Below, one piece after another: positions 1 through 64,000 of a DNA stretch of 64,000 bases. The stretch is from the NCBI GenBank assembly GCA_009995595.1, contig JAACPE010000001.1, forward strand, positions 930,001 to 994,000, written 5' to 3'. Below the pieces are notes generated by a model, which saw only the letters and a program-made list of their open reading frames with translations, ran no database searches and had not been told where the DNA came from. The stretch is from Alphaproteobacteria bacterium. GTDB taxonomy: Bacteria > Pseudomonadota > Alphaproteobacteria > Micavibrionales > Micavibrionaceae. A program made the position numbers and the translations under genes. Each line of letters opens with the position of its first letter. Position 1 is the stretch's first letter.

Positions 1-1
1 C

Positions 2-220
2 CCTTATTTCATTGCCGTAACGGATATGAATGGGGTCGTCTTAGCAAAAGAAGTCTTCGCTGTCGCCATGTCCTTTGAACAAGGGGAAGAAGCAGTCCAA
101 ACAATTGAAACCATCCGCCAAAACTTGCCTCTTGAGGCCGATGGTTCACTCCCAAATTATAAAATGCAAGTCGGCTTCGAACTCACCGATGAACAATTAA
201 ACTATAATAGCGGGCTTTAA
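2..220 (+). CDS. C-terminal end of a conserved alphaproteobacterial hypothetical protein (cut by left edge)
   Basis: The reading frame is open from base 2, so the start lies outside the window and about 72 residues are visible. The visible part alternates short beta-like stretches (YFIAVTD near the beginning, KMQVGFELT near the end) and ends shortly after a TDEQLNYN motif. I recall this 'IAVTD...GFQLT.EQL.YN' pattern from uncharacterised alphaproteobacterial envelope proteins, but that is memory, not a search result. Its stop overlaps by four bases the end of the convergent gene on the other strand. No function is assigned. Confidence 0.7.
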   Translation, partial: PYFIAVTDMNGVVLAKEVFAVAMSFEQGEEAVQTIETIRQNLPLEADGSLPNYKMQVGFELTDEQLNYNSGL

Positions 221-1188
221 ATTTGCCACGGCTTTTTAATCCCCCCGATAGCAAGGGGTGATCTGTCATTTTTAAGGGGCTGATGCGTCACGGGATCAAC
301 CTGCCCCACCCTATTCTCAAACACGCCGCGCTTGGCCGTAAAAACAACATGATCAGGGTCGCCGTGTTCACGTTTGTAAGCCATAATCTTCTCACGTAAA
401 GCGTCGTTGTCCTGACGCGAAAACTCTGGATTTGTTAAAATATGTCGTCTTACATGGGGGCGCATACCACTGACACCTGTCTGGCTCAATCCTGCATTGG
501 GATGTGCAATTTTTTCTTCTAAATTTTCTATTCTTCGCCCGAAAGTATCAGCATCAACTAACAAACGTTGATTAAGTAATATTTTTTCCGCTGCCTGAGG
601 ATGCCTCACTCTCAGCTTATCCCAATTGCCATACATCAATTTACTAAATAATCCTTGATCACGGTTTGGGTAGCGTTCTCCATTTTGGTTTGGTTTATGA
701 TGTGCGTTGTCATAAGCAACCAATAATTTCGTTAGTAATGCAGACTGCGTAATTTCATTTGTGAGTGCCATACCATCAAGAACAATATTTCTTAGGGCTT
801 TTTGCTCTTGCTCTAGGGCATGTTGCAGTCTAGCGCGCTCTTGCTCGATGGCATCTTGGGCATCTCTTTGCACCTTTGCAATCATATCTTCTGCACTTGC
901 TAAACGCGCCTGCACAATTTCATGTTGCCACACGGCAACATCATCATGATCAGGGTTTGCATTGATACTATCTGCAATAACGCCAGCCTCATGTTGCAAA
1001 TACAATAACTCATCTCCATAGAGCAGTTCACAGCCGCCCTCTTGAACATCATAAAATTTAACTATTTTCGATACGTCCAGCGTCCGTCTCTCAACAGCGC
1101 CCTGTTCAACCACTTCTATAAAGAAATCATCCCGAGGCTGTTCACGTTTACAACCTTGAGCCGCACCATCAAAATCGTTCATATCCAT
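217..1188 (-). CDS. Hypothetical protein with central coiled coil
   Basis: A 323-residue protein I do not recognise. Residues about 95-140 are rich in Glu, Gln, Arg and Ala in heptad-like spacing (for example AIEQERARLQHALEQEQKAL) and probably form a coiled coil. The N-terminus is acidic and the C-terminus is basic and proline-containing. There is no signal peptide or membrane segment, so it is probably cytoplasmic. Base composition is more AT-rich than the phosphatase gene next to it. ATG at 1188 is used; a second ATG two codons on is equally possible. It is transcribed away from the left-edge gene's 3' end and may be an accessory gene. Confidence 0.7.
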   Translation of the reverse strand: MDMNDFDGAAQGCKREQPRDDFFIEVVEQGAVERRTLDVSKIVKFYDVQEGGCELLYGDELLYLQHEAGVIADSINANPDHDDVAVWQHEIVQARLASAEDMIAKVQRDAQDAIEQERARLQHALEQEQKALRNIVLDGMALTNEITQSALLTKLLVAYDNAHHKPNQNGERYPNRDQGLFSKLMYGNWDKLRVRHPQAAEKILLNQRLLVDADTFGRRIENLEEKIAHPNAGLSQTGVSGMRPHVRRHILTNPEFSRQDNDALREKIMAYKREHGDPDHVVFTAKRGVFENRVGQVDPVTHQPLKNDRSPLAIGGIKKPWQI

Positions 1189-1257
1189 ACTTTCATCTTA
1201 TTGTGATAAGACTTCAATACAAAAATTATGACAATAAATCAAGAGTATTATGGTTAT

Positions 1258-2040
1258 TTACCCTAAAACGCTGCTTGGTCTGCGCGGCATCATATTGACC
1301 CGTAAATCCCGCACCGCATCACCCTCAAGGACAGCGGCAGTCAAATGCCTACCAAAATAAAGCCCCGTATCGACATTAATACGGCTCGGCTTGATCTCAA
1401 TTTCTGAAACTGATGTATGCCCATGCACGACGCGCTTTTCATGGATAATATCATTATCCAAAAACCCTTGGCGGATCATAATCAAATCTTGCTTCTTTTG
1501 CTTGTGAAGCGGCACGTGCGGCACAATCCCCGCATGCACAAAAACATAATCCCCGCACACATACATCAAGTCGAGATTATTCAAAAACTCCATATGCGCC
1601 GCAGGGACTTTTTCTTTTAATTTATCCGCAAGCATTTCAACCTGCCCACTTAACGGCTTATCCATATCCGCATAGACATCATAACTCGCCAGCGCATAAA
1701 TACCGCCCCAATCCAGCCAGTCTTTACGCGGCCCTTGCGGAGATTTCATAAATTCAATCATCGCGTTTTCATGATTACCCATCAAAAATCTGTGCTGAAT
1801 ATGCGGCGCGTTTAGCTCGCGATCCATTAAACACTGAATGACCTGCGCGCTTTCTGGGCCGCGGTCAATGTAATCACCAATATAAACAATTTGCGGATCA
1901 TCAACGGGATTGGCCTCAATATCCGCCTCAATCAAACGGTGCATCGCCTCTAGCTCATGGACATAACCATGCACATCACCAATCGCATAAATGCGCGTGC
2001 CTTCAGGTATTTTATACTGCGGATTATTTTCACTTCCCAT
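1258..2040 (-). CDS. Metallophosphoesterase, PPP-type serine/threonine phosphatase family
   Basis: A 260-residue calcineurin-like phosphoesterase. The metal-binding signatures appear in the expected order: GDVHG near residue 22, GDYIDRGPES near residue 56, GNHENA near residue 90, and later histidines in VFVHAGI and VVHGHT. These ligate two metal ions in PPP-family phosphatases and in bacterial PrpA/ApaH-like enzymes. The length fits a bacterial stand-alone catalytic domain with no fusions. The substrate (phosphoprotein or nucleotide) cannot be told from sequence. It is divergent from the HDAC-like gene with only 28 bases between the two starts, so the promoters must overlap. Confidence 0.9.
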   Translation of the reverse strand: MGSENNPQYKIPEGTRIYAIGDVHGYVHELEAMHRLIEADIEANPVDDPQIVYIGDYIDRGPESAQVIQCLMDRELNAPHIQHRFLMGNHENAMIEFMKSPQGPRKDWLDWGGIYALASYDVYADMDKPLSGQVEMLADKLKEKVPAAHMEFLNNLDLMYVCGDYVFVHAGIVPHVPLHKQKKQDLIMIRQGFLDNDIIHEKRVVHGHTSVSEIEIKPSRINVDTGLYFGRHLTAAVLEGDAVRDLRVNMMPRRPSSVLG

Positions 2041-2068
2041 GATTTTACTTTAGCCATAAAGTTTCCAA

Positions 2069-3010
2069 ATGAAAACCGCGATTTATACAAGCCCTGTGTT
2101 TTTAAAACACGATACAGGGCATAACCACCCCGAATGCTCCGCCCGCATGAAAGGCCTGTTTGACCTTTTTGATACGGATCTAAAACACGTTGAGCAAAAA
2201 GAATTTTACCCCGCAGCGCCCGAGGACATCGCCCTCGCCCACCATGACCATTACATCGATGACCTTATGGATAAAATCCCCGATACAGGCACCGCCGCCG
2301 TCGACGTCGCAGGGGAATGTATCCTCTCCCCCGCCTCATGGGACGCGCTGATGATGGCGGCTGGCGCTGGCTTAACCGCCCTGAATGATATCATAGACGG
2401 CGACATCACCCGTGCCTTTTGCGCGATCCGCCCCCCAGGACACCACGCCGAAGCCTCCAAAGCCATGGGCTTTTGCTTCTTTAACAACGCCTTCATCGCC
2501 GCCCGCGCCGCCCAAGAAAGACACGGCCTGCCCCGTATCGCCATTGTCGATTTTGATGTCCATCACGGCAACGGCACCGATGCCCTCACCCGCGCCCATA
2601 ACATGGCCAACCCCGATAAGCCAATCCTTTACATCTCAAGCCACCAACACCCCCTCTGGCCGATGACTGGCTTGCCGTCGGATAACACCGACCACATCAT
2701 CAACATCTCCTTGCCCGAAGGCACAAATGGCGCGCAAATGATGAAAGCCTATGAGGACCTCGCCTTTCCTGCCCTTCATCTCTATGAACCTGATTTAATG
2801 ATTCTCTCCGCCGGCTTTGACGCGCATAGGGATGACCCTTTGGCGGGTCTGGCGCTCCATGAAGAGGACTTTGCCACTCTCACAACCGCCTTGGCCGATA
2901 TCGCCAATATCCACGCAAAAGGGCGCATCCTGTCACTTTTAGAGGGCGGCTATAACATCATTGCCCTGAAATCCAGCGTCCATGCCCATATAAATGCTTT
3001 ATTGAAATAA
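2069..3010 (+). CDS. Histone deacetylase / acetoin utilisation family deacetylase
   Basis: A 313-residue class II HDAC-like amidohydrolase, expected to remove acetyl groups from lysine or from acetylated polyamines or small molecules. Recognisable motifs are GHNHPECSARM (substrate pocket), RPPGHHAE (catalytic His pair), DFDVHHGNGT (zinc ligands), SAGFDAHRDDPLAG (zinc-binding Asp) and LEGGYN near the C-terminus, so all catalytic elements look intact. In many alphaproteobacteria this gene precedes xseB-ispA-dxs, the order found here, so it likely belongs to that transcription unit. The natural substrate is not known from sequence. Confidence 0.93.
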   Translation: MKTAIYTSPVFLKHDTGHNHPECSARMKGLFDLFDTDLKHVEQKEFYPAAPEDIALAHHDHYIDDLMDKIPDTGTAAVDVAGECILSPASWDALMMAAGAGLTALNDIIDGDITRAFCAIRPPGHHAEASKAMGFCFFNNAFIAARAAQERHGLPRIAIVDFDVHHGNGTDALTRAHNMANPDKPILYISSHQHPLWPMTGLPSDNTDHIINISLPEGTNGAQMMKAYEDLAFPALHLYEPDLMILSAGFDAHRDDPLAGLALHEEDFATLTTALADIANIHAKGRILSLLEGGYNIIALKSSVHAHINALLK

Positions 3011-3065
3011 ACGCCAATCTGACATACACTCTCCCTCGCTAAAGACACAGGATAAGACGCAGGAT

Positions 3066-3308
3066 ATGACCGATAAAGCACCCGATCAGATGAGCTTTGA
3101 AGAATCGCTCCAAGAACTTGAAAAAATCGTTCAAAACCTTGAAAGCGGGAAAGCCCCCTTGGAAGAATCCATCTCCGCCTATGAGCGCGGCATCACCCTC
3201 AAAACCCAATGTGAAAAGAAATTAAAAGAAGCCCAAGAGAAAATTGAAAAAATCACCATGACCCCTGATGGTCAACTGGGCACTGTGCCTTTTACCGTGA
3301 ACGAATAA
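3066..3308 (+). CDS. xseB: Exodeoxyribonuclease VII small subunit
   Basis: An 80-residue XseB. The family core (MSFEESLQELEKIV followed by LESGKAPLEESI.AYERG) is present, forming two helices that bind the XseA large subunit. Exo VII degrades single-stranded DNA in repair. xseA is not in the window, as is common because the subunits are usually unlinked. ATG at 3066 follows an AGGAT sequence closely. It sits 55 bases after the HDAC-like gene and 45 before ispA, matching the conserved alphaproteobacterial order. Confidence 0.95.
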   Translation: MTDKAPDQMSFEESLQELEKIVQNLESGKAPLEESISAYERGITLKTQCEKKLKEAQEKIEKITMTPDGQLGTVPFTVNE

Positions 3309-3353
3309 GAACGAAATAATTTAATAATAAGCTAGTTACAGGAAATATAAAAA

Positions 3354-4262
3354 ATGCCTTCACCGCGCGACGCCTCGCCCCGCCTTCAAAAAGCTCTCAA
3401 TGACAATCTTGATGCGGTCAATAAAACCATGTCGCGGCTGCTTCCTGAAACAGAACTGGCAGAAAAAAAGCTCTTTGATGCCATGCGCTACGCCGTTCTG
3501 GCCGGTGGTAAACGCCTTCGCCCCTTTATGGTCATTGAATCCTCTAAACTCTTTAACGTTGATTCAGTGCGCGCGCGCCGCGTTGCCGCTGCCCTTGAGA
3601 TGGTGCATTGTTACTCCCTTATTCACGATGATTTACCGGCGATGGATAACTCTGACAAACGCCGCGGCAAACCGACAGTTCACAAAAAATATGACGAAGC
3701 AACCGCCATTTTGGCTGGTGATGCCCTGCTCACCCTTGCCTTCGAAGTGCTATCAGACCACGACACCCATCCTGACCCGCATGTGCGTATTGAATTGGTA
3801 CGTAAACTCGCTATTGCCTCTGGCGGGCATGGTATGGTTGGCGGTCAAATGCTCGACCTTATAGGCGAAACGGAAGAATTCGACCTTGGCACAATTTCCC
3901 GTATGCAGCGCATGAAAACAGGCAAGCTTTTCGCCTTTGCCTGCGAAGCTGGCGCGATACTGGGTAAAGCAGACGAGCCACATAAAAAAGCACTCTGCAA
4001 CTACGCCTATGACCTTGGCCTTGCCTTCCAAGTAACCGATGATGTATTGGACGTTGAGGCAGACCCCGATGTCATGGGCAAACCTGCCAATCAAGACGAG
4101 CAGGCCGGCAAATCTACCTTCGTCTCCACAATGGGGAAAGAACAAGCAAAAATGCGCGCCGAGATGCTATCCCATCAGGCAATCCGCCACCTGCACATTT
4201 TCGACAGCCGCGGCGAAATGCTCAAAGAACTCGCTCTTTATGTTTTAGAACGCCGCGCTTAA
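3354..4262 (+). CDS. ispA: Farnesyl/geranyl diphosphate synthase (short-chain polyprenyl synthetase)
   Basis: A 302-residue trans-prenyltransferase that condenses IPP with DMAPP/GPP to make FPP. The first aspartate-rich motif (DDLPAMDNSDKRRGKPT, around residue 92) and the second (DDVLD, around residue 228) are both intact. GGKRLRP near the N-terminus binds IPP. DDLPAMD has the two-residue insertion typical of type II bacterial FPP synthases, arguing for a short-chain product, unlike the second synthetase at 42.1 kb. It follows xseB in the conserved cluster that ends in dxs, so precursor supply and use are co-located. Confidence 0.95.
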   Translation: MPSPRDASPRLQKALNDNLDAVNKTMSRLLPETELAEKKLFDAMRYAVLAGGKRLRPFMVIESSKLFNVDSVRARRVAAALEMVHCYSLIHDDLPAMDNSDKRRGKPTVHKKYDEATAILAGDALLTLAFEVLSDHDTHPDPHVRIELVRKLAIASGGHGMVGGQMLDLIGETEEFDLGTISRMQRMKTGKLFAFACEAGAILGKADEPHKKALCNYAYDLGLAFQVTDDVLDVEADPDVMGKPANQDEQAGKSTFVSTMGKEQAKMRAEMLSHQAIRHLHIFDSRGEMLKELALYVLERRA

Positions 4263-4307
4263 TCTAAATTTTATCATCCTCTGAGAAACGTTACAGTATC
4301 TCAATCG

Positions 4308-4628
4308 CTAAAGCTTTTGCACCAGCTTTAGAATGGGTGCATGGGGCGTGTTGTAATAAACTGGCTCATCTTTTGGCACTTGCACATCGTAAGGGCCTTC
4401 AAAGACGTTAATCCATGCCGCTTTCAATTTACCCGCAATATCGCTCGGGATTTCGGTGACATCTACCTCTTCAAAAAACACAAGAACGCGCCGCGCACTG
4501 GGATATTCCGACAAAAAAACACGCCCTGCCTCAATGTCTTCTTGAAGGGCATTATACACCGCCCCAAAAACATCAATATGCGTCACAACACCGCTTGGGG
4601 ATTGCTTCACATCATACATACAACTCAT
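4308..4628 (-). CDS. Hypothetical 106-residue protein
   Basis: I do not recognise this protein. It mixes predicted strands and helices (RVLVFFEEVDVTEI, LKAAWINVFEGPYDV) with no signal peptide or membrane segment, so it is probably a small cytoplasmic alpha/beta domain. An upstream in-frame start exists at 4685, but a TTGACA box lies at 4676-4681 on the same strand and an AGGTG site precedes the ATG at 4628, so 4628 is preferred. The gene interrupts the usual ispA-dxs neighbourhood and points against it, suggesting a lineage-specific insertion together with the YciI-like gene. Confidence 0.65.
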   Translation of the reverse strand: MSCMYDVKQSPSGVVTHIDVFGAVYNALQEDIEAGRVFLSEYPSARRVLVFFEEVDVTEIPSDIAGKLKAAWINVFEGPYDVQVPKDEPVYYNTPHAPILKLVQKL

Positions 4629-4651
4629 AACACACCTATATTTTTTGATGT

Positions 4652-4681
4652 TTTGTAAAATACCATAAAGGTTTATGTCAA
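4652..4681 (-). promoter_or_regulatory. Candidate sigma70-type promoter for the 106-residue gene
   Basis: On the minus strand TTGACA (4681-4676) is a perfect -35 match, followed at 18 bases by TACAAA (4657-4652), a 4/6 match to -10. A start of transcription near 4645 fits the chosen ATG at 4628 and excludes the longer reading frame. Confidence 0.35.
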
Positions 4682-4727
4682 CCAATTATTGATAGCCAAG
4701 CGCGCTGCGAGTCGCTACAAATATTCT

Positions 4728-5042
4728 ATGCAATATGTCATAATCGCCAAAGATGCCGAAGATGGCGAAGCGCTGAACAGACGCCTCGCTGCGCGCGCAG
4801 ACCATGTTTCCTATAGTGATGAGGCCGTCAAACGCGGCGAACAAATCATCGGCGCTGCGCTTTTAGACCGCGAAGGGGACATGCGCGGCTCTGTCATGAT
4901 CGTGGATTTTGAAAATGAGGCTGCCCTCAAAGACTGGCTCGATAACGAGGCCTATGTTCGCGGACAAGTCTGGAAAGACATCGACATCCTCCCCTGCCGC
5001 ATCGGCCCCTCCTTCAACCACTGCCTTCTAAAAAGAGCTTAG
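4728..5042 (+). CDS. YciI-like protein
   Basis: A 104-residue YCII-related protein with a dimeric alpha+beta (ferredoxin-like) fold. It starts MQYVIIAKDAEDGEALNRR and keeps the family layout: the His-containing first helix (RADH), GAALLD.EG.M.GS.MIVDF, then DWL..EAYV.GQVW..I.I.P. The biochemical role of most YciI proteins is unknown; some act in degradation of chlorinated aromatics. The frame extends 13 codons upstream, but the ATG at 4728 matches the family N-terminus. In alphaproteobacteria this family sits near various housekeeping genes, so context adds little. Confidence 0.85.
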   Translation: MQYVIIAKDAEDGEALNRRLAARADHVSYSDEAVKRGEQIIGAALLDREGDMRGSVMIVDFENEAALKDWLDNEAYVRGQVWKDIDILPCRIGPSFNHCLLKRA

Positions 5043-5418
5043 AGTCTTCCCCATATTTGATTCAATACCTCCAAATACTTCACGATGAACAAAAATAATA
5101 ACCCCTGCATATTTATAAATATTATGTAAATTTGACATAGATCTCTCTAATGTGGTCAAATGAATTATAGGCAATGGAATCACCATCACGCATATAAAAA
5201 CTAAACAAAGGCTGGGCATCATGGACGATCATTTTAAACTTTATGCAACATGCGATGAAAACGGCAAAGCATCAGCCGTGTTGGTTTTATTTGAACTCGG
5301 TGATAAAATTAGTGAGAAAATCAAAGATACCATGACGCCCTCATTAAAAGCCTTCCCTGCATAATTTTCCAAAAATACTGGTCATTTCGATACGATGGGG
5401 CTATAACTAACCCCTATC
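5043..5418. other. Sparse 376-base gap upstream of dxs
   Basis: AT-rich stretch with no well supported gene. A minus-strand frame (5028-5222) and a short plus-strand frame (5221-5364, listed separately) start back to back at 5221/5222. I see no tRNA, hairpin terminator or clear promoter. In related genomes ispA and dxs are usually close, so this gap may hold a decayed insertion. Confidence 0.5.
5221..5364 (+). CDS. Possible 47-residue small protein
   Basis: ATG at 5221 opens a 47-codon frame, ending in TAA, that reads like ordinary protein (MDDHFKLYATCDENGKAS, then a hydrophobic LVLFEL stretch and a lysine-rich helix). An AAAGG lies about 13 bases upstream, a poor spacing for a ribosome site. 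It could be a real short gene or the remnant of a longer one. It has no recognisable family. Confidence 0.28.
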   Translation: MDDHFKLYATCDENGKASAVLVLFELGDKISEKIKDTMTPSLKAFPA

Positions 5419-7347
5419 ATGGCCAAAGAAAAATTACAGACACAAACAGGCGCTGGCGCCTCACAAACACCCTTGCTCGATCAGGTTCATATTCCTGCCG
5501 ATATGAGGGGTTTTAGCGATGAGCAGCTCACACAACTTGCCAAGGAACTGCGTATAGCAACCATTGACGCCGTCTCCAAAACAGGCGGGCATTTGGGCGC
5601 GGGGCTTGGCGTGGTTGAACTCACCACCGCCATTCACGCCGTGTTCGACACCCCCGATGACAGGCTCATCTTCGATGTCGGGCATCAATGTTATCCGCAC
5701 AAAATCCTGACAGGGCGCCGTGACCGCATCACAACACTCCGCCAAGGCGGCGGGCTTTCGGGGTTTACAAAAAGAAGCGAAAGCGAATACGACCCCTTCG
5801 GCGCCGCCCACAGCTCGACCTCCATCTCAGCAGGCCTTGGTATGGCCGTTGCCCGTGATTTACAGGGTAAAGACAACCATGTTATTGCCGTTATCGGTGA
5901 TGGGTCCATGTCCGCGGGCATGGCGTATGAGGCGCTGAACAATGCAGGCGCGCTCAAATCCAACCTCATTGTAATCTTGAACGATAACAACATGTCCATC
6001 GCCCCACCCGTTGGCGCGATGAGCAAGTATTTAACAAATATCGTATCCTCAAAACCCTATCTCACCGCCCGTGAGGCCGCCAAACGCGCCGCAAGCTTGC
6101 TGCCCGAGCCTTTGCAAAAAGCCGCCAAACGCGCCGAAGAAACCGCCCGCGCGGCCCTAGGCGGCGGAACACTCTTCGAAGAAATGGGCTTTTATTATGT
6201 TGGCCCCGTCGATGGTCACAACATGGCCGAGCTTTTGCCCATTTTACGCAAAATCCGTGACAGCAAAGAGAGCGGCAAAAACGAAGGCCCCGTGCTCATT
6301 CACGCCATCACCAAAAAGGGCAAAGGCTACGCCCCCGCTGAGGCCGCGCCCGATAAAATGCACGGCGTTGCCAAATTTGATGTTGTCACAGGCAACCAAT
6401 TTAAACCCAAAAGCAACATCCCCAGCTACACCAAAGTCTTCGCCCAAAGCCTGATTACAGAAGCCAAGCTGGACAATAAAATTGTCGGCATCACCGCCGC
6501 CATGCCCGATGGTACAGGCATGGATTTATTCGGCTATGAATTTCCCGAGCGTATGTTTGACGTCGGCATTGCCGAACAGCACGCCGTGACCTTTGCCGCA
6601 GGGCTGGCGGCCGAAGGCATGAAGCCCTTTGCCGCAATATATTCGACCTTCCTGCAGCGCGGCTATGACCAAGTGGTGCATGACGTTGCCTTACAAAATC
6701 TGCCCGTTCGCTTTGCGATGGATCGTGCAGGGTTGGTTGGCGCGGACGGTCAAACCCATGCGGGCGCATTTGATATCGCCTATCTGGGGTGCCTGCCCAA
6801 TATGGTCTTGATGGCCGCGGGGGATGAGGTTGAACTGATGCACATGGTTGCCACCGCCGCCGCCTTTGACGATGGGCCAATCGCGTTTCGATATCCGCGC
6901 GGCGAAGGCCTTGGCCTTGATCTGCCCGCACGCGGCAGCATCATCGAAATCGGCATCGGGCGCATTGTCCGCGAAGGGGACGAGGTTGCCATTTTATCCT
7001 ATGGCGGCAGATTAGGCGAGGCCCTCAAGGCTGCCGATCAGTTGGCACAAAACAACATAAACGTGACCATCGCCGATATGCGCTTTGCCAAGCCCCTTGA
7101 TGAAGCGCTCATCCGCACCCTTGCCAAAAACCACAAGACCCTGATCACCATCGAGGAAGGGTCAATTGGCGGCTTTGGCTCTTATGTGCTTGAATTTTTA
7201 AACCGCGATGGCTTGCTTGATAATGGCAAGGTGAAACTGCGCACGCTCCACCTCCCCGACACCTTCCAAGACCACGACACCCCCGATAAGCAATACGCAC
7301 AAGCGGGATTATTGGCGGCGGATATTTTGAAGGTTATTAAACAATAG
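5419..7347 (+). CDS. dxs: 1-deoxy-D-xylulose-5-phosphate synthase
   Basis: A 642-residue DXS, the thiamin-diphosphate enzyme that joins pyruvate and glyceraldehyde-3-phosphate in the first step of the MEP isoprenoid pathway. Visible elements are [27 protein letters not shown], the ThDP/Mg motif [18 protein letters not shown] with the downstream NDNNMSI, the transketolase pyrimidine domain with [15 protein letters not shown] (catalytic Glu), and a C-terminal transketolase domain with [10 protein letters not shown]. Length is normal and nothing is missing. It supplies precursors for ispA upstream and the polyprenyl synthase at 42.1 kb. Confidence 0.97.
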
Positions 7348-7357
7348 GGAATTACGA

Positions 7358-8647
7358 ATGAATGATACAGAGAACTTTAAATCTCATATTTTGAGCTTTT
7401 CTAAAAATATAGAATTGATTAGAGATTTCATCAATATGGTAGAGCCTTTATTAACTAAAGAGGGGAAAAAACAAGCCAAAAAAGATGCCAAACATTTATT
7501 GCCACTAGCTTATTTATCAGACAATGCTGGAAAGCTCTCAGCAAAAGACAAAAAAGCTATGACCCAAATAACTGGTATAAAATCAGTAAAGCAGATAGGA
7601 GATAATGGACTTGCTATCACGGTCTCTGATCTTAGTAAATTCAAAGGTATCGAGCAGGCTCTAAAAAGAGCAGAATTCTCTTTTGATAGGTCTAATTTTC
7701 TTTATGAGACTTCTCTGATTAGCCTTATAAGTGCAACAGAGTGGTTCTTTTGCCAAACTTTAAAACTTCACTTTAGTCGTTACCCAGATATCATTACAGA
7801 AAAAAGTGGCCTATCTTTTACATTTAAAGATCTTAAAAATTTCAAAACTATAACAGATGCTCAAAACTATTTATTAGAACAAAAAATAGATAGCATAATA
7901 CGAGGTAGCTTTATTAATTGGATAGAGTATTTAAATACCACCCTAAAAATTAACACTAAAAATTTTAGTGCTTATCTTGACGATACATATGAGTTTTTTC
8001 TTCGAAGAAACTTAATGGTTCATAATCGCGGAATAGTAAATAATACTTATAAAAATTTTCTCCCTAAAAAGTTAAATTCTAATGACCAAATCAATATTGG
8101 CGATAAATTAAAAGTTAATAAAGAATATTTAATTCAAAAATCTTATTTGATAGAAATAATCTTTCTAGATATCGCGTCACAATTTTGGTTCAAACAAATA
8201 AAAACTGAAACAGAAATGAATGAATTTACTACAATCTATAACAATAACATTATCTATGAGCATCTTAAAGAAGAGCGATATGAAGTAGCATCTCACCTAT
8301 CTAAAATAATGATGAACAATATGAAGTTACCCGAAAAAGATAGGGTATGTGCTCAAATAAATTATTGGATTGCTGAGAAATATATGGGTAACTACGAAAC
8401 AATTAAAGACAGTATCATAAGCAGTGATTTTTCAGCTAAAGATAATATCTTCTTATTAGCAAAGTTAGCTATCACAGAAGATAATAAAAAGTTTTTTAAT
8501 TTACTACCTTACGTTGCAGAACCTAAAGGAAGGCTAACTGAAAAAGACCTTCAAGAGTGGCCTTTATTTAATTTACAGAGAAAAAATAAGAGAAAGTTTG
8601 GAGAAGCATTAAAAGCGATAAGAGAACTTAAAGAAGAAGCTGCTTAA
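7358..8647 (+). CDS. HEPN-motif protein, candidate ribonuclease of a defence or toxin type
   Basis: A 429-residue, markedly AT-rich gene 10 bases after dxs. Residues 217-222 read RNLMVH inside a helical region (FFLRRNLMVHNRGIV), matching the HEPN active-site pattern R-N-x3-H (RX4H). Helical segments before it (ETSLISLISATEWFF, residues 117-131) fit the first HEPN helices. HEPN proteins are often metal-independent RNases in abortive infection, toxin-antitoxin and CRISPR systems. Residues 1-110 are lysine-rich, and the C-terminal third looks like helical repeats (YEHLKEERYEVASHLSK onward). No antitoxin or partner gene is adjacent. The assignment rests on the motif and fold-like pattern only. 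Confidence 0.6.
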   Translation: MNDTENFKSHILSFSKNIELIRDFINMVEPLLTKEGKKQAKKDAKHLLPLAYLSDNAGKLSAKDKKAMTQITGIKSVKQIGDNGLAITVSDLSKFKGIEQALKRAEFSFDRSNFLYETSLISLISATEWFFCQTLKLHFSRYPDIITEKSGLSFTFKDLKNFKTITDAQNYLLEQKIDSIIRGSFINWIEYLNTTLKINTKNFSAYLDDTYEFFLRRNLMVHNRGIVNNTYKNFLPKKLNSNDQINIGDKLKVNKEYLIQKSYLIEIIFLDIASQFWFKQIKTETEMNEFTTIYNNNIIYEHLKEERYEVASHLSKIMMNNMKLPEKDRVCAQINYWIAEKYMGNYETIKDSIISSDFSAKDNIFLLAKLAITEDNKKFFNLLPYVAEPKGRLTEKDLQEWPLFNLQRKNKRKFGEALKAIRELKEEAA

Positions 8648-8650
8648 GCA

Positions 8651-8679
8651 TTGACACTACAGGAATAAAATCCTATATT
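8651..8679 (+). promoter_or_regulatory. Strong sigma70-type promoter, probably leaderless
   Basis: TTGACA at 8651-8656, 17-base spacer, TATATT at 8674-8679. Transcription should begin about seven bases on, at or next to the ATG at 8685, leaving no room for a ribosome binding site. This suggests a leaderless mRNA for the next gene. Confidence 0.55.
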
Positions 8680-8684
8680 GTCAT

Positions 8685-9215
8685 ATGACTGATACACAAA
8701 ACACACCCCCATACGACCCCGAAGACCAAACGCAAGAGCAAACGCCAGAGAGCGAGCGCATCAGCCCCTACACCCTCAACAATGATGTTACCATCAAAAG
8801 CCTGTCCAAATGCATGGGCGCGGCGCTGGGGGATGACCACCCCGCGGCGGATCTTGAAAAGATGAACAATATATTTGTTACCATGATGATCAACGAACAT
8901 GACGGCCAATGCACCATGCGCCGCGAGGTTCAGGTGCTCGATACGCTATTTCATGGCCTGATTAACAAGGCAATCGACACCCCGCCCGAACATCGCGAGG
9001 AAATGGCGCGCTTGCTCACTATTGCGCTGCGCGCGCAAAAACAGGCGAGCGATACGCTCAAAACCGCCCTTATGGCGCCTTATTACGAGGTTTTGCGCGA
9101 TTACATCGCCAATAAGCCTTCAGAGTCCCTTGTCGACAGAATCGCAAAACGCGAAGCCCAGTACACCAGAAGTTTTTCAAGCAAACAAACTGGGTTGCGC
9201 GAAAATGACTATTAA
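8685..9215 (+). CDS. Hypothetical protein of 176 residues
   Basis: An acidic, Gln/Thr/Pro-rich N-terminus (residues 1-30) is followed by a mostly helical domain (LEKMNNIFVTMM, VQVLDTLFHGLI, MARLLTIALRAQKQASDTLKTAL). No signal peptide or membrane segment. I know of similar small helical proteins beside 'GPRT..GK..KHGL' proteins in alphaproteobacteria, the arrangement found here: the next gene starts inside this one. A DNA-packaging-like or nucleoid-associated role is conceivable but not supported. Translation likely begins on a leaderless transcript. Confidence 0.7.
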   Translation: MTDTQNTPPYDPEDQTQEQTPESERISPYTLNNDVTIKSLSKCMGAALGDDHPAADLEKMNNIFVTMMINEHDGQCTMRREVQVLDTLFHGLINKAIDTPPEHREEMARLLTIALRAQKQASDTLKTALMAPYYEVLRDYIANKPSESLVDRIAKREAQYTRSFSSKQTGLRENDY

Positions 9216-9534
9216 AACAACACCTTACCGCCGCCCTTGGTCGCCGCAAAAACGCGCCCGCATGGCAAAGCTTGCCAAAATACACCGCCCTTGGCGTTTT
9301 TCCACGGGGCCGCGCACACAAAAGGGCAAAGCGGCCAGTTGCCAAAACGCCTATAAGCACGGTCTGCGCTCTGCCCGTTATATTGCCGCCTATCGGGCGC
9401 TTATCCATCATTTGCGCGTGCAACGGGCACGTCACGCCCTTATGACAAGCGCATTAAATCTGCCTAAAACCCACAAAAATCCGCCGATAACGCTAGGTTT
9501 TGATGAAATCGCTCTTTATAATCGGCGCTTATGA
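9205..9534 (+). CDS. Small basic protein with GPRT-GKA-NAxKHGLRS motif
   Basis: A 109-residue, strongly basic protein. ATG at 9205 overlaps the preceding gene by 11 bases. A longer frame extends upstream through that gene but is out of register with it and is disregarded. Residues 34-58 carry FSTGPRT, GKA and NAYKHGLRS, a motif found in many short uncharacterised bacterial proteins. The rest is Arg/Lys/His-rich, suggesting nucleic acid contact (inference). The end overlaps the following HAD gene by four bases, so the three genes from 8685 to 10292 are probably one operon. Confidence 0.72.
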   Translation: MTIKTTPYRRPWSPQKRARMAKLAKIHRPWRFSTGPRTQKGKAASCQNAYKHGLRSARYIAAYRALIHHLRVQRARHALMTSALNLPKTHKNPPITLGFDEIALYNRRL

Positions 9535-10292
9535 ACAAAATTCCGCTTCCCACCATCGTTCTGTTTGATATGGACGGCACAACCGTGCGTCACGTCCGCC
9601 CTTGGATTTTAAACGTGTTAGAGCGCATTGATGATGTGTTTTATAAAACTTCGCGTTTTATCGCGCGTCTGCGCCGCGGTCGCGAGATGATTGATTTTTC
9701 TGATGTACCTGCCACGCAAAAACGCTTGCTCGTGCATCGCGCCTTACACAAAGTGCGCCGCAAGGAAGTTGACGAAATCGTTCAGCCCTGCCCTGGAGTT
9801 TTGCCGCTGCTCAATTTTTTCAAAAAACAAGGCATCCCCATGGCTCTCGTGAGTAATGGTCTGGGTCAAGGTTACGGTCACGAAATCGTGGAGACTTTTG
9901 ATTTAGGACAATATTTCAAAGCGTATGTTTTTCGCGAAGACGCCCAAAAATCAAAACCCCATCCAGATTCGCTTTTGCGCGCTCTCAAAATGCTCAAAGA
10001 AGATCCAACAAAGGACGACGTTGTCTGGTTTATCGGCGATCGCCCGAAAGATATTGCCGCCGCCATCGCCGCCGAAAAATTTTTAGAGTGCGATTTTGTG
10101 CCTTTCGCTTACGGCCTTCATGCGTCGGTTGCGATCCTTAAGAATAACATCAGCACCGACCACATCATTATGGACTACACCGATTTTTCATTACGTGTTG
10201 CCGAGATGTTCGAAGACCATAAAAACGGCAAGAACGGCGATAAAAACGGAAAAGTCGCGCCCTATCGCAACGCCTCAAAATCCGCTTCATAA
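9531..10292 (+). CDS. HAD-superfamily hydrolase, phosphoglycolate-phosphatase-like
   Basis: A 253-residue HAD phosphatase. Motif I FDMDGTT (nucleophile Asp near residue 13), motif II VSNG, motif III Lys in SKPHPDSLL, and motif IV FIGDRPKDIAAA are all present, with a helical cap of about 60 residues between motifs I and II. The substrate is unknown. The last 25 residues (HKNGKNGDKNGK and onward) are a low-complexity basic tail that runs into the 3' end of sppA on the other strand (31-base overlap), so the tail may be variable. Start ATGA overlaps the previous stop. Confidence 0.88.
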   Translation: MNKIPLPTIVLFDMDGTTVRHVRPWILNVLERIDDVFYKTSRFIARLRRGREMIDFSDVPATQKRLLVHRALHKVRRKEVDEIVQPCPGVLPLLNFFKKQGIPMALVSNGLGQGYGHEIVETFDLGQYFKAYVFREDAQKSKPHPDSLLRALKMLKEDPTKDDVVWFIGDRPKDIAAAIAAEKFLECDFVPFAYGLHASVAILKNNISTDHIIMDYTDFSLRVAEMFEDHKNGKNGDKNGKVAPYRNASKSAS

Positions 10293-12115
10293 ACACCATA
10301 AGCTGGCGCGTTCATGATAATTTCCGCTTCACCCAGCGCATTGCCCAAGGTTTCTAAAACGCCTGTATTTTGTTTTAAAAAATGACCGAGCGCAACTTGT
10401 TGTGAAAACGCTTCAAGGAATTGCTCAATCGGTGATTTTGGTTTTGGCATCACGGTAATTTTCAAATCATCTTTGCCGCTTAAATTATATTCTTTCGCGA
10501 CAAAATTCAGCGCATCATCCAAACCGCCAATTTCATCAACAAGCCCAATTTTCACCGCCTGCGATCCTGTCCATGCGCGACCTTTGGCAATTTTGCGCAC
10601 CTCAGAAATCTCCATTTTGCGACCTTGCGCGACACGGCTCAAAAATGCATTGTACGTGCTATCAATCAATGCATTCATGCGCTGCGTTCCTTGCTCATCA
10701 AATCCTTGCGTGATTGATAACATATCCGCATTTTCACCCCATTGAATGTTTGCCCAATTCACACCAAGCTTCTCAAACAACGCGCTCAGCTCGAATTTAC
10801 CCATCACAACACCAATTGATCCAGTCAACGTGCTCGGCAATGCGTAAATCTTATCCGCCGGCGCTGCAATCCAATATCCGCCCGACGCCGCCATTGGTCC
10901 CATTGAAACAATAATGCGTTTGCCTTTTTCCTGCGCCTTAACCAGCGCCCGACGAATAGTTTCTGACGCCGTTGGCGATCCGCCGGGGCTGTCTATGCGA
11001 ACAATAATATCGGTTATTGATGTGCTTTCCGTCGCTTCATTAATTGCCGCGGTAATTTCGCCTGCATCCGCTTGCGCGGCTGATCCAGAAACATCGATGA
11101 TTGTTCCTGCAATATAAATCAGCGCCACTTCTTTTTTGTTTGTTGCATGAACGACCGCTTTTTCATTAACTATTTTTTGTTTGTTGGCGTAATGGCTAAA
11201 TTTGATAAATTCTATAGATTGATTATTGGCGGTTTTGACTTCCTCCATTAAAACATCGCCATAGTCAAGACGATCGATTAATTTTGCCTCAAGCGCTTCT
11301 TCACCAGTCAACATTCCTTTATCAACTTGAAGTTTAAACTGCGCTGGTGTGATTTCGCGATCTTTTGAAATTGCCATGACCATTTCAGAGGTAAATTCCT
11401 GAACGATAGAGCCAATCATTTCGCGGTTTTGCGCGGACATTTCAGAATTGGTTAAATTTTCCATAGCGGATTTATATTCCTCGCGCTGAAAAAATTGCGG
11501 TGTCACGCCGATTTTATCAAGGAGCTGACGCGCAAAAGGCATTTCCATGTTAATACCCGCAATAGAGAGCATCCCAACAGGTTGCATCCAAATCTCGTCA
11601 AAACTAGAGGCGAGGTAATATGTCCCTAAACCTGTTCCTGCACCGCTTGCGAAAGATGAGCCGTAGATGATGGCTTTTTTCCCTGTACTGCGGAAACGAG
11701 CGATAGCGGGGCGAAGTTCTTGGATATGCGTAAGGGAAACTGCGCCGCCTTTATAATTTAGAACAAAGCTTTTAACACGGTCATCTTTAGCAGCCTGATC
11801 GAGTGTATCAATCACTTGGCGGATTGTTGGTTGATCGAAAGGAAACGGCTCAAGCAATGTTGGCGTGCTCGCAATTTCTGTTAAACCGTTTTCCATTTTA
11901 AGGACAAGAACCATTTCATTGGGTAATGGCGGCGCCGCATTTTTCATGAGCTTGGTTGTTAAAAATACGCCCATAATCGCCGATATCAACACCATCGCCC
12001 CAAGCGCCATACAAGTGCGCGAGATGATTTTCCAAAGAATGCTTGGAATATTCCAGCGCTTTTTCTTTAGCTCTTTTTCTTTAGGTCTTGGCGTGTAATA
12101 AAATGAATCTGACAT
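10262..12115 (-). CDS. sppA: Signal peptide peptidase SppA, 67K type
   Basis: A 617-residue membrane-anchored S49 serine protease that digests cleaved signal peptides. One N-terminal membrane segment (about residues 34-55) follows a Lys/Arg-rich start. Two tandem S49 domains follow. The catalytic lysine is K215 (REEYKSAMENLT) in the first and the serine is S411 (MAASGGYWIAAP) in the second, the same division of labour as in Escherichia coli SppA. It is the last gene of the fabI-aroC-DUF1543 run, 23 bases after DUF1543. A second, shorter S49 protease lies at 40 kb. Confidence 0.95.
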   Translation of the reverse strand: MSDSFYYTPRPKEKELKKKRWNIPSILWKIISRTCMALGAMVLISAIMGVFLTTKLMKNAAPPLPNEMVLVLKMENGLTEIASTPTLLEPFPFDQPTIRQVIDTLDQAAKDDRVKSFVLNYKGGAVSLTHIQELRPAIARFRSTGKKAIIYGSSFASGAGTGLGTYYLASSFDEIWMQPVGMLSIAGINMEMPFARQLLDKIGVTPQFFQREEYKSAMENLTNSEMSAQNREMIGSIVQEFTSEMVMAISKDREITPAQFKLQVDKGMLTGEEALEAKLIDRLDYGDVLMEEVKTANNQSIEFIKFSHYANKQKIVNEKAVVHATNKKEVALIYIAGTIIDVSGSAAQADAGEITAAINEATESTSITDIIVRIDSPGGSPTASETIRRALVKAQEKGKRIIVSMGPMAASGGYWIAAPADKIYALPSTLTGSIGVVMGKFELSALFEKLGVNWANIQWGENADMLSITQGFDEQGTQRMNALIDSTYNAFLSRVAQGRKMEISEVRKIAKGRAWTGSQAVKIGLVDEIGGLDDALNFVAKEYNLSGKDDLKITVMPKPKSPIEQFLEAFSQQVALGHFLKQNTGVLETLGNALGEAEIIMNAPAYGVYEADFEALR

Positions 12116-12138
12116 CGGTTTTCCTGATGGTTAAGTAA

Positions 12139-12648
12139 TTAGAGGGCAATTGGAACATATCTGCAAGTAAAGTCAAAGGGCTTTTCAGTGACAGATGGCG
12201 TTAAATGAATGTGATAGCCGTGCGATTGAACTGTGTCATTTATGCAAACGGCCTTTTCGATATCAAATTGATAATCTCGGTGGCGAGAACTCCACTGCTG
12301 AACAGTCTTCAAGGCGCGAACTTTGGCTTTACTGTCTGTCGGTGCGACTACGACCATATTTTTGTGAAGCTCAGTAAACTCTTTTTTGGAGTAGCCCCCT
12401 AAGTTCACGAAATAGAGCTTATCCGCAATTTCATGGGGTTGGTCTTTCGACAGTAAAATGTCATATCCATCCGCATAATCAAGAGCGCCCCAGCAGTCGA
12501 GATGCAGACTTTCTGGATTTCCCCACCATTGGCGGCGTAAATCGTCATAGCAGTTTTCAATTGTATCGCCGATGCAAAAGCGAACGTCGTGCAGTTCGAC
12601 ATTTGATCCATCAATGTCGCCGCCGATATAAATCATGAAAAGATTCAT
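12139..12648 (-). CDS. DUF1543 domain protein
   Basis: A 169-residue protein starting MNLFMIYIGGDIDGSN. The DUF1543 pattern is clear: ELHDVRF..GDTIE..Y..LR.QWWG.P.SLH.D.W..LD..DGYDI. The function of the family is unknown; it is cytoplasmic, with many Trp, Asp and His residues. The frame is open 17 codons further upstream into aroC, but the family N-terminus and the 10-base gap to aroC support the ATG at 12648. It lies in the fabI-aroC operon, whose conservation in relatives I cannot check. Confidence 0.88.
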   Translation of the reverse strand: MNLFMIYIGGDIDGSNVELHDVRFCIGDTIENCYDDLRRQWWGNPESLHLDCWGALDYADGYDILLSKDQPHEIADKLYFVNLGGYSKKEFTELHKNMVVVAPTDSKAKVRALKTVQQWSSRHRDYQFDIEKAVCINDTVQSHGYHIHLTPSVTEKPFDFTCRYVPIAL

Positions 12649-12658
12649 TGTGAATACC

Positions 12659-13729
12659 TTACAAACACTGCGCTTTATGGCGAAGCCAATGATCAGCAAG
12701 GACGCAGGCCATCATGGCTTCACAGACGGGTGTGCCGCGAAGGCCAACACATGGGTCATGGCGGCCTTTGGTGATGATATCTGTTTCATTGCCTGCTTTA
12801 TCGATTGTTTTAACAGGAGTCAAAATTGAACTGGTCGGTTTAAAAGCAGTGCGGACAACGATGTCTTGGCCTGATGAAATACCGCCAAGAATTCCGCCTG
12901 CGTTATTAGAGGTAAAGCCGTCCTTAGTGATTTCGTCGGCGTTTTGTTCGCCGCCCCATTCCACCGCGCCAAAACCAGCGCCAATTTCGACGGCTTTGGT
13001 GGCGTTAATGCTCATCATTGCTTTGGCAAGGTCACTATCGAGTTTATCGTAAACTGGCGCGCCGAGGCCTGCGGGGATGCCGCTCGCAACGACTTCGACG
13101 ATTGCACCAGCGCTTGAGCCATTTTTACGTTGACCATCGAGGTAGTCTTCCCATGATTTCGCGGCGGACGCATCAGGACACCAAAACGGGTTTTGGTCGA
13201 CTTGTGACCAGTCCCAATTGTCGCGGTTAATTTTATGGGGGCCAACCTGAACAACCGCGCCACGAATGGACACCTCTTTACCAATTTGGCTTTCGAGAAT
13301 TTTGCGGGCAATGGCCCCTGCGGCAACACGCATGGCGGTTTCACGTGCCGATGATCTGCCGCCGCCGCGATAATCGCGAATGCCGTATTTTTGGTGATAA
13401 GTATAATCGGCATGGCCGGGGCGAAATTTGTCTTTGATGTCGCCGTAATCTTTTGATTTTTGATCGACATTTTCAATCAGAAGCCCAATCGGCGCGCCCG
13501 TTGTTTGCCCCTCAAAAACACCAGAGAGGATTTTGACCGTGTCTGGCTCTTGGCGCTGGGTCGTGAATTTGCTCTGGCCTGGTTTGCGGCGGTCAAGATA
13601 AATCTGAATATCGGCCTCAGTCAGGGCGATACGCGGCGGCACGCCATCAACGACACAACCAATGGCAGGCCCGTGGCTCTCCCCAAAGCTTTGATATTGA
13701 AATAATGTTCCGAACCGATTACCTGACAT
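12659..13729 (-). CDS. aroC: Chorismate synthase
   Basis: A 356-residue AroC that converts EPSP to chorismate with reduced FMN, the last step of the shikimate pathway. Family signatures are present: GNRFGTLF and [10 protein letters not shown] at the N-terminus, RRPGQS-like [36 protein letters not shown] (FMN and substrate site), and VG.GF...GS/GSE-type region near residue 250. Length is normal. Its ATG overlaps by one base the TAA of the small membrane-protein gene upstream (TAATG), so translation is probably coupled. Confidence 0.97.
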
Positions 13730-14004
13730 TAGCTTTTCCCTATTATAACTGCCAAGCAGGCAGTAAATGCGCTAATCATTGATGCAACAGCTGCAATCCA
13801 TGCCGTTCTATTAGCCTTACGAGCTTCTTCTAAAACATCAAGATTATATTTTTGCTGAGATTCTTTTTCGGTTTTATGCTCCAACCATTGTTTTACAAAA
13901 CCAAGTTCAACACCTCTAACAGATTGAGAATCTATCCAGTTCTGAGCTTGTGCTTTTCCGACGCTCTCACATGAAGCCCACATTTCCTCTTGCGTTCTAG
14001 CCAC
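13729..14004 (-). CDS. Small C-terminally anchored membrane protein
   Basis: A 91-residue protein with a polar, helix-prone N-terminal two thirds ([24 protein letters not shown]) and one C-terminal membrane segment (about residues 67-88). It is encoded between fabI and aroC with one-base overlaps on both sides: its GTG start shares a G in TAGTG with the fabI stop, and its TAA shares an A with the aroC ATG. Such spacing indicates an expressed, translationally coupled gene despite the lack of a family. The topology would leave most of the protein in the cytoplasm. Function unknown. Confidence 0.68.
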
Positions 14005-14864
14005 TAAGCCGCCTCAGATGTGTCTTTCTTTGGTGCGAGGGAGTTTAATAGTTCTGCGGTTTCTGCTGCTGTATCCACCGCGCACATACCGACGGTATGA
14101 TAGCCGCTGTCAACGTGCAGGCATTCTCCTGTGACACCGCTTGCGAGGTCAGAGAGTAAGAATAACCCTGAACGACCAACATCTTCGATTGTGACGTTAC
14201 GGCGAAGGGGTGAGTTCAGCTCGTTCCATTTTAAAATCGCGCGAAAATCACCAATGCCCGATGCGGCCAAAGTCTTAATTGGGCCAGCGGAAATAGCGTT
14301 GACGCGAATATTTTGGGGGCCAAGATCATTGGCAAGATACTTCACAGATGCCTCCAGCGCGGCCTTGGCGACGCCCATCACGTTATAATGCGGCATGACT
14401 TGCTCTGCACCGTAATAGGTTAATGTCACGAGGCTTCCGCCGTCCTTCATAAGTTTAGCGGCGCGTTGTGCCACAGCCGTGAAAGAAAACACAGAAATAT
14501 CCATTGTTTTCAAGAAGTTAGCGCGCGTTGTATCAACATACATGCCATCAAGCTCATTTTTATCTGAAAACGCGATGCCGTGCACAACAAAGTCAATTTT
14601 GCCCCATTGTTTTTCAATTTCGGCAAAGGCGGCGTCAATGCTGCCTTCATCCGTCACATCACAAGGAAGGAGAATGTCTGAACCGATACTATCGGCAAGC
14701 GGCTTCACGCGTTTTAGCAAGGCTTCGCCTTGATACGTGAAAGCTAATTCTGCACCAGCTTCGTGGGCAACTTTTGATATTCCCCATGCGATTGAGCGGT
14801 CATTGGCGACGCCCATGACCAAGCCTCTTTTACCCTCAAGCCAGTTTTTTGCAGTTTTAGACAT
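14004..14864 (-). CDS. fabI: Enoyl-[acyl-carrier-protein] reductase (NADH)
   Basis: A 286-residue short-chain dehydrogenase of the FabI type, which reduces trans-2-enoyl-ACP in the last step of fatty acid elongation. Visible motifs are GKRGLVMGVANDRSIAWGI (NADH site), FVVHGIAFSD, TYYGAEQV and the catalytic YNVMGVAK (Tyr-x6-Lys), then INAISAGPIKTLAASGI. FabI is the target of triclosan and diazaborines. It heads the fabI-orf-aroC-DUF1543-sppA operon; AAAGGAAATTTT just before the ATG serves as ribosome site. Confidence 0.97.
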   Translation of the reverse strand: MSKTAKNWLEGKRGLVMGVANDRSIAWGISKVAHEAGAELAFTYQGEALLKRVKPLADSIGSDILLPCDVTDEGSIDAAFAEIEKQWGKIDFVVHGIAFSDKNELDGMYVDTTRANFLKTMDISVFSFTAVAQRAAKLMKDGGSLVTLTYYGAEQVMPHYNVMGVAKAALEASVKYLANDLGPQNIRVNAISAGPIKTLAASGIGDFRAILKWNELNSPLRRNVTIEDVGRSGLFLLSDLASGVTGECLHVDSGYHTVGMCAVDTAAETAELLNSLAPKKDTSEAA

Positions 14865-15161
14865 AAAAATTTCCTTTAAAGCGAATTATATCAGTATCCT
14901 ACACATTATAAGAGCCGCGTCTAGCCTTCTTTAGCGCCCAATAGCTCACAATACGTGACAAAAAATGTCAAAAACCTTTATGCCGTTTCGTGATTTTGAC
15001 CTTCTATTAACTTTTCACCTTTATTGTAGGGGAAGAATTGGGGCATCCCCGCTTTTTGTCATGCGCATTGTTTTGCCTAAGATGGTATAGTCGCGTATTA
15101 TTCGAGTATCTCTTGAGCGTATCTCTAAAAGTTGGGTGTATTTTTAAAGGGGCAGCCATTT
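14865..15161. other. Intergenic promoter region between divergent fabI and the 15.2-kb gene
   Basis: About 300 bases with no credible ORF. It must hold promoters for both flanking genes. I see a short GC hairpin followed by a T run near 15038-15058 (GGGGcatCCCC then CTTTTTG), too short to call a terminator. No tRNA or riboswitch-like structure was recognised. Confidence 0.4.
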
Positions 15162-16826
15162 ATGGCACTTGAAAAACAAAGAATTGAGTCTATTTGCCAA
15201 AAGGTATCACGTGAAGTGAGGGCAACCTATGAGACTCTGTCGATGTTCTTTATCGTTCATAACAATATTAATATTAATGAAATGTTCGCCTTGGCGGAAC
15301 ATGAGATTATTACCCATCGCTCTGGCGCATCAGCGCAGGCGATTATCCGTAAACAGGCAAAATCAACGGCTTCGTCATTTCTTGGTATGGCTGTTTTACA
15401 GGAAAAAGGGTTTTTGGGCCTATCGAGTAAAGATCATGGCCTTGCAATTTTTAACGTTAATACAGATCAATATGATAGCACCGAAGAGGCCATTGCGGGG
15501 CTTTATCATTTGGCATGGCACGCGATTGACCTTTTTGAAATCCGCCAAGACCCAAAATATAAAGGGAATTTCAAATCTGGCCCTATGGTCCCTAAGCGCT
15601 CGGAACTTAATCTGACAAAAGCCAATTTAATGGCCGATACTTTTTCAGGGTTAATGTTGGAGTTCAAAGGGAAAGAGGGCTTTATCAAAACGCTGGCTAA
15701 TAAACGCGCGGCGGACTCTGTTAATACGCAAACAAATGCGCGCCCTGAGAGCTACCCGTTTATTATTGCCATGGATGCAACAATTTGCGCGTATGAAGAA
15801 ATGCGAGAAAGTTCGAGCAGTAAAGAAGATTTGTTAACCCGCGCCCGTAAAGCCTCACTTGAGGTTGGGCAGGTTTTTGATGAAAATAACATTAAACAAT
15901 GGTGGGATTTTTGTAAGCCCGCCCAAGACATGGCATGGCGTGGGTATAGCAAAGAAGACGTTTTAGGCGCAGCAGTGAACACATGCGATGATCCATATAC
16001 GCGCTCTACTGGTTTATTGGTGAGCGAAGCCTTAGAGATTGCACCTTCAGAAGCACATGTGATGGAAAATATGTATAATCCATTTATTGACACAGAAAAG
16101 CAGCGCAAAATTCATGCTGAAATGGTCGATAGCGTGTTTGAAGAAGCGATTAGCATGGTCCAAACGATGGAAAGTAGTCGCCCCTTAATGAATGCAGCGA
16201 ATGTCCAAAACGAAGGGCTTACCGATGGTAATATCCTTGGTTGGTGTGCAAATGCCCTGCAAGAAGCCGCAAAAGCATTTGAGCGTGCCTTAACAAGCGG
16301 CGCGTCCCCTGTCCAAGCGGCCCGTATGAATTTTGAGGGCGCAAAAAGTGACACCTCATGGGATATGTTGAAGGAGCTTGGCGATAATATAGTCGATCAG
16401 CGCAGAAAAGGGTTTGCCGTAACCATGGGCCATATTGCCGAAGTGTGTCATCAAAATCCGAGCTTTGCCCCTATTCTCTCTTCACTTAAAATGACGATGA
16501 ATGATCCAGGCTACACACAAAAATTACAGGCGGCAAATGATCTTGCGCTCAGTAATGCACAGCCAAATGCTCCGGCGAACAGCCTGACACCTCAAGCACC
16601 AGCGCCCAAAGGACCCGCGCCAAATGCCCCAGCAAATGCAGGGCCTTCTGCGCCAAGCGCCGCGCCCACAACACCATCAGCGCCGTCTGCGCCAAGCGCT
16701 CCTGCTGCGCCCGGAATGGGTAATAAAAACGCCGCTATGCTCAAAGAAATGCAGCGCCGCCGTGAATTACTCGCGCAGCAAATGGCAGAAGGTAATGAAG
16801 GCAATGGCGATAATGCCGCTGAGTAA
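15162..16826 (+). CDS. Large hypothetical protein with Ala/Pro-rich linker
   Basis: A 554-residue protein with no family I recognise. Residues 1-480 are a mostly helical globular part; the region GLYHLAWHAIDLFEIR near residue 120 contains two His and acidic residues. Residues about 485-535 are a low-complexity Ala/Pro/Ser linker, and the last 30 residues are a charged helix (MLKEMQRRRELLAQQMAEG). ATG at 15162 with an AAAGGGG site is preferred to a TTG ten codons upstream. No signal peptide, so it is cytoplasmic or exported by another route. A strong terminator follows, suggesting a single-gene unit. Confidence 0.75.
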   Translation: MALEKQRIESICQKVSREVRATYETLSMFFIVHNNININEMFALAEHEIITHRSGASAQAIIRKQAKSTASSFLGMAVLQEKGFLGLSSKDHGLAIFNVNTDQYDSTEEAIAGLYHLAWHAIDLFEIRQDPKYKGNFKSGPMVPKRSELNLTKANLMADTFSGLMLEFKGKEGFIKTLANKRAADSVNTQTNARPESYPFIIAMDATICAYEEMRESSSSKEDLLTRARKASLEVGQVFDENNIKQWWDFCKPAQDMAWRGYSKEDVLGAAVNTCDDPYTRSTGLLVSEALEIAPSEAHVMENMYNPFIDTEKQRKIHAEMVDSVFEEAISMVQTMESSRPLMNAANVQNEGLTDGNILGWCANALQEAAKAFERALTSGASPVQAARMNFEGAKSDTSWDMLKELGDNIVDQRRKGFAVTMGHIAEVCHQNPSFAPILSSLKMTMNDPGYTQKLQAANDLALSNAQPNAPANSLTPQAPAPKGPAPNAPANAGPSAPSAAPTTPSAPSAPSAPAAPGMGNKNAAMLKEMQRRRELLAQQMAEGNEGNGDNAAE

Positions 16827-16846
16827 AAATAATTTTTTAGAGAATA

Positions 16847-16881
16847 TAAAAAAAGCCGCATCGAATGACGCGGCTTTTTAT
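16847..16881. terminator. Bidirectional rho-independent terminator
   Basis: An A-rich arm, then GCCGC (16855-16859), a 10-base loop, GCGGC (16870-16874) and TTTTTA. It works for both convergent genes, the large hypothetical protein and the 17-kDa antigen gene. Confidence 0.85.
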
Positions 16882-16901
16882 ATTATGATCTGTCGTATGG
16901 A

Positions 16902-17408
16902 TTAACCAACAATTTCCCATGTGCCATCATTACGTTTACACGCAATACCGGTTCCGGTTTCCTGACGACCACCGACATATATTGTTTGTTCATATTCGCG
17001 GCAATAACGGCCACTTGCATCTGATCCATCACGAACTGGTGTAACATATCCAGAGTTACCACTTTCTGGGTTATTCCATGAAATGCTCTGTCCTATTGGG
17101 GATGAGTGCGCCTGTGAGTTTGCTTGTTGTGCAAAAAGCATATCGGATTTATCCAATGAACGCCCCACTTCACTACCCACGAGTGTCCCAAGAAGAACAC
17201 CAATACCTGTGGCAAAAAGGCGACCATTTCCACCGCCTACTTTTGAACCCAAGATACCGCCTACAACAGCGCCAGTTACTCCGCCAACTTTTTCTTTTGT
17301 TCCTGAATTTTGAAGCGTTTCACACCCTACAAGAGCGAATGAGCCAAGCATCATTGCCGTTAAAGCAAAGAACTTTACCCCTTTATTTTTATTACATATT
17401 TTTAACAT
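16902..17408 (-). CDS. 17-kDa surface antigen family lipoprotein (glycine zipper)
   Basis: A 168-residue outer-membrane lipoprotein. A signal sequence ends in a lipobox with Cys near residue 29 (FALVGC). Residues about 42-85 form a glycine-zipper segment (GGVTGAVVGGILGS, then GTLVGSEVGRSLDK). The C-terminal domain (SWNNPESGNSGYVTP, CREYEQTI, ACKRNDGTWEIV) matches the RT0821/Lpp0805-type surface protein known from Rickettsia and many alphaproteobacteria. Probable role is envelope structure. The first codons have two possible starts; the ATG at 17408 gives a typical n-region. It is convergent with the large hypothetical gene. Confidence 0.9.
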   Translation of the reverse strand: MLKICNKNKGVKFFALTAMMLGSFALVGCETLQNSGTKEKVGGVTGAVVGGILGSKVGGGNGRLFATGIGVLLGTLVGSEVGRSLDKSDMLFAQQANSQAHSSPIGQSISWNNPESGNSGYVTPVRDGSDASGRYCREYEQTIYVGGRQETGTGIACKRNDGTWEIVG

Positions 17409-17492
17409 CGCGCTACGCCTTTCTCTATTTTGAATTGATGACTTGCGATTTATAATCCAACCGTTAAGTTATGCATTAAATACGACTAAAAA

Positions 17493-18131
17493 ATGGTCAA
17501 AACAAGAAGTTTTAAAATCATGCCGACAAAAATAAGCGATTTGCCAGACAACCCTTACACCTTTTTTGAGCAATGGCTTAAAGAAGCGCAGGAAAAAGAG
17601 CTAAACGATCCCAACGCCATGTGCCTTGCCACGGCGACACCCGATGGAGTACCCAGCGCGAGGATGGTCTTGCTGAAAGGGCTTGATGAGCGCGGCTTTG
17701 TTTTTTACACCAACGGCACAAGCCGTAAGGGCGGCGAAATTGATAGAAATAAAAATGCCGCACTTTGTTTTCATTGGAAATCGCTGCTTAGACAAGTGCG
17801 CGTTGAAGGTGAAATTGAAGAAGTATCTCCCCAAGAAGCAGATGCCTATTATAATACACGCCATCGTGGTAGTCGTATTGGGGCATGGGCATCAAAACAA
17901 TCACAACCGTTGGGGTCTTATGATGAGCTCAAAGAATTTGTGGAAGATTATGAAGCGAAATTTGAAGGGGAAGAAACTATACCTCGCCCACCCTATTGGA
18001 AGGGTTTTCGCGTCAAGCCACGCAGTATAGAATTTTGGATTGACGGCGAATATCGCCTGCATGAGCGTTATGTTTTCAAACCCATTAAGGGCGAAGAAAA
18101 CGGGTGGCAACGCCACATGCTTTATCCGTAA
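17493..18131 (+). CDS. pdxH: Pyridoxamine 5'-phosphate oxidase
   Basis: A 212-residue FMN enzyme that oxidises PNP or PMP to pyridoxal 5'-phosphate. Family features include NAMCLATATPDGVPSARMVLLKG, FVFYTN..SRKG.E...N..AAL.FHW..L.RQVRVEG, and the C-terminal PRSIEFW..G..RLH.R. An alternative ATG at 17520 gives 203 residues; neither has a strong ribosome site. PdxH and fabI are neighbours in many alphaproteobacteria, here separated by the large hypothetical and the antigen gene. htpG follows after 25 bases. Confidence 0.95.
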   Translation: MVKTRSFKIMPTKISDLPDNPYTFFEQWLKEAQEKELNDPNAMCLATATPDGVPSARMVLLKGLDERGFVFYTNGTSRKGGEIDRNKNAALCFHWKSLLRQVRVEGEIEEVSPQEADAYYNTRHRGSRIGAWASKQSQPLGSYDELKEFVEDYEAKFEGEETIPRPPYWKGFRVKPRSIEFWIDGEYRLHERYVFKPIKGEENGWQRHMLYP

Positions 18132-18156
18132 CCTTTATTAGTATTGAGAGAATGTA

Positions 18157-20112
18157 ATGACTAAAGCAGAAAAGAAAACACAGATGGATAATACCGAAAC
18201 TGAAAACACGCATGCGTTTGAGACGGATGTATCGCGCTTGTTGGATATCGTCGCCAATGCGCTTTATTCCAACAAAGATGTTTTCCTGCGTGAGTTAATC
18301 TCAAACGCTGCAGATGCCTGTGACCGTTTGCGGTATGAGGCTATTAATAATCCTGCGCTCAAAGAAAAAGACGAGGCCTTTGGCATTCATATCGCGATTG
18401 ATCGTGAGGGCGACAAGCTAATGATCCGTGATAACGGCATAGGAATGAACAAAGAGGATTTAATTGAAAACCTTGGCACGATTGCGCGATCTGGCACGGC
18501 GGCAATTTTAGAGAATTTAAAATCATCGGGTAAGCCCGATGACATGAGCCTGATCGGGCAGTTTGGTGTCGGTTTTTATGCAAGCTTTATGGTTGCCAAA
18601 ACTGTTGAAGTTATCAGTCGCAAAGCGGGGGATAACAAGGCGTGGAAATGGGTATCTGATGGCCGCACTGGCTTTAGCATTACTGAGGCGAGTAAAGATG
18701 AAGCCGCCTTGTTAAACGGCCAAAGCGGGACGCATATTACGCTCAATACAAAGCCTGATGCTTATGATTATTTGATTGATGATAAGGTTATTCAAATTGT
18801 GATGATCTATTCTGATCATATTGACATCCCTGTCTATTTAGACACAAAAGAAAAAGATGCCGATCAACCTATAAACGCGGCAAGCGCGCTTTGGACTCGT
18901 CCTAAATCTGAAATTACGGATGAGCAATACAAAGAATTTTATCATCACATCGGTCACGTTTTTGATGAACCACTTTTAACAACGCACTGGAAAGCCGAGG
19001 GCGTTATTGAATATACGGGCCTTACTTTCATTCCAAGCATGCGCCCTTGGGATTTATATGACCCGCAGCGCCAACATTCCTTAAAGCTTTACGTGAAGAA
19101 AGTTTATATCTCTGACAAAGTTGATAACCTGCTTTATCCATGGATGCGATTTGTTAAAGGTGTTGTCGATACGCAAGACTTACCGCTCAATATCAGCCGT
19201 GAGATGTTACAAAATAATCCTGTTGTATCCAAAATGCGAAGTGGAATTACAAAGAAAATTTTATCTGAACTCGATAAATTATCGCGCGATGATGAGCCTG
19301 CTTTTGAAACGTTTTGGTATCAATTTGGCGCCGTTCTGAAAGAAGGATTATATGACGCCGTTGAGCACCGCGATGATCTCTTTAAGGTCTGCCGTTTTAG
19401 AACAACAGATAAAACGGGCACGCTCACCAGTTTAGCCGATTACATAGAGCGTATGAAAGACGGGCAAGAGGAAATTTATTATATTAGCGGGGATAACGCC
19501 GATAGCTTGAAAAAATCGCCTCAGCTTGAAGGCTTTACCGCGCGGGGGTTAGAGGTGCTTTTGCTGACCGATACAGTTGACGAATTTTGGTTACAGATGG
19601 TCACTGATTATAAAGATAAAAAATTCCGTTCTGTGACCAAAGGGCAAGTCGATCTCAATAAATTTGATGATATAAAAGATGATCCGGCGCAATCTGATGA
19701 AGATAAAGCAGAAAAACAAAAAACAAGCGCTAGTGTCGAACTCCTCAGACAGCATCTTGAGAAAATTTTAAAAGATGATGTGAATTATATCCGTATTTCA
19801 AAACGCCTGACGGAGTCTCCTGTCTGCCTTATTGCTGAGGATGGGAGTGTTGATATGCACATGGAAAAAGTTTTAAAGATTCAGCAAAATTATGACCCGA
19901 CAACAAAGCGTGTTTTAGAGATTAATAAAGACCATGCGCTGATTAAAAAATTAGCCCAGATGCGTGAAGAAAACGAAGAAAACCCCGTTATTAACGAGGC
20001 CGCACATTTATTATACGACCAAGCCATGATTATTCAGGGTGAAACAATCCCTGATCCGGCAGGCTTTGCCAAGCGTATGGCTGATTTTATGACGAAGGGA
20101 TTATCTACTTAA
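18157..20112 (+). CDS. htpG: Chaperone HtpG (Hsp90)
   Basis: A 651-residue bacterial Hsp90. The GHKL ATPase domain shows FLRELISNAADACD (Glu for catalysis), DNGIGM and the GQFGVGFYAS lid region. The middle domain has LPLNISREMLQNN with the conserved Arg. The C-terminal dimerisation domain ends without the eukaryotic MEEVD. Length is slightly above E. coli HtpG (624) because of an N-terminal extension of about 18 polar residues. An acidic/Lys stretch (DEDKAEKQKT, near residue 525) lies between middle and C-terminal domains. Confidence 0.97.
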   Translation: MTKAEKKTQMDNTETENTHAFETDVSRLLDIVANALYSNKDVFLRELISNAADACDRLRYEAINNPALKEKDEAFGIHIAIDREGDKLMIRDNGIGMNKEDLIENLGTIARSGTAAILENLKSSGKPDDMSLIGQFGVGFYASFMVAKTVEVISRKAGDNKAWKWVSDGRTGFSITEASKDEAALLNGQSGTHITLNTKPDAYDYLIDDKVIQIVMIYSDHIDIPVYLDTKEKDADQPINAASALWTRPKSEITDEQYKEFYHHIGHVFDEPLLTTHWKAEGVIEYTGLTFIPSMRPWDLYDPQRQHSLKLYVKKVYISDKVDNLLYPWMRFVKGVVDTQDLPLNISREMLQNNPVVSKMRSGITKKILSELDKLSRDDEPAFETFWYQFGAVLKEGLYDAVEHRDDLFKVCRFRTTDKTGTLTSLADYIERMKDGQEEIYYISGDNADSLKKSPQLEGFTARGLEVLLLTDTVDEFWLQMVTDYKDKKFRSVTKGQVDLNKFDDIKDDPAQSDEDKAEKQKTSASVELLRQHLEKILKDDVNYIRISKRLTESPVCLIAEDGSVDMHMEKVLKIQQNYDPTTKRVLEINKDHALIKKLAQMREENEENPVINEAAHLLYDQAMIIQGETIPDPAGFAKRMADFMTKGLST

Positions 20113-20119
20113 TAAAAAT

Positions 20120-20551
20120 CTAGAGCATGCTTTGATAATGACGGCTGGTCATTTCTTCAATGTCATCGTCGGAAAATTCGAAATTTGTTGCGAGTTCTTC
20201 AATCATAATTTCGCGAATAATGCCTGTAAGGTCTTCCCCGCTTTCGCACCACATATCGAGTATGGGGCGGCGGTATAAAATGAGAACGTCATCATCATTG
20301 GCTGATTTTTTCTCTACGCCCGGTGAAATTTGTTTACCGCTTTTAAAAAGTGCCAAAAGCTCGTAAGGGTCCTCAAGCTCCATTTCGGCCTCGACAAGAT
20401 CATCGGGCATATCTTCTATTTGTATTGCAAGATCTTCGATGTGATCTGATAGCTCATCGGGCATCAACTCCAACTGACCATTTGCAATGACTTGGAGGTC
20501 ATCGAGGCTGGGCGGTGCAGAGAAGTTCATAATAATCTCTTGCCGATTCAT
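20120..20551 (-). CDS. Zincin-family (PF06262-like) protein lacking the HExxH motif
   Basis: A 143-residue protein with the overall plan of the small MMP-like/zincin family (DUF1025): PPSLDDL at residues 13-19, PDEL..HI.D..I.IE.MPDD, then LYRRPILDMWCESGEDL. In this family the next helix is LIHEIGHHFG; here residues 117-124 read IEELATNF, so both zinc-ligand histidines and the third His are replaced (E118, T122, N123), while the flanking FSDDDIEEM is kept. The protein is therefore probably not a metallopeptidase. ATG at 20551 has a GGAG site. Convergent with htpG. Confidence 0.78.
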   Translation of the reverse strand: MNRQEIIMNFSAPPSLDDLQVIANGQLELMPDELSDHIEDLAIQIEDMPDDLVEAEMELEDPYELLALFKSGKQISPGVEKKSANDDDVLILYRRPILDMWCESGEDLTGIIREIMIEELATNFEFSDDDIEEMTSRHYQSML

Positions 20552-20644
20552 ATATGCTCCCTGCAGGTTTGTCTGTTAAATTGATTGTTAAGATTTTAGA
20601 GTGATTTTTCCATTTTGCCAATATGAAAAAGAGAGTTAAACAAG

Positions 20645-20935
20645 ATGAATAATGTCATTAAAACCGCGCAAGCCTTAGATGATTGGGATATGATGCCAGA
20701 TCAAAAATCAATTAAACGGGTCTTTCGTTTTAAAGACTTTAAGCAAGCTTGGGAATTTATGTCTTTATGTGCCGATTATGCGGAAAAGATAAATCATCAC
20801 CCCGAATGGCTGAATGTTTATAGCCGCGTTGACGTCACCCTCACAACCCATGATCAGGGCGGGTTATCAGTGCTTGATGTTAAAATGGCAGAGCACATGA
20901 ATGCGATAGCAGGGCAGTTACAGACACAAAAATAA
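20645..20935 (+). CDS. phhB: 4a-hydroxytetrahydrobiopterin dehydratase (pterin carbinolamine dehydratase)
   Basis: A 96-residue PCD/DCoH-fold enzyme. The signature INHHPEW (around residue 55), the helix FKQAWEFMSLCADYAEK before it and VDVTLTTHDQGGLSVLD after it are typical. It recycles 4a-hydroxytetrahydropterin in aromatic amino acid hydroxylation, although many bacteria carry it without phenylalanine hydroxylase and other roles (molybdopterin-related) have been proposed. No hydroxylase gene is in the window. Confidence 0.93.
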   Translation: MNNVIKTAQALDDWDMMPDQKSIKRVFRFKDFKQAWEFMSLCADYAEKINHHPEWLNVYSRVDVTLTTHDQGGLSVLDVKMAEHMNAIAGQLQTQK

Positions 20936-20990
20936 AATATTCATGGTCTTTTAAGATTTATTTGATAAAATCTAAATGTAGGAGAACTTT

Positions 20991-21167
20991 ATGGACACCA
21001 CATCCGCTGTCGCCGCGCAAGTCGCACAAAGCAGAGCCAATTTTTCAATTGGTCAAATCAAGCAGCAAGCAGATGCGGGCAAACAAATTGCTGATTTACT
21101 GCAATCTGCTGTGGCCAGTGTCCCTAGCTCCCCCGTTAAAGGCGTGAACGTTAATATCAGCGCCTAA
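20991..21167 (+). CDS. Small 58-residue protein, possibly of the YjfB/putative motility family
   Basis: Too short for most gene callers, but preceded by a good AGGAGA site eight bases before the ATG. The protein is Ala/Gln/Ser-rich and helical (VAAQVAQSRANFSIGQIKQQADAG) with a V-N-I type C-terminus. Length and the ADAGKQIADLL..AV pattern recall the YjfB putative motility proteins (PF14070), a weak match made by eye. A six-base inverted repeat (AGATTT/AAATCT, 20954-20973) lies just upstream. No flagellar genes are in the window. Confidence 0.5.
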   Translation: MDTTSAVAAQVAQSRANFSIGQIKQQADAGKQIADLLQSAVASVPSSPVKGVNVNISA

Positions 21168-21178
21168 GTGTTTTTTCA

Positions 21179-22117
21179 TTAAATTGTTATACTCTTAACA
21201 TCTGGTGCATTTTCCAGCATGTTTTCTATGTCCTGGAGGTAGGGATAACTCTCAATTGTTCCCATCTTCCCGCACGAAAACGCGGCGGCAGCAGTAGCAT
21301 AGCGCAATGCTTCTTTGAGTGTTTTACCTTGGTGCAAACAGGCAGTAAAAGTACCGCAAAAACAGTCCCCTGCCCCTGTTGTATCCACAACGTTATCAAG
21401 CTTGATTGATTCCATTGACAACCCCTCACCTTTTGGTGTGACAACAACAGATCCTTTTGCGCCCATAGTGATAAGGCATGTTAAATTGCCTAGTTGCGCA
21501 AGGGCATACGCAAGTTTTGCCGTACTTTGTTCGACATTAATTCCCATTTTTTCACCCAATTGCCTTGCTTCAATCTGGTTAACGATGAGATAATCAGCAA
21601 GACTTAGAACTGCTTTTGGAATTTCTAAGGCTGGGGCAAGATTAAAGACGATTTTTGCGCCGTTATCTTTTGCCCGTTTCATGACAATCGCATTTTGTTC
21701 AAGTGGCACTTCCATTTGTGTCAGAACATAATTTCCTGTGCCGAGGATTTCTTCTGGTGCTTGGTCGGCACTTACTTCAGCGTTTGCACCAGAGGCAATA
21801 ATGATCTGATTTTCGCCTGTATGGTCGCGCAGCACCATCGCCATACCCGTAGGCAACTCTTCGGATATGGCAACGCCCGATGTTATAACTTCGTTACGGC
21901 GGAGGACTTTTTGCGCGCGAATGCCAGGGCCATCATCGCCCACCTTGCCAATAAGCGCCGTTTTAACGCCTAATCGCGCAGCAGAGAGCGCCTGATTGGC
22001 GCCTTTACCCCCTGGCGTCATAGAATAAGAGCGTGAAATGAGCGTCTCCCCGGCTTTAGGGAAGTTTTTCACCTGCATGTTTAAGTCCATATTGATGGCG
22101 CCAAATACAATAATCAT
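21179..22117 (-). CDS. rbsK: Ribokinase-like sugar kinase (PfkB family)
   Basis: A 312-residue PfkB-family kinase closest in pattern to ribokinase: N-terminal FGAINMDL, the glycine pair GGKGANQALSAARLG, NLAPA, IVNQIEA, and the C-terminal anion-hole/catalytic motif DTTGAGDCFCGTF with its catalytic Asp. It phosphorylates ribose or a similar sugar at O5. The frame opens 28 codons upstream, but ATG at 22117 has an AAAAAGGA site and matches family starts. No ribose transporter or rbsD is nearby. The gene symbol is by family resemblance. Confidence 0.88.
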   Translation of the reverse strand: MIIVFGAINMDLNMQVKNFPKAGETLISRSYSMTPGGKGANQALSAARLGVKTALIGKVGDDGPGIRAQKVLRRNEVITSGVAISEELPTGMAMVLRDHTGENQIIIASGANAEVSADQAPEEILGTGNYVLTQMEVPLEQNAIVMKRAKDNGAKIVFNLAPALEIPKAVLSLADYLIVNQIEARQLGEKMGINVEQSTAKLAYALAQLGNLTCLITMGAKGSVVVTPKGEGLSMESIKLDNVVDTTGAGDCFCGTFTACLHQGKTLKEALRYATAAAAFSCGKMGTIESYPYLQDIENMLENAPDVKSITI

Positions 22118-22206
22118 GATTTGAAGATTCCTTTTTGCAAATAAAGTATAAATCATAATCCAAAAAATAAGAATAGCGCATGCACATCCCTTCCGAAACA
22201 TGCATA

Positions 22207-22243
22207 TAAAAAGGACATTAGTAATTAATCAACGTCCTTTTAA
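22207..22243. terminator. Hairpin terminator downstream of the DUF2330 operon
   Basis: AAAAGGAC (22209-22216), 17-base loop, GTCCTTTT (22234-22241). The A/T-flanked 8-bp stem can terminate the minus-strand TetR/RnfD-like/DUF2330 unit; on that strand the stem is followed by T-rich sequence. Confidence 0.55.
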
Positions 22244-22250
22244 AATTTTG

Positions 22251-22280
22251 TAAAGAGCCTGCAATTAAAGAGCCTGCAAT
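22251..22280. repeat. Perfect tandem repeat, two copies of 15 bases
   Basis: TAAAGAGCCTGCAAT occurs at 22251-22265 and again at 22266-22280, between the terminator and the end of the DUF2330 gene. Probably a slippage duplication. Confidence 0.9.
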
Positions 22281-22307
22281 TAGTGAAGTGATGCGGGCTT
22301 AGTACCG

Positions 22308-23678
22308 TCAATTATTCCACATTTTTTCCCACCATGGGGTATCATCTGTGGTTGGTTTCATATCAAAAGATTGACCATTTTCTTCCATTTTCTTGCGGAT
22401 ATCGGCAATGTCCCACCCCGTGAGATTGGCAAGTGTTTTGGCTTCTTTTTCAAAGCGATCGGCAAGCCCTTTATAATATGATGTTGCCGCCTCACAGGAT
22501 GCTTCTCCGCTCCAAGGGTGGCGCATCACGTAACGACCTTGAAAGTTCTCACGGTCTTCTGTGACTTGCAACACGATGTCTTCGGGGAAAGTTGTTGCAT
22601 CATAACGCACATGCATACGGGTCACAAAAGTATCAACCGCTTGGGGCATAGGCGCTATAAGGCGTGCATTGGGCATGGGCTTTGGTGACGTCTCTTTTAA
22701 CCACCACGCACCAAGCTTACGCAGTTGTTCCGCCGACAACGGATCGGCGGCGCATGGGTCGCACCACGCCATGTCCCATGCGTATTCGAGCATAACAGTT
22801 TTCATGTTTTCTTTTTCAACTTGTTTGGCAAACATGGCCTTGTAAAATTCACCAAATTCTTTTGCTACAAAGAGGGGAATATCATCATCTGTTGGGATTT
22901 TGGTTGTACGATAATTCACTGGCTCAACCCGTCCTTTTTTAGTGAGGGTAAAGAGCAGTAAGTCCTGCGGCCCTTTTGCGTTTAAAGTCCCAAGTCGGAT
23001 AGGCAGCATAAATTTTTCAGATTCATATGCAACCTGAAGGGGGCGTAAATAGGTGAAACCTGATTTTTCAAAATTGTCGAGATTTACCTTGGCAACAAAA
23101 AATTTCATGTTTTGTTTAATATAACTGCCGAGCACTTTTTCAGCGCCTTTGGGGAGTTTATATTGTTCAGAATTTAGCCATTTTAATAAACCATCCGACT
23201 CTTTTGCAGACAAAACAAGGATATCATACTCACCAACTGTATATTCTTCCTCAATAGTCACACCAAGCGCTTTAGCTTTATTTTCCGCATCTGCGCGTTT
23301 CATCATCGCGACAGGCGCCGCTTGTGACATCAATTCACTGTGATAAATTTGATCACATGGATCGCTGTCGTAATATTCAACGAGGCGCGGCGCGGTATAG
23401 CTATCCAGGTGATCAATAAGGGTATTATCTGCCACATTGACTTGTGATTTTGTGATCACCGTTGGCACGGGAATGACGATTGCAAAATCTTTGACGTCCC
23501 CTTGAAAGTCATTAGCCATTGTCATCACTGTGCGATTTTCTTCGCGGCTCATGACAACTTTAGAGGCTTCATTGAACAAATCAGCATCTGCTTTTGCAAC
23601 ATAAAACCCACAAAAGGCGCTGGCGGTTGTCGGGATGAAAAGGGCCATAGCCATAAGGATCATAAAAATACGGGTCAT
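22308..23678 (-). CDS. DUF2330 domain secreted protein
   Basis: A 456-residue protein with a signal peptide (cleavage after TTASA, near residue 20) and mature start FCGFYVAKADADLFN, the DUF2330 N-terminus. Motifs typical of the family are RTVMTMANDFQG, FAIVIPVP, and an Ala/Arg segment AAPVAMMKR. Several Cys residues are present, including CDPC near residue 315, all exported, so disulphides or metal binding are possible. The function is unknown. ATG at 23678 has GGAGG six bases upstream and overlaps the RnfD-like stop by four bases, so the two proteins are made from one transcript. Confidence 0.87.
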   Translation of the reverse strand: MTRIFMILMAMALFIPTTASAFCGFYVAKADADLFNEASKVVMSREENRTVMTMANDFQGDVKDFAIVIPVPTVITKSQVNVADNTLIDHLDSYTAPRLVEYYDSDPCDQIYHSELMSQAAPVAMMKRADAENKAKALGVTIEEEYTVGEYDILVLSAKESDGLLKWLNSEQYKLPKGAEKVLGSYIKQNMKFFVAKVNLDNFEKSGFTYLRPLQVAYESEKFMLPIRLGTLNAKGPQDLLLFTLTKKGRVEPVNYRTTKIPTDDDIPLFVAKEFGEFYKAMFAKQVEKENMKTVMLEYAWDMAWCDPCAADPLSAEQLRKLGAWWLKETSPKPMPNARLIAPMPQAVDTFVTRMHVRYDATTFPEDIVLQVTEDRENFQGRYVMRHPWSGEASCEAATSYYKGLADRFEKEAKTLANLTGWDIADIRKKMEENGQSFDMKPTTDDTPWWEKMWNN

Positions 23679-24481
23679 AATTGCCTCCATTGGATACGGT
23701 TTGATTTTAAAAAAGTGTCAATGAGTGGTGTCGTTATACTGATAAAAAACAGGGCGAAAAATAATCCTTCACGAATTTGTAGGTGATATTGCATGACATA
23801 TCCCATAAAGGCGACAGCAAAAGCAAATAGCGCTCGCCCAGTAATATGATCAGGCGTTGATTTTGGATCAGAAATCATAAAGAACGCAAAGATCAAAAGT
23901 GCGCCGCTTTGTATTGAGAGCAAAGGAATGGATATAGGATCACCAAGCCAAAAAGCACGGCCAAAAACAAACATCATCCAAAACGCCATAAACATGAGCG
24001 CCATATCGGCGCGCCGTGCCTTGGTTAAAACAAGCGCGGCAAAAACCGCCAGCGCAAACCCAAGCCATAGCGCACTGCCCCACTGCCCAGGGGACACCCA
24101 AACCATATTGGGAAACAAAAGGAGTAAAACAACGATGCCAAAATTGGCAGGGTTAAAAATATGTTTGTTATCGCTACGGATTAGAAATTTTGACCCAATC
24201 GCCAAAACGGCTGCGAGTGGATAAAGCCATAAAGCCGCACCTTTGAAAAGCAAACATAAAGACAGGCTGGTGATAAAAGGCGAGCGAACATCATAAACGG
24301 GCAGTTTAAAGTATTGGGTAAAAATAAATTGTGTCAAAAGACTTGCCGTGAATATGAGTGCAATTTGCTCTATCGCTGGTGCAAAATCATAGAGAAACAG
24401 TAAAAGACAAAGCAGGCTTGATAACATCATAATTTGAAAATGACGGGCATCAGATCCTATCGCTTTTAGTCCCTTGAGCAT
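23675..24481 (-). CDS. RnfD/NqrB-like integral membrane protein (stand-alone)
   Basis: A 268-residue polytopic membrane protein with roughly eight to ten hydrophobic segments. KHIFNPANFGI (around residue 130) and MISDPKSTPDHITGRALFA (around residue 205) are the conserved loops of the RnfD/NqrB (NQR2) family. Members of Rnf and Nqr complexes carry covalent FMN on a threonine in an (S/D)GAT-type motif; I do not see that motif, and the protein is shorter than RnfD (about 350). No other rnf or nqr genes are near. It overlaps TetR by 16 bases and DUF2330 by 4, forming one operon. Confidence 0.82.
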   Translation of the reverse strand: MLKGLKAIGSDARHFQIMMLSSLLCLLLFLYDFAPAIEQIALIFTASLLTQFIFTQYFKLPVYDVRSPFITSLSLCLLFKGAALWLYPLAAVLAIGSKFLIRSDNKHIFNPANFGIVVLLLLFPNMVWVSPGQWGSALWLGFALAVFAALVLTKARRADMALMFMAFWMMFVFGRAFWLGDPISIPLLSIQSGALLIFAFFMISDPKSTPDHITGRALFAFAVAFMGYVMQYHLQIREGLFFALFFISITTPLIDTFLKSNRIQWRQL

Positions 24482-25074
24482 GGCATCTTGTTTAAGATTG
24501 AATTATTAAACATCTCACATTTATCAAGCGCCTTATCAAGAGCAGCCATAGTTTTACCCATATCGGCGCTGTCGTCTTCTTTCCATGTTTTAACAACATA
24601 AAGATAAAGACCGATCGTGCCTGTCACCCTTAAAGCACCAGAAATGCCTTTTGTGCTCATCCCTGCTGCGCCTAAAATATGGCTCATGGATTTACCAAGA
24701 TGGGGGGCGCTTAAAATGGCTTCTTTGGGGTCACCCTTGAAACTGCGCATAATATTGAGTAGCGCTACGCGGTCTTCATTCAAAATGTCAAAACGCTCCA
24801 TCAACAAATCAAATAGTTTTTCTCGGCATGAGGTGTCCTCACCCAAATCTGCGGCTTCAATCGCGCGGCGATTAACACGACGGTCATAGGCAGCGAGGAT
24901 ATCCGTTTTTTCATCAAACAGTTCAAACGCATCGCCGTATTCAACGCCTGCACTTTGAGCGATATCGGATAACTCAACGAGTTCCCATTTACCTTGCGCG
25001 GCGAGATCGAGCGCGGCGTTAATAATCTTATCACGCGCCGAAATTGATTTATCTTGTGGCTTTTTTTCTGCCAT
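24466..25074 (-). CDS. TetR-family transcriptional regulator
   Basis: A 202-residue regulator. The N-terminal helix-turn-helix (RDKIINAALDLAAQGKWELVELSDIAQSAGV..GDAFELFDEKTDILAAY) follows the TetR pattern, in the variant common in Rhodospirillales-like genomes. The C-terminal ligand domain is helical. It is the first gene of the operon with the RnfD-like and DUF2330 genes, overlapping the next by 16 bases. A promoter and a 14-base inverted repeat lie just upstream, consistent with self-regulation of the whole operon. Confidence 0.85.
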   Translation of the reverse strand: MAEKKPQDKSISARDKIINAALDLAAQGKWELVELSDIAQSAGVEYGDAFELFDEKTDILAAYDRRVNRRAIEAADLGEDTSCREKLFDLLMERFDILNEDRVALLNIMRSFKGDPKEAILSAPHLGKSMSHILGAAGMSTKGISGALRVTGTIGLYLYVVKTWKEDDSADMGKTMAALDKALDKCEMFNNSILNKMPCSRD

Positions 25075-25106
25075 TTTGATGCCTTACCTTGTTTTTCGAT
25101 GAGTAT

Positions 25107-25138
25107 ACTATAAAACATTATCAGATTATTCCAATAAT
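25107..25138 (-). promoter_or_regulatory. Promoter with overlapping inverted repeat upstream of the TetR operon
   Basis: Reading the minus strand, TTGGAA (25134-25129), 16-base spacer, TATAGT (25112-25107). ATTATT-CC-AATAAT (25125-25138), a perfect 6-bp inverted repeat with a 2-base centre, covers the -35 box. It is a plausible TetR operator and is close enough to affect the divergent adenosine kinase gene. Confidence 0.5.
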
Positions 25139-25180
25139 GCACGAATAAGGCACAAATAAAACGTAAAGTAAGGATATTTC

Positions 25181-26200
25181 ATGGCAAATGCGACTTCTAA
25201 CCCTCCCACTTACAACCTCATCACCATTGGCAATGCGCTTATAGACTTGCTTGCTCACACCAATGAGGCGTATTTAGCGGCGCAAAAAGAAGCGTTTGGC
25301 ATGGAAAAAGGGTCAATGAATTTGGTCGATGAGCAGCGCGCACTCGCCCTTTATGACGACATGGACAAGCCGATTAAGATGTCTGGCGGCTCTGCAGGAA
25401 ATACAATGGCTTGCTTTGCGTCACTTGGCGGTAAAGGCGCATATATCGGCAAAGTGGCGAATGATAGCCTCGGCCAGACCTTTGCCGAGAGCTTACAGAT
25501 GATTGGTGTTCATTACGACACAAAACCGCTCGAAAACGCAGCACCAACGGGGCGCTGTATGATTTTGGTGACCCCTGATGGCGAGCGGACAATGAATACA
25601 TTCTTAGGCGCGGCGGTTGAGCTAACCCCTGATGACATTCCAGAAGAGTTGATTAGCGATGCCAAAGTGACGTATCTTGAGGGCTATCTTTATGATCCAC
25701 CCCAAGCGATGGAAGCCTTTATCAAAGCTGCGCGTATAGCGCATAAGGCAGGACGCATGGTGTCACTTACCCTGTCAGATGCCTTTTGTGTGGGACGTCA
25801 CCGCGAAGCGTTTAAAGATTTAGTGCTTCATCATGTCGACATTTTATTTGCCAATGAAGATGAAATTATCTCGCTATATGAAGCAGATACATTAGATGAA
25901 GCGCTTGATAGCGTTGAAAAAGAATGTGCGATTGCCGCTATAACACGCAGTGAAAAAGGGTCTATCATTATCAATAGCGGAAAACGCACACATATTGCGG
26001 CAGAGCCTGTAGCAGCCGTTGTTGACACAACAGGCGCGGGCGATGCTTATGCCGCAGGATTTTTATATGGCTTTACCCAAAATATGAGCATGGCAGAATG
26101 CGGACGCATCGCATCCATCGCCGCCGCCGAAGTGATCAGTCATATGGGCCCGCGCCCCGAAACGGCGCTTGCAACGTTACTGGATAAAAAGGCAGCTTAG
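25181..26200 (+). CDS. Adenosine kinase (PfkB family)
   Basis: A 339-residue PfkB kinase of the alphaproteobacterial adenosine kinase type. ITIGNALIDLLA at the N-terminus, MSGGSAGNTMACFASLGGK, NTFLGAAVEL and the catalytic DTTGAGDAYAAGFL are visible. It phosphorylates adenosine (or inosine/guanosine) to the monophosphate for purine salvage. TAAGGA precedes the ATG at proper distance. The TetR operon diverges upstream. Confidence 0.92.
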   Translation: MANATSNPPTYNLITIGNALIDLLAHTNEAYLAAQKEAFGMEKGSMNLVDEQRALALYDDMDKPIKMSGGSAGNTMACFASLGGKGAYIGKVANDSLGQTFAESLQMIGVHYDTKPLENAAPTGRCMILVTPDGERTMNTFLGAAVELTPDDIPEELISDAKVTYLEGYLYDPPQAMEAFIKAARIAHKAGRMVSLTLSDAFCVGRHREAFKDLVLHHVDILFANEDEIISLYEADTLDEALDSVEKECAIAAITRSEKGSIIINSGKRTHIAAEPVAAVVDTTGAGDAYAAGFLYGFTQNMSMAECGRIASIAAAEVISHMGPRPETALATLLDKKAA

Positions 26201-26226
26201 ATTCTTACAAACCCTTAATAAACAAT

Positions 26227-26240
26227 AAAACAATTGTTTT
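26227..26240. promoter_or_regulatory. 14-base perfect palindrome upstream of the HicA-like gene
   Basis: AAAACAATTGTTTT is self-complementary across all 14 bases and lies 50 bases before the 26290 start. It could be an operator. A second small dyad AGAGT-GAT-ACTCT follows at about 26258-26270. Confidence 0.35.
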
Positions 26241-26289
26241 CATAACTTTGTTTCTGTAGAGTGATACTCTTACGGAAATAGAGAATTGA

Positions 26290-27867
26290 ATGGCGCGTCC
26301 TACTCAACAAGAATTAGAACAAAAACTCCGCTCAAAACAAATTATGAGGACGGACGAGGTTCTGAGCCTCTTAAGACAATTCGGGTTTGAAGAGCGCCGT
26401 TCAAAAAAAGGCACCTCACATATTCTTATTTGGAACCCTGATTATCCAGAATTAGGCACAGGGACTGTTGTGGCTGGTACGAAGAAAAGGGATAGCCAGT
26501 TCAACGCTATCAAAATGTGCTTACACATATTAGAAATAGAATCTGCTTATGCCAAAAAGCCATTACCAGAAGAAGGGCCAGAGCCGATTAATGTTATTGG
26601 GGCGTTTGCCAAAGTAACGACAGAAAATCCTGACCCGCCTGATGATGTAGAAATCATCGAAAGCCCCATTACACAAAAAACTTATTTGCGGCATAAGCAA
26701 TATCCACAAATTGCGACAGAAATATTGGGGAGGGATACATCTACTATTATAGACAAATGCGCTTATATAAGAAATCGTGTTGAAAATTTAAAAGCCGCCC
26801 TTGATATCGCCGTACATGATTGTGACTTTGAAATGGAACAATATTCAAACGGCCATATTGTTTTAATGCATCCTGCCCATGCAGGCATTAGCGCTGTTTT
26901 AAGGCCTTTTACGCCGCGTCATGAAAATTGGACATCTATTAAAGTTGTTGAAAAATTGATAGACGATGCTGTTGCAAAAAAAGAAGAGTATGAAGAGGGT
27001 CTTCAACCCTACATTGATCATTATGGCTTAAAGGAATTAAAACCCTCGAGCAACGCACGTATTTTTGAAAAAGGTAACGCCTTTGATCTCACAATAATCG
27101 AAACTGTCCGTTTACCGATTACACCCAATGGCTATTTTTCACCAATTGACGGGATACGTCTTATTCAAGCATGCGAAAACGTGAACTGGCGTGACTTCCA
27201 TAAAGTTATAAGACGCAAGCATGGGTTTATTGTTGATTTACAAGCAGATGGAACGCAAAAGTTTTCTCACCCTTTACATGATGTCACGTTTGAAATTAAT
27301 AGCTCTGATTTAATGGCGCCTTTAGACGATCTCCTTGAAGGCTATCTGGATATGTCCGCCGAAGATCAAGAGTTAGAAAGTAAGAAAATTGAAAATGTAC
27401 TTAAAGCTTACGGAGATCGTCTCAGGATTATACGAAATGCCGTAGCGCAGCATGACGAAGTCACAACACCATGGATTAAAGAAGTCGTCGACCTTATACC
27501 TCATTTAAACACAATGAAAGCAGACGGAAAAGTAGTATTAGGTGAAATTGGAAAATTTAAATTTGTTCTTGGTAATGAAACACACTCCCTACCCGTCTTA
27601 TTTAGAAAAGGGGTTAGCCCTGACGGTAGAGCAACAAAACAGTTGATCCCCACGCCTGACACACTCAAAATATTACGCGAGGTAAAACAGCGGCAAATGT
27701 TAGAGGCAACACAGTCAATGCCAAGATTTTCCTTGCCTGTGACTAAAGAAAAAAAACCCAGAGTTGGCGATATTACAAGAATGTTTTCCCTCCCCCCTCA
27801 AGCCGCACCCCTGCCGCCGTTTATGGCGCAACCGCCCTCTCTTGGACCGAAAGCAGGTAAAAACTAG
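26290..27867 (+). CDS. Multidomain protein with HicA-like N-terminal domain
   Basis: A 525-residue protein. Residues 18-85 resemble the HicA mRNA-interferase fold: DEVLSLLRQFGFEERRSKKGTSH (helix, then the Gly-His element of HicA), a PDYPELGTGTVVAG strand pair and a final helix. Two later segments look like weaker versions of the same layout: residues about 180-235 (NGHIVLMHP, strand, helix) and 295-355 (NWRDFHKVIRRKHGF, HPLHDVTFEIN). The C-terminus is Pro-rich (PPQAAPLPPF). No signal peptide and no HicB partner adjacent. The domain call is by eye and could be wrong; no family is certain. Moderately AT-rich. Confidence 0.55.
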   Translation: MARPTQQELEQKLRSKQIMRTDEVLSLLRQFGFEERRSKKGTSHILIWNPDYPELGTGTVVAGTKKRDSQFNAIKMCLHILEIESAYAKKPLPEEGPEPINVIGAFAKVTTENPDPPDDVEIIESPITQKTYLRHKQYPQIATEILGRDTSTIIDKCAYIRNRVENLKAALDIAVHDCDFEMEQYSNGHIVLMHPAHAGISAVLRPFTPRHENWTSIKVVEKLIDDAVAKKEEYEEGLQPYIDHYGLKELKPSSNARIFEKGNAFDLTIIETVRLPITPNGYFSPIDGIRLIQACENVNWRDFHKVIRRKHGFIVDLQADGTQKFSHPLHDVTFEINSSDLMAPLDDLLEGYLDMSAEDQELESKKIENVLKAYGDRLRIIRNAVAQHDEVTTPWIKEVVDLIPHLNTMKADGKVVLGEIGKFKFVLGNETHSLPVLFRKGVSPDGRATKQLIPTPDTLKILREVKQRQMLEATQSMPRFSLPVTKEKKPRVGDITRMFSLPPQAAPLPPFMAQPPSLGPKAGKN

Positions 27868-27917
27868 CCTAAAATAAAAGCGTTGTTGCACCCATACGCA
27901 TTTGGTACAAAATAAGG

Positions 27918-29606
27918 ATGCGGCTTTTAACTATTCTATCTTTGTTACTCCTTTCTTCTACGGCACACGCGCAAGAGCTCTTTGGGCTGGCTATGGTGGG
28001 AGAGGCTAAATATGGCGCAAAAAGCACTCACCTTGACTATGCTAATCCTGATGCGCCTAAAAATGGTGTTTTAAAACAAGCCTCTATTGGGACGTTTGAT
28101 ACGGTCAATCCCTATACGATTAAAGGGAATGCGGCTGATGGACTGAACCTTACGACAGATAAGTTAATGGGAAGGGTTTGGGATGAACCTTTTACACTCT
28201 ACCCCCTTATTGCAAAATCGGTCAGCGTGCCAGAGGATAGATCAAGTATTGCCTTTACCCTCAATGAAAAAGCGCGCTTTCATGATGGATCAGCCATTAC
28301 CGCGCAAGATGTTCTCTTTTCATTTGAAACGTTACGAGAATTTGGCCGCCCGAATATGCGCCGCCTCTATCAATTAGCAACGCCTGAAATTTTGGATCAG
28401 GGCCAAATCAAGTTCTCCTTAAGCGGCGATTATGACCGTGAAACTGTGATGATTTTGGCGATGATGCCTATTCTCTCTAAAGCATATTGGCAGGATAAAG
28501 ACTTTAATAAAACCACGCTTGAGCCGCCCCTATCGAATGGCCCTTATCGGATTAAAGAGATTGAGGCGGGGCGTAAAATATCCTATGAGCGCGTTCCTGA
28601 TTATTGGGGCAAAGATCTGCTGGTGAATAAAGGGCATCATAATTTTGATGTGATGACGTATGATTATTTCCGCGATGATACAGTCGCGCTTGAGGCTTTT
28701 AAAAAAGGCGATTTATCACTACGCCGTGAGTGGGATGCAGGGGCATGGAATAATTCATATAATTTCGATGCCCTCGAAAAAGGTTATGTCGTAAAAGAAA
28801 ATATCGAGCATGGCCGCGCTGAGCGCATACGCGGCTTTATTTTTAACACGCGCCGCCCCCCTTTTGATGACATAAATGTGCGCCATGCGCTCAATCTTCT
28901 TTTTGATTTTGATTGGGCGAATAAAAACTTTTTCTTTGGACAATATAAACAGGTCAATAGTTTTTTCCCCAATACCGATTTAGGAAACCCCGCCCCCTCA
29001 GACTCCAGAGCGATGCGCGAGAAAATGCGCGAGGCTTCACGCCTTCTTGATAAAGCAGGATGGGTTATAAAAAATGGTAAACGCATTCATACCAAAACAG
29101 GGGCGCCCTTTACATTTCAAATTTTGACTGACACCCCATCGGCAGAAAAACTAGCACTTTCTTTTACCCGATCTCTCCAGAAAATGGGCATTGAGGCAAA
29201 CGTGCGCGTTATGGATACGGCGGCCTATCGCGCCCGACTGAATGATTATGATTATGATATGATTTTATATCACTGGAATTCCACACTTTCCCCAGGCACA
29301 GAGCAATATCTCTATTGGAGCTGCGAGAGCGCCAAAACGCCTTCACGGTGGAATTATGCGGGCATTTGTGACCCCTCAATTGATGCCTTGGCCAAAGCCA
29401 TACCAAGCGCCAAAACACGCTCAGAACTCCAAGAAATGGCGCAAAATTTGGATAGTAAGCTTATGAGCGGGCAGTATTTTGTGCCCACTTATTATAATCC
29501 CTATGATTTTGTGGCCTATTGGAAACCGCTCAAGCGCCCAGAAAACGTGCCTCTTTATGGGATGGTGCTCGAAACATGGTGGATGGAGCCTGCCCAAGGA
29601 CAATGA
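27918..29606 (+). CDS. Extracellular solute-binding protein, family 5 (peptide/YejA-like)
   Basis: A 562-residue periplasmic binding protein. A signal peptide is cleaved after THAHA-like STAHA (residue about 18). The mature protein has the SBP_bac_5 features YGAKSTHLDYANPDAPKNG, TVNPYTIKG, YPLIAKSVSVPEDRSSIAFTLNEKARFHDGS, FNTRRPPFDDINVRHALN and a C-terminal region close to YejA/oligopeptide-binding proteins. No permease or ATPase genes follow, so this is either an orphan binding protein or its ABC transporter is elsewhere. A small lipoprotein gene follows. Confidence 0.93.
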   Translation: MRLLTILSLLLLSSTAHAQELFGLAMVGEAKYGAKSTHLDYANPDAPKNGVLKQASIGTFDTVNPYTIKGNAADGLNLTTDKLMGRVWDEPFTLYPLIAKSVSVPEDRSSIAFTLNEKARFHDGSAITAQDVLFSFETLREFGRPNMRRLYQLATPEILDQGQIKFSLSGDYDRETVMILAMMPILSKAYWQDKDFNKTTLEPPLSNGPYRIKEIEAGRKISYERVPDYWGKDLLVNKGHHNFDVMTYDYFRDDTVALEAFKKGDLSLRREWDAGAWNNSYNFDALEKGYVVKENIEHGRAERIRGFIFNTRRPPFDDINVRHALNLLFDFDWANKNFFFGQYKQVNSFFPNTDLGNPAPSDSRAMREKMREASRLLDKAGWVIKNGKRIHTKTGAPFTFQILTDTPSAEKLALSFTRSLQKMGIEANVRVMDTAAYRARLNDYDYDMILYHWNSTLSPGTEQYLYWSCESAKTPSRWNYAGICDPSIDALAKAIPSAKTRSELQEMAQNLDSKLMSGQYFVPTYYNPYDFVAYWKPLKRPENVPLYGMVLETWWMEPAQGQ

Positions 29607-29671
29607 GAAGTTGAGCGGCGCGCCCTGCCCTGCTATTCTCATCGTAATGTTGATTCAAAAAGGTTGTTATC

Positions 29672-30229
29672 GTGTCTAAAAAAATTCTCGTTCTTGGTTC
29701 ATTTGCTGTCTTAATGAGTACGGGCGCTTGCTCTGCTTTTGGCTCGTTTTCATCAAAATTAGATGCCGCAGAGTTCTGGCAACGCCAAAGTGCAAGCTCG
29801 GCAATTTATATGCGTGGGCCAAAGGCACAACAAATGCTGCATCAAGATATCGCCAATTGCAGTAACGACATTAACGAGCTTCAAAAACTTGGTGCTATTC
29901 GTAAAGTCATGCCAACAGAATATAGTGGCGGCAACACCATGGAACCCCGCACAGCAGAGCAACAAAAATTAGATGAATGGGACACACCAAAACGCGATGG
30001 ATATTTATATGCAGAGCACCTTCCTTATCATGATTTTGAAACCTGTATGTATACTAAAGGGTGGGAACGTGTTGAGCATCTTCCCTATACGGATGTTGAT
30101 CGTGCGCGTGAAGAATACATGAAAAATATGGGACGCAACAAACCGCGCCGTGGTGGTGATCGTGAAAACGTGACATCATTAAACCCAGCGCAACAAAACC
30201 CACCGCCATACAAAAATTTGAATCAGTAG
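29672..30229 (+). CDS. Lipoprotein of unknown function
   Basis: A 185-residue protein with a lipobox at residue 20 (STGAC, then SAFGSF). GTG at 29672 is used as start, with AAAAAGG upstream. The mature part is polar and contains pairs of Cys (DIANCSND, FETCMYTKGWERVEHLPY) and two similar phrases, YAEHLPYHD and VEHLPYTDVD, about 30 residues apart. The last 35 residues are Asn/Pro/Arg-rich. A conserved alphaproteobacterial 'EHLPY' lipoprotein could be intended, but I do not recall a named family. Confidence 0.78.
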   Translation: MSKKILVLGSFAVLMSTGACSAFGSFSSKLDAAEFWQRQSASSAIYMRGPKAQQMLHQDIANCSNDINELQKLGAIRKVMPTEYSGGNTMEPRTAEQQKLDEWDTPKRDGYLYAEHLPYHDFETCMYTKGWERVEHLPYTDVDRAREEYMKNMGRNKPRRGGDRENVTSLNPAQQNPPPYKNLNQ

Positions 30230-31222
30230 TTAGGCAGTAAGCGCTCTGTTAGGTTGTTGGGCAGGCTGATTTACAGCCTCTTTGAATACTATTTTTGATG
30301 CGAAGGGGGTACCGCCATATTTTATGATACGGCTCATTTGGATATCATCATCATAATCAATGACTGCGTCCCAAGATTCACCCAATAACAGAAACTTGCC
30401 TAATGTGTAAGGTTTTTTATTATTTTTAGAAAAAATCATACCCTCTCTAATGGTATGAAGTCTTTTAGATGCCATTTCTGCAGCGTCTTTGAACATATGG
30501 CCTAAACCCTCAACCATTTGATTGTGAATAAATTCGAGATCTTGCTCACCTAACCTGCCCGTTAAGTCAAAGTCCATATTTGCTAAATGGTATAAATCAT
30601 CCGGTGCATTGAGATTTGCAAAATGTAATGCTTTTTCTAGGATATCTTCGGGAATATAACCTTCTAGTGCATTTAACTTAGCAGTTAAAATATAGGATAA
30701 TGTTTTTGCGTCAGATACTTTTTCTGGCTCAGACATATCAAGGTTATATCCCATCTTTGCCCATGCATATCCGCCAACTGAACGCTCTGCAGAAAATTTT
30801 AACCGGCGCACGCCAAAGGCAACATCTAAGTCAATAAAGCGCATTGTAATATCACGCCCTGTCATAGCCCCTTGGCTACCTTGCTTTAACAAAGTATCAC
30901 TTAGTAATACTTTGTTATTCAATATATCGTATTGTTGCGTATGAGAACCTAATTGAGGGTGATCTAACCAAAAGTTGAAAATTCCTGGTCTTATTGACGT
31001 GATGGCCAATTCAAATCCCTCTTTGAACTGAACTCTAAAAAGAGAAGCAATTTGGGCAGGTGTGAAACCAATCCACTTATTCCAATAAGCGATAGAGCCT
31101 TTTTGTACAGAGGTAAAATCGGATAGATATTTTATTTGAGGGATAGCAACAAAATCTTCTATACCAGAGGGCTCACCCCATTTTTGCAGTGTTGATACTA
31201 GTGGCACGCCGTAGGACCTCAA
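30230..31222 (-). CDS. Hypothetical protein
   Basis: A 330-residue, AT-rich gene. I do not recognise it. It has no signal peptide. A segment near residue 150 (ERSVGGYAWAKMGYNLD) contains a Gly-Gly-Tyr-Ala-Trp motif that may be a functional loop. The C-terminal 30 residues are basic and Pro/Gln-containing. The start overlaps the 3' end of the GT9 gene by 50 bases, so translation may be coupled; a GTG five codons in would shorten the overlap. Its stop abuts the lipoprotein stop, convergent. Confidence 0.7.
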   Translation of the reverse strand: MRSYGVPLVSTLQKWGEPSGIEDFVAIPQIKYLSDFTSVQKGSIAYWNKWIGFTPAQIASLFRVQFKEGFELAITSIRPGIFNFWLDHPQLGSHTQQYDILNNKVLLSDTLLKQGSQGAMTGRDITMRFIDLDVAFGVRRLKFSAERSVGGYAWAKMGYNLDMSEPEKVSDAKTLSYILTAKLNALEGYIPEDILEKALHFANLNAPDDLYHLANMDFDLTGRLGEQDLEFIHNQMVEGLGHMFKDAAEMASKRLHTIREGMIFSKNNKKPYTLGKFLLLGESWDAVIDYDDDIQMSRIIKYGGTPFASKIVFKEAVNQPAQQPNRALTA

Positions 31223-32162
31223 ACTTATTAATTATTATGTCAATAACAACTTGTGTTTTTAGGGTATTCATTAATGTTCTGTCAAGTGTCTTGGCAGAGT
31301 ATCCTTCAAAATCAATGAGTTGGTCATAGGTTTCTGGTGTTTGTGCAATAGCACAATGATCACCATACGGGGCATATAAATGCGGATAGCTGGGACCAAA
31401 TAACCCTAAGGTTGGCACTTTAGCGGCGGTGGCGGCGTGCATTAGGCCGCTATCATTGCCGATATAAAAATCACATTTTGCAAGGGCGGCAGCAACTTCG
31501 CCAGGCATTCCTTTAGCTATGCCAACAATGCGGCGCTCTGGCGGGATGCTCTCTAAAACAGGCTTGGCTTGCGCTTCTTCCCCCGGCGCGGCAAAAATGG
31601 CAACGCGGGCATGAGGCATTACACCGTCATCAGAAGTCATCCAGTTGATGACCTCAATAAAATTTTCTGCTGGCCATGTTTTGCCTATCCAATTTGCCGA
31701 AGGTCCCACACCAATAACGGGCGCCCCATCGGGGATTAAGCTATTTGCAAAAGCCTGTTGGGCGGCAGTAAAGTAGAGGGAGGGCTCTGGAACACGCTGA
31801 AGCTTCATCACTTGCGCGGCCTGTTCAACCTTATGCTTTGTTTGATCAATATGCTTGCTAAAAATATAGCGCTTTTTGGCAAAGATTAGACGGGACACGG
31901 CGCTATCGCGCAAATCAATCACCATATCCCAGCGCGTGCCAATCGCGTCTTTCCACAAGTCAATCCAATGGCCGTGACGCTTTTTCTTTTTCATTTGGAT
32001 GATGCGCTCAACATTGGGGAAACCTTCGAATATGCTAGCGGGCAGCCAGCCACATGCGATGGTGACTTTGGCATAAGGATACTCTATGAGCAAATGATTG
32101 AGCAAACCTGTCGATAAAATTCCATCTCCTAGGCGCGTTGATGTTATAAAAAGCACTTTCAT
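31173..32162 (-). CDS. Glycosyltransferase family 9 (LPS heptosyltransferase-like)
   Basis: A 329-residue GT-B fold enzyme. Family features include the N-terminal LFITSTRLGDGILSTGLL, the nucleotide-sugar site VIGVGPSANWIGKTWPAENF and the C-terminal IGNDSGLMHAATAAKVPTLGLFGPS. GT9 enzymes usually transfer heptose from ADP-heptose to LPS inner core or related acceptors at the cytoplasmic membrane. No other LPS genes are nearby, so the acceptor is unknown. It is divergent from ygfZ with 29 bases between starts. Confidence 0.92.
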   Translation of the reverse strand: MKVLFITSTRLGDGILSTGLLNHLLIEYPYAKVTIACGWLPASIFEGFPNVERIIQMKKKKRHGHWIDLWKDAIGTRWDMVIDLRDSAVSRLIFAKKRYIFSKHIDQTKHKVEQAAQVMKLQRVPEPSLYFTAAQQAFANSLIPDGAPVIGVGPSANWIGKTWPAENFIEVINWMTSDDGVMPHARVAIFAAPGEEAQAKPVLESIPPERRIVGIAKGMPGEVAAALAKCDFYIGNDSGLMHAATAAKVPTLGLFGPSYPHLYAPYGDHCAIAQTPETYDQLIDFEGYSAKTLDRTLMNTLKTQVVIDIIINKFEVLRRATSINTAKMG

Positions 32163-32191
32163 AAGCGCTATTAGAGAGATAACCTATCCTC

Positions 32192-32968
32192 ATGTCAAAA
32201 GCATTTTATGCCCCATTAAAAAACCGAGGCCTTCTCCATATTGAAGGACAAGATCGTTACGATTTCCTGCAAGGGTTGGTGAGTAACGATGTGCATAAGG
32301 TGAAGAGCGATAAAATCGTTTATGCCTGCCTTTTAACGCCGCAAGGCAAGTTCCTCCATGATTTTTTTATCCTTGAAGGTGATTGGTTTTTAATGATTGA
32401 TTGTGAGGGCGGTACGCGCGCGCTTGATCTTTATAACCGTCTTAAACGCTATACGCTTCGCGCCGATGTGTTTTTATCGGTAGAGGAAAATAACGCCGTT
32501 TACGCCGTAATGGGTGAGAGCGATTTAGGTATTGTCGATCCACGTCATTTTAAAATGGGACGACGCATCTTTGAAAAACCTGACCTTCCCGAAGCATCTT
32601 TTGATGAATGGGATGCAGAGCGCATTGCCCTTGTCATCCCCGATGGCAGCAGAGATATGGAAGTAGAGCGCTCTACGCTATTGGAATGCAATATTGATAA
32701 ATTGCATGGCATTGATTGGAACAAAGGCTGTTACATGGGTCAAGAGCTGACCGCGCGGATGCATCATCGCCATCTTGGCAAAAAACATCTGTATACAATA
32801 ACAAGTGAGACGGCCTTGCCCGCACCGTTTAGCGACATTCATTTAAATGGCGTTCTAGCTGGTAATATGCGCTCATCCTGTGGCAATATCGGCCTCGCAC
32901 TTTTAAAAGATGACGCAATACAAGGATTTAATAATGACAAAAATAGCTTACGTATTTTGGGACTGTGA
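32192..32968 (+). CDS. ygfZ: Folate-binding protein YgfZ (CAF17-like, Fe-S cluster assembly)
   Basis: A 258-residue GcvT-like protein. The diagnostic motif KGCYMGQE with its invariant Cys is near residue 175, and the N-terminal RDF/ FLQGLVSNDV segment fits the folate-binding domain. YgfZ supports assembly or repair of certain Fe-S enzymes with tetrahydrofolate. The C-terminal barrel is slightly short. The last 35 bases overlap the start of the HAD gene. Confidence 0.93.
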   Translation: MSKAFYAPLKNRGLLHIEGQDRYDFLQGLVSNDVHKVKSDKIVYACLLTPQGKFLHDFFILEGDWFLMIDCEGGTRALDLYNRLKRYTLRADVFLSVEENNAVYAVMGESDLGIVDPRHFKMGRRIFEKPDLPEASFDEWDAERIALVIPDGSRDMEVERSTLLECNIDKLHGIDWNKGCYMGQELTARMHHRHLGKKHLYTITSETALPAPFSDIHLNGVLAGNMRSSCGNIGLALLKDDAIQGFNNDKNSLRILGL

Positions 32969-33548
32969 CAATACCCTCGTCCATACGGCAGAGCATCACT
33001 GGCTTAAAAATCTTCATGTGCTCAAACGTCACGGCGTTGATTTACCCGAGGAGCATAAGCATCGCGTCTTTTTACAAGGCAGCCCACAAAATTATGAATG
33101 GTTTATAAGCGAGCTTGGCCTAAAATGTGACCGCGACACCTATTTGCGCGAGGTGGACGCATGGTTCACTGAAAATGCCGGACAGATTAAAATTAGAGAT
33201 GGTGTTATTGAGGCCTTGGAGCATTTCAAATCGAACAATATTCCCCAAGCCGTTGTTTCAAATGGGCGCACCCATTCTGTCCGCACTGTTTTGGATGCTG
33301 TTCATTTAAGCCCCTATTTTGATGCTATGCTGTGTAAGGAGGATTATGAAGGGCGCAAACCTGATCCTGAACCTTATCTGGCAGGTATCCGTGCCTTAGA
33401 AGCCATTCATGGCATATCTATTGATCCCGCTGCGTGTTTGGCGATCGAAGATGAAGAAAAAGGCATGCAATCAGCAAAAGCCGCTGGTATGCGTGTTTTA
33501 TACCGCCCTTTAGGTGATGATAGGCCGTTTGATTTTCTTCTTTTGTAG
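32934..33548 (+). CDS. HAD-superfamily hydrolase
   Basis: A 204-residue HAD phosphatase with a small helical cap. Motifs: FWDCDNT (nucleophile Asp, general acid Asp), VVSNGR, Lys in GRKPDPEPYLAG, and AIEDEEKGMQSAKAAGM. The frame extends eight codons upstream, but ATG at 32934 has an AAGGA site. It overlaps the end of ygfZ by 35 bases, so the two are co-translated. Substrate unknown; sugar- or nucleotide-phosphate by family. Confidence 0.88.
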   Translation: MTKIAYVFWDCDNTLVHTAEHHWLKNLHVLKRHGVDLPEEHKHRVFLQGSPQNYEWFISELGLKCDRDTYLREVDAWFTENAGQIKIRDGVIEALEHFKSNNIPQAVVSNGRTHSVRTVLDAVHLSPYFDAMLCKEDYEGRKPDPEPYLAGIRALEAIHGISIDPAACLAIEDEEKGMQSAKAAGMRVLYRPLGDDRPFDFLLL

Positions 33549-33598
33549 ATCAATCAGAAAAATTAAAATCTTAATCAAAATACCTGATAATTCATTTA

Positions 33599-33630
33599 TT
33601 GGACATAATAAATCATCTTTTGTTAATATT
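33599..33630 (+). promoter_or_regulatory. Promoter region of the 33.7-kb gene carrying the shared GACATAATAA/TTTGTTA motif
   Basis: TTGGAC (33599-33604) with a 17-base spacer to GTTAAT. GACATAATAA (33602-33611) and TTTGTTA (33619-33625) are separated by exactly the same distance as in the promoter at 34.65 kb, so the two genes may be controlled by one regulator. Confidence 0.45.
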
Positions 33631-33667
33631 TAAGTATTAGAGTAATGCTTAAAGGAAATAAAATACG

Positions 33668-34516
33668 ATGAAACTCTCAAGTGTCTTTTCAGCAATTGTT
33701 AACCCCCTTGGCGCTCTATCCGAGGCTGCTGCTAAAACAAACATTCCAGATGCTTTAATGCCTGCAGTAGAGAGAAAAATAGCGGGAACTGATTATACTG
33801 CCGAAAATATGATTAAGCAGGGACTATCCAGAGTGCCGGGTGTTGGCGAAGCAATTTCATTAGGCGATGGTGGTAAATTTAATAAAGCACACGCTGATGT
33901 AATACAGGATATGGATGATCAGGGCATACCCGGTTTTGCAGTGAGAGAATATACGGCACCTGATGGGACAAATTATAAAATTGCTATTGATGCTAGTGAG
34001 ACAATTCATGATGGTGGCGACACAGCTTACCCTATAACCGTTATTAATAATGGTTTAAGCCAAACAGCAGGCAGACCTGTTCTGGACACAAACCATGAAG
34101 GTGACCAAAATATTCAAAGGGAGTTGAATAGACTATATCAAGAAGCAAAGGCAGAGGCTGAAGGTGAGATTGTAGAGGCATTGCAGCGCGGTGTAACACC
34201 ACAAGAGTACGAAGATCGGCTGGGTCGATATGACACATCAGAGGGTTTAGAATATCATCTAGATAGCGTTACAGAGATAATCAAAGACACAGATTATGAC
34301 CCAGAACACAGACAAACAGATATGGATTACCATCTTAATCAGGCAAGAGAAGAGCTTGAAAAAGCTATGTCAGATGCTCGAATTGACATGAGTGAGGAAT
34401 CTCTTAAACAAAGCGAAATCATGCAGCAACAGTTTAGTATGCTAGAGAGAATGGTTAGAACTGGGGAGCTTTTGAGCCCATCAGAGAGAGTACCAACCTA
34501 TGCTCCAAGCCCTTAA
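33668..34516 (+). CDS. Hypothetical protein, AT-rich accessory gene
   Basis: A 282-residue protein I do not recognise. The N-terminal 60 residues are hydrophobic/Ala-rich without a classical signal peptide. Middle part is beta-rich (FAVREYTAPDGTNYKIAIDAS, YPITVINNG). Residues 155-260 are acidic, Glu/Gln-rich and probably coiled coil (QRELNRLYQEAKAEAEGEIVEAL). The end is Pro-rich. Ribosome site AAAGGAAA precedes the ATG. It lies downstream of the promoter described at 33599 and is followed by a regulatory gap shared with the OMP-like gene. Confidence 0.7.
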   Translation: MKLSSVFSAIVNPLGALSEAAAKTNIPDALMPAVERKIAGTDYTAENMIKQGLSRVPGVGEAISLGDGGKFNKAHADVIQDMDDQGIPGFAVREYTAPDGTNYKIAIDASETIHDGGDTAYPITVINNGLSQTAGRPVLDTNHEGDQNIQRELNRLYQEAKAEAEGEIVEALQRGVTPQEYEDRLGRYDTSEGLEYHLDSVTEIIKDTDYDPEHRQTDMDYHLNQAREELEKAMSDARIDMSEESLKQSEIMQQQFSMLERMVRTGELLSPSERVPTYAPSP

Positions 34517-34633
34517 TGCTAAAATTAAGCTTAAATTAGCTGTCATAAGCAATAAGATAGGAAATAGAAACCATGCGATCGTTAGTGTTAATACACTAAC
34601 GTTACGGTAGATTTGAATATCCTCTGTAAACAT
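34481..34633 (-). CDS. Possible 50-residue membrane protein
   Basis: Minus-strand frame with ATG at 34633, AAAGG 11 bases upstream, and a strongly hydrophobic centre (about residues 13-40: a run of Leu, Ile, Thr, Ala with Trp and Phe). It overlaps the end of the preceding gene by 36 bases. It could be a small single-pass protein of toxin or regulatory type, or chance. No family. Confidence 0.28.
   Translation of the reverse strand: MFTEDIQIYRNVSVLTLTIAWFLFPILLLMTANLSLILALRAWSIGWYSL
34580..34601. repeat. Perfect 9-bp inverted repeat
   Basis: CGTTAGTGT (34580-34588), TAAT, ACACTAACG (34593-34601). It forms a tight hairpin with no T run, so it is more likely an operator or RNA element than a terminator. 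It lies within the small minus-strand frame. Confidence 0.75.
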
Positions 34634-34651
34634 AACTGTTCTTGCCTTTAT

Positions 34652-34693
34652 TTGACATAATAATTAGATATTTGTTACTATTATCTAATTATT
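34652..34693 (+). promoter_or_regulatory. Promoter with perfect 12-bp inverted repeat, upstream of the OMP-like gene
   Basis: TTGACA (34652-34657), 18-base spacer, TACTAT (34676-34681). AATAATTAGATA (34659-34670) is mirrored by TATCTAATTATT (34682-34693) with 11 bases between, flanking the -10 region. This is a strong operator candidate. It shares GACATAATAA...TTTGTTA with the promoter at 33599. Confidence 0.6.
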
Positions 34694-34715
34694 TAAGATA
34701 ACAAAAGGGCATGAA

Positions 34716-35456
34716 ATGACAGGCTTTAATGACATTCGCAGAACAGTGGATCCAAGCGGCGCCGCCGAGGGAACCTATATTGATACAGAAACGATGTCAG
34801 CCGCCGCAGATGCCGCACAGGCACTAGCCACAGGTAATATTGGTGAAGCAACGAATGGGGCATTAGCCGCTATAGAAGAATTAGGCACGGAACAAGATGG
34901 TTTTGTCGTCGGTTATCAGGGCGGCGAAGCGCGCGCAGGATTTCAAGAACAAACAACAACAGAAGTTTTGGATGCGGATGGGAATGTTGTTTCATCGCAA
35001 ACATTGACCTTTGGCGCTTATGCTGAGGCCGATGGGGACTTAGCCTTAAGTGCCTCCGCTGAGGGATTTAGGAATTTTGAAGATAGTCAATTATCCTATG
35101 GTGCGTCATTAGATGCAGGGACAGACGCCCTTACAGCCTCGGGCGCTGTATCGTTTTCACGAGACACAGATTGGGGCAGTTATGGAGCAGCAGCAGGTGC
35201 AAGCTTTCAAAAACCACTAGATGGATCGGAGACAAGTTGGTCTGCCGCAGTTCTTGGAGAGGTCACCTATGATAATAGCGAAATACTCCAACAATGGGGC
35301 ACATATGCCTTTGCTGAAGCCGGCGTATATGCCGATCCAAGTGGTGTTGATCCAGTTGCACGTGTTGGCCTTGGGAAAGAGACAAGTTTTGGTGATGTGC
35401 GCGTCGGCGTTGATCAAAGCGGAGGGGTTGGGATCAGTACAAGCTTTAAATTCTAA
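34716..35456 (+). CDS. Beta-rich protein with outer-membrane-protein-like C-terminus but no signal peptide
   Basis: A 246-residue protein whose second half alternates Gly/Ala/Ser and aromatic residues in short strands (LALSASAEGF, LTASGAVSFS, WSAAVLGEVTY, ARVGLGKETSF) and ends in Phe (STSFKF), like an eight-or-more-stranded beta barrel. The first 60 residues are Ala-rich and polar, with no hydrophobic signal sequence. ATG at 34716 has AAAGGG nine bases before. It may be delivered by a non-Sec route or be a soluble beta protein; also the true start could be missed. Convergent with the CPBP gene by four bases. Confidence 0.7.
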   Translation: MTGFNDIRRTVDPSGAAEGTYIDTETMSAAADAAQALATGNIGEATNGALAAIEELGTEQDGFVVGYQGGEARAGFQEQTTTEVLDADGNVVSSQTLTFGAYAEADGDLALSASAEGFRNFEDSQLSYGASLDAGTDALTASGAVSFSRDTDWGSYGAAAGASFQKPLDGSETSWSAAVLGEVTYDNSEILQQWGTYAFAEAGVYADPSGVDPVARVGLGKETSFGDVRVGVDQSGGVGISTSFKF

Positions 35457-36097
35457 ATATTGCCACTGTAAAAATAATACCCAAGCCCAATAATAAATAT
35501 CGCGTTACCGTAGAGCCCGTGCTCTATGGTAACAAGCGCGAGTGATTTTGTTTTGGCGTAGGTCTGGGCAAAGATTATCCCGGCGGCAAAGCTGAACACT
35601 GGCGCAATCCAGTTCACGAATAACACATGCGCAAAGGCAAATATAATCGCGCTGGCGATAATCATCTTTATCCCCTCCCCAAAAAAGGGCTTATACCGTG
35701 CAAAGAAAAAGCGACAAAAGATAAATTCTTGTGGTAAGGCCGATATGATCGGATAGATAAAAAATAGAGCAAGAATGAGCTGTGGCCGCTCCCGGGGCAA
35801 TGCGAAAAATCGCTCAGGGCTATAGAAATAGGTAAAAATTATAATACCTATTGTCGCCCACGTAAAACGGGTGAGCATAGGCTTTAGATTGTTCCAATTC
35901 ACCTGATCGAAACCCCAAAATGTTCTCCAATCCTTAAAAAATTTGAATTTATAGACAATCGCGCAAAATAACGTCGCCGACCATAAAAACGCGAACATGA
36001 AATGTCCATGCCCGCCCCATATAATAAAACCGGGTAAGAGAATACAAAGGCATAGAAATTCTAAAGCTAGAATTTTGTTGTTGTTAAGAACAGTCAA
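35453..36097 (-). CDS. CPBP-family intramembrane metalloprotease (CAAX/Abi-like), altered motif 1
   Basis: A 214-residue polytopic protein (about six membrane segments). The second and third conserved regions are intact: FAFAHVLFVNWIAPVFSF (His) and the C-terminal ALVTIEHGLYGNAIFI. In the first motif, normally E-x3-R, residues read PQEFIFCRFF, with the Arg displaced by one position. Members act on prenylated or other membrane proteins and some are immunity proteins for bacteriocins. The activity of this one is uncertain. It directly precedes ppdK's end on the same strand, after seven bases, so it may be in the ppdK transcript. Confidence 0.82.
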   Translation of the reverse strand: MTVLNNNKILALEFLCLCILLPGFIIWGGHGHFMFAFLWSATLFCAIVYKFKFFKDWRTFWGFDQVNWNNLKPMLTRFTWATIGIIIFTYFYSPERFFALPRERPQLILALFFIYPIISALPQEFIFCRFFFARYKPFFGEGIKMIIASAIIFAFAHVLFVNWIAPVFSFAAGIIFAQTYAKTKSLALVTIEHGLYGNAIFIIGLGYYFYSGNI

Positions 36098-36103
36098 GAT
36101 TAC

Positions 36104-38773
36104 TTACGCCGCCTTCTTCGCTTTTCTAAGATTGTTTTGCTTAATTGCCTCTTGCGCTGCTGCTAATCTTGCGATTGGCACGCGGTATGGGGAGCAAGAC
36201 ACATAATCAAGGCCTACGCTTTCAAAAAAAGCGATAGAGGCTGGGTCACCGCCATGTTCACCGCAAATACCAAGTTTGATGTTGCTGCGCGTTTGACGTC
36301 CCTTTTCGCACGCACCAGAAATAAGTTGGCCAACGCCATCAATATCCAAGGTCTGAAATGGGTCTTTTTCAAAAATGCCCTGCCCGATATAATCAGGCAA
36401 GAATTTAGCGGCGTCATCGCGGCTTAAACCCAATGTAGTTTGTGTGAGATCATTTGTGCCAAAGCTGAAGAACTCTGCCTCGCTCGCGATATCACCCGCC
36501 ATAAGGGCGGCGCGTGGCAGTTCAATCATTGTACCGATCATGTACTCAACGCTTGCTCCTTTTTCAGCAAAGACGGCCTCAGCCTGTTCCATCACGACTT
36601 TTTTCAAAATCGAAAGCTCTGATTTTGTTGCAATTAGCGGAATCATGATTTCAGGGATAGCTTTTGTTTCAACAGCGGCCTCAAAAATAGCGCGTGCCTG
36701 CATCGCATAGATTTCGGGATAGGTAATCCCAAGGCGGCACCCACGATGACCCAGCATCGGATTTGTTTCATGCAGTTCATCCTGACGGCGCTTTACGAAT
36801 TTAGGATCAAGCCCAGCAGCCTTTGTAAAATGGGCCACATCGTCATCCGAATGCGGTAAAAATTCATGCAATGGCGGATCCAGAAGGCGCACCGTTACAG
36901 GCAGGCCGTTCATAATTTCAAATAACGCCGTAAAGTCTTTACGCTGTTCAGGCAATAACTTAGCAAGCGCTTCTTCACGTCCCGCTTTATCATTGGCAAA
37001 AATCATCTCGCGCACGTGTTGAATACGGCTTGGCTCAAAGAACATATGTTCAGTTCGGCAAAGACCAATGCCTTCCGCGCCAAATTTAAGAGCCGTCTTC
37101 GCATCCAGCGGTGTTTCGGCGTTGGTACGCACTTTCATGCGCCGTGCCTTATCCGCCCATTTCATCACTGTTTCAAAATCACCTGAAAGCTCTGGCTGGA
37201 TTGTCTCAACCGCGCCCAGCATAATTTCACCCGCGCCGCCATCAATTGTAAGCAGATCGCCCTCGCGGACAACATGGCCACCAACACTTAAAGTCTTAGC
37301 CTTATAATCAATTGCGATTTGTCCCGCGCCCGCAACGCACGCACGGCCCATGCCCCGCGCCACAACAGCCGCATGTGATGTCATGCCGCCACGCGTGGTT
37401 AAAATTCCCGCCGCCGCGTGCATTCCATGAATATCTTCAGGAGATGTTTCAATACGGCATAAAATAACTTGCTCACCATTATTCGCACGTTCTTCGGCAT
37501 CGTCGGCAGAAAATACGGCGATACCCGACGCCGCCCCCGGTGACGCAGGTAAACCTTTAGCAATAATTGTCTTATGCGCCGCAGGGTCAAGGGTCGGATG
37601 CAAAAGCTGATCCAGCGAAGATGGCTCTAATCGCAAGAGCGCAGCCTCTTCAGTGATTAGTTTTTCCTCAACCATATCAACTGCTATTTTAAGTGCCGCC
37701 GCAGCCGTGCGTTTACCTGCGCGTGTTTGAAGCATATAAAGCTTTTCTTGCTGGACGGTAAATTCAATATCTTGCATATCGGCGTAATGTTTTTCCAAGA
37801 TATGACGGGTATCATCAAGTTGTTTAAAAACGGCTGGCATCACTTCTTCCATAGAAGGCATATCACTGCCCTCTTTTTCACGGCCATATTTTGTGAGCGA
37901 TTGGGGCGTGCGGATTCCAGCAACAACATCTTCGCCTTGCGCGTTCACAAGATATTCACCATAAAAATAATTCTCGCCCGTTGACGGGTCGCGCGTAAAG
38001 GCAACACCGGTTGCACAATCATCGCCCATATTTCCAAAGACCATAGATTGCACGTTGACAGCAGTGCCCCAGCTTTCGGGGATATCGTTAATCTTACGAT
38101 AGGTAATGGCGCGCGGCACCATCCATGAGCTAAAGACTGCGCCGATTGCGCCCCATAACTGCTCATGCGGGTCATCTGGGAACGGTCGGCCTAACTCACG
38201 TTGAACAAGCTCTTTATACTGTTTCACGATACCCTTCCATCCATCGGCTGTAATAGCGGTGTCTTCGTCGATATCCATATCACGTTTGTGCTGATCCATG
38301 ATATCTTCGAAGTCATGGTGCTCTAACCCCATCACAACATCGCCATACATTTGGATAAAACGGCGATATGAATCCCATGCAAAACGCTCATCCCCTGCTT
38401 TAGCGGCAAGTCCTTTAACCGTCACATTATTAAGGCCAAGATTGAGGACAGTATCCATCATCCCCGGCATCGATACCCGCGCGCCAGAACGCACAGACAC
38501 AAGAAGCGGGTTGTTTGCATCACCAAAAACCATGCCCATTTGGCTTTCAACGGTCTTCAACGCATCTTCGACTTGAGCTTTTAACGTGTCAGGATATTGT
38601 TGATTATTGTCGTAAAAGGCAGTGCAGACCTCGGTTGTAATTGTAAATCCTGGTGGGACAGGCAGGCCAATAGAGGACATTTCTGCAAGGTTTGCACCCT
38701 TGCCGCCCAAGAGATTTTTCATATCTGCTTTGCCATCAGTATGTTTACCGAAGTTATATACCCATTTCGTCAT
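36104..38773 (-). CDS. ppdK: Pyruvate, phosphate dikinase
   Basis: An 889-residue PPDK that interconverts pyruvate, ATP and Pi with PEP, AMP and PPi. N-terminal nucleotide-binding domain starts KWVYNFG..DGKADMKNLLGGKGANLAEM. The phosphohistidine domain carries GGMTSHAAVVARGMGRACVAG with the catalytic His near residue 470. The C-terminal PEP/pyruvate TIM barrel has GIGLCRTEHMF and LGICGEHGGDPASI. All active-site elements look intact. In alphaproteobacteria it usually serves gluconeogenesis or PPi-linked glycolysis. Confidence 0.98.
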   Translation of the reverse strand: MTKWVYNFGKHTDGKADMKNLLGGKGANLAEMSSIGLPVPPGFTITTEVCTAFYDNNQQYPDTLKAQVEDALKTVESQMGMVFGDANNPLLVSVRSGARVSMPGMMDTVLNLGLNNVTVKGLAAKAGDERFAWDSYRRFIQMYGDVVMGLEHHDFEDIMDQHKRDMDIDEDTAITADGWKGIVKQYKELVQRELGRPFPDDPHEQLWGAIGAVFSSWMVPRAITYRKINDIPESWGTAVNVQSMVFGNMGDDCATGVAFTRDPSTGENYFYGEYLVNAQGEDVVAGIRTPQSLTKYGREKEGSDMPSMEEVMPAVFKQLDDTRHILEKHYADMQDIEFTVQQEKLYMLQTRAGKRTAAAALKIAVDMVEEKLITEEAALLRLEPSSLDQLLHPTLDPAAHKTIIAKGLPASPGAASGIAVFSADDAEERANNGEQVILCRIETSPEDIHGMHAAAGILTTRGGMTSHAAVVARGMGRACVAGAGQIAIDYKAKTLSVGGHVVREGDLLTIDGGAGEIMLGAVETIQPELSGDFETVMKWADKARRMKVRTNAETPLDAKTALKFGAEGIGLCRTEHMFFEPSRIQHVREMIFANDKAGREEALAKLLPEQRKDFTALFEIMNGLPVTVRLLDPPLHEFLPHSDDDVAHFTKAAGLDPKFVKRRQDELHETNPMLGHRGCRLGITYPEIYAMQARAIFEAAVETKAIPEIMIPLIATKSELSILKKVVMEQAEAVFAEKGASVEYMIGTMIELPRAALMAGDIASEAEFFSFGTNDLTQTTLGLSRDDAAKFLPDYIGQGIFEKDPFQTLDIDGVGQLISGACEKGRQTRSNIKLGICGEHGGDPASIAFFESVGLDYVSCSPYRVPIARLAAAQEAIKQNNLRKAKKAA

Positions 38774-38940
38774 ATTTTAGCCCTCTACTGCTATGAATCT
38801 TGAATACTCATGAATTTAAGCATTTTGGGCAGAAAATCTAGGGTTAAAGCACCATTTTAATTTTTGATTACAGCAAAAAAATATTTACATATATATTTTT
38901 ATTATGTATAAGATCCAAAAAAATAGAGGACAAATGTAAA

Positions 38941-39198
38941 ATGACTGAATTACCAACGGGTAAAGAAGACTTAATTAAATACCTAAAAGAGCAAGCTGGT
39001 GAAATAGATCAGGCTAGAGTAATACCAACGCGTGAACCAATTTTCACGATCCCTGCATCAGGCTCGCCTAGAACAACGTCTATTCAGGCTGAGATGAGCC
39101 AAGCTGCACAAATCGTAAGAGATAATGGTGAAAATCCTTATGAGGCATTTACAAAAATAATTGGGCGCGCACGAGCAAAAGTCTTAATTAGACTTTAA
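38941..39198 (+). CDS. Small hypothetical protein (85 residues)
   Basis: AT-rich upstream region with AGAGGAC before the ATG. The protein is polar, with helices at residues 7-25 (KEDLIKYLKEQAGEIDQ) and 53-85 and a Pro/Thr-rich middle. No family recognised. It is 18 bases before another unknown gene, so the two probably form a pair. Position next to ppdK and divergent from it suggests a recent accessory insertion. Confidence 0.6.
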   Translation: MTELPTGKEDLIKYLKEQAGEIDQARVIPTREPIFTIPASGSPRTTSIQAEMSQAAQIVRDNGENPYEAFTKIIGRARAKVLIRL

Positions 39199-39216
39199 CA
39201 ATAAGGAAAATAAAAA

Positions 39217-39573
39217 ATGACTGGAAAATCTCAGAGAAATTCACAACAACGTATATTAGATAAAATTGTTGGGGATCCGCCGCTTATTGCAAAACATCAA
39301 GAGATAGGGAGTTTAATGGATGCTTTCGCAGGCGCTGTAACAGCCTTTGAAACACCTGATATGCCAGCACGTATTCTAAAGATAAGTTATGATGCCTTAA
39401 CACAGCGCGTTGCACAAAGTAAGCAGCCTAATGCACAAGCTTGCTTTACAAATTTTAACGCCCACTATGCTAAGGTTATAAGCGATATTACAAATCCTTT
39501 AGCATCATCAGACAGAGATCATCGTCCGCGGGGTACCGGGACACAGCGTCCACTGGCTCGCGGTCATAGGTAA
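39217..39573 (+). CDS. Small hypothetical protein with unusual Arg/Gly-rich tail
   Basis: A 118-residue protein. Residues 1-92 look like a normal helical domain (HQEIGSLMDAFAGAVTAFE, YDALTQRVAQSKQPNAQACFTNFNAHYAK). From residue about 91 the frame runs antisense through the last 86 bases of the GNAT gene and the composition changes to DRDHRPRGTGTQRPLARGHR, so the native stop was probably lost when the genes were brought together. No family recognised. Partner of the 85-residue gene. Confidence 0.58.
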   Translation: MTGKSQRNSQQRILDKIVGDPPLIAKHQEIGSLMDAFAGAVTAFETPDMPARILKISYDALTQRVAQSKQPNAQACFTNFNAHYAKVISDITNPLASSDRDHRPRGTGTQRPLARGHR

Positions 39574-39976
39574 TACCGTTACCGTCAGGCATATAGCCTA
39601 ATTTGATGTATAACCGTTGCGCGGGACCATAAGAGGCATTAAGCGGCACAGATATGCCGATTTGTGTTTTTCCCTGCTCTTCGGCTAATTCCTCACATTT
39701 ATTGACAATTACTGTCGCAACGCCCTTTTGACGAGCACCTGGGACAACATTCAAATCCTGAATTTCGGGAATGTCTAATGCCTTATAAAGGGCATATTTG
39801 GGCGTAAAATTGAGCATGGCAAAACCAGCGTCACGCCCTTGCGTTGAGGCAATCAAAATAATCAAACCTTTTTCAAAACAATCTTCAAAATAACCATCGT
39901 CTTTTTTTCCCATTTCATCATAAAGGGCATAAAGGGCGGGGATATCATCTTGCGTTGCTTGCCTCAGCTTTATCAT
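39488..39976 (-). CDS. GNAT-family N-acetyltransferase
   Basis: A 162-residue acetyltransferase. The GNAT core is clear: IKLRQATQDDIPALYALY at the start, IQDLNVVPGARQKGVATVIVNKCEELA (acetyl-CoA loop, R/Q-x-x-G-x-G/A form) in the middle and a C-terminal LGYMPDGNGITY. The substrate is unknown. It belongs to the minus-strand run trmN6-like / DUF2147 / S49 peptidase / GNAT. Its 3' end is overlapped by the opposite-strand small gene. Confidence 0.87.
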   Translation of the reverse strand: MIKLRQATQDDIPALYALYDEMGKKDDGYFEDCFEKGLIILIASTQGRDAGFAMLNFTPKYALYKALDIPEIQDLNVVPGARQKGVATVIVNKCEELAEEQGKTQIGISVPLNASYGPAQRLYIKLGYMPDGNGITYDREPVDAVSRYPADDDLCLMMLKDL

Positions 39977-39991
39977 GGTTATTTCGTGTCC

Positions 39992-40867
39992 TTACAGCCC
40001 ATAGCGCGCCCAAAAACCGCGGGTTTCAATTGCATCAAGCGCGTCAATAATAACATCCCCATGGAGGGATGACCGTGCAGCACCAAATGGCAAGAAGGAT
40101 GGGAGCCATTTTTTATCAGGCGCAAACTCAATAAATTTTGTGTCCTCGCCGAACATCTCTTTCATGACCCCACTCACATCACCAATATCATCAATCAAGC
40201 CCTTATCCAGCGCATCCGCCCCTGTCCAAAAAGCGCCTTCCATAAGGTCTTTATCACTGCCTTTTAAAACATCCCCGCGCCGATCTTTCACCCAGTTTTT
40301 AAAATCCTCATGGATGCCCGCTTGTAATTTTTTAAGGCGCAAAATATCGTTAGGTTTTTCTGGCAAGAAGCTATCAAGGAATGATTTATCTTTACCAGAT
40401 GTGTAAACGCGCCTTGAGATGCCATATTTTTTGATAAATTCATCTAACCCAAAACTGGCCGAAATAACACCGATTGAACCAACAATTGAGGATTTTTGAG
40501 CGAAGATTTTATCACCAGAGCACGCAAGCCAATATCCGCCAGAGGCCGCTACATCCTCCACAAAGGCATAAACGGGAACTTCTTTTTCCTCCGACAATTT
40601 ACGTATCTGCGATGATATCAACGCGCATTGCACAGGCGCACCGCCCGGTGAATTTATAACAAGCGCCAATGCTTTTAGATCAGGAACATCAAAAGCCTTA
40701 TCAAGAAGTTTTGAAAATTTTTGATAGCTAATGCCAGCCTTTTTCATTTGCGATGAGTCAGCAATAACGCCTGCCATACGCACAACTGAAACCATCGGTT
40801 TCATTTTAAATGCGGACCCTATATACGGTACAGTCGATAGATATTTTTTAACTTTAATCAGGCACAT
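39992..40867 (-). CDS. S49-family peptidase, short SppA/SohB type
   Basis: A 291-residue single-domain S49 serine peptidase. LVINSPGGAPVQC, the nucleophile in AASGGYWLACSGDKIFAQ and GSIGVISASFG are visible, with a catalytic Lys candidate in the KGxDKSFLDSF region. The N-terminus has only a weak hydrophobic stretch and no clear membrane anchor. In alphaproteobacteria a gene of this type lies beside the methyltransferase and polyprenyl synthase genes, the order seen here. Start at 40867 or the Met at 40804. Confidence 0.9.
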   Translation of the reverse strand: MCLIKVKKYLSTVPYIGSAFKMKPMVSVVRMAGVIADSSQMKKAGISYQKFSKLLDKAFDVPDLKALALVINSPGGAPVQCALISSQIRKLSEEKEVPVYAFVEDVAASGGYWLACSGDKIFAQKSSIVGSIGVISASFGLDEFIKKYGISRRVYTSGKDKSFLDSFLPEKPNDILRLKKLQAGIHEDFKNWVKDRRGDVLKGSDKDLMEGAFWTGADALDKGLIDDIGDVSGVMKEMFGEDTKFIEFAPDKKWLPSFLPFGAARSSLHGDVIIDALDAIETRGFWARYGL

Positions 40868-40876
40868 TATTCTATT

Positions 40877-41335
40877 CTACTTATTGGCTGGTATGCATTT
40901 CGGATAATCAGCAGGCGATACACGCTTCCAGTTTTGTGTTTTTCCAAAAAGCGATAACCCAAGATATCCGAGCACTTTCATGTCATCCTTTGATAAGACT
41001 TCTGCGTCTACATTATAGACATCACCTTCATCGGCTTTATAAATTTGGCCATCTTCCCACTCATTGGGGTTGTCTGTTTGCTTTTGAAGGCCTTTCATAA
41101 TTTCCAAACCGCACATAGGGCGTGATCGTAAACGGGCATCGGGGTTCTTTTCATCAAATTGTAAGCCACCTTCAATGATCCACGCAATATACCCAACGAG
41201 CGTGCCGTCTTTATCGACTTCAACACGAATGGCAGAGCGTTCATTTTGAGTAAGCCACAACCCTTCAGGATTATATGTTTCAGCGGCCTGCGCTGATAAC
41301 GGAATAAGCATTAAGAGTGCAATAAGATATTTCAT
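40877..41335 (-). CDS. DUF2147 domain secreted protein
   Basis: A 152-residue protein with a signal peptide (cleaved after SAQAA, residue about 18). The DUF2147 pattern is present: PEGLWLTQNERSAIRVE, the GYI.WI segment, then RPMCGLEIMKGL, GQIY....GDVYN and LKVLGYLG. The family is a small periplasmic beta barrel of unknown function. ATG overlaps the end of the trmN6-like gene in ATGA. Confidence 0.9.
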   Translation of the reverse strand: MKYLIALLMLIPLSAQAAETYNPEGLWLTQNERSAIRVEVDKDGTLVGYIAWIIEGGLQFDEKNPDARLRSRPMCGLEIMKGLQKQTDNPNEWEDGQIYKADEGDVYNVDAEVLSKDDMKVLGYLGLSLFGKTQNWKRVSPADYPKCIPANK

Positions 41336-42057
41336 AAGAATAATCCCTCCCCGTGACGTAAGATTTTATCTGCTTCTAAAGTATACCCACCGTCCTCTTC
41401 ATGCAAGATCAGACCACTATGCATAATTGCGCCGCTTTTTCTGCCTTTTATGGCGCGGATGATAACGCGCTTGGCATTTTTGCCTGCTTTTGGCCAAAGA
41501 GGGATGATTTCTATCGCGCCAAAACGGCTTTCCATGGCCTGAAGAATTTTATGAATTTTTTCCGCCTGATGTATCATCGTCAGTGACCCATCCGGCTTTA
41601 AAAGCCGCGCAGCATTCATAACCCAATCACGCGTTACCATATCGCCCACATGCCCCATGGCTGTTGCTTTGGCATCATGGGGGGATCGCAAATGCGCGCC
41701 TGTGTCCAAATAAGGTGGATTGCAGATAATATGATGATAACTTGGCTCAAATTTATAGTGGCGAATATCGGCGCATAGAAAGGTCGCAGCTTTATCAAAA
41801 CCATTCAGCGCCGCATTTTCGAGCGCAAGGTCACAATGGCTTTGCTGTATTTCAATACCCGTCAAAGAAATCTCTGAAACACGGTGAAGAACACATAGCC
41901 CCGCGCTCCCAACACCGCATCCCATATCAAGCAGGCTCTGCCCCGCCTGAATAGGGCATGCCGCGCCAAGCATCACACTGTCGAGTGACGTGCGAAAGCC
42001 ATTTTCGGCCTGTTTAAGACGAAGCTGTTTATTGAGGACGGTTATCTCTTGTTTCAT
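41332..42057 (-). CDS. trmN6: tRNA1(Val) adenine-37 N6-methyltransferase-like SAM enzyme
   Basis: A 241-residue class I methyltransferase. SAM motif I LDMGCGVGSAGLCVLHR and the catalytic IICNPPYLD are clear; NPPY indicates an amino-group (N6-adenine) target. It resembles TrmN6/YfiC proteins, which modify A37 of tRNA1(Val), though close relatives include other small-molecule methyltransferases. It is divergent from the polyprenyl synthase, 29 bases apart, a pairing conserved in alphaproteobacteria as far as I recall. Confidence 0.85.
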   Translation of the reverse strand: MKQEITVLNKQLRLKQAENGFRTSLDSVMLGAACPIQAGQSLLDMGCGVGSAGLCVLHRVSEISLTGIEIQQSHCDLALENAALNGFDKAATFLCADIRHYKFEPSYHHIICNPPYLDTGAHLRSPHDAKATAMGHVGDMVTRDWVMNAARLLKPDGSLTMIHQAEKIHKILQAMESRFGAIEIIPLWPKAGKNAKRVIIRAIKGRKSGAIMHSGLILHEEDGGYTLEADKILRHGEGLFL

Positions 42058-42086
42058 AAGCTATTTTGCGCTTTAACAATGAAGTT

Positions 42087-43097
42087 ATGACAGCTTTAAA
42101 GCAGAAAAAAGACAAAATGCAAAGCCCCCTTGATATTTTGAGCGAAAGAATGGCAACCGACATGGATGCGGTAAACGCCATGATTGTGACACATATGCAA
42201 TCAGATGTGGCACTTATCCCTACCCTCGCAAGCTATCTGATTGCTGCGGGTGGAAAGCGAGTGCGCCCGTTACTCACCCTTGCAAGTACAGCATTGTTTG
42301 ATGGGGATATGACCCGCGCGCACCGGTTAGCGGCGGCTGTTGAGTTTATTCACACAGCAACGCTTCTTCATGATGATGTCGTTGATGACAGCAATCAGCG
42401 CCGCGGCAAAGACTCCGCTAATATCGTTTTTGGCAACGAGGCTAGCGTCTTGGTTGGTGATTTTTTATTCTCCCGTGCATTTCAGCTTATGGTGGCTGAT
42501 GGATCACTCGATGTGCTTCGCATTCTCTCTAATGCCTCTGCCATTATTGCCGAAGGAGAAGTGAAACAGCTTTCCACGCAAAACAATCTTGAGACTACAA
42601 TGGACGACTACCGCAAAGTAATCGAAGGCAAGACCGCATCGCTCTTTGCCGCCGCCTGCGAAGTCGGGCCTATTATTGCAGAGCAAGACATAAAAATCGT
42701 AAAAGCGCTGAGTGACTATGGAATGGCTCTGGGTATGGCCTTCCAGATTGTTGATGACGTGCTTGATTATGATGCCGACCGTTTAAAACTTGGTAAAGAT
42801 ATCGGCGATGATTTTCGCGAGGGAAAAATGACCGTCCCTATTCTTTTTGCACTTGAAAAGGCGAGTCCGCAGGAGCATGACTTTTGGACACGCACCTTAG
42901 GAGAGCGCAACCAAAATGAAGATGATTTTGGCCGCGCACAAAATCTTATTATAGAGCATGATGGTCTAAATAAAGGGCTTGTTATGGCGCAAGAATATGG
43001 CAACCAAGCGATCAACGCTTTGAGGCTTGTGCCAAATTCTGATATAAAAGAGATATTAATTAATATTATACAATTTATCATTCACCGCGATCACTAA
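42087..43097 (+). CDS. ispB: Long-chain polyprenyl diphosphate synthase (octa/decaprenyl type)
   Basis: A 336-residue trans-prenyltransferase. First Asp-rich motif is DDVVDDSNQRRGKDSAN (DDxxD, without the short-chain two-residue insertion), second is DDVLDYDAD. Before the first, ATLLHDDVVD is typical of long-chain enzymes making the ubiquinone tail. GGKRVRPLLTL binds IPP. ATG at 42087 is preferred to a TTG seven codons upstream; another Met lies at 42117. It draws on FPP made by ispA. Confidence 0.93.
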   Translation: MTALKQKKDKMQSPLDILSERMATDMDAVNAMIVTHMQSDVALIPTLASYLIAAGGKRVRPLLTLASTALFDGDMTRAHRLAAAVEFIHTATLLHDDVVDDSNQRRGKDSANIVFGNEASVLVGDFLFSRAFQLMVADGSLDVLRILSNASAIIAEGEVKQLSTQNNLETTMDDYRKVIEGKTASLFAAACEVGPIIAEQDIKIVKALSDYGMALGMAFQIVDDVLDYDADRLKLGKDIGDDFREGKMTVPILFALEKASPQEHDFWTRTLGERNQNEDDFGRAQNLIIEHDGLNKGLVMAQEYGNQAINALRLVPNSDIKEILINIIQFIIHRDH

Positions 43098-43106
43098 GGT
43101 TTTACA

Positions 43107-43406
43107 ATGAAAAATATCATTTTCGTATTTGCTCTTATCCTACCTCTTATGGCCTGTGCCTCAAGCCCAGTGCCAGAAAATGGTATTCGGCTTCAAATAG
43201 ATGGAATGACATGTGAGCCTTGCGCTGAAACGCTGATTAAGAAATTTTCAAAAGAAAAAGCTATTGAGTCAGCGAACGTCGATTGGGAAACAGGTGAAGG
43301 AATGATTATCCAAAAGCAAGGCCAGACCTTAAAAGATTCCGAAATTGAAAAGATTGTCGATTGGTCAGGGTTTGAGCTGCTCTCGATTGAACGCGCACAA
43401 AATTAA
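43107..43406 (+). CDS. HMA-domain lipoprotein (copper-type CxxC)
   Basis: A 99-residue exported protein. The signal ends in a lipobox with Cys17 (LPLMAC). The remaining 80 residues form an HMA/ferredoxin-like domain with DGMTCEPCAETL (C36, C39), the metal-binding loop of copper chaperones and P-type ATPase N-termini. Being secreted, it would bind metal in the periplasm. It lies 9 bases after ispB's stop, so it may be transcribed with ispB, and just upstream of the CsoR-like operator. It is clearly related to the second HMA protein at 44086: both have the CxxC at residues 36-39 and end in EI.K...W.G. Confidence 0.87.
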   Translation: MKNIIFVFALILPLMACASSPVPENGIRLQIDGMTCEPCAETLIKKFSKEKAIESANVDWETGEGMIIQKQGQTLKDSEIEKIVDWSGFELLSIERAQN

Positions 43407-43412
43407 CAAAAC

Positions 43413-43440
43413 TTGACGTTATACCCATAGGGGGTATATC
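43413..43440 (+). promoter_or_regulatory. Promoter with CsoR-type operator in the spacer
   Basis: TTGACG (43413-43418), 16-base spacer, TATATC (43435-43440). The spacer contains TATACCC-ATAGG-GGGTATA (43420-43438), a 7-bp dyad with the G/C tract and flanking TATA typical of CsoR operators. Repression by the CsoR-like protein encoded 0.95 kb downstream and release by metal are expected. Confidence 0.78.
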
Positions 43441-43448
43441 ATTAAAGG

Positions 43449-44073
43449 ATGAAAATATATTCTTTCCATCCTCGTCCTATCCCTATCATTTAGTACTGCA
43501 AACGCCAGACCAGTGTCATACCCAACAGGATGGACATTGATGTTAATGAATGACGCTGATTCAAATTCGGCGCATGTGCATTACTCCCCTACTGCAAAAT
43601 ATTCCATCGGCGTGCGTCACGAGTATTTTCGTGATCCAAAGGTGAATGTGACCAGTTTTCAAATGAATAATTTGATTAAGCGTTGGAATAAGAAAAACGA
43701 GCAAGCAAATTTCTACGTTAAATCTGGCGTTGGCGTGGCACGAGATGATGGTGAGTATGACCCCGCTGCCTATACAGGTATTGCGCTTGATTGGGAAACA
43801 AGGCGTTATTTCACCTCATACGAGAACCGCTTTTTTTGGGCGGATGAAACAGAACAGTTTGCGATGCATAAGGCCCGCGTCGGCATCGCGCCCTATGTTG
43901 GTGATTACGGTGATTTACATACATGGCTTATGCTTGAGGCGCATTATGACGCCGGCGAAGAAGACACGTTTCACGTCACCCCCCTCGTTCGTTTTTTTAA
44001 AGGCAATACGCTTTTAGAGGCCGGATATAATTTAGATGACGGTGTCATGTTTAATTTTGTTCAACGATTTTAA
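43449..44073 (+). CDS. Putative outer-membrane beta-barrel protein, frameshifted at its start
   Basis: From 43453 to 44073 one frame encodes about 206 residues: a hydrophobic signal sequence (YILSILVLSLSF, ending STANA), then a beta-rich mature part ending in Phe (FNFVQRF), typical of outer-membrane barrels. The only plausible ATG (43449), after an AAAGG, is one base out of frame: ATG is followed by AAAA where AAA would join the frames. The gene is thus either damaged, misread, or starts at an unusual codon; the first in-frame accepted start is GTG at 43513, which would drop the signal. No named family recognised. Expected role: outer-membrane passage or binding of copper, by context only. 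Confidence 0.7.
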
Positions 44074-44085
44074 AAGGAGTTTACG

Positions 44086-44379
44086 ATGAAAAACTTACTA
44101 ACCCTTACTCTCTTGCTAATTTTAACGAGCTTCACCCCCGTTAAAGCCGACACGCAATATGATGCGATTGTGCGCGCTGATGGTATTGTCTGCGATTTTT
44201 GTGCACAGGCCTTAAACAAAGTCTTCCTTAAAAATGAAAACGTCGAAAAAATAGATGTCAGCATGGATGAAGGAACCGTCAGCGTAAAAATTAAAAAAGG
44301 TGGAACCGTTACAGACGAAGAAATTCAAAAGATGATTGAATGGGGCGGCTATGATTTCGTATCTGTTACAAGGCCATAG
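44086..44379 (+). CDS. Secreted HMA-domain protein (copper-type CxxC)
   Basis: A 97-residue protein with a signal peptide (cleaved after VKA, residue 21) and no lipobox. The mature domain has GIVCDFCAQAL (C36, C39), HMA-like, with the same size and C-terminal pattern (GG.VTDEEIQKMIEWGGYDFVS) as the lipoprotein at 43107. A soluble periplasmic metal carrier is expected. AAAAGGAG sits before the ATG, 12 bases after the barrel gene, and the stop is 3 bases before csoR, so the three genes are one operon. Confidence 0.87.
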   Translation: MKNLLTLTLLLILTSFTPVKADTQYDAIVRADGIVCDFCAQALNKVFLKNENVEKIDVSMDEGTVSVKIKKGGTVTDEEIQKMIEWGGYDFVSVTRP

Positions 44380-44382
44380 ATC

Positions 44383-44661
44383 ATGAGCGATCACCCTTGC
44401 CATAGCGCAGAAAAATCAGGCCTTAACCGCGCTAGCGGTCAGATTGAGGGCATTAAAAAAATGATTGATGAAGGACGTTACTGCCCTGATATTTTAACGC
44501 AATTACGCGCAGTACGCTCATCACTTAAAAGCATTGAAGCCAATATTTTAGAACGCCATTTAGGGCATTGTGTGAGTGATGCAATTAATAGTGAAAATAA
44601 AAAGGATATTTATAAAAAGATTGAAGAAATCAAAGATATTTTTAAACGCTATGATGACTGA
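44383..44661 (+). CDS. csoR: CsoR-family metal-sensing repressor
   Basis: A 92-residue all-helical repressor (DUF156 family). The Cu(I) ligand set is C34 (GRYCPDIL), H59 (LERHL) and C63 (GHCV): the spacing of 25 and 4 residues equals the Cys-His-Cys set of CsoR, and differs from the RcnR (nickel/cobalt) and FrmR (formaldehyde) sets. LNRASGQIEGI forms the first helix. An extra HPCH near the N-terminus might add ligands. Operator sites of this kind lie at 43420. It is the last gene of the copper locus. Confidence 0.9.
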   Translation: MSDHPCHSAEKSGLNRASGQIEGIKKMIDEGRYCPDILTQLRAVRSSLKSIEANILERHLGHCVSDAINSENKKDIYKKIEEIKDIFKRYDD

Positions 44662-45858
44662 TTAGTCGTCTTTATTGGCAACCTTCAATTGACCCAAAAT
44701 AGCAAAAGGTGAATCCGCAGGATTAGTTTTTGCTTCTGCTTTATAAATACGCTCTCGCTCTTCTGGTTTGCCTTTAGATTGCTTATGATCTTTTTTATTA
44801 AATGGCTTTTTGTTTTTATCTTTAAAGCTCACCTTATCAGGATTGGTGAATTCTTTATTTTTAAACTTCGTATTTGGTTTTGCCGCGGCGCGTGGCTGGG
44901 CGTTTGCTTGGCTCGCTTTACCACGTTTCAAGGCAAACGTCGCCAATTCAGGTTTTGCTTGATTGGTGTCTTTGGGCGTGTCGTCTTGCACTTTTTCGAT
45001 CTGGTCGGGCTCTGAGGTCATCGCACTCTCACCTTGTTCTTGAGGAACTACTTTTTCAGGCTCTTCTTTAATGGCAATCACCGCAGGGTCATTGATTTTC
45101 TTATGACCCATGGCCTCAATAATAGCATAAAGATCAGCAATATTGCTGCCGAGCCATTCCGCCATTTGGTGTTGGGCCTGAAACTTGCCTTCTTTGGCGT
45201 TATCATAGATCGCGCAAACAACGCGGTCTAACATATCAACGCGGCACGCACGCGGCCCATAAACAGGATAACCAATCGCCCGCAAATAGTTCTTATCCAC
45301 ATCCTCTTTTCCCTCAATCGAGAAAGAGACAATACCATCGGACGGCACATTCGCAGGGAGCGGCTTATCATTCCAAATCGTTAATAACAGCGCCTGCATA
45401 CGCACAGCGGCAGGTTTTTTCAGTTCAGGGAGGTAGACCAATAAAGGGCCAAAACGGATCTTTTTAGAGCGCAGCGATTGACGCGCCGCTTCGTCCATTT
45501 GGTCAATATATTCTTGCACTTCTTCGCGGGGCAAAATACCAACCCAATCAAAAATCTTCTGAGCAATTTTTTTGGCTGGTTCTGCCGTAATATCATCTTC
45601 AAGCAGTCTAAACATCGGCTCAAGACCAGAGCGCACATAGGCATCAAGCCATTCTTGGATAGCGCCCTGAACAACATCAACGCCCGCCGCCTTCACCAAC
45701 TCATTTTCATCGGCAACCGCTTTAGGAGCGGTTAAATGATCCCCTTTAACAATCCTCCCAATCTTTTCGCCAGGCAGTGGATTTGTTGGGTCTTTTTGCC
45801 ACGTAATGTCTCCATTATGAGCAAGGCGTATCTGGTTAGGCTGCGAGTTTGTAAGCAT
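44662..45858 (-). CDS. Stand-alone C-terminal region of an alphaproteobacterial Suv3/MgpS-type helicase
   Basis: A 398-residue protein that corresponds, by pattern, to the part following the DExH helicase domain in large alphaproteobacterial RNA helicases: WLDAYVRSGLEPMFRLLEDD, RFGPLLVYLPELKKPAAVRMQALL, IGYPVYGPRACRVDMLDRVVCAIYD and QHQMAEWLGSNIADLYAIIEAMGHKK, then a long basic Lys/Asn tail. No P-loop, DExH or SAT motif is present, and the next gene upstream is on the other strand, so the ATPase part is gone from this locus. It may be a regulatory or RNA-binding relic, or act with a separate helicase. Stop adjoins csoR. Confidence 0.7.
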   Translation of the reverse strand: MLTNSQPNQIRLAHNGDITWQKDPTNPLPGEKIGRIVKGDHLTAPKAVADENELVKAAGVDVVQGAIQEWLDAYVRSGLEPMFRLLEDDITAEPAKKIAQKIFDWVGILPREEVQEYIDQMDEAARQSLRSKKIRFGPLLVYLPELKKPAAVRMQALLLTIWNDKPLPANVPSDGIVSFSIEGKEDVDKNYLRAIGYPVYGPRACRVDMLDRVVCAIYDNAKEGKFQAQHQMAEWLGSNIADLYAIIEAMGHKKINDPAVIAIKEEPEKVVPQEQGESAMTSEPDQIEKVQDDTPKDTNQAKPELATFALKRGKASQANAQPRAAAKPNTKFKNKEFTNPDKVSFKDKNKKPFNKKDHKQSKGKPEERERIYKAEAKTNPADSPFAILGQLKVANKDD

Positions 45859-45962
45859 GCTCCTTCCTACCTGAATTCACCCCTGCATGACAAGCAAAAA
45901 AGCTTTAGCCTTGGCGTCACACGTGCTAGTTTATTAAAAAACCTAATCTGACGGAGATTTCA

Positions 45963-47570
45963 ATGCGCCTATTTACCCTTTTCTTTTTATGCCTGACCTT
46001 GGCGACTCCCCCTGTTATGGCAGCATCAGAGATAAATGATGAGGGTATGGCGGGCGCAAAATTGGTCGCCGAACAATATCTCGCACTATACGCGCCGCTT
46101 TTTGCGATGAGCCCCAATTCTGTTGTTAAAAAAGACGGCGACATAAAAGTTGAAAAGGCTGCTAATTACTACGCTGTAACACTGCCTGATTTAACAGTCA
46201 TTAACAAGTCACCTGAAATTGCTCCAAAGGAAGGGCAAGCGCCTGCTCCCTCTGAGGAGTTTAAATTTAAACTTGGGATCACAAGCATGAATATTGCGCC
46301 GACAGATGACCCAAAGACATGGAAAATTGCGATTGCGATGCCAACACCTTTTTTGGTCACGGATAAAAATGATCAAACTGTTTTTCAGCTTGATATCGGC
46401 AAGCAACAAATGTCTGGCCTATGGAATACAGACTTACAGGCCATCGCAAAGGCAGAAGCCCAATATAATGATTTAAAATACAAATTTACCGGCAAAACAG
46501 CCAATCAGTCCATTGGTGGAGTAATTAAAGAAATCAAACTGACGAGCGATTCAACAAAAAATAGCGATGATAACTGGCGCTCTCTTGCACAAATCATGAT
46601 GAATGAATTTGCTTTTGGTCTTATAGATGACCCCAGCAAAAACAGTGTGAGCATCGGCAACATTACGATAGATGGGGTTGTTGATGGCTATGCCCCCACA
46701 AAGATAAAAGAACTTTACAGCATGCTCAATACGGCCACACAAACACAAGGCAGTAACGAGCTTACAAGTGGCTATTTCACAATACTCCGTCAAGCGGCAG
46801 ATATGTGGAATTACAATTTTAAAATAAATGACATTGTCATACGAAAAAAAGATAAAGGACAAACTGAAGTCAAAACAACATCGCTGAAAGAGGCGACTAT
46901 TAAATTTGAAATGTCTGGCCTTAAAAACCCTCTTATCAATCAGTCAATCAGCTTTGGCTATAGCGGCCTGAACTTGCCTGTAAGCGCTAGCGGGAATGAA
47001 GACGCACTGCCAACAACCATGGCTTTTGGACTTTCTATCGAAAATCTGCCTATTGATAAACTCATCACCTTTGGCGAGCAAGCCATGGGTGCGTCAGCGG
47101 GCGCCGGTGATACAAAACAAAAACTGCAAGGTGCTGGGATGATGGCGATGATGGCTTTGCCGCAAACTTTTGCTGAAGCAGGTACAACGCTTCGTTTAGA
47201 AGAAACAAACCTTGCCAATAAAGATTACACCCTCGCTGCAAAAGGATATTTAAAAGCCTCAACACAATCTGCACTTGGCGCTGTTGCTGAGGCAAACATG
47301 AAATATGCTGGCTTGGATAAGCTCATCGCCCTTATTCAGCAAAAATCAGCAAGCATGAGTGAAAAAGATAAAATGCGCGCACAAAGCATGGTGTCACAGA
47401 TTTCTTTCTTGAATAAGCTTGGCGAGCCTGATGCAAATAATCCTGCAATCAAGAGCATTAACTTCAAACTTAACCAACAAGGGCAAAGCCTGATTAATGG
47501 CAAGACAATGCAAGAAGTGATGATGCAAGGACAAGGACAAGGGCAAGAGGAAGACATCGCGGCTCAGTAA
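45963..47570 (+). CDS. Secreted hypothetical protein (535 residues)
   Basis: Signal peptide cleaved after PVMAA (residue about 21). The rest is a long beta-rich protein of unrecognised family with repeated short strand patterns (VSIGNITIDGVVDGY, YNFKINDIVIRKKD, TIKFEMSGLKNP, INFKLNQQGQSLING). It resembles in general style the DUF945/AsmA-like periplasmic proteins but no match is firm. It may be envelope-associated. C-terminal stretch is Gln/Gly-rich (MQGQGQGQEE). Convergent with hemW. Confidence 0.78.
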   Translation: MRLFTLFFLCLTLATPPVMAASEINDEGMAGAKLVAEQYLALYAPLFAMSPNSVVKKDGDIKVEKAANYYAVTLPDLTVINKSPEIAPKEGQAPAPSEEFKFKLGITSMNIAPTDDPKTWKIAIAMPTPFLVTDKNDQTVFQLDIGKQQMSGLWNTDLQAIAKAEAQYNDLKYKFTGKTANQSIGGVIKEIKLTSDSTKNSDDNWRSLAQIMMNEFAFGLIDDPSKNSVSIGNITIDGVVDGYAPTKIKELYSMLNTATQTQGSNELTSGYFTILRQAADMWNYNFKINDIVIRKKDKGQTEVKTTSLKEATIKFEMSGLKNPLINQSISFGYSGLNLPVSASGNEDALPTTMAFGLSIENLPIDKLITFGEQAMGASAGAGDTKQKLQGAGMMAMMALPQTFAEAGTTLRLEETNLANKDYTLAAKGYLKASTQSALGAVAEANMKYAGLDKLIALIQQKSASMSEKDKMRAQSMVSQISFLNKLGEPDANNPAIKSINFKLNQQGQSLINGKTMQEVMMQGQGQGQEEDIAAQ

Positions 47571-47572
47571 AT

Positions 47573-48721
47573 TTATACCAAATAACTTAACACCCCATTG
47601 AGGCGCTGCATGCCCTCAATGGTTGGTTTAAGGTGAGTATCATCAAGCAATATCAAACCCTCATCCCTCAGGGATCTTATTTTATCTCTCAATAAGACTG
47701 CGTCCCATTTTTGCCCGCTTTCTTCCTCAATCTTGGATAAAGCGACACCCTCTTTTAATCGCATGCCCATCATCAAACATTCTAAAAAACGTCCCTGTGC
47801 GTCAACATCTTCATACGGGTGATACCCATGCCCATCAGCCATGGCGCGTTGCAGCCAGATATCGGGCGCACGATGCGTACGGGTTGCCCTCTTAGCGCCA
47901 TCAATGGTTAATCGCCCATGCGCCCCCGGCCCTATCCCCGCATAGTCGGCGTAGCGCCAATAGGTTAAATTATGCAATGATTCCTGCCCCGCTATAGCGT
48001 GATTAGACACCTCATAGGCGGGCATACTTGACCCACTCATAATCTCTTGCGTTGCTTCATATAAATCAGCGGCTAAATCTTGCTCAGGTATTTTAAAATC
48101 ACCACGCCCATGTTGAATATAAAACGGCGTGCCTTGCTCAATTGTTAGTTGATACAATGACAAGTGCCCTTTGGCATAGCTTAACGCTGTTTTTAATTCC
48201 TGCGCCCATACTTTTACTTCTTGGTTAGGCCTTGCATAAATCAGATCAAAACTAAAACGATCAAATATTTTATCCGCAATTCTAAGGGATTTGATCGCCT
48301 CATCGGCGCTATGCTCGCGACCCAAAAATTGCAAATCGGCATTGTTCAAAGATTGCACTCCGATTGAAACGCGGTTAATACCTGCCGCCTTGAAATCATA
48401 AAATTTTTGCGCTTCAATCGACGTTGGATTTGCCTCTAACGTAATTTCTGCCTTAGGATCAAGCGCCCAACACGCTGCAATTTCATCTATAATAAGTTGT
48501 ACTGTCTCAGGCTCCATCAAGGATGGCGTTCCGCCGCCAAAGAAAATTGACGTGACAACGCGGCCTTTGGTTAATTGCGCGGTATAGGCGATTTCTTTTT
48601 TAAAAGCCTCACGCCATGCACCGTGGTCAATGCTGTTACTCACATGAGAATTAAAATCGCAATACGGACATTTTGATTTACAAAATGGCCAATGCACATA
48701 AACGCCAAAAAGATTATCCAT
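47573..48721 (-). CDS. hemW: Radical SAM heme chaperone HemW
   Basis: A 382-residue radical SAM protein. GVYVHWPFCKSKCPYCDFNSH contains the CxxxCxxC Fe-S cluster; FFGGGTPSLM and the downstream NRVSIGVQSL follow. HemW binds heme and passes it to apoproteins; it was long annotated as oxygen-independent coproporphyrinogen oxidase, but lacks the N-terminal extra Cys of HemN. Overlaps rdgB by eight bases. rph-rdgB-hemW is a conserved alphaproteobacterial cluster. Confidence 0.95.
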   Translation of the reverse strand: MDNLFGVYVHWPFCKSKCPYCDFNSHVSNSIDHGAWREAFKKEIAYTAQLTKGRVVTSIFFGGGTPSLMEPETVQLIIDEIAACWALDPKAEITLEANPTSIEAQKFYDFKAAGINRVSIGVQSLNNADLQFLGREHSADEAIKSLRIADKIFDRFSFDLIYARPNQEVKVWAQELKTALSYAKGHLSLYQLTIEQGTPFYIQHGRGDFKIPEQDLAADLYEATQEIMSGSSMPAYEVSNHAIAGQESLHNLTYWRYADYAGIGPGAHGRLTIDGAKRATRTHRAPDIWLQRAMADGHGYHPYEDVDAQGRFLECLMMGMRLKEGVALSKIEEESGQKWDAVLLRDKIRSLRDEGLILLDDTHLKPTIEGMQRLNGVLSYLV

Positions 48722-49334
48722 GATCGCGCAAATAAGATTTAAATTTTTCTACTGCTATCGCACGGTGACTAATCGCATGTTTATCATCAGGATTCATTTC
48801 GGCGTAAGTTGTCTTATACCCCTGCGGCACGAAAATAGGATCATAACCAAAACCCATCGACCCGCGCGCAGGCCATGTTAAATGCCCCTTTGCAATTCCT
48901 TCAAAAATTTGATCCGGTTTGTTTGGCTGAACAAGCGCAAGCACAGCAACAAATTGCGCCTTTTGCGTACCATCAATACCGCAACATTCATCCTGAACAC
49001 GGCGCATTGCACGCTTAAAATCACGCCCCCCGCCCATAGCCTCCGGCAGCTCAGCCCATCGCGCAGAATAAATACCAGGCGCGCCGCCCAACATATCAAC
49101 AGCAAGCCCACTGTCATCGGCAAGGCATGGAAGGCCCGTTGCCTGCGCAGCAAGACGGGCTTTTAAAAGAGCGTTGCCCGTAAATGTATTTTCTGTTTCT
49201 TCTGGCTCTGGCAAATCAAAATCAACGGCACATTTTATTGCACCCACTTTTGTTCCAATAAGACTACCAAGCATTTTTTCAAACTCGACAACTTTGCCTT
49301 TATTGTGTGTTGCTAATACGAGCGTATCAATCAT
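48714..49334 (-). CDS. rdgB: dITP/XTP pyrophosphatase (Ham1-like)
   Basis: A 206-residue NTP sanitiser that hydrolyses dITP, XTP and related purine errors. LATHNKGKVVEFEKML at the start, ENA/TF.GNALLKAR, LADDSGLAVD, GAPGIYSARWAE and GFGYDPIFVP are present. Length is usual. It lies between rph (5-base gap) and hemW (8-base overlap). Confidence 0.96.
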   Translation of the reverse strand: MIDTLVLATHNKGKVVEFEKMLGSLIGTKVGAIKCAVDFDLPEPEETENTFTGNALLKARLAAQATGLPCLADDSGLAVDMLGGAPGIYSARWAELPEAMGGGRDFKRAMRRVQDECCGIDGTQKAQFVAVLALVQPNKPDQIFEGIAKGHLTWPARGSMGFGYDPIFVPQGYKTTYAEMNPDDKHAISHRAIAVEKFKSYLRDHG

Positions 49335-49339
49335 GAGTG

Positions 49340-50071
49340 TTATCCACGCGCTTTCGTTTTAAGCACATCTTTTTGCAAAACATCCAACTCACGACATCCT
49401 TTTTTAGCAAGCGCGAGAAGCTCATGAAATGCCTCTTCACTAAACGGGTCTTGCTCGGCTGTCCCTTGAATTTCAACAATTCCGCCTTTACCAGTGATAA
49501 CAAAATTTGCATCCGTCTCAGCGTCCGAATCCTCATCATAATCTAAATCAAGCACAGGTTTACCTTTATAGAGGCCGCATGAAATAGCAGACACACTATC
49601 TTTCAGCGGTGATTTATCAAGAAGCTTAATATCAACCAAATATTGCATTGCAAGCTCTAGGGCAACATACGCCCCTGTGACCGAGGCTGTGCGCGTGCCG
49701 CCGTCGGCTTGCAGCACGTCACAATCGATCCGGACTTGACGCTCACCAAGAGCCTGCATATCAACAACGGCTCGTAAAGCGCGCCCAATAAGGCGCTGAA
49801 TTTCTTGTGTGCGTCCTGATTGTTTCCCCCGCGCAGCCTCACGATCCATGCGTTTATCCGTCGAACGCGGCAACATGCCATATTCCGCCGTGACCCATCC
49901 TTTACCTGTATTTCTCATCCATCCTGGTACGTTTTCTTCCACGGTTGCCGTACACAAAACATGCGTTTCACCGCACTTTACAAGGCAAGACCCTTCCGCG
50001 TGTTTAGAAAAATGAGGAATAAATTCGATATCGCGCATTTGATCGAGTGCGCGGCCTGAGGGGCGTGTCAT
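49340..50071 (-). CDS. rph: Ribonuclease PH
   Basis: A 243-residue phosphorolytic exonuclease that trims tRNA 3' ends. [32 protein letters not shown], the RNase PH phosphate-site motif [15 protein letters not shown] and the C-terminal EIQGTAE.DPFSEE.F region are all present. It is the first gene of the rph-rdgB-hemW unit and diverges from hrcA with 100 bases between starts. Confidence 0.97.
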
Positions 50072-50118
50072 GGTTATCTCCGTAAGTTATGGTTCGTTAA
50101 AGTATACGTTGGCGACTT

Positions 50119-50160
50119 TAGGGGTTTCATCGCAATTGTCAATTTCATAAAAACCCCCTA
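50119..50160. repeat. Imperfect inverted repeat in the rph-hrcA intergenic region
   Basis: TAGGGGTTT (50119-50127) and AAACCCCCTA (50151-50160) are complementary apart from one extra C, with 23 bases between. It lies just before the hrcA start and could regulate hrcA or rph. It is not a CIRCE element. Confidence 0.4.
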
Positions 50161-50171
50161 TATTATGACTT

Positions 50172-51221
50172 ATGAGCGTACATGTTGATTTTTTAAGCCT
50201 TTCTGAACGCGCCCGTCAGGTTTTTATGACGGTGGTTCAAAATTATATTGAAACAGGTGATCCGACAGGATCGCGTACTTTGTCGCGCTCTATAACGGCA
50301 TCGGCGGCAACAATACGCAATGACATGGCAGATCTTGTCGATCTTGGACTTTTACAATCACAACATATCTCATCAGGGCGTCTGCCCAGTGAGCTTGGCC
50401 TGCGCTATTTTGTTGATGGTCTATTAGAGCACGGCAAACTTTCGGAAATCGAACGCGCCGCCATGGAACACGAATGCAGCGGCGGCGATATACAGCCCGA
50501 TCAGATGTTAGAGCGCGCGAGTAGTTTATTATCAGGCTTATCCTCCAGCGCAGGACTTGTTCTTGCGCCAACAAAAAGCCAAAAATCAATTCGTCATATT
50601 GAATTCGTCTCATTGGGCCCCAAACGCGCCATGGTCATCATTGTGCCCGATGATGGCATGGTCGAAAACCGCATCATCCCCGTGCCGTTAGGCATCACAA
50701 ACGATATCCTAAAACAGGCAGGCGCCTTTTTATCTGAAAAACTATATGGCAAAACTTTTGCCCAAATGAAAGATGCAATTACAGAAGAAATTAATGCCCG
50801 CCGCTCAGAAATGGGTGATCTCACACAAAAAGTAATTGAAGCGGGTATTGCCATACAACTTGATGATGGAAAGCTGATTGTTAGCGGACGCTCAAACCTC
50901 CTTCAAGATATGGGCGCAAGCAATGACATTGAGCGCCTTCAATTCCTGATGGAACAGCTCGAATCAAAAGAGACAATTTCTCGCTTACTTCAAGATGCAG
51001 TGGATGCAAACGGTGTGAAAATCTATATTGGCTCTGAAAACAAAATTTTTGAGGGCAGCGGTCATTCTCTTATTTTCAGCCCCTACACCAATGGATCGAA
51101 CGAAATTGTCGGGGCAATCGGCGTTATTGGCCCAACACGGCTTAATTATGCCAAAATTATCCCCAGCGTAAATTGCATGGCAGAGATTATATCCCGCCGT
51201 TTAAGTGATTTAGCGACATGA
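50172..51221 (+). CDS. hrcA: Heat-inducible transcription repressor HrcA
   Basis: A 349-residue repressor that normally binds CIRCE and is stabilised by GroEL. The N-terminal winged helix-turn-helix (ERARQVFMTVVQNYIETGDPTGSRTLSRS, ATIRNDMADLVDLGLL) and the HTSSGR-like QHISSGRLPSELGLRYFVD are clear, as is the C-terminal GSEN / IGVIGPTRLNYAKIIP. It is divergent from rph. In most relatives grpE follows directly; here a secreted hypothetical protein intervenes. No CIRCE was found in the window. Confidence 0.95.
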   Translation: MSVHVDFLSLSERARQVFMTVVQNYIETGDPTGSRTLSRSITASAATIRNDMADLVDLGLLQSQHISSGRLPSELGLRYFVDGLLEHGKLSEIERAAMEHECSGGDIQPDQMLERASSLLSGLSSSAGLVLAPTKSQKSIRHIEFVSLGPKRAMVIIVPDDGMVENRIIPVPLGITNDILKQAGAFLSEKLYGKTFAQMKDAITEEINARRSEMGDLTQKVIEAGIAIQLDDGKLIVSGRSNLLQDMGASNDIERLQFLMEQLESKETISRLLQDAVDANGVKIYIGSENKIFEGSGHSLIFSPYTNGSNEIVGAIGVIGPTRLNYAKIIPSVNCMAEIISRRLSDLAT

Positions 51222-51290
51222 CGTTAAAATCATTATTTGCGCTTAGGCATTTCAGCCGTTAATCTATGAGGTCTAATTAGGGTATTCATC

Positions 51291-52199
51291 ATGAAATCAG
51301 CATTTTTAAGCATATTATTCATTTTCAGCCTCTCCTCCCAAGCTTTTGCTCAAGGGGGGCAAATCTTCATGCCGCCAAACTCTTCCTATAAAAATGAAGA
51401 CATCGCAAAACAGCAGGAACAGCAGGCGAAAGAAAATGCAGCAAAAGGGTTTTTGCGCCCCGGCGTTCTCGACTTATCGCTCGTCAGCTACGATTATTTT
51501 GAGCCAGAGCAATTTGGTATTTTGCTCAATATCCCCGACTATGTGACGGGATGTTATCAATATAGCCCTCTCGTTTACAACGCCTCTTTTGTTGATAATA
51601 ACTATATGGAAGTCGCTGTTCAGCATTACAGACGCGAAAAAATTCAAACAACGAACCCGAACAAAGATTGCCCTAGTGGGACTCAAGCTGTATCTGCACT
51701 TGTTATTGTCAATAAAGACGATCTCATGGATCGTGGTATTCGTGAGATACGCTTTTCAAATGGCACGGCAATTGATCGTTATTCTATTTTATACCACGAA
51801 GACCGAACCGAGCTTGTGCCCATGTCAAAAGCTGCATTTAACCCAAAAGGTCTTCAAGGATACGCAAAAGATCGCCTTATTCACTATAAAAAGCAAAATG
51901 ATATTGTCGCTCTGCATGTTCCAATGATTAAGCCCGGTGATAGTATTAGCGCCGCAATTCACGCACACGCCAAGGAAATGGGGCTATCGCCTCTTGATAA
52001 TTCAGAACAATTTCAAGCGACAAATACCACCTTTTATTTTAAAGATTCATCAGGCGCGGCCTTATCAAGTTTAGGCGACCAAGATTTTATTGAATTTGGT
52101 GAAATATCTGTTAAACGTCCCTATGAGGGCTCAGAGGGCTTAAAAGAGGTCAATACACTTTTACGCGTTTTTGCCACAAAGCCCGGCACAACCCTATAA
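51291..52199 (+). CDS. Secreted hypothetical protein inserted between hrcA and grpE
   Basis: A 302-residue protein with a signal peptide (cleaved after QAFA, residue about 20). The mature start is Gln/Lys-rich. The rest has SYDYFEPEQFGILLNIPDYVTGCYQYSP and QHYRREK segments, Cys residues, and alternating strands. No family recognised. Gap to hrcA is 69 bases and to grpE 32, same strand, so it may share their heat-shock transcription. Confidence 0.75.
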   Translation: MKSAFLSILFIFSLSSQAFAQGGQIFMPPNSSYKNEDIAKQQEQQAKENAAKGFLRPGVLDLSLVSYDYFEPEQFGILLNIPDYVTGCYQYSPLVYNASFVDNNYMEVAVQHYRREKIQTTNPNKDCPSGTQAVSALVIVNKDDLMDRGIREIRFSNGTAIDRYSILYHEDRTELVPMSKAAFNPKGLQGYAKDRLIHYKKQNDIVALHVPMIKPGDSISAAIHAHAKEMGLSPLDNSEQFQATNTTFYFKDSSGAALSSLGDQDFIEFGEISVKRPYEGSEGLKEVNTLLRVFATKPGTTL

Positions 52200-52231
52200 A
52201 TTCAAATCGTACAAATAAGAAAAAGAAACCA

Positions 52232-52861
52232 ATGAGTAAAAACGAAAAAACTAATTCTAACCCTATTGAGGATGCAGACATCGACCCCTTGGCGCCTACA
52301 TCGACGGAGCAGCCAGAAGAACAAACATCCCTATCTGCAGAGGAGCAAATCCACGCGCTCCAAGAAGAGCTCCTTCAGGCAAAAGACCGCACCATGCGCG
52401 CCCTTGCCGATGCAGAAAATACCCGCAAACGCGCCATCAAAGACCGCGAGGACGCTGGTAAATTTGCCATCGCAAGTTTTGCCCGCGACTTACTCAGCTT
52501 TTCTGACAATTTCAAACGCGCTATAGAAGCGATCCCAGAAGATATTAAACATATTGATCCCCGTATGGAAAACCTGATTGAAGGTATAGAGGCTATGGGC
52601 CGTGAACTGGGCTCAGTCTTTGACCGTCATGGCATTCGCAAAATTGAACCCATTGATGAAATGTTTGATCCCAACTATCACGAGGTCATGTTCGAAGCGC
52701 CCATGCCAGATAAACAACCCGGCATCATCATCCAAGTAGTCGAGCCAGGATACGTGATCAGCGACAGACTCTTACGCGCTGCCAAAGTCGGCGTCGCCAA
52801 AGCAGGCGTCGCCCCTGCCAGCCCCACAGAGCCCGGATCAAAAGTCGATATCCAAGGTTAG
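52232..52861 (+). CDS. grpE: Nucleotide exchange factor GrpE
   Basis: A 209-residue GrpE, which releases ADP from DnaK. An acidic N-terminal 40 residues is followed by the long coiled coil (ALQEELLQAKDRTMRALADAENTRKRAIKDRED), FARDLLSFSDNFKRAIEA, and the beta domain with FDPNYHEVMFE.P....PG.I.QV.EPGY...DRLLRAAKVGVAK. Two bases separate its stop from the convergent hypothetical gene. Confidence 0.96.
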   Translation: MSKNEKTNSNPIEDADIDPLAPTSTEQPEEQTSLSAEEQIHALQEELLQAKDRTMRALADAENTRKRAIKDREDAGKFAIASFARDLLSFSDNFKRAIEAIPEDIKHIDPRMENLIEGIEAMGRELGSVFDRHGIRKIEPIDEMFDPNYHEVMFEAPMPDKQPGIIIQVVEPGYVISDRLLRAAKVGVAKAGVAPASPTEPGSKVDIQG

Positions 52862-52862
52862 A

Positions 52863-53444
52863 TTACGGACCGCTTGGTTTTGTTAGTTTATCAAGGCGCC
52901 GCATCGCTTTATCGTTTCTATCCGTGAAAACGGGAGCTAAGATAGTCAACATGTGTTCGGCTCTGGCTGTAAAAGCAGACAGCGTTTTTTGACTGAACTG
53001 ATTTAGTTCTATGGCAGGAATCCCACCTGCTTTGTTAACATGAGCCTGTAATCCCATAGTAGTGAATTCAACATGAACGGCCTGCGATTCTCTATCAAAG
53101 CTTATGCGTAAATAAACATCTACATGCTTTCTACGGCCATCAACAATTCCCTCTTTTAGGCGGCGCTCCGCATACCATGTGCCTCTTAACAAGCTATCAT
53201 TTTTATACCTCTCTTCACTCTCCGCCCCACGAATACGAAAAGTATGTATCAGTTTTGTAGGCTTGATTAAAGTTTGCTCATCAAAACCATCAATTAAATT
53301 TATGCGTGCTTCATTAAAAGGGTGAATGCTGTATTTATTTTGCGTGGCTTCCAAAAAATCACGTAAAAAGTTAACTGTTTTTAACAAAACAGGAGCAAAA
53401 TCATGCCCTCTAGCGGCTTTTTGAAAATGCACAGTCCTAACCAT
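52863..53444 (-). CDS. Hypothetical protein between grpE and dnaK
   Basis: A 193-residue protein of unknown family on the opposite strand to grpE and dnaK. It is basic, with an RIRGAESEERYKN segment and a beta-rich centre (HVDVYLRISFDRESQAVHVEFTTM). No signal peptide. A possible AT-rich promoter region (53445-53650) upstream is shared with dnaK. Probably a lineage-specific insertion in the chaperone cluster. Confidence 0.65.
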   Translation of the reverse strand: MVRTVHFQKAARGHDFAPVLLKTVNFLRDFLEATQNKYSIHPFNEARINLIDGFDEQTLIKPTKLIHTFRIRGAESEERYKNDSLLRGTWYAERRLKEGIVDGRRKHVDVYLRISFDRESQAVHVEFTTMGLQAHVNKAGGIPAIELNQFSQKTLSAFTARAEHMLTILAPVFTDRNDKAMRRLDKLTKPSGP

Positions 53445-53508
53445 ATTGTTTACATAACATTAAAGATTGTACTATTCAAGAATAATTACGCAATAATATT
53501 TCACAACA

Positions 53509-53539
53509 CTTGAAATGCTCTATCCCTTTTTGGTATAAG
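53509..53539 (+). promoter_or_regulatory. Weak candidate promoter upstream of dnaK
   Basis: CTTGAA (53509-53514), which matches both -35 and RpoH-type -35, and TATAAG (53534-53539) at 19 bases. Spacing is long, and the C-rich RpoH -10 is not seen. No CIRCE element (TTAGCACTC repeat) lies in this 205-base gap. Confidence 0.3.
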
Positions 53540-53650
53540 ATTAGATGTGAAGCGCTGTGAAAAACGGGCTTTAATTTTGTAAAACATAGTCTTAAAGGTT
53601 GAATCATCAGCATTAAGGCTTTAAATCTTGCTTATTATAAGGAGAAGAAA

Positions 53651-55609
53651 ATGTCTAAAGTAATTGGTATCGATCTCGGTACAACTAACTCTTGTGTTGC
53701 CGTCATGGACGGTAAAGAAGCCAAAATCATCGAAAACTCTGAAGGGGCGCGTACAACGCCCTCTATGGTAGCTTTTACAAAAGACGATGAGCGTCTAGTC
53801 GGGCAGCCCGCCAAACGCCAGGCAGTTACAAACCCCGAAAACACTGTCTTTGCCATCAAGCGCCTTATTGGTCGCCGTTTTAATGATAAAGACGTGCAAG
53901 AAATGGCCTCAAAAGCACCATTTAAAATCGTTGCTGGTGATAATGGTGATGCCTGCGTGGAAATTAACGGCGAGATCATGGCGCCTTCACAAATTTCTGC
54001 GATGATCTTACAAAAAATGAAAGAAACAGCTGAAAGCTATCTTGGCGAAAAAGTAGACCAAGCCGTTATCACTGTTCCTGCTTATTTCAACGACAGCCAG
54101 CGCCAGGCCACCAAAGATGCTGGTAAAATAGCAGGCCTTGAAGTGCTCCGTATTATCAACGAGCCAACAGCCGCCGCACTTGCCTATGGCCTAGATAAAA
54201 AATCATCTGGTACAATCATCGTCTATGACCTTGGTGGTGGTACATTCGATGTGTCTGTCCTTGAGATTGGCGACGGTGTATTCGAAGTAAAATCAACCAA
54301 CGGTGATACATTCCTTGGTGGTGAAGACTTTGACACGCGCATCATCGAATATCTTGCAGATGAATTTAAAAAAGAGCAAGGCATTGATTTACGCCAAGAC
54401 AAACTGGCGCTTCAACGCCTTAAAGAAGCCGCAGAAAAAGCGAAGATTGAACTCTCTTCTGCCCAACAAACAGAAGTCAATTTACCATTCGTCACCGCTG
54501 ATGCCTCTGGCCCGAAACACCTAAACATTAAATTGTCACGTGCCAAGCTTGAGAGCCTTGTGGATGATCTTGTAAAACGTACAATCGAACCAGTGAAAGC
54601 TGCGCTGAAAGATGCGGGTATCAAGGCTTCTAACATTGACGAAGTTGTTATGGTTGGTGGTATGACCCGCATGCCAAAAATCATCGAAACCGTAAAAGAC
54701 TTCTTTGGTAAAGAACCGCATAAAGGCGTGAACCCTGACGAAGTTGTCGCCGATGGTGCGGCTATTCAAGGCGGCGTTCTTCAAGGGGATGTTAAAGATG
54801 TTCTTCTTCTCGATGTGACGCCATTATCACTAGGTATCGAAACGTTGGGCGGTGTGTTTACGCGTCTTATTGACCGCAACACCACAATCCCAACCAAGAA
54901 ATCGCAAGTGTTCTCAACTGCCGAAGACAATCAATCTGCCGTGACCATCCGTGTTTTCCAAGGGGAACGTGAAATGGCCGCTGATAACAAAATCCTCGGT
55001 CAGTTTGATCTTGTGGGTATTCCCGGCGCGCCGCGCGGCATTCCTCAAATCGAAGTGACGTTTGATATTGATGCCAACGGTATTGTTCAGGTCTCTGCCA
55101 AAGACAAAGCGACAGGCAAGGAACAGCAAATTCGTATCCAAGCCAGTGGTGGTTTATCTGATGATGATATCGAGAAAATGGTCAAAGACGCCGAAAGCAA
55201 TGCGGAAACAGATAAAAAACGTCGCGCCGCCGTTGAAGCACGTAACCAAGCTGAAAGCCTGATACATCAAACGCAAAGCACGATCGCTGATCTCGGTGAT
55301 GATGTTCCAGAGCAAGAAAAAGGTGAAATTGACAAGGCCATCTCTGATCTTAAAGACATCCTCGACAATGAAAAAGCTGAACCTGCGGATATCACAGCTA
55401 AAACAGATGTGCTAATGCAGGCCTCTATGAAGCTTGGTGAACTTGTTTACAAAAAACAACAAGAAGAGGCTGCAGCAGAAGGCGCAGAAGATGAAGTCAA
55501 ACAGGCAAAAGGCAAAACGCCAGATAATGTTGTTGATGCCGATGTGATTGATGTCTCCGACATCAAGCTCGAAGATGACGAAGAAGACGATAAACGCGCG
55601 TCAAAATAA
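53651..55609 (+). CDS. dnaK: Chaperone protein DnaK (Hsp70)
   Basis: A 652-residue Hsp70. The ATPase domain has [47 protein letters not shown] and VGGMTRMP; the substrate domain starts after the [11 protein letters not shown] linker (about residue 390). The C-terminal lid ends in an acidic [15 protein letters not shown] tail, common in alphaproteobacteria. AAGGAGAAG precedes the ATG. A strong terminator follows. Confidence 0.98.
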
Positions 55610-55614
55610 ACAAT

Positions 55615-55645
55615 AAAGGAGAGGGTCTTACCGCCCTCTCCTTTT
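55615..55645 (+). terminator. Rho-independent terminator after dnaK
   Basis: GGAGAGGG (55618-55625), 8-base loop, CCCTCTCC (55634-55641), then TTTT. It separates dnaK from the GNAT and dnaJ genes. Confidence 0.88.
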
Positions 55646-55661
55646 ACCATCAAGAAAAAGT

Positions 55662-56150
55662 ATGCCATACACAATTGCTTATCTTGCTGATCATAAAAAC
55701 CATTTAGAAACAGTATCCAAATGGTATTGGGATGAATGGGATCAACATGAAGGATGGAGCTTAGAGCGTTCTTTAAATTTTGCCAAGCAAGGCTGTCATA
55801 AAGACAGATTAGATATAATCTTGATTGCCTTAAATGAAATGAATGAGTGTATAGGAACGATACAGGCACTTGAGGAATGGGGAATTGGCGAAGAAATACC
55901 CAACCATTTAAGGCAATATAGCCCTTGGATTGGCAGTTTATATGTAAGGGAAGACCAGCGCGAGACAAAATTAGCATATGATTTATGCTATGCTATAAAA
56001 CAAAGCATTGTAAAAATTGGCGTCAAAAACTGCTATGCCGCAACAGGCCATCTTGATAATTTTTTTAAAATGCAAAAAGGCAAAATTATTGATGAGACCT
56101 TTTTTGCAAATGAACAAATGAGGATCTACGCATTCTCTTTAATAAATTAA
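55662..56150 (+). CDS. GNAT-family N-acetyltransferase between dnaK and dnaJ
   Basis: A 162-residue protein. SPWIGSLYVREDQRETKLAYDLCYAIKQSIVKIGVKNCYAATGHLDNFF follows the GNAT core (strand beta-4, acetyl-CoA region, helix, strand), but the R/Q-x-x-G-x-G/A loop is weak: REDQRETKLA. Function unknown; it is AT-rich and sits in an unusual place, splitting the normally adjacent dnaK and dnaJ. Twenty bases before dnaJ. Confidence 0.68.
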   Translation: MPYTIAYLADHKNHLETVSKWYWDEWDQHEGWSLERSLNFAKQGCHKDRLDIILIALNEMNECIGTIQALEEWGIGEEIPNHLRQYSPWIGSLYVREDQRETKLAYDLCYAIKQSIVKIGVKNCYAATGHLDNFFKMQKGKIIDETFFANEQMRIYAFSLIN

Positions 56151-56169
56151 ACAGATATTAGGATAGTCA

Positions 56170-57318
56170 ATGTCTACAAACCATTATGAAACATTAGGCG
56201 TCACCAAAAGCGCAGACGCCGCGGAAATTAAAAAAGCATATCGTAAATTGGCGATGAAATATCATCCCGATCAAAACCAAGATAACGCAGAAGCGGAAGA
56301 AAAATTTAAACAAGTCAACGCGGCTTATGATGTTTTAAAAGACGAACAAAAACGCGCAGCCTATGACCGTTTTGGAGATGCGGCGTTTGATGGCTCTATG
56401 GGCAGCGGTGCAGGGCGCGGCGGCTTTGGGAATGCAGGCTTTGGCGGAAATTTTTCTGATATATTTGAAGACATGTTTGGCGATTTTATGGGCGGAAGCC
56501 GCAATAGCTCTGGCGCTCGCCGCGGTGCGGATTTGCAATACGCCCATGAAATCTCCCTCGAGGATGCTTATAAAGGCGTTGAAACCATTTTAAAAGTCCC
56601 TATGCAAGATGTCTGTGATGGCTGTAAAGGCTCTGGCGCGCAAGATGGAACATCTTCCCAAGAATGCCCGACATGCGAGGGCGCGGGGCGTGTGCGCGCG
56701 CAACAAGGTTTCTTCACCATTGAACGCGGCTGCGAAACATGTGGCGGGCAAGGCACCGTTATCAAAGATCCTTGTAAAAAATGCTCTGGCGCCGGTCGTT
56801 TGCGTAAGGAAAAAACACTTAAAATCAATATCCCTAAGGGGATTGATTCGGGGCGGCGTATCCGCCTTACTGGTGAGGGCGAAGCGGGTTTGCGCGGCGG
56901 CCCATCAGGTGATCTATATGTTCTGATCACCGTGAAACCACACAAATTCTTCCGCCGGGATGGCGTCCATCTGTATTGCCGCGTCCCAATTGCCATGACA
57001 AAAGCGGCCCTAGGCGGCGAAGTCGAGGTGCCAACCATAAGCGGCACATCAAAAAAAATTAAAATCCCCGCTGGCACACAAACAGGACAACAGCTTCGCT
57101 TAAAAGAACAAGGCATGCCTGTCATGCAGTCCAATACGTTAGGGGATATGTATATTGAGATCTTTGTTGAAACCCCAGTAAACCTAAGCTCGAAACAAAA
57201 AGAAGTGTTTAAGAAGCTCGATCAGGAATTACACGGAAAAGACGGCAAAACCTACTCTCCCGAATCCAGCGGCTTTTTCGACAAAATGAAGGACTTATGG
57301 TCTGATCTTAAGGATTAG
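56170..57318 (+). CDS. dnaJ: Chaperone protein DnaJ
   Basis: A 382-residue DnaJ. J domain (residues 1-70) has the HPD motif in KYHPDQNQ. A Gly/Phe-rich region (residues 75-115) follows. The zinc-binding domain has four CxxCxGxG repeats ([32 protein letters not shown]). The C-terminal substrate domains are complete. Stimulates DnaK ATPase. A thioesterase gene follows after 18 bases. Confidence 0.97.
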
Positions 57319-57336
57319 CAATAAGGGTTAACAAAA

Positions 57337-57762
57337 ATGAAAAATATTTGGTTTGAAAAATATGAACTCGACATGCTCAACGGTATGCGTAATGCCAATA
57401 TGGCAGGGCATCTAGGGATTGAATTTCTTGAAATTGGTGATGATTACCTAAAAGCCCGCATGCCCGTAGATGAGCGAACAAAACAGGCCTTTGGCATCTT
57501 GCATGGCGGGGCATCTTGCGTGTTATCCGAGACGCTTGGCTCTGTCTCGGCATGGATGGCGATTGACCCTACAAAACACCGCGCTGTCGGCATTGAAATC
57601 AATGCCAACCATCTCCGCTCTGCTTCAGAGGGCTTCGTCACTGGTATTTGTAAGCCTATTCGTATCGGGCGCAGCCTTCATGTCTGGAATACTGAAATAT
57701 TTGGCGATAATGACAAAATGACCTGCACCAGCCGCCTCACCGTTTCAATACAACCCAAATAA
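57337..57762 (+). CDS. PaaI-family thioesterase (hotdog fold)
   Basis: A 141-residue hotdog-fold protein. FGILHGGASCVLSETLGSVSAWM carries the HGG motif with the catalytic region, followed by GIEINANHLRSASEGFVTGICKPIRIGRSLHVW. Hydrolyses aryl- or acyl-CoA thioesters; exact substrate unknown. It lies 18 bases after dnaJ on the same strand. Confidence 0.9.
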   Translation: MKNIWFEKYELDMLNGMRNANMAGHLGIEFLEIGDDYLKARMPVDERTKQAFGILHGGASCVLSETLGSVSAWMAIDPTKHRAVGIEINANHLRSASEGFVTGICKPIRIGRSLHVWNTEIFGDNDKMTCTSRLTVSIQPK

Positions 57763-57820
57763 GCGCACATTACAAAAAATTAGCGATAATCTAACCGTTA
57801 CGCCTTTACAAAAGGGGCTT

Positions 57821-57862
57821 AAAACCCTGATAATAAAGCCTAACGAATTCACAGGGGTTTTT
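57821..57862 (+). terminator. Probable terminator after the thioesterase gene
   Basis: AAAACCCTG (57821-57829) and CAGGGGTTTTT (57852-57862) pair with one bulged base and end in a T run. It could end the dnaJ-thioesterase transcript. The loop is 22 bases, so it is less certain than the others. Confidence 0.5.
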
Positions 57863-57875
57863 CACCTCATCCAAA

Positions 57876-58172
57876 ATGATGTATAATAGTACGATGTATA
57901 TGCGACAACGCGCCAACAAGCTTGAGCTGCCAGGAAATCATAAATTTCTGATGTTGGCGTGTATTCTTATCTCTGCCTTGGGGTACGTCGCCGATGGTTA
58001 TAAGCAAAAATCAACAAATGCTTGCTTAAAACGGATAGAAGGCAATAAAAAGATTGCGATGAGCAATTTTGACCGCGCATCAAAAACAAACAACGTCATT
58101 GACAGGAAACTAGCGGCGCAATATGCGGGCTATCTCTCTCAAAATTCAGATAAAGTCTGCGATGGACTTTAA
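57876..58172 (+). CDS. Small membrane-anchored hypothetical protein
   Basis: A 98-residue frame with one membrane segment (FLMLACILISALGYVA, about residues 24-40) after a short basic start and a polar, Lys-rich C-terminal half. A TATAAT box (57882-57887) lies inside the first codons of the longest version, so the real start may be the Met at 57894 or 57900, giving a leaderless transcript and 90-92 residues. The 3' end precedes dapB by 19 bases. Function unknown. Confidence 0.55.
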   Translation: MMYNSTMYMRQRANKLELPGNHKFLMLACILISALGYVADGYKQKSTNACLKRIEGNKKIAMSNFDRASKTNNVIDRKLAAQYAGYLSQNSDKVCDGL

Positions 58173-58191
58173 AACAAATCAGGGCAATCAA

Positions 58192-58905
58192 ATGAAAATT
58201 GGTGTTACAGGATATAAGGGCCGAGTTGGTCAAATTTTAGTGCAAGAAATAAGCGCGCATGCCTTCTTGGAATTTATCGGCGGCATTGAAAAAGACGATG
58301 ACCCGCTGCCAGTTTTTGAAAAAGCAGACGCTATTATTGATTTCACTCACCCTGATGCAGCTGTTAAGCACGTTGCCCTAGCCGCACAAACGAAAACAGC
58401 CATGATTATAGGGACAACAGGCTTAACACAGGAACAAGAATCGAAACTTGCCGAGGCAGCAAAGCATACCGCCATCATGTACGCTGCTAATATGAGTGTT
58501 GGTGTAAATATGCTCCTTGCCCTTGTTAAACAGGCCGCGCAGCGCCTTGGCCCCGAATGGGATATCGAAATATTCGAAACACATCACCATCATAAAATTG
58601 ATAGCCCCTCAGGCACAGCTCTTGCCATTGGCAAAGCTGCGCGAGAGGGACGCGGCGGCGTTGGTGATTTTGTGACAGATCGTACAGGTAAAAGAAATCA
58701 AGGCGATATCGGATACGCTGTCCAGCGCGGCGGCGATATTGTAGGCGAGCATACCGCAACATTTTTTAGTCAAGGCGAGCGTATAGAACTAGGACATCGC
58801 GCAACAGATCGGGCGCTTTTTGCAAAGGGCGCCTTACGCGCCGTACAGTGGATTAAAGACAAACCTGCTGGATTATATTCGATGCAAGATGTGTTAGATT
58901 TATAA
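58192..58905 (+). CDS. dapB: 4-hydroxy-tetrahydrodipicolinate reductase
   Basis: A 237-residue DapB of the lysine/diaminopimelate pathway. IGVTGYKGRVGQILVQEI (NAD(P)H site), DFTHPDAAV, GTTGL, MSVGVNMLL, the catalytic HHHHKIDSPSGTAL and GEHTATFFSQGERIELGHRA are visible. The longest frame begins 69 bases earlier within the preceding gene; ATG at 58192 fits the family N-terminus and has CAGGG upstream. The family's usual length is about 240-270. Confidence 0.95.
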   Translation: MKIGVTGYKGRVGQILVQEISAHAFLEFIGGIEKDDDPLPVFEKADAIIDFTHPDAAVKHVALAAQTKTAMIIGTTGLTQEQESKLAEAAKHTAIMYAANMSVGVNMLLALVKQAAQRLGPEWDIEIFETHHHHKIDSPSGTALAIGKAAREGRGGVGDFVTDRTGKRNQGDIGYAVQRGGDIVGEHTATFFSQGERIELGHRATDRALFAKGALRAVQWIKDKPAGLYSMQDVLDL

Positions 58906-58909
58906 AACC

Positions 58910-59425
58910 CTAAACAGCAGCCTCAATTTCAAGAAGACGTTTTTTTAGATCAATCCCCCAGCCATAATTACCAAGAGCGCCCGATTTTTGCACAACGCGG
59001 TGACACGGTATAATTAAAGAGATCGGGTTCTCCCCCACAGCAGTCCCCACCGCTCGAAATGCCTTTGGCCTGCCAATATCATTTGCCACATCGCCATAGC
59101 TGACGACTTTACCCCGCGGAATGGATAACAGTGCATTCCAAACTTCTTTTTGAAAAACCGTCCCTTTTATGTGAGTGCGAACAGAGCGCAAATGATCCCC
59201 CTCCCACGCCTCAAAAATACGATCAAGCGTGCCAAGTGTTGCCCCTTCTTCTTCGATAAACTCTGCGCCGTCAAAGTAAGCCTTCATGCGGATTAAACCA
59301 TCGCCTTTATAAGCCCCCTGCTCAACGCTCGTCATAAATCCAAGCCAACAAAGCCCCTGCTCCGCTTGTCCAATAACAATTTGGCCCAATGCTGTATCAT
59401 GAATTCCGTAAGTGATTTTTTGCAT
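58910..59425 (-). CDS. ogt: Methylated-DNA-protein cysteine methyltransferase
   Basis: A 171-residue O6-alkylguanine-DNA alkyltransferase. The active-site Cys is in IPCHRVV, with the preceding GRPKAFRAVGTAVGENP helix-turn-helix and the N-terminal cap. It removes O6-methyl groups from guanine in a suicide reaction. Divergent from nth, 21 bases apart, so two DNA repair genes share a control region. Confidence 0.95.
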   Translation of the reverse strand: MQKITYGIHDTALGQIVIGQAEQGLCWLGFMTSVEQGAYKGDGLIRMKAYFDGAEFIEEEGATLGTLDRIFEAWEGDHLRSVRTHIKGTVFQKEVWNALLSIPRGKVVSYGDVANDIGRPKAFRAVGTAVGENPISLIIPCHRVVQKSGALGNYGWGIDLKKRLLEIEAAV

Positions 59426-59446
59426 AAAATAGAGTATAAACGCCCT

Positions 59447-60079
59447 ATGAAAAAAGACAATGTTATTGAATTTTTCTCCCGCCTTCAGGCCATTGAGCCA
59501 GAGCCCAAAGGGGAGTTAAATTATACCAATCCTTTTACGCTTTTAGTCGCCGTTGTCTTATCCGCGCAGGCAACAGATATTGGCGTCAATAAAGCCACCG
59601 AGGCGCTGTTTAAGGCCGCCGACACGCCAGAGAAAATGGTGGCGCTTGGTGAGAAAAAAATCAGGGACTATATTAAAACAATAGGTCTTTTTAATGCAAA
59701 AGCAAAGAACGTCTATAAACTCTCCCAAATACTGATAGATGAGCATAATTCAGTCGTTCCCCAAGATCGTGATGCCCTTGTTATGCTGCCGGGTGTTGGC
59801 CGTAAAACAGCCAATGTTGTTCTCAACATGGCCTTTGGTCAGCCCACAATTGCCGTGGATACCCATTTATTTCGCGTCAGTAACCGAACAGGGCTAGCCG
59901 GCGGCAAAACGGTTGAGGCGGTTGAGGCCAAATTAGAAAAGAAAATACCCAAAGAATTTTTACTCCATGCGCATCACTGGCTGATCCTTCATGGCCGTTA
60001 TATCTGCAAAGCGCGCAAGCCTGATTGCCCCAATTGTCCCGTTAATGATTTATGCCGTTTTAAAAGTAAAACGCTGTAA
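59447..60079 (+). CDS. nth: Endonuclease III
   Basis: A 210-residue base-excision glycosylase/AP lyase for oxidised pyrimidines. The helix-hairpin-helix LPGVGRKTANVVLNMAF with its catalytic Lys, VDTHLFRVSNR with the catalytic Asp, and the C-terminal 4Fe-4S motif C-x6-C-x2-C-x5-C (CKARKPDCPNCPVNDLC) are intact. The frame is open 27 codons upstream into ogt, but the ATG at 59447 fits the family start. Confidence 0.96.
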   Translation: MKKDNVIEFFSRLQAIEPEPKGELNYTNPFTLLVAVVLSAQATDIGVNKATEALFKAADTPEKMVALGEKKIRDYIKTIGLFNAKAKNVYKLSQILIDEHNSVVPQDRDALVMLPGVGRKTANVVLNMAFGQPTIAVDTHLFRVSNRTGLAGGKTVEAVEAKLEKKIPKEFLLHAHHWLILHGRYICKARKPDCPNCPVNDLCRFKSKTL

Positions 60080-60090
60080 ACCAAGGCAAC

Positions 60091-60123
60091 AAAAAAGCCA
60101 GACCGTTTCCAGTCTGGCTTTTA
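60091..60123. terminator. Bidirectional terminator between nth and the bactofilin gene
   Basis: AAAAGCCAGAC (60093-60103), 8-base loop, GTCTGGCTTTT (60112-60122). A/T runs on both sides let it end both convergent transcripts. Confidence 0.88.
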
Positions 60124-60163
60124 TGAATTAGAGAGTAATACGCGATTAACTGTTAATCTTTAT

Positions 60164-60952
60164 TTATGACGCAGCTTTATCTGCAAACGGAAGCTCTGCA
60201 TGGTTATCTTGCTGAACTTTTGCTTTTGTCGTTTTCATTGTTTTCTTGGAAGTACGGTTTGCCCCTTGTGAATCAAATGGCATAACAGACCCTTCGATCA
60301 TTGCGCCAGCTTCGATTTGAAGCTCTTTATAAGTCACTGAACCAATAATTGTCCCTGTAGATTGAACTGTAAGACGGCCATTCACTGTGATGTCGCCTTC
60401 GAAACGACCTGCAATTGTTGCTGATTCAATTTCGACTGTGCCGTAAAATGCGCCGCTTTCAGAAATATCCATGTTTGACGCCCCTTTAAGAGCCGCCTCA
60501 ACAGTGCCCTCAACAATAAGGTAATCACAAGATTCAATTTCACCAGAAAGAGAGATCCCTTGACCAATCACAAGCTTACGCCCTTCTGACTCCGCTCTAC
60601 CTGCAGGTTGCGGTGAATAAGACGGCGTGCTCGCACCCGGATATGATCCTGGGTAAGATGGACGTGAAACAGGCTGCGACGCCATTGGCTGCGCTGGTCT
60701 ATTAAAGTTATTACCGGGAATATCGACACGGTTTTCTGTTTGTGTCTCTTGTTCTTTTGCTTGTGGTGAATTCATTGTCTCTACTTCCTTTTTCATTTCC
60801 TGAGGTTGAATTGTGTTTGGTGTGGTTGATTGTGCAGGATTGACCGTGCTGTTATTCATGTTTGGCGCTTGCTGCTCAGGCGTCTGAGAAGATGGAGCGT
60901 GATCTGGCTCTTGTGCTTCTATTGTCGTTTTTTTCTGCATATTATGAAACAT
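60164..60952 (-). CDS. Bactofilin family cytoskeletal protein
   Basis: A 262-residue protein. The first 120 residues are Gln/Pro/Asn/Ser-rich and disordered. From about residue 125 the bactofilin beta-helix domain follows: GQGISLSGEIESCDYLIVEGTVEA, IAGRFEGDITVNGRLTV, TGTIIGSVTYKELQIEAGAMIEGSV. The last 40 residues are Lys-rich. Bactofilins polymerise without nucleotide and place envelope-modifying enzymes. ATG at 60952 follows GGGGGA; a TTG four codons upstream is less likely. Confidence 0.93.
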   Translation of the reverse strand: MFHNMQKKTTIEAQEPDHAPSSQTPEQQAPNMNNSTVNPAQSTTPNTIQPQEMKKEVETMNSPQAKEQETQTENRVDIPGNNFNRPAQPMASQPVSRPSYPGSYPGASTPSYSPQPAGRAESEGRKLVIGQGISLSGEIESCDYLIVEGTVEAALKGASNMDISESGAFYGTVEIESATIAGRFEGDITVNGRLTVQSTGTIIGSVTYKELQIEAGAMIEGSVMPFDSQGANRTSKKTMKTTKAKVQQDNHAELPFADKAAS

Positions 60953-60964
60953 AGCGTCCCCCAA

Positions 60965-61244
60965 TAGGTTTGTTGCAAAAATGAACTGATACGGTCAGTA
61001 CCGAAACAAATCATTGCTATTTATGAATAAAAAGACGCTATCACGGCGCTTTTAGTAGGGCAAGCCTGTAATTTTAAAAAATGAGGATTATTTTTTAACG
61101 CCTTGAAAAATAATAATTATCACTCGGGCTCTTCGAAAATGCACCTTATTACGATACGACAAGTACTCATAAAAATGTCTATAATCTTGCTTTTTGAGGC
61201 AAATTTCATAAAGATGCATCACCTCACTTAATAAGGAATAAATT
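60965..61244. other. Intergenic region between bactofilin and DUF389 genes
   Basis: About 280 AT-rich bases without a convincing gene. A perfect TATAAT box at 61180-61185 (with a poor -35 17 bases upstream) probably drives the DUF389 gene. A small ACTGA-TACGG-TCAGT dyad at about 60983-60997 lies near the bactofilin start. Confidence 0.45.
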
Positions 61245-62294
61245 ATGTCTCTTCGCATTATTGAAATATCCGCGCCAGAAAGTGCCCAAGACAAAATCAG
61301 AGATCTTGGTGAGCGTTATAATGCGATTGATTGCTGGCAAGCGCCCCGCACTAGCTGGCTCTATAAAAACAAAAAGGGTGACCCGCGAACAACAAGCCGC
61401 CTACTCGTTGACGTCAAAGATCAACAAGAGCTTCTCGATGCCCTGCAACGTGCTATTAGCCGAAATGATGATTGGCGCATCACCCTCATACCTGTTGAGG
61501 CAACGCTGCCAAAACCTGAACAGCCAGAGAAAATCGACTCGCCCAAAAAACTAAAATTACGCGATATCTTGAAAGGCTCCATAACCCGTGAGGAATTGCA
61601 CGATGAAATGGAAAAAAGCGCGAATGTTTCAATCGATTTCATGATTCTTGTCGTACTATCCTCATTGGTTGCTGGCATTGGGCTCATTCAAAGTGACGTG
61701 GCGGTTATTATTGGCGCGATGGTGATTGCCCCACTTTTGGGCCCTAACCTCGCCCTTGCCTTTGGCGCCGCCCTTGGGGATAAGGCTTTAATTATTAAGG
61801 CTGCAAAAACCAATTGTGTCGGCCTTGGCCTGACTTTGATGATCACCATAATTTCCAGCCTTTTCATTAGTAACGAGGCCGTTTTAAACAGCATGGAAAT
61901 GATGAACCGCACAAATGTTGGTTTTGCTAGCATCATACTTGCCCTCGCCTCGGGCGCTGCGGGTGTTCTCTCTCTGACGATGGGCGCCTCAAGCGCCCTT
62001 GTGGGCGTTATGGTTGCCGTTGCCTTAATGCCCCCTGCCGTGACACTCGGGCTTACGCTTGGCAAAGGTCAGTTTGATCTGGCTTATGGCACGTTCTTGT
62101 TATTGGCAACAAATATTGTTTGCGTCAACTTATCCGCGCAGGCCATCTTCCGCCTTAAGGGGATCCGCCCCCGCACATGGTTCGAAGAGAAAAAAGCCAA
62201 ACAAGCCTCAAAAATCAATACCATTTTATGGTTTGTCTTACTGGTAATCTTGGCTGCTTTGATCTGGCTAAAAACTGAGTATTCAGGCAGCTGA
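61245..62294 (+). CDS. DUF389 (TIGR00341-like) membrane protein
   Basis: A 349-residue protein. Residues 1-110 are a soluble, ferredoxin-like N-terminal domain; then about six membrane segments (residues 130-335) with the family core IGAMVIAPLLGPNLALAFGAALGD and SGAAGVLSLTMGASSALVGVMVAVALMPPAVTLGL. Function unknown, suggested transporter or channel-like. AAGGA before the ATG. Convergent with uvrC, only one base between stops. Confidence 0.93.
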   Translation: MSLRIIEISAPESAQDKIRDLGERYNAIDCWQAPRTSWLYKNKKGDPRTTSRLLVDVKDQQELLDALQRAISRNDDWRITLIPVEATLPKPEQPEKIDSPKKLKLRDILKGSITREELHDEMEKSANVSIDFMILVVLSSLVAGIGLIQSDVAVIIGAMVIAPLLGPNLALAFGAALGDKALIIKAAKTNCVGLGLTLMITIISSLFISNEAVLNSMEMMNRTNVGFASIILALASGAAGVLSLTMGASSALVGVMVAVALMPPAVTLGLTLGKGQFDLAYGTFLLLATNIVCVNLSAQAIFRLKGIRPRTWFEEKKAKQASKINTILWFVLLVILAALIWLKTEYSGS

Positions 62295-62295
62295 A

Positions 62296-64000
62296 CTACT
62301 CATTAAAGTGATTATAAATTTTCTCGGCGATAGATTGGGATATTCCATCAACATTACGTAAATCTTCAATCCCTGCTGATGCCACATCCTTGGCTGATCC
62401 AAAATGAAGCAAAAGAGAGCGTTTGCGTTTTGCTCCTATTCCTGCGATTCCATCAAGCGCGGATTTGGAAATATCATTCTTACGCCGCGTGCGATGCGCC
62501 CCAATTGCAAAGCGATGCACTTCATCACGAAGGCGCTGTAAGTAATGAAGCGTTGGGTCGTTAATCGGCAAACTAAACTCTTTTCGATCATTCATAAAAA
62601 ACTGCTCCCGCCCAGCATTACGGTCTGGCCCTTTGGCGATGCCTACAACGGTCACATCGTCATAAACACCCATTTCTTTTAGGGTTTGCGTAACCACGCT
62701 TAACTGCCCCTGACCGCCATCAATCAATAACAGATCAGGCCAATCCTCCGACTCTTTTGGCACTTTTTCTTTGAGCGCACGGGAAAAACGCCGGCGCATC
62801 ACCTCGCGCATCATCCCATAATCATCGCTCTTTTCAGCGGTTTTAATGTTAAATTTACGATACGCATTTTTTTGAAACCCTTCAGGACCCGCAACAATCA
62901 TGCCCCCCACTTGGTTTGTGCCAGATATATGTGAGTTATCATAAACCTCAACACGCGTTGGCGTTTTTTTCATACCAAATAGTTTTTGCACTTCGATCAA
63001 ATGCCTTTTCTCACTGGCTTGCATGGTCATGCGCCGCGCCAGAGAATCTGCGGCGTTTTTTTCAACAAACTCAATAAGGCGTTTACGTTGGCCGCGCTCA
63101 GGCTTTGAAATTGTGACCTTCGCCCCGTCTTTTTTAAGGGCAAATGCCTGCTCCAACAATGCCTTTTCAACAGGAATAATATTCACCAAAATTGTTTTTG
63201 GCATGGGCTTGTTCTCATAAAACTGCGCCATAAAAACAGACATAATGGTATCGGTTTCTTCGGCCTTATCATGGCGCGGGAAATAGGCGCGATTACCAAA
63301 ATTCTGCCCCCCGCGAAAGAAAAAAACCTGAATACAAGACTGCCCCCCCTTTTGCGTCAGTGCGAGGATATCTGTATCCCCCAGCCCTTCCACATTAATA
63401 TCCTGACGTGCCTGCACAGCCGCCATAGCCTTTATACGGTCACGAAACTCTGCGGCGCGTTCAAAATCCTCGGCCTCACTTGCTTTTTGCATGAGTTTGC
63501 CAAAATATTCCTGTATGGCGCGGCTTTCCCCTGATAAAAACTGACGCGCTTGCTCGACTTGGTCGGCATACTCATCTTTGCTTACCTTATCAACACACGG
63601 CGCAGTGCATCGCTTAATGTGATACTGAAGACACGGCCGCTTGCGATTGGCAAAGATATTATCTGAACAATTACGCAGTTTAAACGCGCGCTGCAAAACT
63701 TGAATCGTATGATTAACGGCCCCGGCTGAGGCAAACGGCCCAAAATATTCCCCTTTTGGTTTTCGTGCACCGCGATGCTTTTTCACTTGTGCAAAATCAT
63801 GATCCCCCGTGATCAGGATATAAGGAAACGACTTATCATCACGCAGCAAAATATTATACCGTGGCTTGAGCTTTTTAATCAGGTTTGACTCAAGTAACAA
63901 CGCTTCAACCTCAGTATGTGTATGCACAAACTCCATAGTTGCCGTTTGCGACACCATCCGTTGTAGCCTGATGGGCAGCTTATCAACATGAGTATAGCTC
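62296..64000 (-). CDS. uvrC: Excinuclease ABC subunit C (5' end cut by right edge)
   Basis: The frame continues to the last base: residues before the Met at 63957 read SYTHVDKLPIRLQRM, matching UvrC, so the GIY-YIG catalytic start lies outside. About 568 residues are visible: the rest of the first nuclease domain (MEFVHTHTEVEALLLESNLIK), the Cys-rich region (CLQYHIKRCTAPC), the UvrB-binding UVR motif, the RNase H-like second nuclease (YDNSHISGTNQVG), and the two helix-hairpin-helix motifs at the end. It makes both incisions in nucleotide excision repair. Confidence 0.96.
   Translation of the reverse strand, partial: SYTHVDKLPIRLQRMVSQTATMEFVHTHTEVEALLLESNLIKKLKPRYNILLRDDKSFPYILITGDHDFAQVKKHRGARKPKGEYFGPFASAGAVNHTIQVLQRAFKLRNCSDNIFANRKRPCLQYHIKRCTAPCVDKVSKDEYADQVEQARQFLSGESRAIQEYFGKLMQKASEAEDFERAAEFRDRIKAMAAVQARQDINVEGLGDTDILALTQKGGQSCIQVFFFRGGQNFGNRAYFPRHDKAEETDTIMSVFMAQFYENKPMPKTILVNIIPVEKALLEQAFALKKDGAKVTISKPERGQRKRLIEFVEKNAADSLARRMTMQASEKRHLIEVQKLFGMKKTPTRVEVYDNSHISGTNQVGGMIVAGPEGFQKNAYRKFNIKTAEKSDDYGMMREVMRRRFSRALKEKVPKESEDWPDLLLIDGGQGQLSVVTQTLKEMGVYDDVTVVGIAKGPDRNAGREQFFMNDRKEFSLPINDPTLHYLQRLRDEVHRFAIGAHRTRRKNDISKSALDGIAGIGAKRKRSLLLHFGSAKDVASAGIEDLRNVDGISQSIAEKIYNHFNE

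Follow-up and report, generated by a model that had tools for sequence, protein, structure and literature searches.

The core of the locus is an operon of two genes, an outer-membrane barrel of 12 strands and, behind it, a secreted HMA protein that carries the motif CDFC in the window (the whole 64,000 nucleotide stretch of DNA analysed here). In the window the pair is followed by a gene for a CsoR-family protein, and we think it somewhat probable that barrel, HMA protein (HMA2) and CsoR form a CsoR-repressed three-gene operon that handles copper at the cell envelope, both buffering and moving it. That the metal is copper we infer from three features, namely the HMA motif, the operator and the ligand triad of CsoR.

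Layout of the locus

The original prediction described a compact copper-type locus with a lipoprotein HMA gene, an operator and promoter, a barrel gene, a second secreted HMA gene and a CsoR-like repressor. Profile searches, an operator scan and a barrel model found all of these elements, and the profile searches of the window place the four genes (HMA1, barrel, HMA2 and the CsoR-family protein) where they had been predicted (Table 1). The locus is flanked upstream by a polyprenyl synthase gene (42066-43097) and downstream, on the opposite strand, by a gene for a 398-residue protein that has no Pfam match and is ProQ-like on our own sequence reading only. Against the MerP family of NCBIfam (TIGR02052) the window HMA proteins score 19.1 and 16.2 bits, compared to a cut-off of 92.55.

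Table 1. Features of the locus, in positions of the window
Feature	Position	Strand	Evidence or remark
HMA1 lipoprotein, HMA domain GMTCEPC, lipobox LMAC	43107-43406	+	PF00403 E 9.8e-6, 26.3 bits (cut-off 24.8)
Promoter-like site TTGACG-18-TATCAT of the barrel operon	43413-43442	+	same layout at other CsoR loci
CsoR-type palindromic operator ATACCCATAGGGGGTATA, between the -35 and -10 boxes	43421-43438	+	
Barrel start region, ATG 43449 off frame by one base	43449-43512	+	
Mature outer-membrane barrel, predicted 12 strands, no named family	43513-44073	+	
HMA2 secreted HMA protein, GIVCDFC	44086-44379	+	PF00403 E 1.6e-7, 32.1 bits (cut-off 24.8)
CsoR-family repressor, C34, H59, C63	44383-44661	+	PF02583 E 7.5e-27, 94 bits (cut-off 22.8)
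Weak terminator-like hairpin, csoR end	44653-44670	+	not above shuffled expectation

The prediction had also pictured two HMA paralogues placed symmetrically around the barrel. HMA1 starts 9 bp past the polyprenyl synthase stop and the operator lies downstream of it. In G002, a genome of the same genus, an HMA gene (GMTCEAC) stands alone at the same site between the polyprenyl synthase and the ProQ-like gene, with no barrel, HMA2 or CsoR there. The position upstream of the operator and the lone gene in G002 rule out HMA1 as a member of the CsoR operon, and because G002 has a lone HMA gene at this site we consider HMA1 to be an independent resident of it. What looked symmetric is two units side by side.

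The conserved unit and its spread

The barrel is found in 22 of 58 relatives, in 19 of 387 genomes from the whole class and at 265 places in the species-level genome collection, where the carriers are labelled Alpha-, Beta- and Gammaproteobacteria and Dadabacteria. One carrier, Marinibactrum halimedae (L117), is culturable. A search of plasmids gave no match to it. We examined the best 80 of the 265 places. The HMA gene is immediately 3' of the barrel gene at all 80, which rules out a chance co-location of the two, and a gene for a divergent MerT-like membrane protein comes next at 68. The conserved unit is therefore barrel and HMA protein, mostly with the MerT-like protein, rather than a symmetric HMA-barrel-HMA cassette: the neighbourhood search in other genomes upholds the barrel-HMA pair, while the exact order HMA-barrel-HMA-CsoR is found only in the window and in G001 (locus L047). 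CsoR is present at 7 of the best 80 loci and an ArsP_1-type permease at 4; four CsoR loci have a permease of the ArsP/SO_0444 type beside csoR. In Nitratiruptor, copper and cadmium induced permeases of the SO_0444 type (PMC10092412).

The Pfam MerT family matches the MerT-like protein weakly (8 of 24 members, best E 4e-4, below the cut-off). A profile-profile comparison with true MerT gave a probability of 94.7 (E 6e-8, 111 columns) with the cysteines aligned; column-shuffled controls gave 0.1-0.3. Judging from sequence, the MerT-bearing form of the operon resembles a MerP/MerT transporter to which an outer-membrane component has been added. The MerT-like protein is present in 2 of 8 CsoR loci compared to 66 of 73 others (p 1e-4, uncorrected for relatedness), and profile searches found it neither in the window nor in the rest of the host genome (G000). 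A weak PF02411 match in G000 with an in-frame TGA was considered as a MerT remnant; it holds no coherent open frame and was read as noise. On the Vibrio alginolyticus plasmid L145 a relative of the MerT-like protein adjoins a secreted HMA protein without a barrel, in a copper-resistance island that also holds a multicopper oxidase, CopB, a cupredoxin and a P-type ATPase.

Several loci differ in their surroundings. A small secreted Cys/His-rich protein precedes the barrel at 33 of the best 80 loci by single-sequence search and at 38 by clustering; it lies about 450 bp 5' of the barrel in L056-L119, and its match to DUF2946 is weak. At L057, L058, L061 and L078 the MerT-like gene is followed by a glutaredoxin fused to a MauE-like membrane domain. 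Two genomes have two barrel loci each, one with the MerT-like gene and one of the window type (L028 and L034 in G007, L033 and L045 in G008). Eight loci labelled Candidatus Dadabacteria (L067, L070, L071, L074, L089, L090, L104 and L109) form one supported group, which suggests transfer of the operon between phyla.

A CsoR-type operator at the barrel promoter

The operator is the sole match in the window at up to three mismatches, where 0.04 would be expected. It lies upstream of the barrel at all eight CsoR loci (the window and seven others, with L053 a variant seen by eye) and at none of the 73 loci without CsoR. G000, G001, G004, G005 and G019 each contain a single exact copy of the consensus, at the barrel promoter, and none was found in the genome G007, which has kept barrel and HMA gene without CsoR. 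Allowing one mismatch, the consensus and a reversed control pattern yield similar numbers of sites. The window shows no enrichment of promoter-like sites in general; the argument for control is carried by the operator and its conservation.

All eight CsoR loci fall inside one 12-row clade with support 100/98, for which the bootstrap has not fully settled. The -10 box at CsoR loci ends about 6-9 nt before the ATG, which suggests that the mRNA of the barrel operon may be leaderless or nearly so.

The host genome

The host is called Micavibrio-like because of the labels of its relatives, which are Micavibrio, Micavibrionaceae or uncultured Alphaproteobacteria. Its genome is 99.97 % complete. A profile search for P-type ATPases (PF00122) found none in it, with 14 of 14 control genomes positive, and further profile searches found no ArsP_1 (ArsP/SO_0444) permease and no multicopper oxidase. 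The set of proteins searched for consisted of P-type ATPase, ArsP_1, multicopper oxidase and MerT-like proteins, with RND pumps and MerR-type copper regulators outside the set. The genome has exactly two HMA proteins and a single CsoR-family protein, all at the locus, and one COX1 by profile search. The proposal of an ATPase-free outer-membrane and periplasmic module under a Cys-His-Cys CsoR is thus supported and the lack of PF00122 extends genome-wide, whereas its framing around two paralogues gives way, HMA1 being an independent neighbour.

The P-type ATPase domain was also not found in most genomes of the genus (G000, G001, G002 and G004-G008). Among the 58 relatives an ATPase is present in 11 of 22 barrel carriers compared to 25 of 36 others. 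This negative association is not significant (p 0.17), and the ATPase-less state is therefore a feature of G000 and several of its genus and not of barrel carriers generally.

Cytoplasmic copper is normally removed by P-type ATPases in bacteria. G000 has a haem-copper oxidase and CsoR with no detectable P-type ATPase, and its only exact operator controls the barrel and a periplasmic metal binder; the locus is a compact test of whether the envelope alone can control copper.

A possible mechanism and the direction of transport

In our preferred explanation of a CsoR-repressed envelope operon, CsoR would sit on the operator at low copper and block transcription. As the cytoplasmic Cu(I) sensor it would bind Cu(I) at C34-H59-C63 and be freed from the operator, and the nearly leaderless mRNA would then yield barrel, HMA2 and CsoR. 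HMA2 would use its CxxC motif to bind periplasmic Cu(I) and the barrel would pass copper across the outer membrane. We hold the most likely direction to be outward, or within periplasmic buffering, because no searched-for inner-membrane copper exporter was found (RND pumps lay outside this search). The ancestral operon may have consisted of the barrel, a periplasmic HMA protein and a MerT-like inner-membrane protein, that is MerP/MerT-like transport with an outer-membrane part, and the CsoR lineage would have mostly lost MerT. Its rarity in the CsoR clade would be understandable if copper stress makes import undesirable. More tentatively, we hypothesize an envelope pathway in which the barrel exchanges copper with a dedicated periplasmic HMA chaperone, and which once fed the MerT-like transporter and was rewired under CsoR into an ATPase-free outer-membrane defence.

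Some observations argue against the envelope operon. The conserved N-terminal HPxH of the CsoR proteins could point to a different metal, the start of the window barrel is off frame by one base, and PcoB, a defence barrel, has been reported to admit copper (PMC9210255). The report on PcoB also favours metal acquisition, where barrel, HMA and MerT would carry a soft metal, copper or another, inward through both membranes and the form found in the window would bring scavenged copper into the periplasm to supply, for instance, cytochrome oxidase. Consistent with this, most loci have a MerT-like protein remotely homologous to the MerT importer, the MerT-bearing loci are mostly without the CsoR operator, and G000 has a COX1. 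However, the operon of the window lineage is controlled by CsoR, whose repression is lifted when metal is in excess, and this is the lineage that has mostly lost MerT. We regard acquisition as rather unlikely.

The barrel and its start

An AlphaFold2 model of the barrel with 20 homologues has 12 strands (pLDDT 91.9). The residues M10, H21, H23, H136 and M140 are conserved across 80 sequences, only 4 of which have a cysteine in the mature part; a copper path along these five residues is a conjecture. No Pfam or NCBIfam family matches the barrel above cut-off, and the CopB domain PF05275 is absent among its Pfam matches up to E 1. Sequence comparison of the barrel and of the MerT-like protein with solved structures gave no convincing match. 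Since the operon is widespread and the barrel falls in no such family, a function established for it would extend to the whole family and give MerP/MerT-type transport an outer-membrane step.

The start of the barrel reading frame originally listed, GTG 43513, falls inside the mature protein. A signal peptide is encoded in frame upstream of it (43453-43506, KYILSILVLSLSFSTANA, then RPVSYP). Relatives of the barrel have an ATG and then a signal peptide ending ARPxSYP, and at the other CsoR loci of the genus the in-frame ATG has the same spacing from the operator. In the window ATG 43449 misses the frame by one base (ATGAAAATATATT) because AAAA stands where AAA would fit; AAA would give MKYILSIL... 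An in-frame ATT at 43459, after the ribosome-binding-like AAAGGA, is a possible alternative start. We attribute the frame fault at 43449-43460 either to a mistake in the assembly or to a recent lesion.

The off-frame ATG, compared to the in-frame ATG of the other CsoR loci, would also be expected if the window copy were a decaying operon with a barrel gene truly broken at its start. Yet the remaining frame is intact including the signal peptide and shares 74% identity with L046, the assembly may be wrong by a single indel in AAAA, and the ATT may serve in place of the ATG. Decay is in our estimate improbable.

At L027 (10588-10977; the same locus as L049, in G004) a shorter barrel-like protein is encoded about 2.9 kb downstream. 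It matches only the last third of the barrel and is possibly a cut-down paralogue.

The metal

The residues C34, H59 and C63 are invariant in eight CsoR sequences and align with those of the solved CsoR 4m1p, and the Tyr preceding the triad is conserved. Among solved proteins the window CsoR matches copper CsoR best, better than InrS and FrmR, and the best NCBIfam match of the window protein is the copper repressor RicR, below cut-off. That the module instead handles Ag, Hg, Zn, Ni or Co, with the CsoR-like protein sensing that metal, is very doubtful: HMA and MerT families bind Hg and Zn too and the HPxH is as in some Ni sensors of the CsoR family, but the triad with its Tyr, the ranking of the matches, RicR and the position of the Vibrio MerT-like relative in a copper island all point to copper.

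Comparison with known systems

The arrangement had not been recognised as a described one, and we likewise found no description of a barrel-HMA-MerT or CsoR-barrel system in the open-access literature (subscription papers were outside the scope). The operon resembles MerT/MerP mercury uptake in having a secreted HMA protein by a small membrane protein with a Cys pair in its first helix and two loop cysteines. Unlike in mer operons, an outer-membrane barrel is added, the MerT-like protein is below the Pfam cut-off and missing in the window, and the window lineage is under CsoR control. With CsoR operons of the copZA type it shares the CsoR family, the C-H-C triad, a GC-rich palindromic operator in the promoter and an HMA protein in the operon. 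However, the HMA protein is periplasmic here and cytoplasmic there, and the CopA ATPase is missing from both operon and genome.

PcoB/CopB are, like the present protein, small outer-membrane barrels at a copper-type locus, and PcoB of Caulobacter is a main copper-homeostasis component described as an efflux channel (PMC12509749). The structural match to 7pge (Z 12.5) is below that to KdgM-type porins, with about 10% identity over the structural alignment, and the barrel lacks PF05275 and a multicopper oxidase partner. The nearest solved folds are the 12-strand porins KdgM/NanC (Foldseek E 1.3e-4 for KdgM; Z about 16 for VhGalP and KdgM, a level common to many unrelated barrels). Identity to these porins is about 5-10%, and the context of the barrel is metal handling and not sugar acids.
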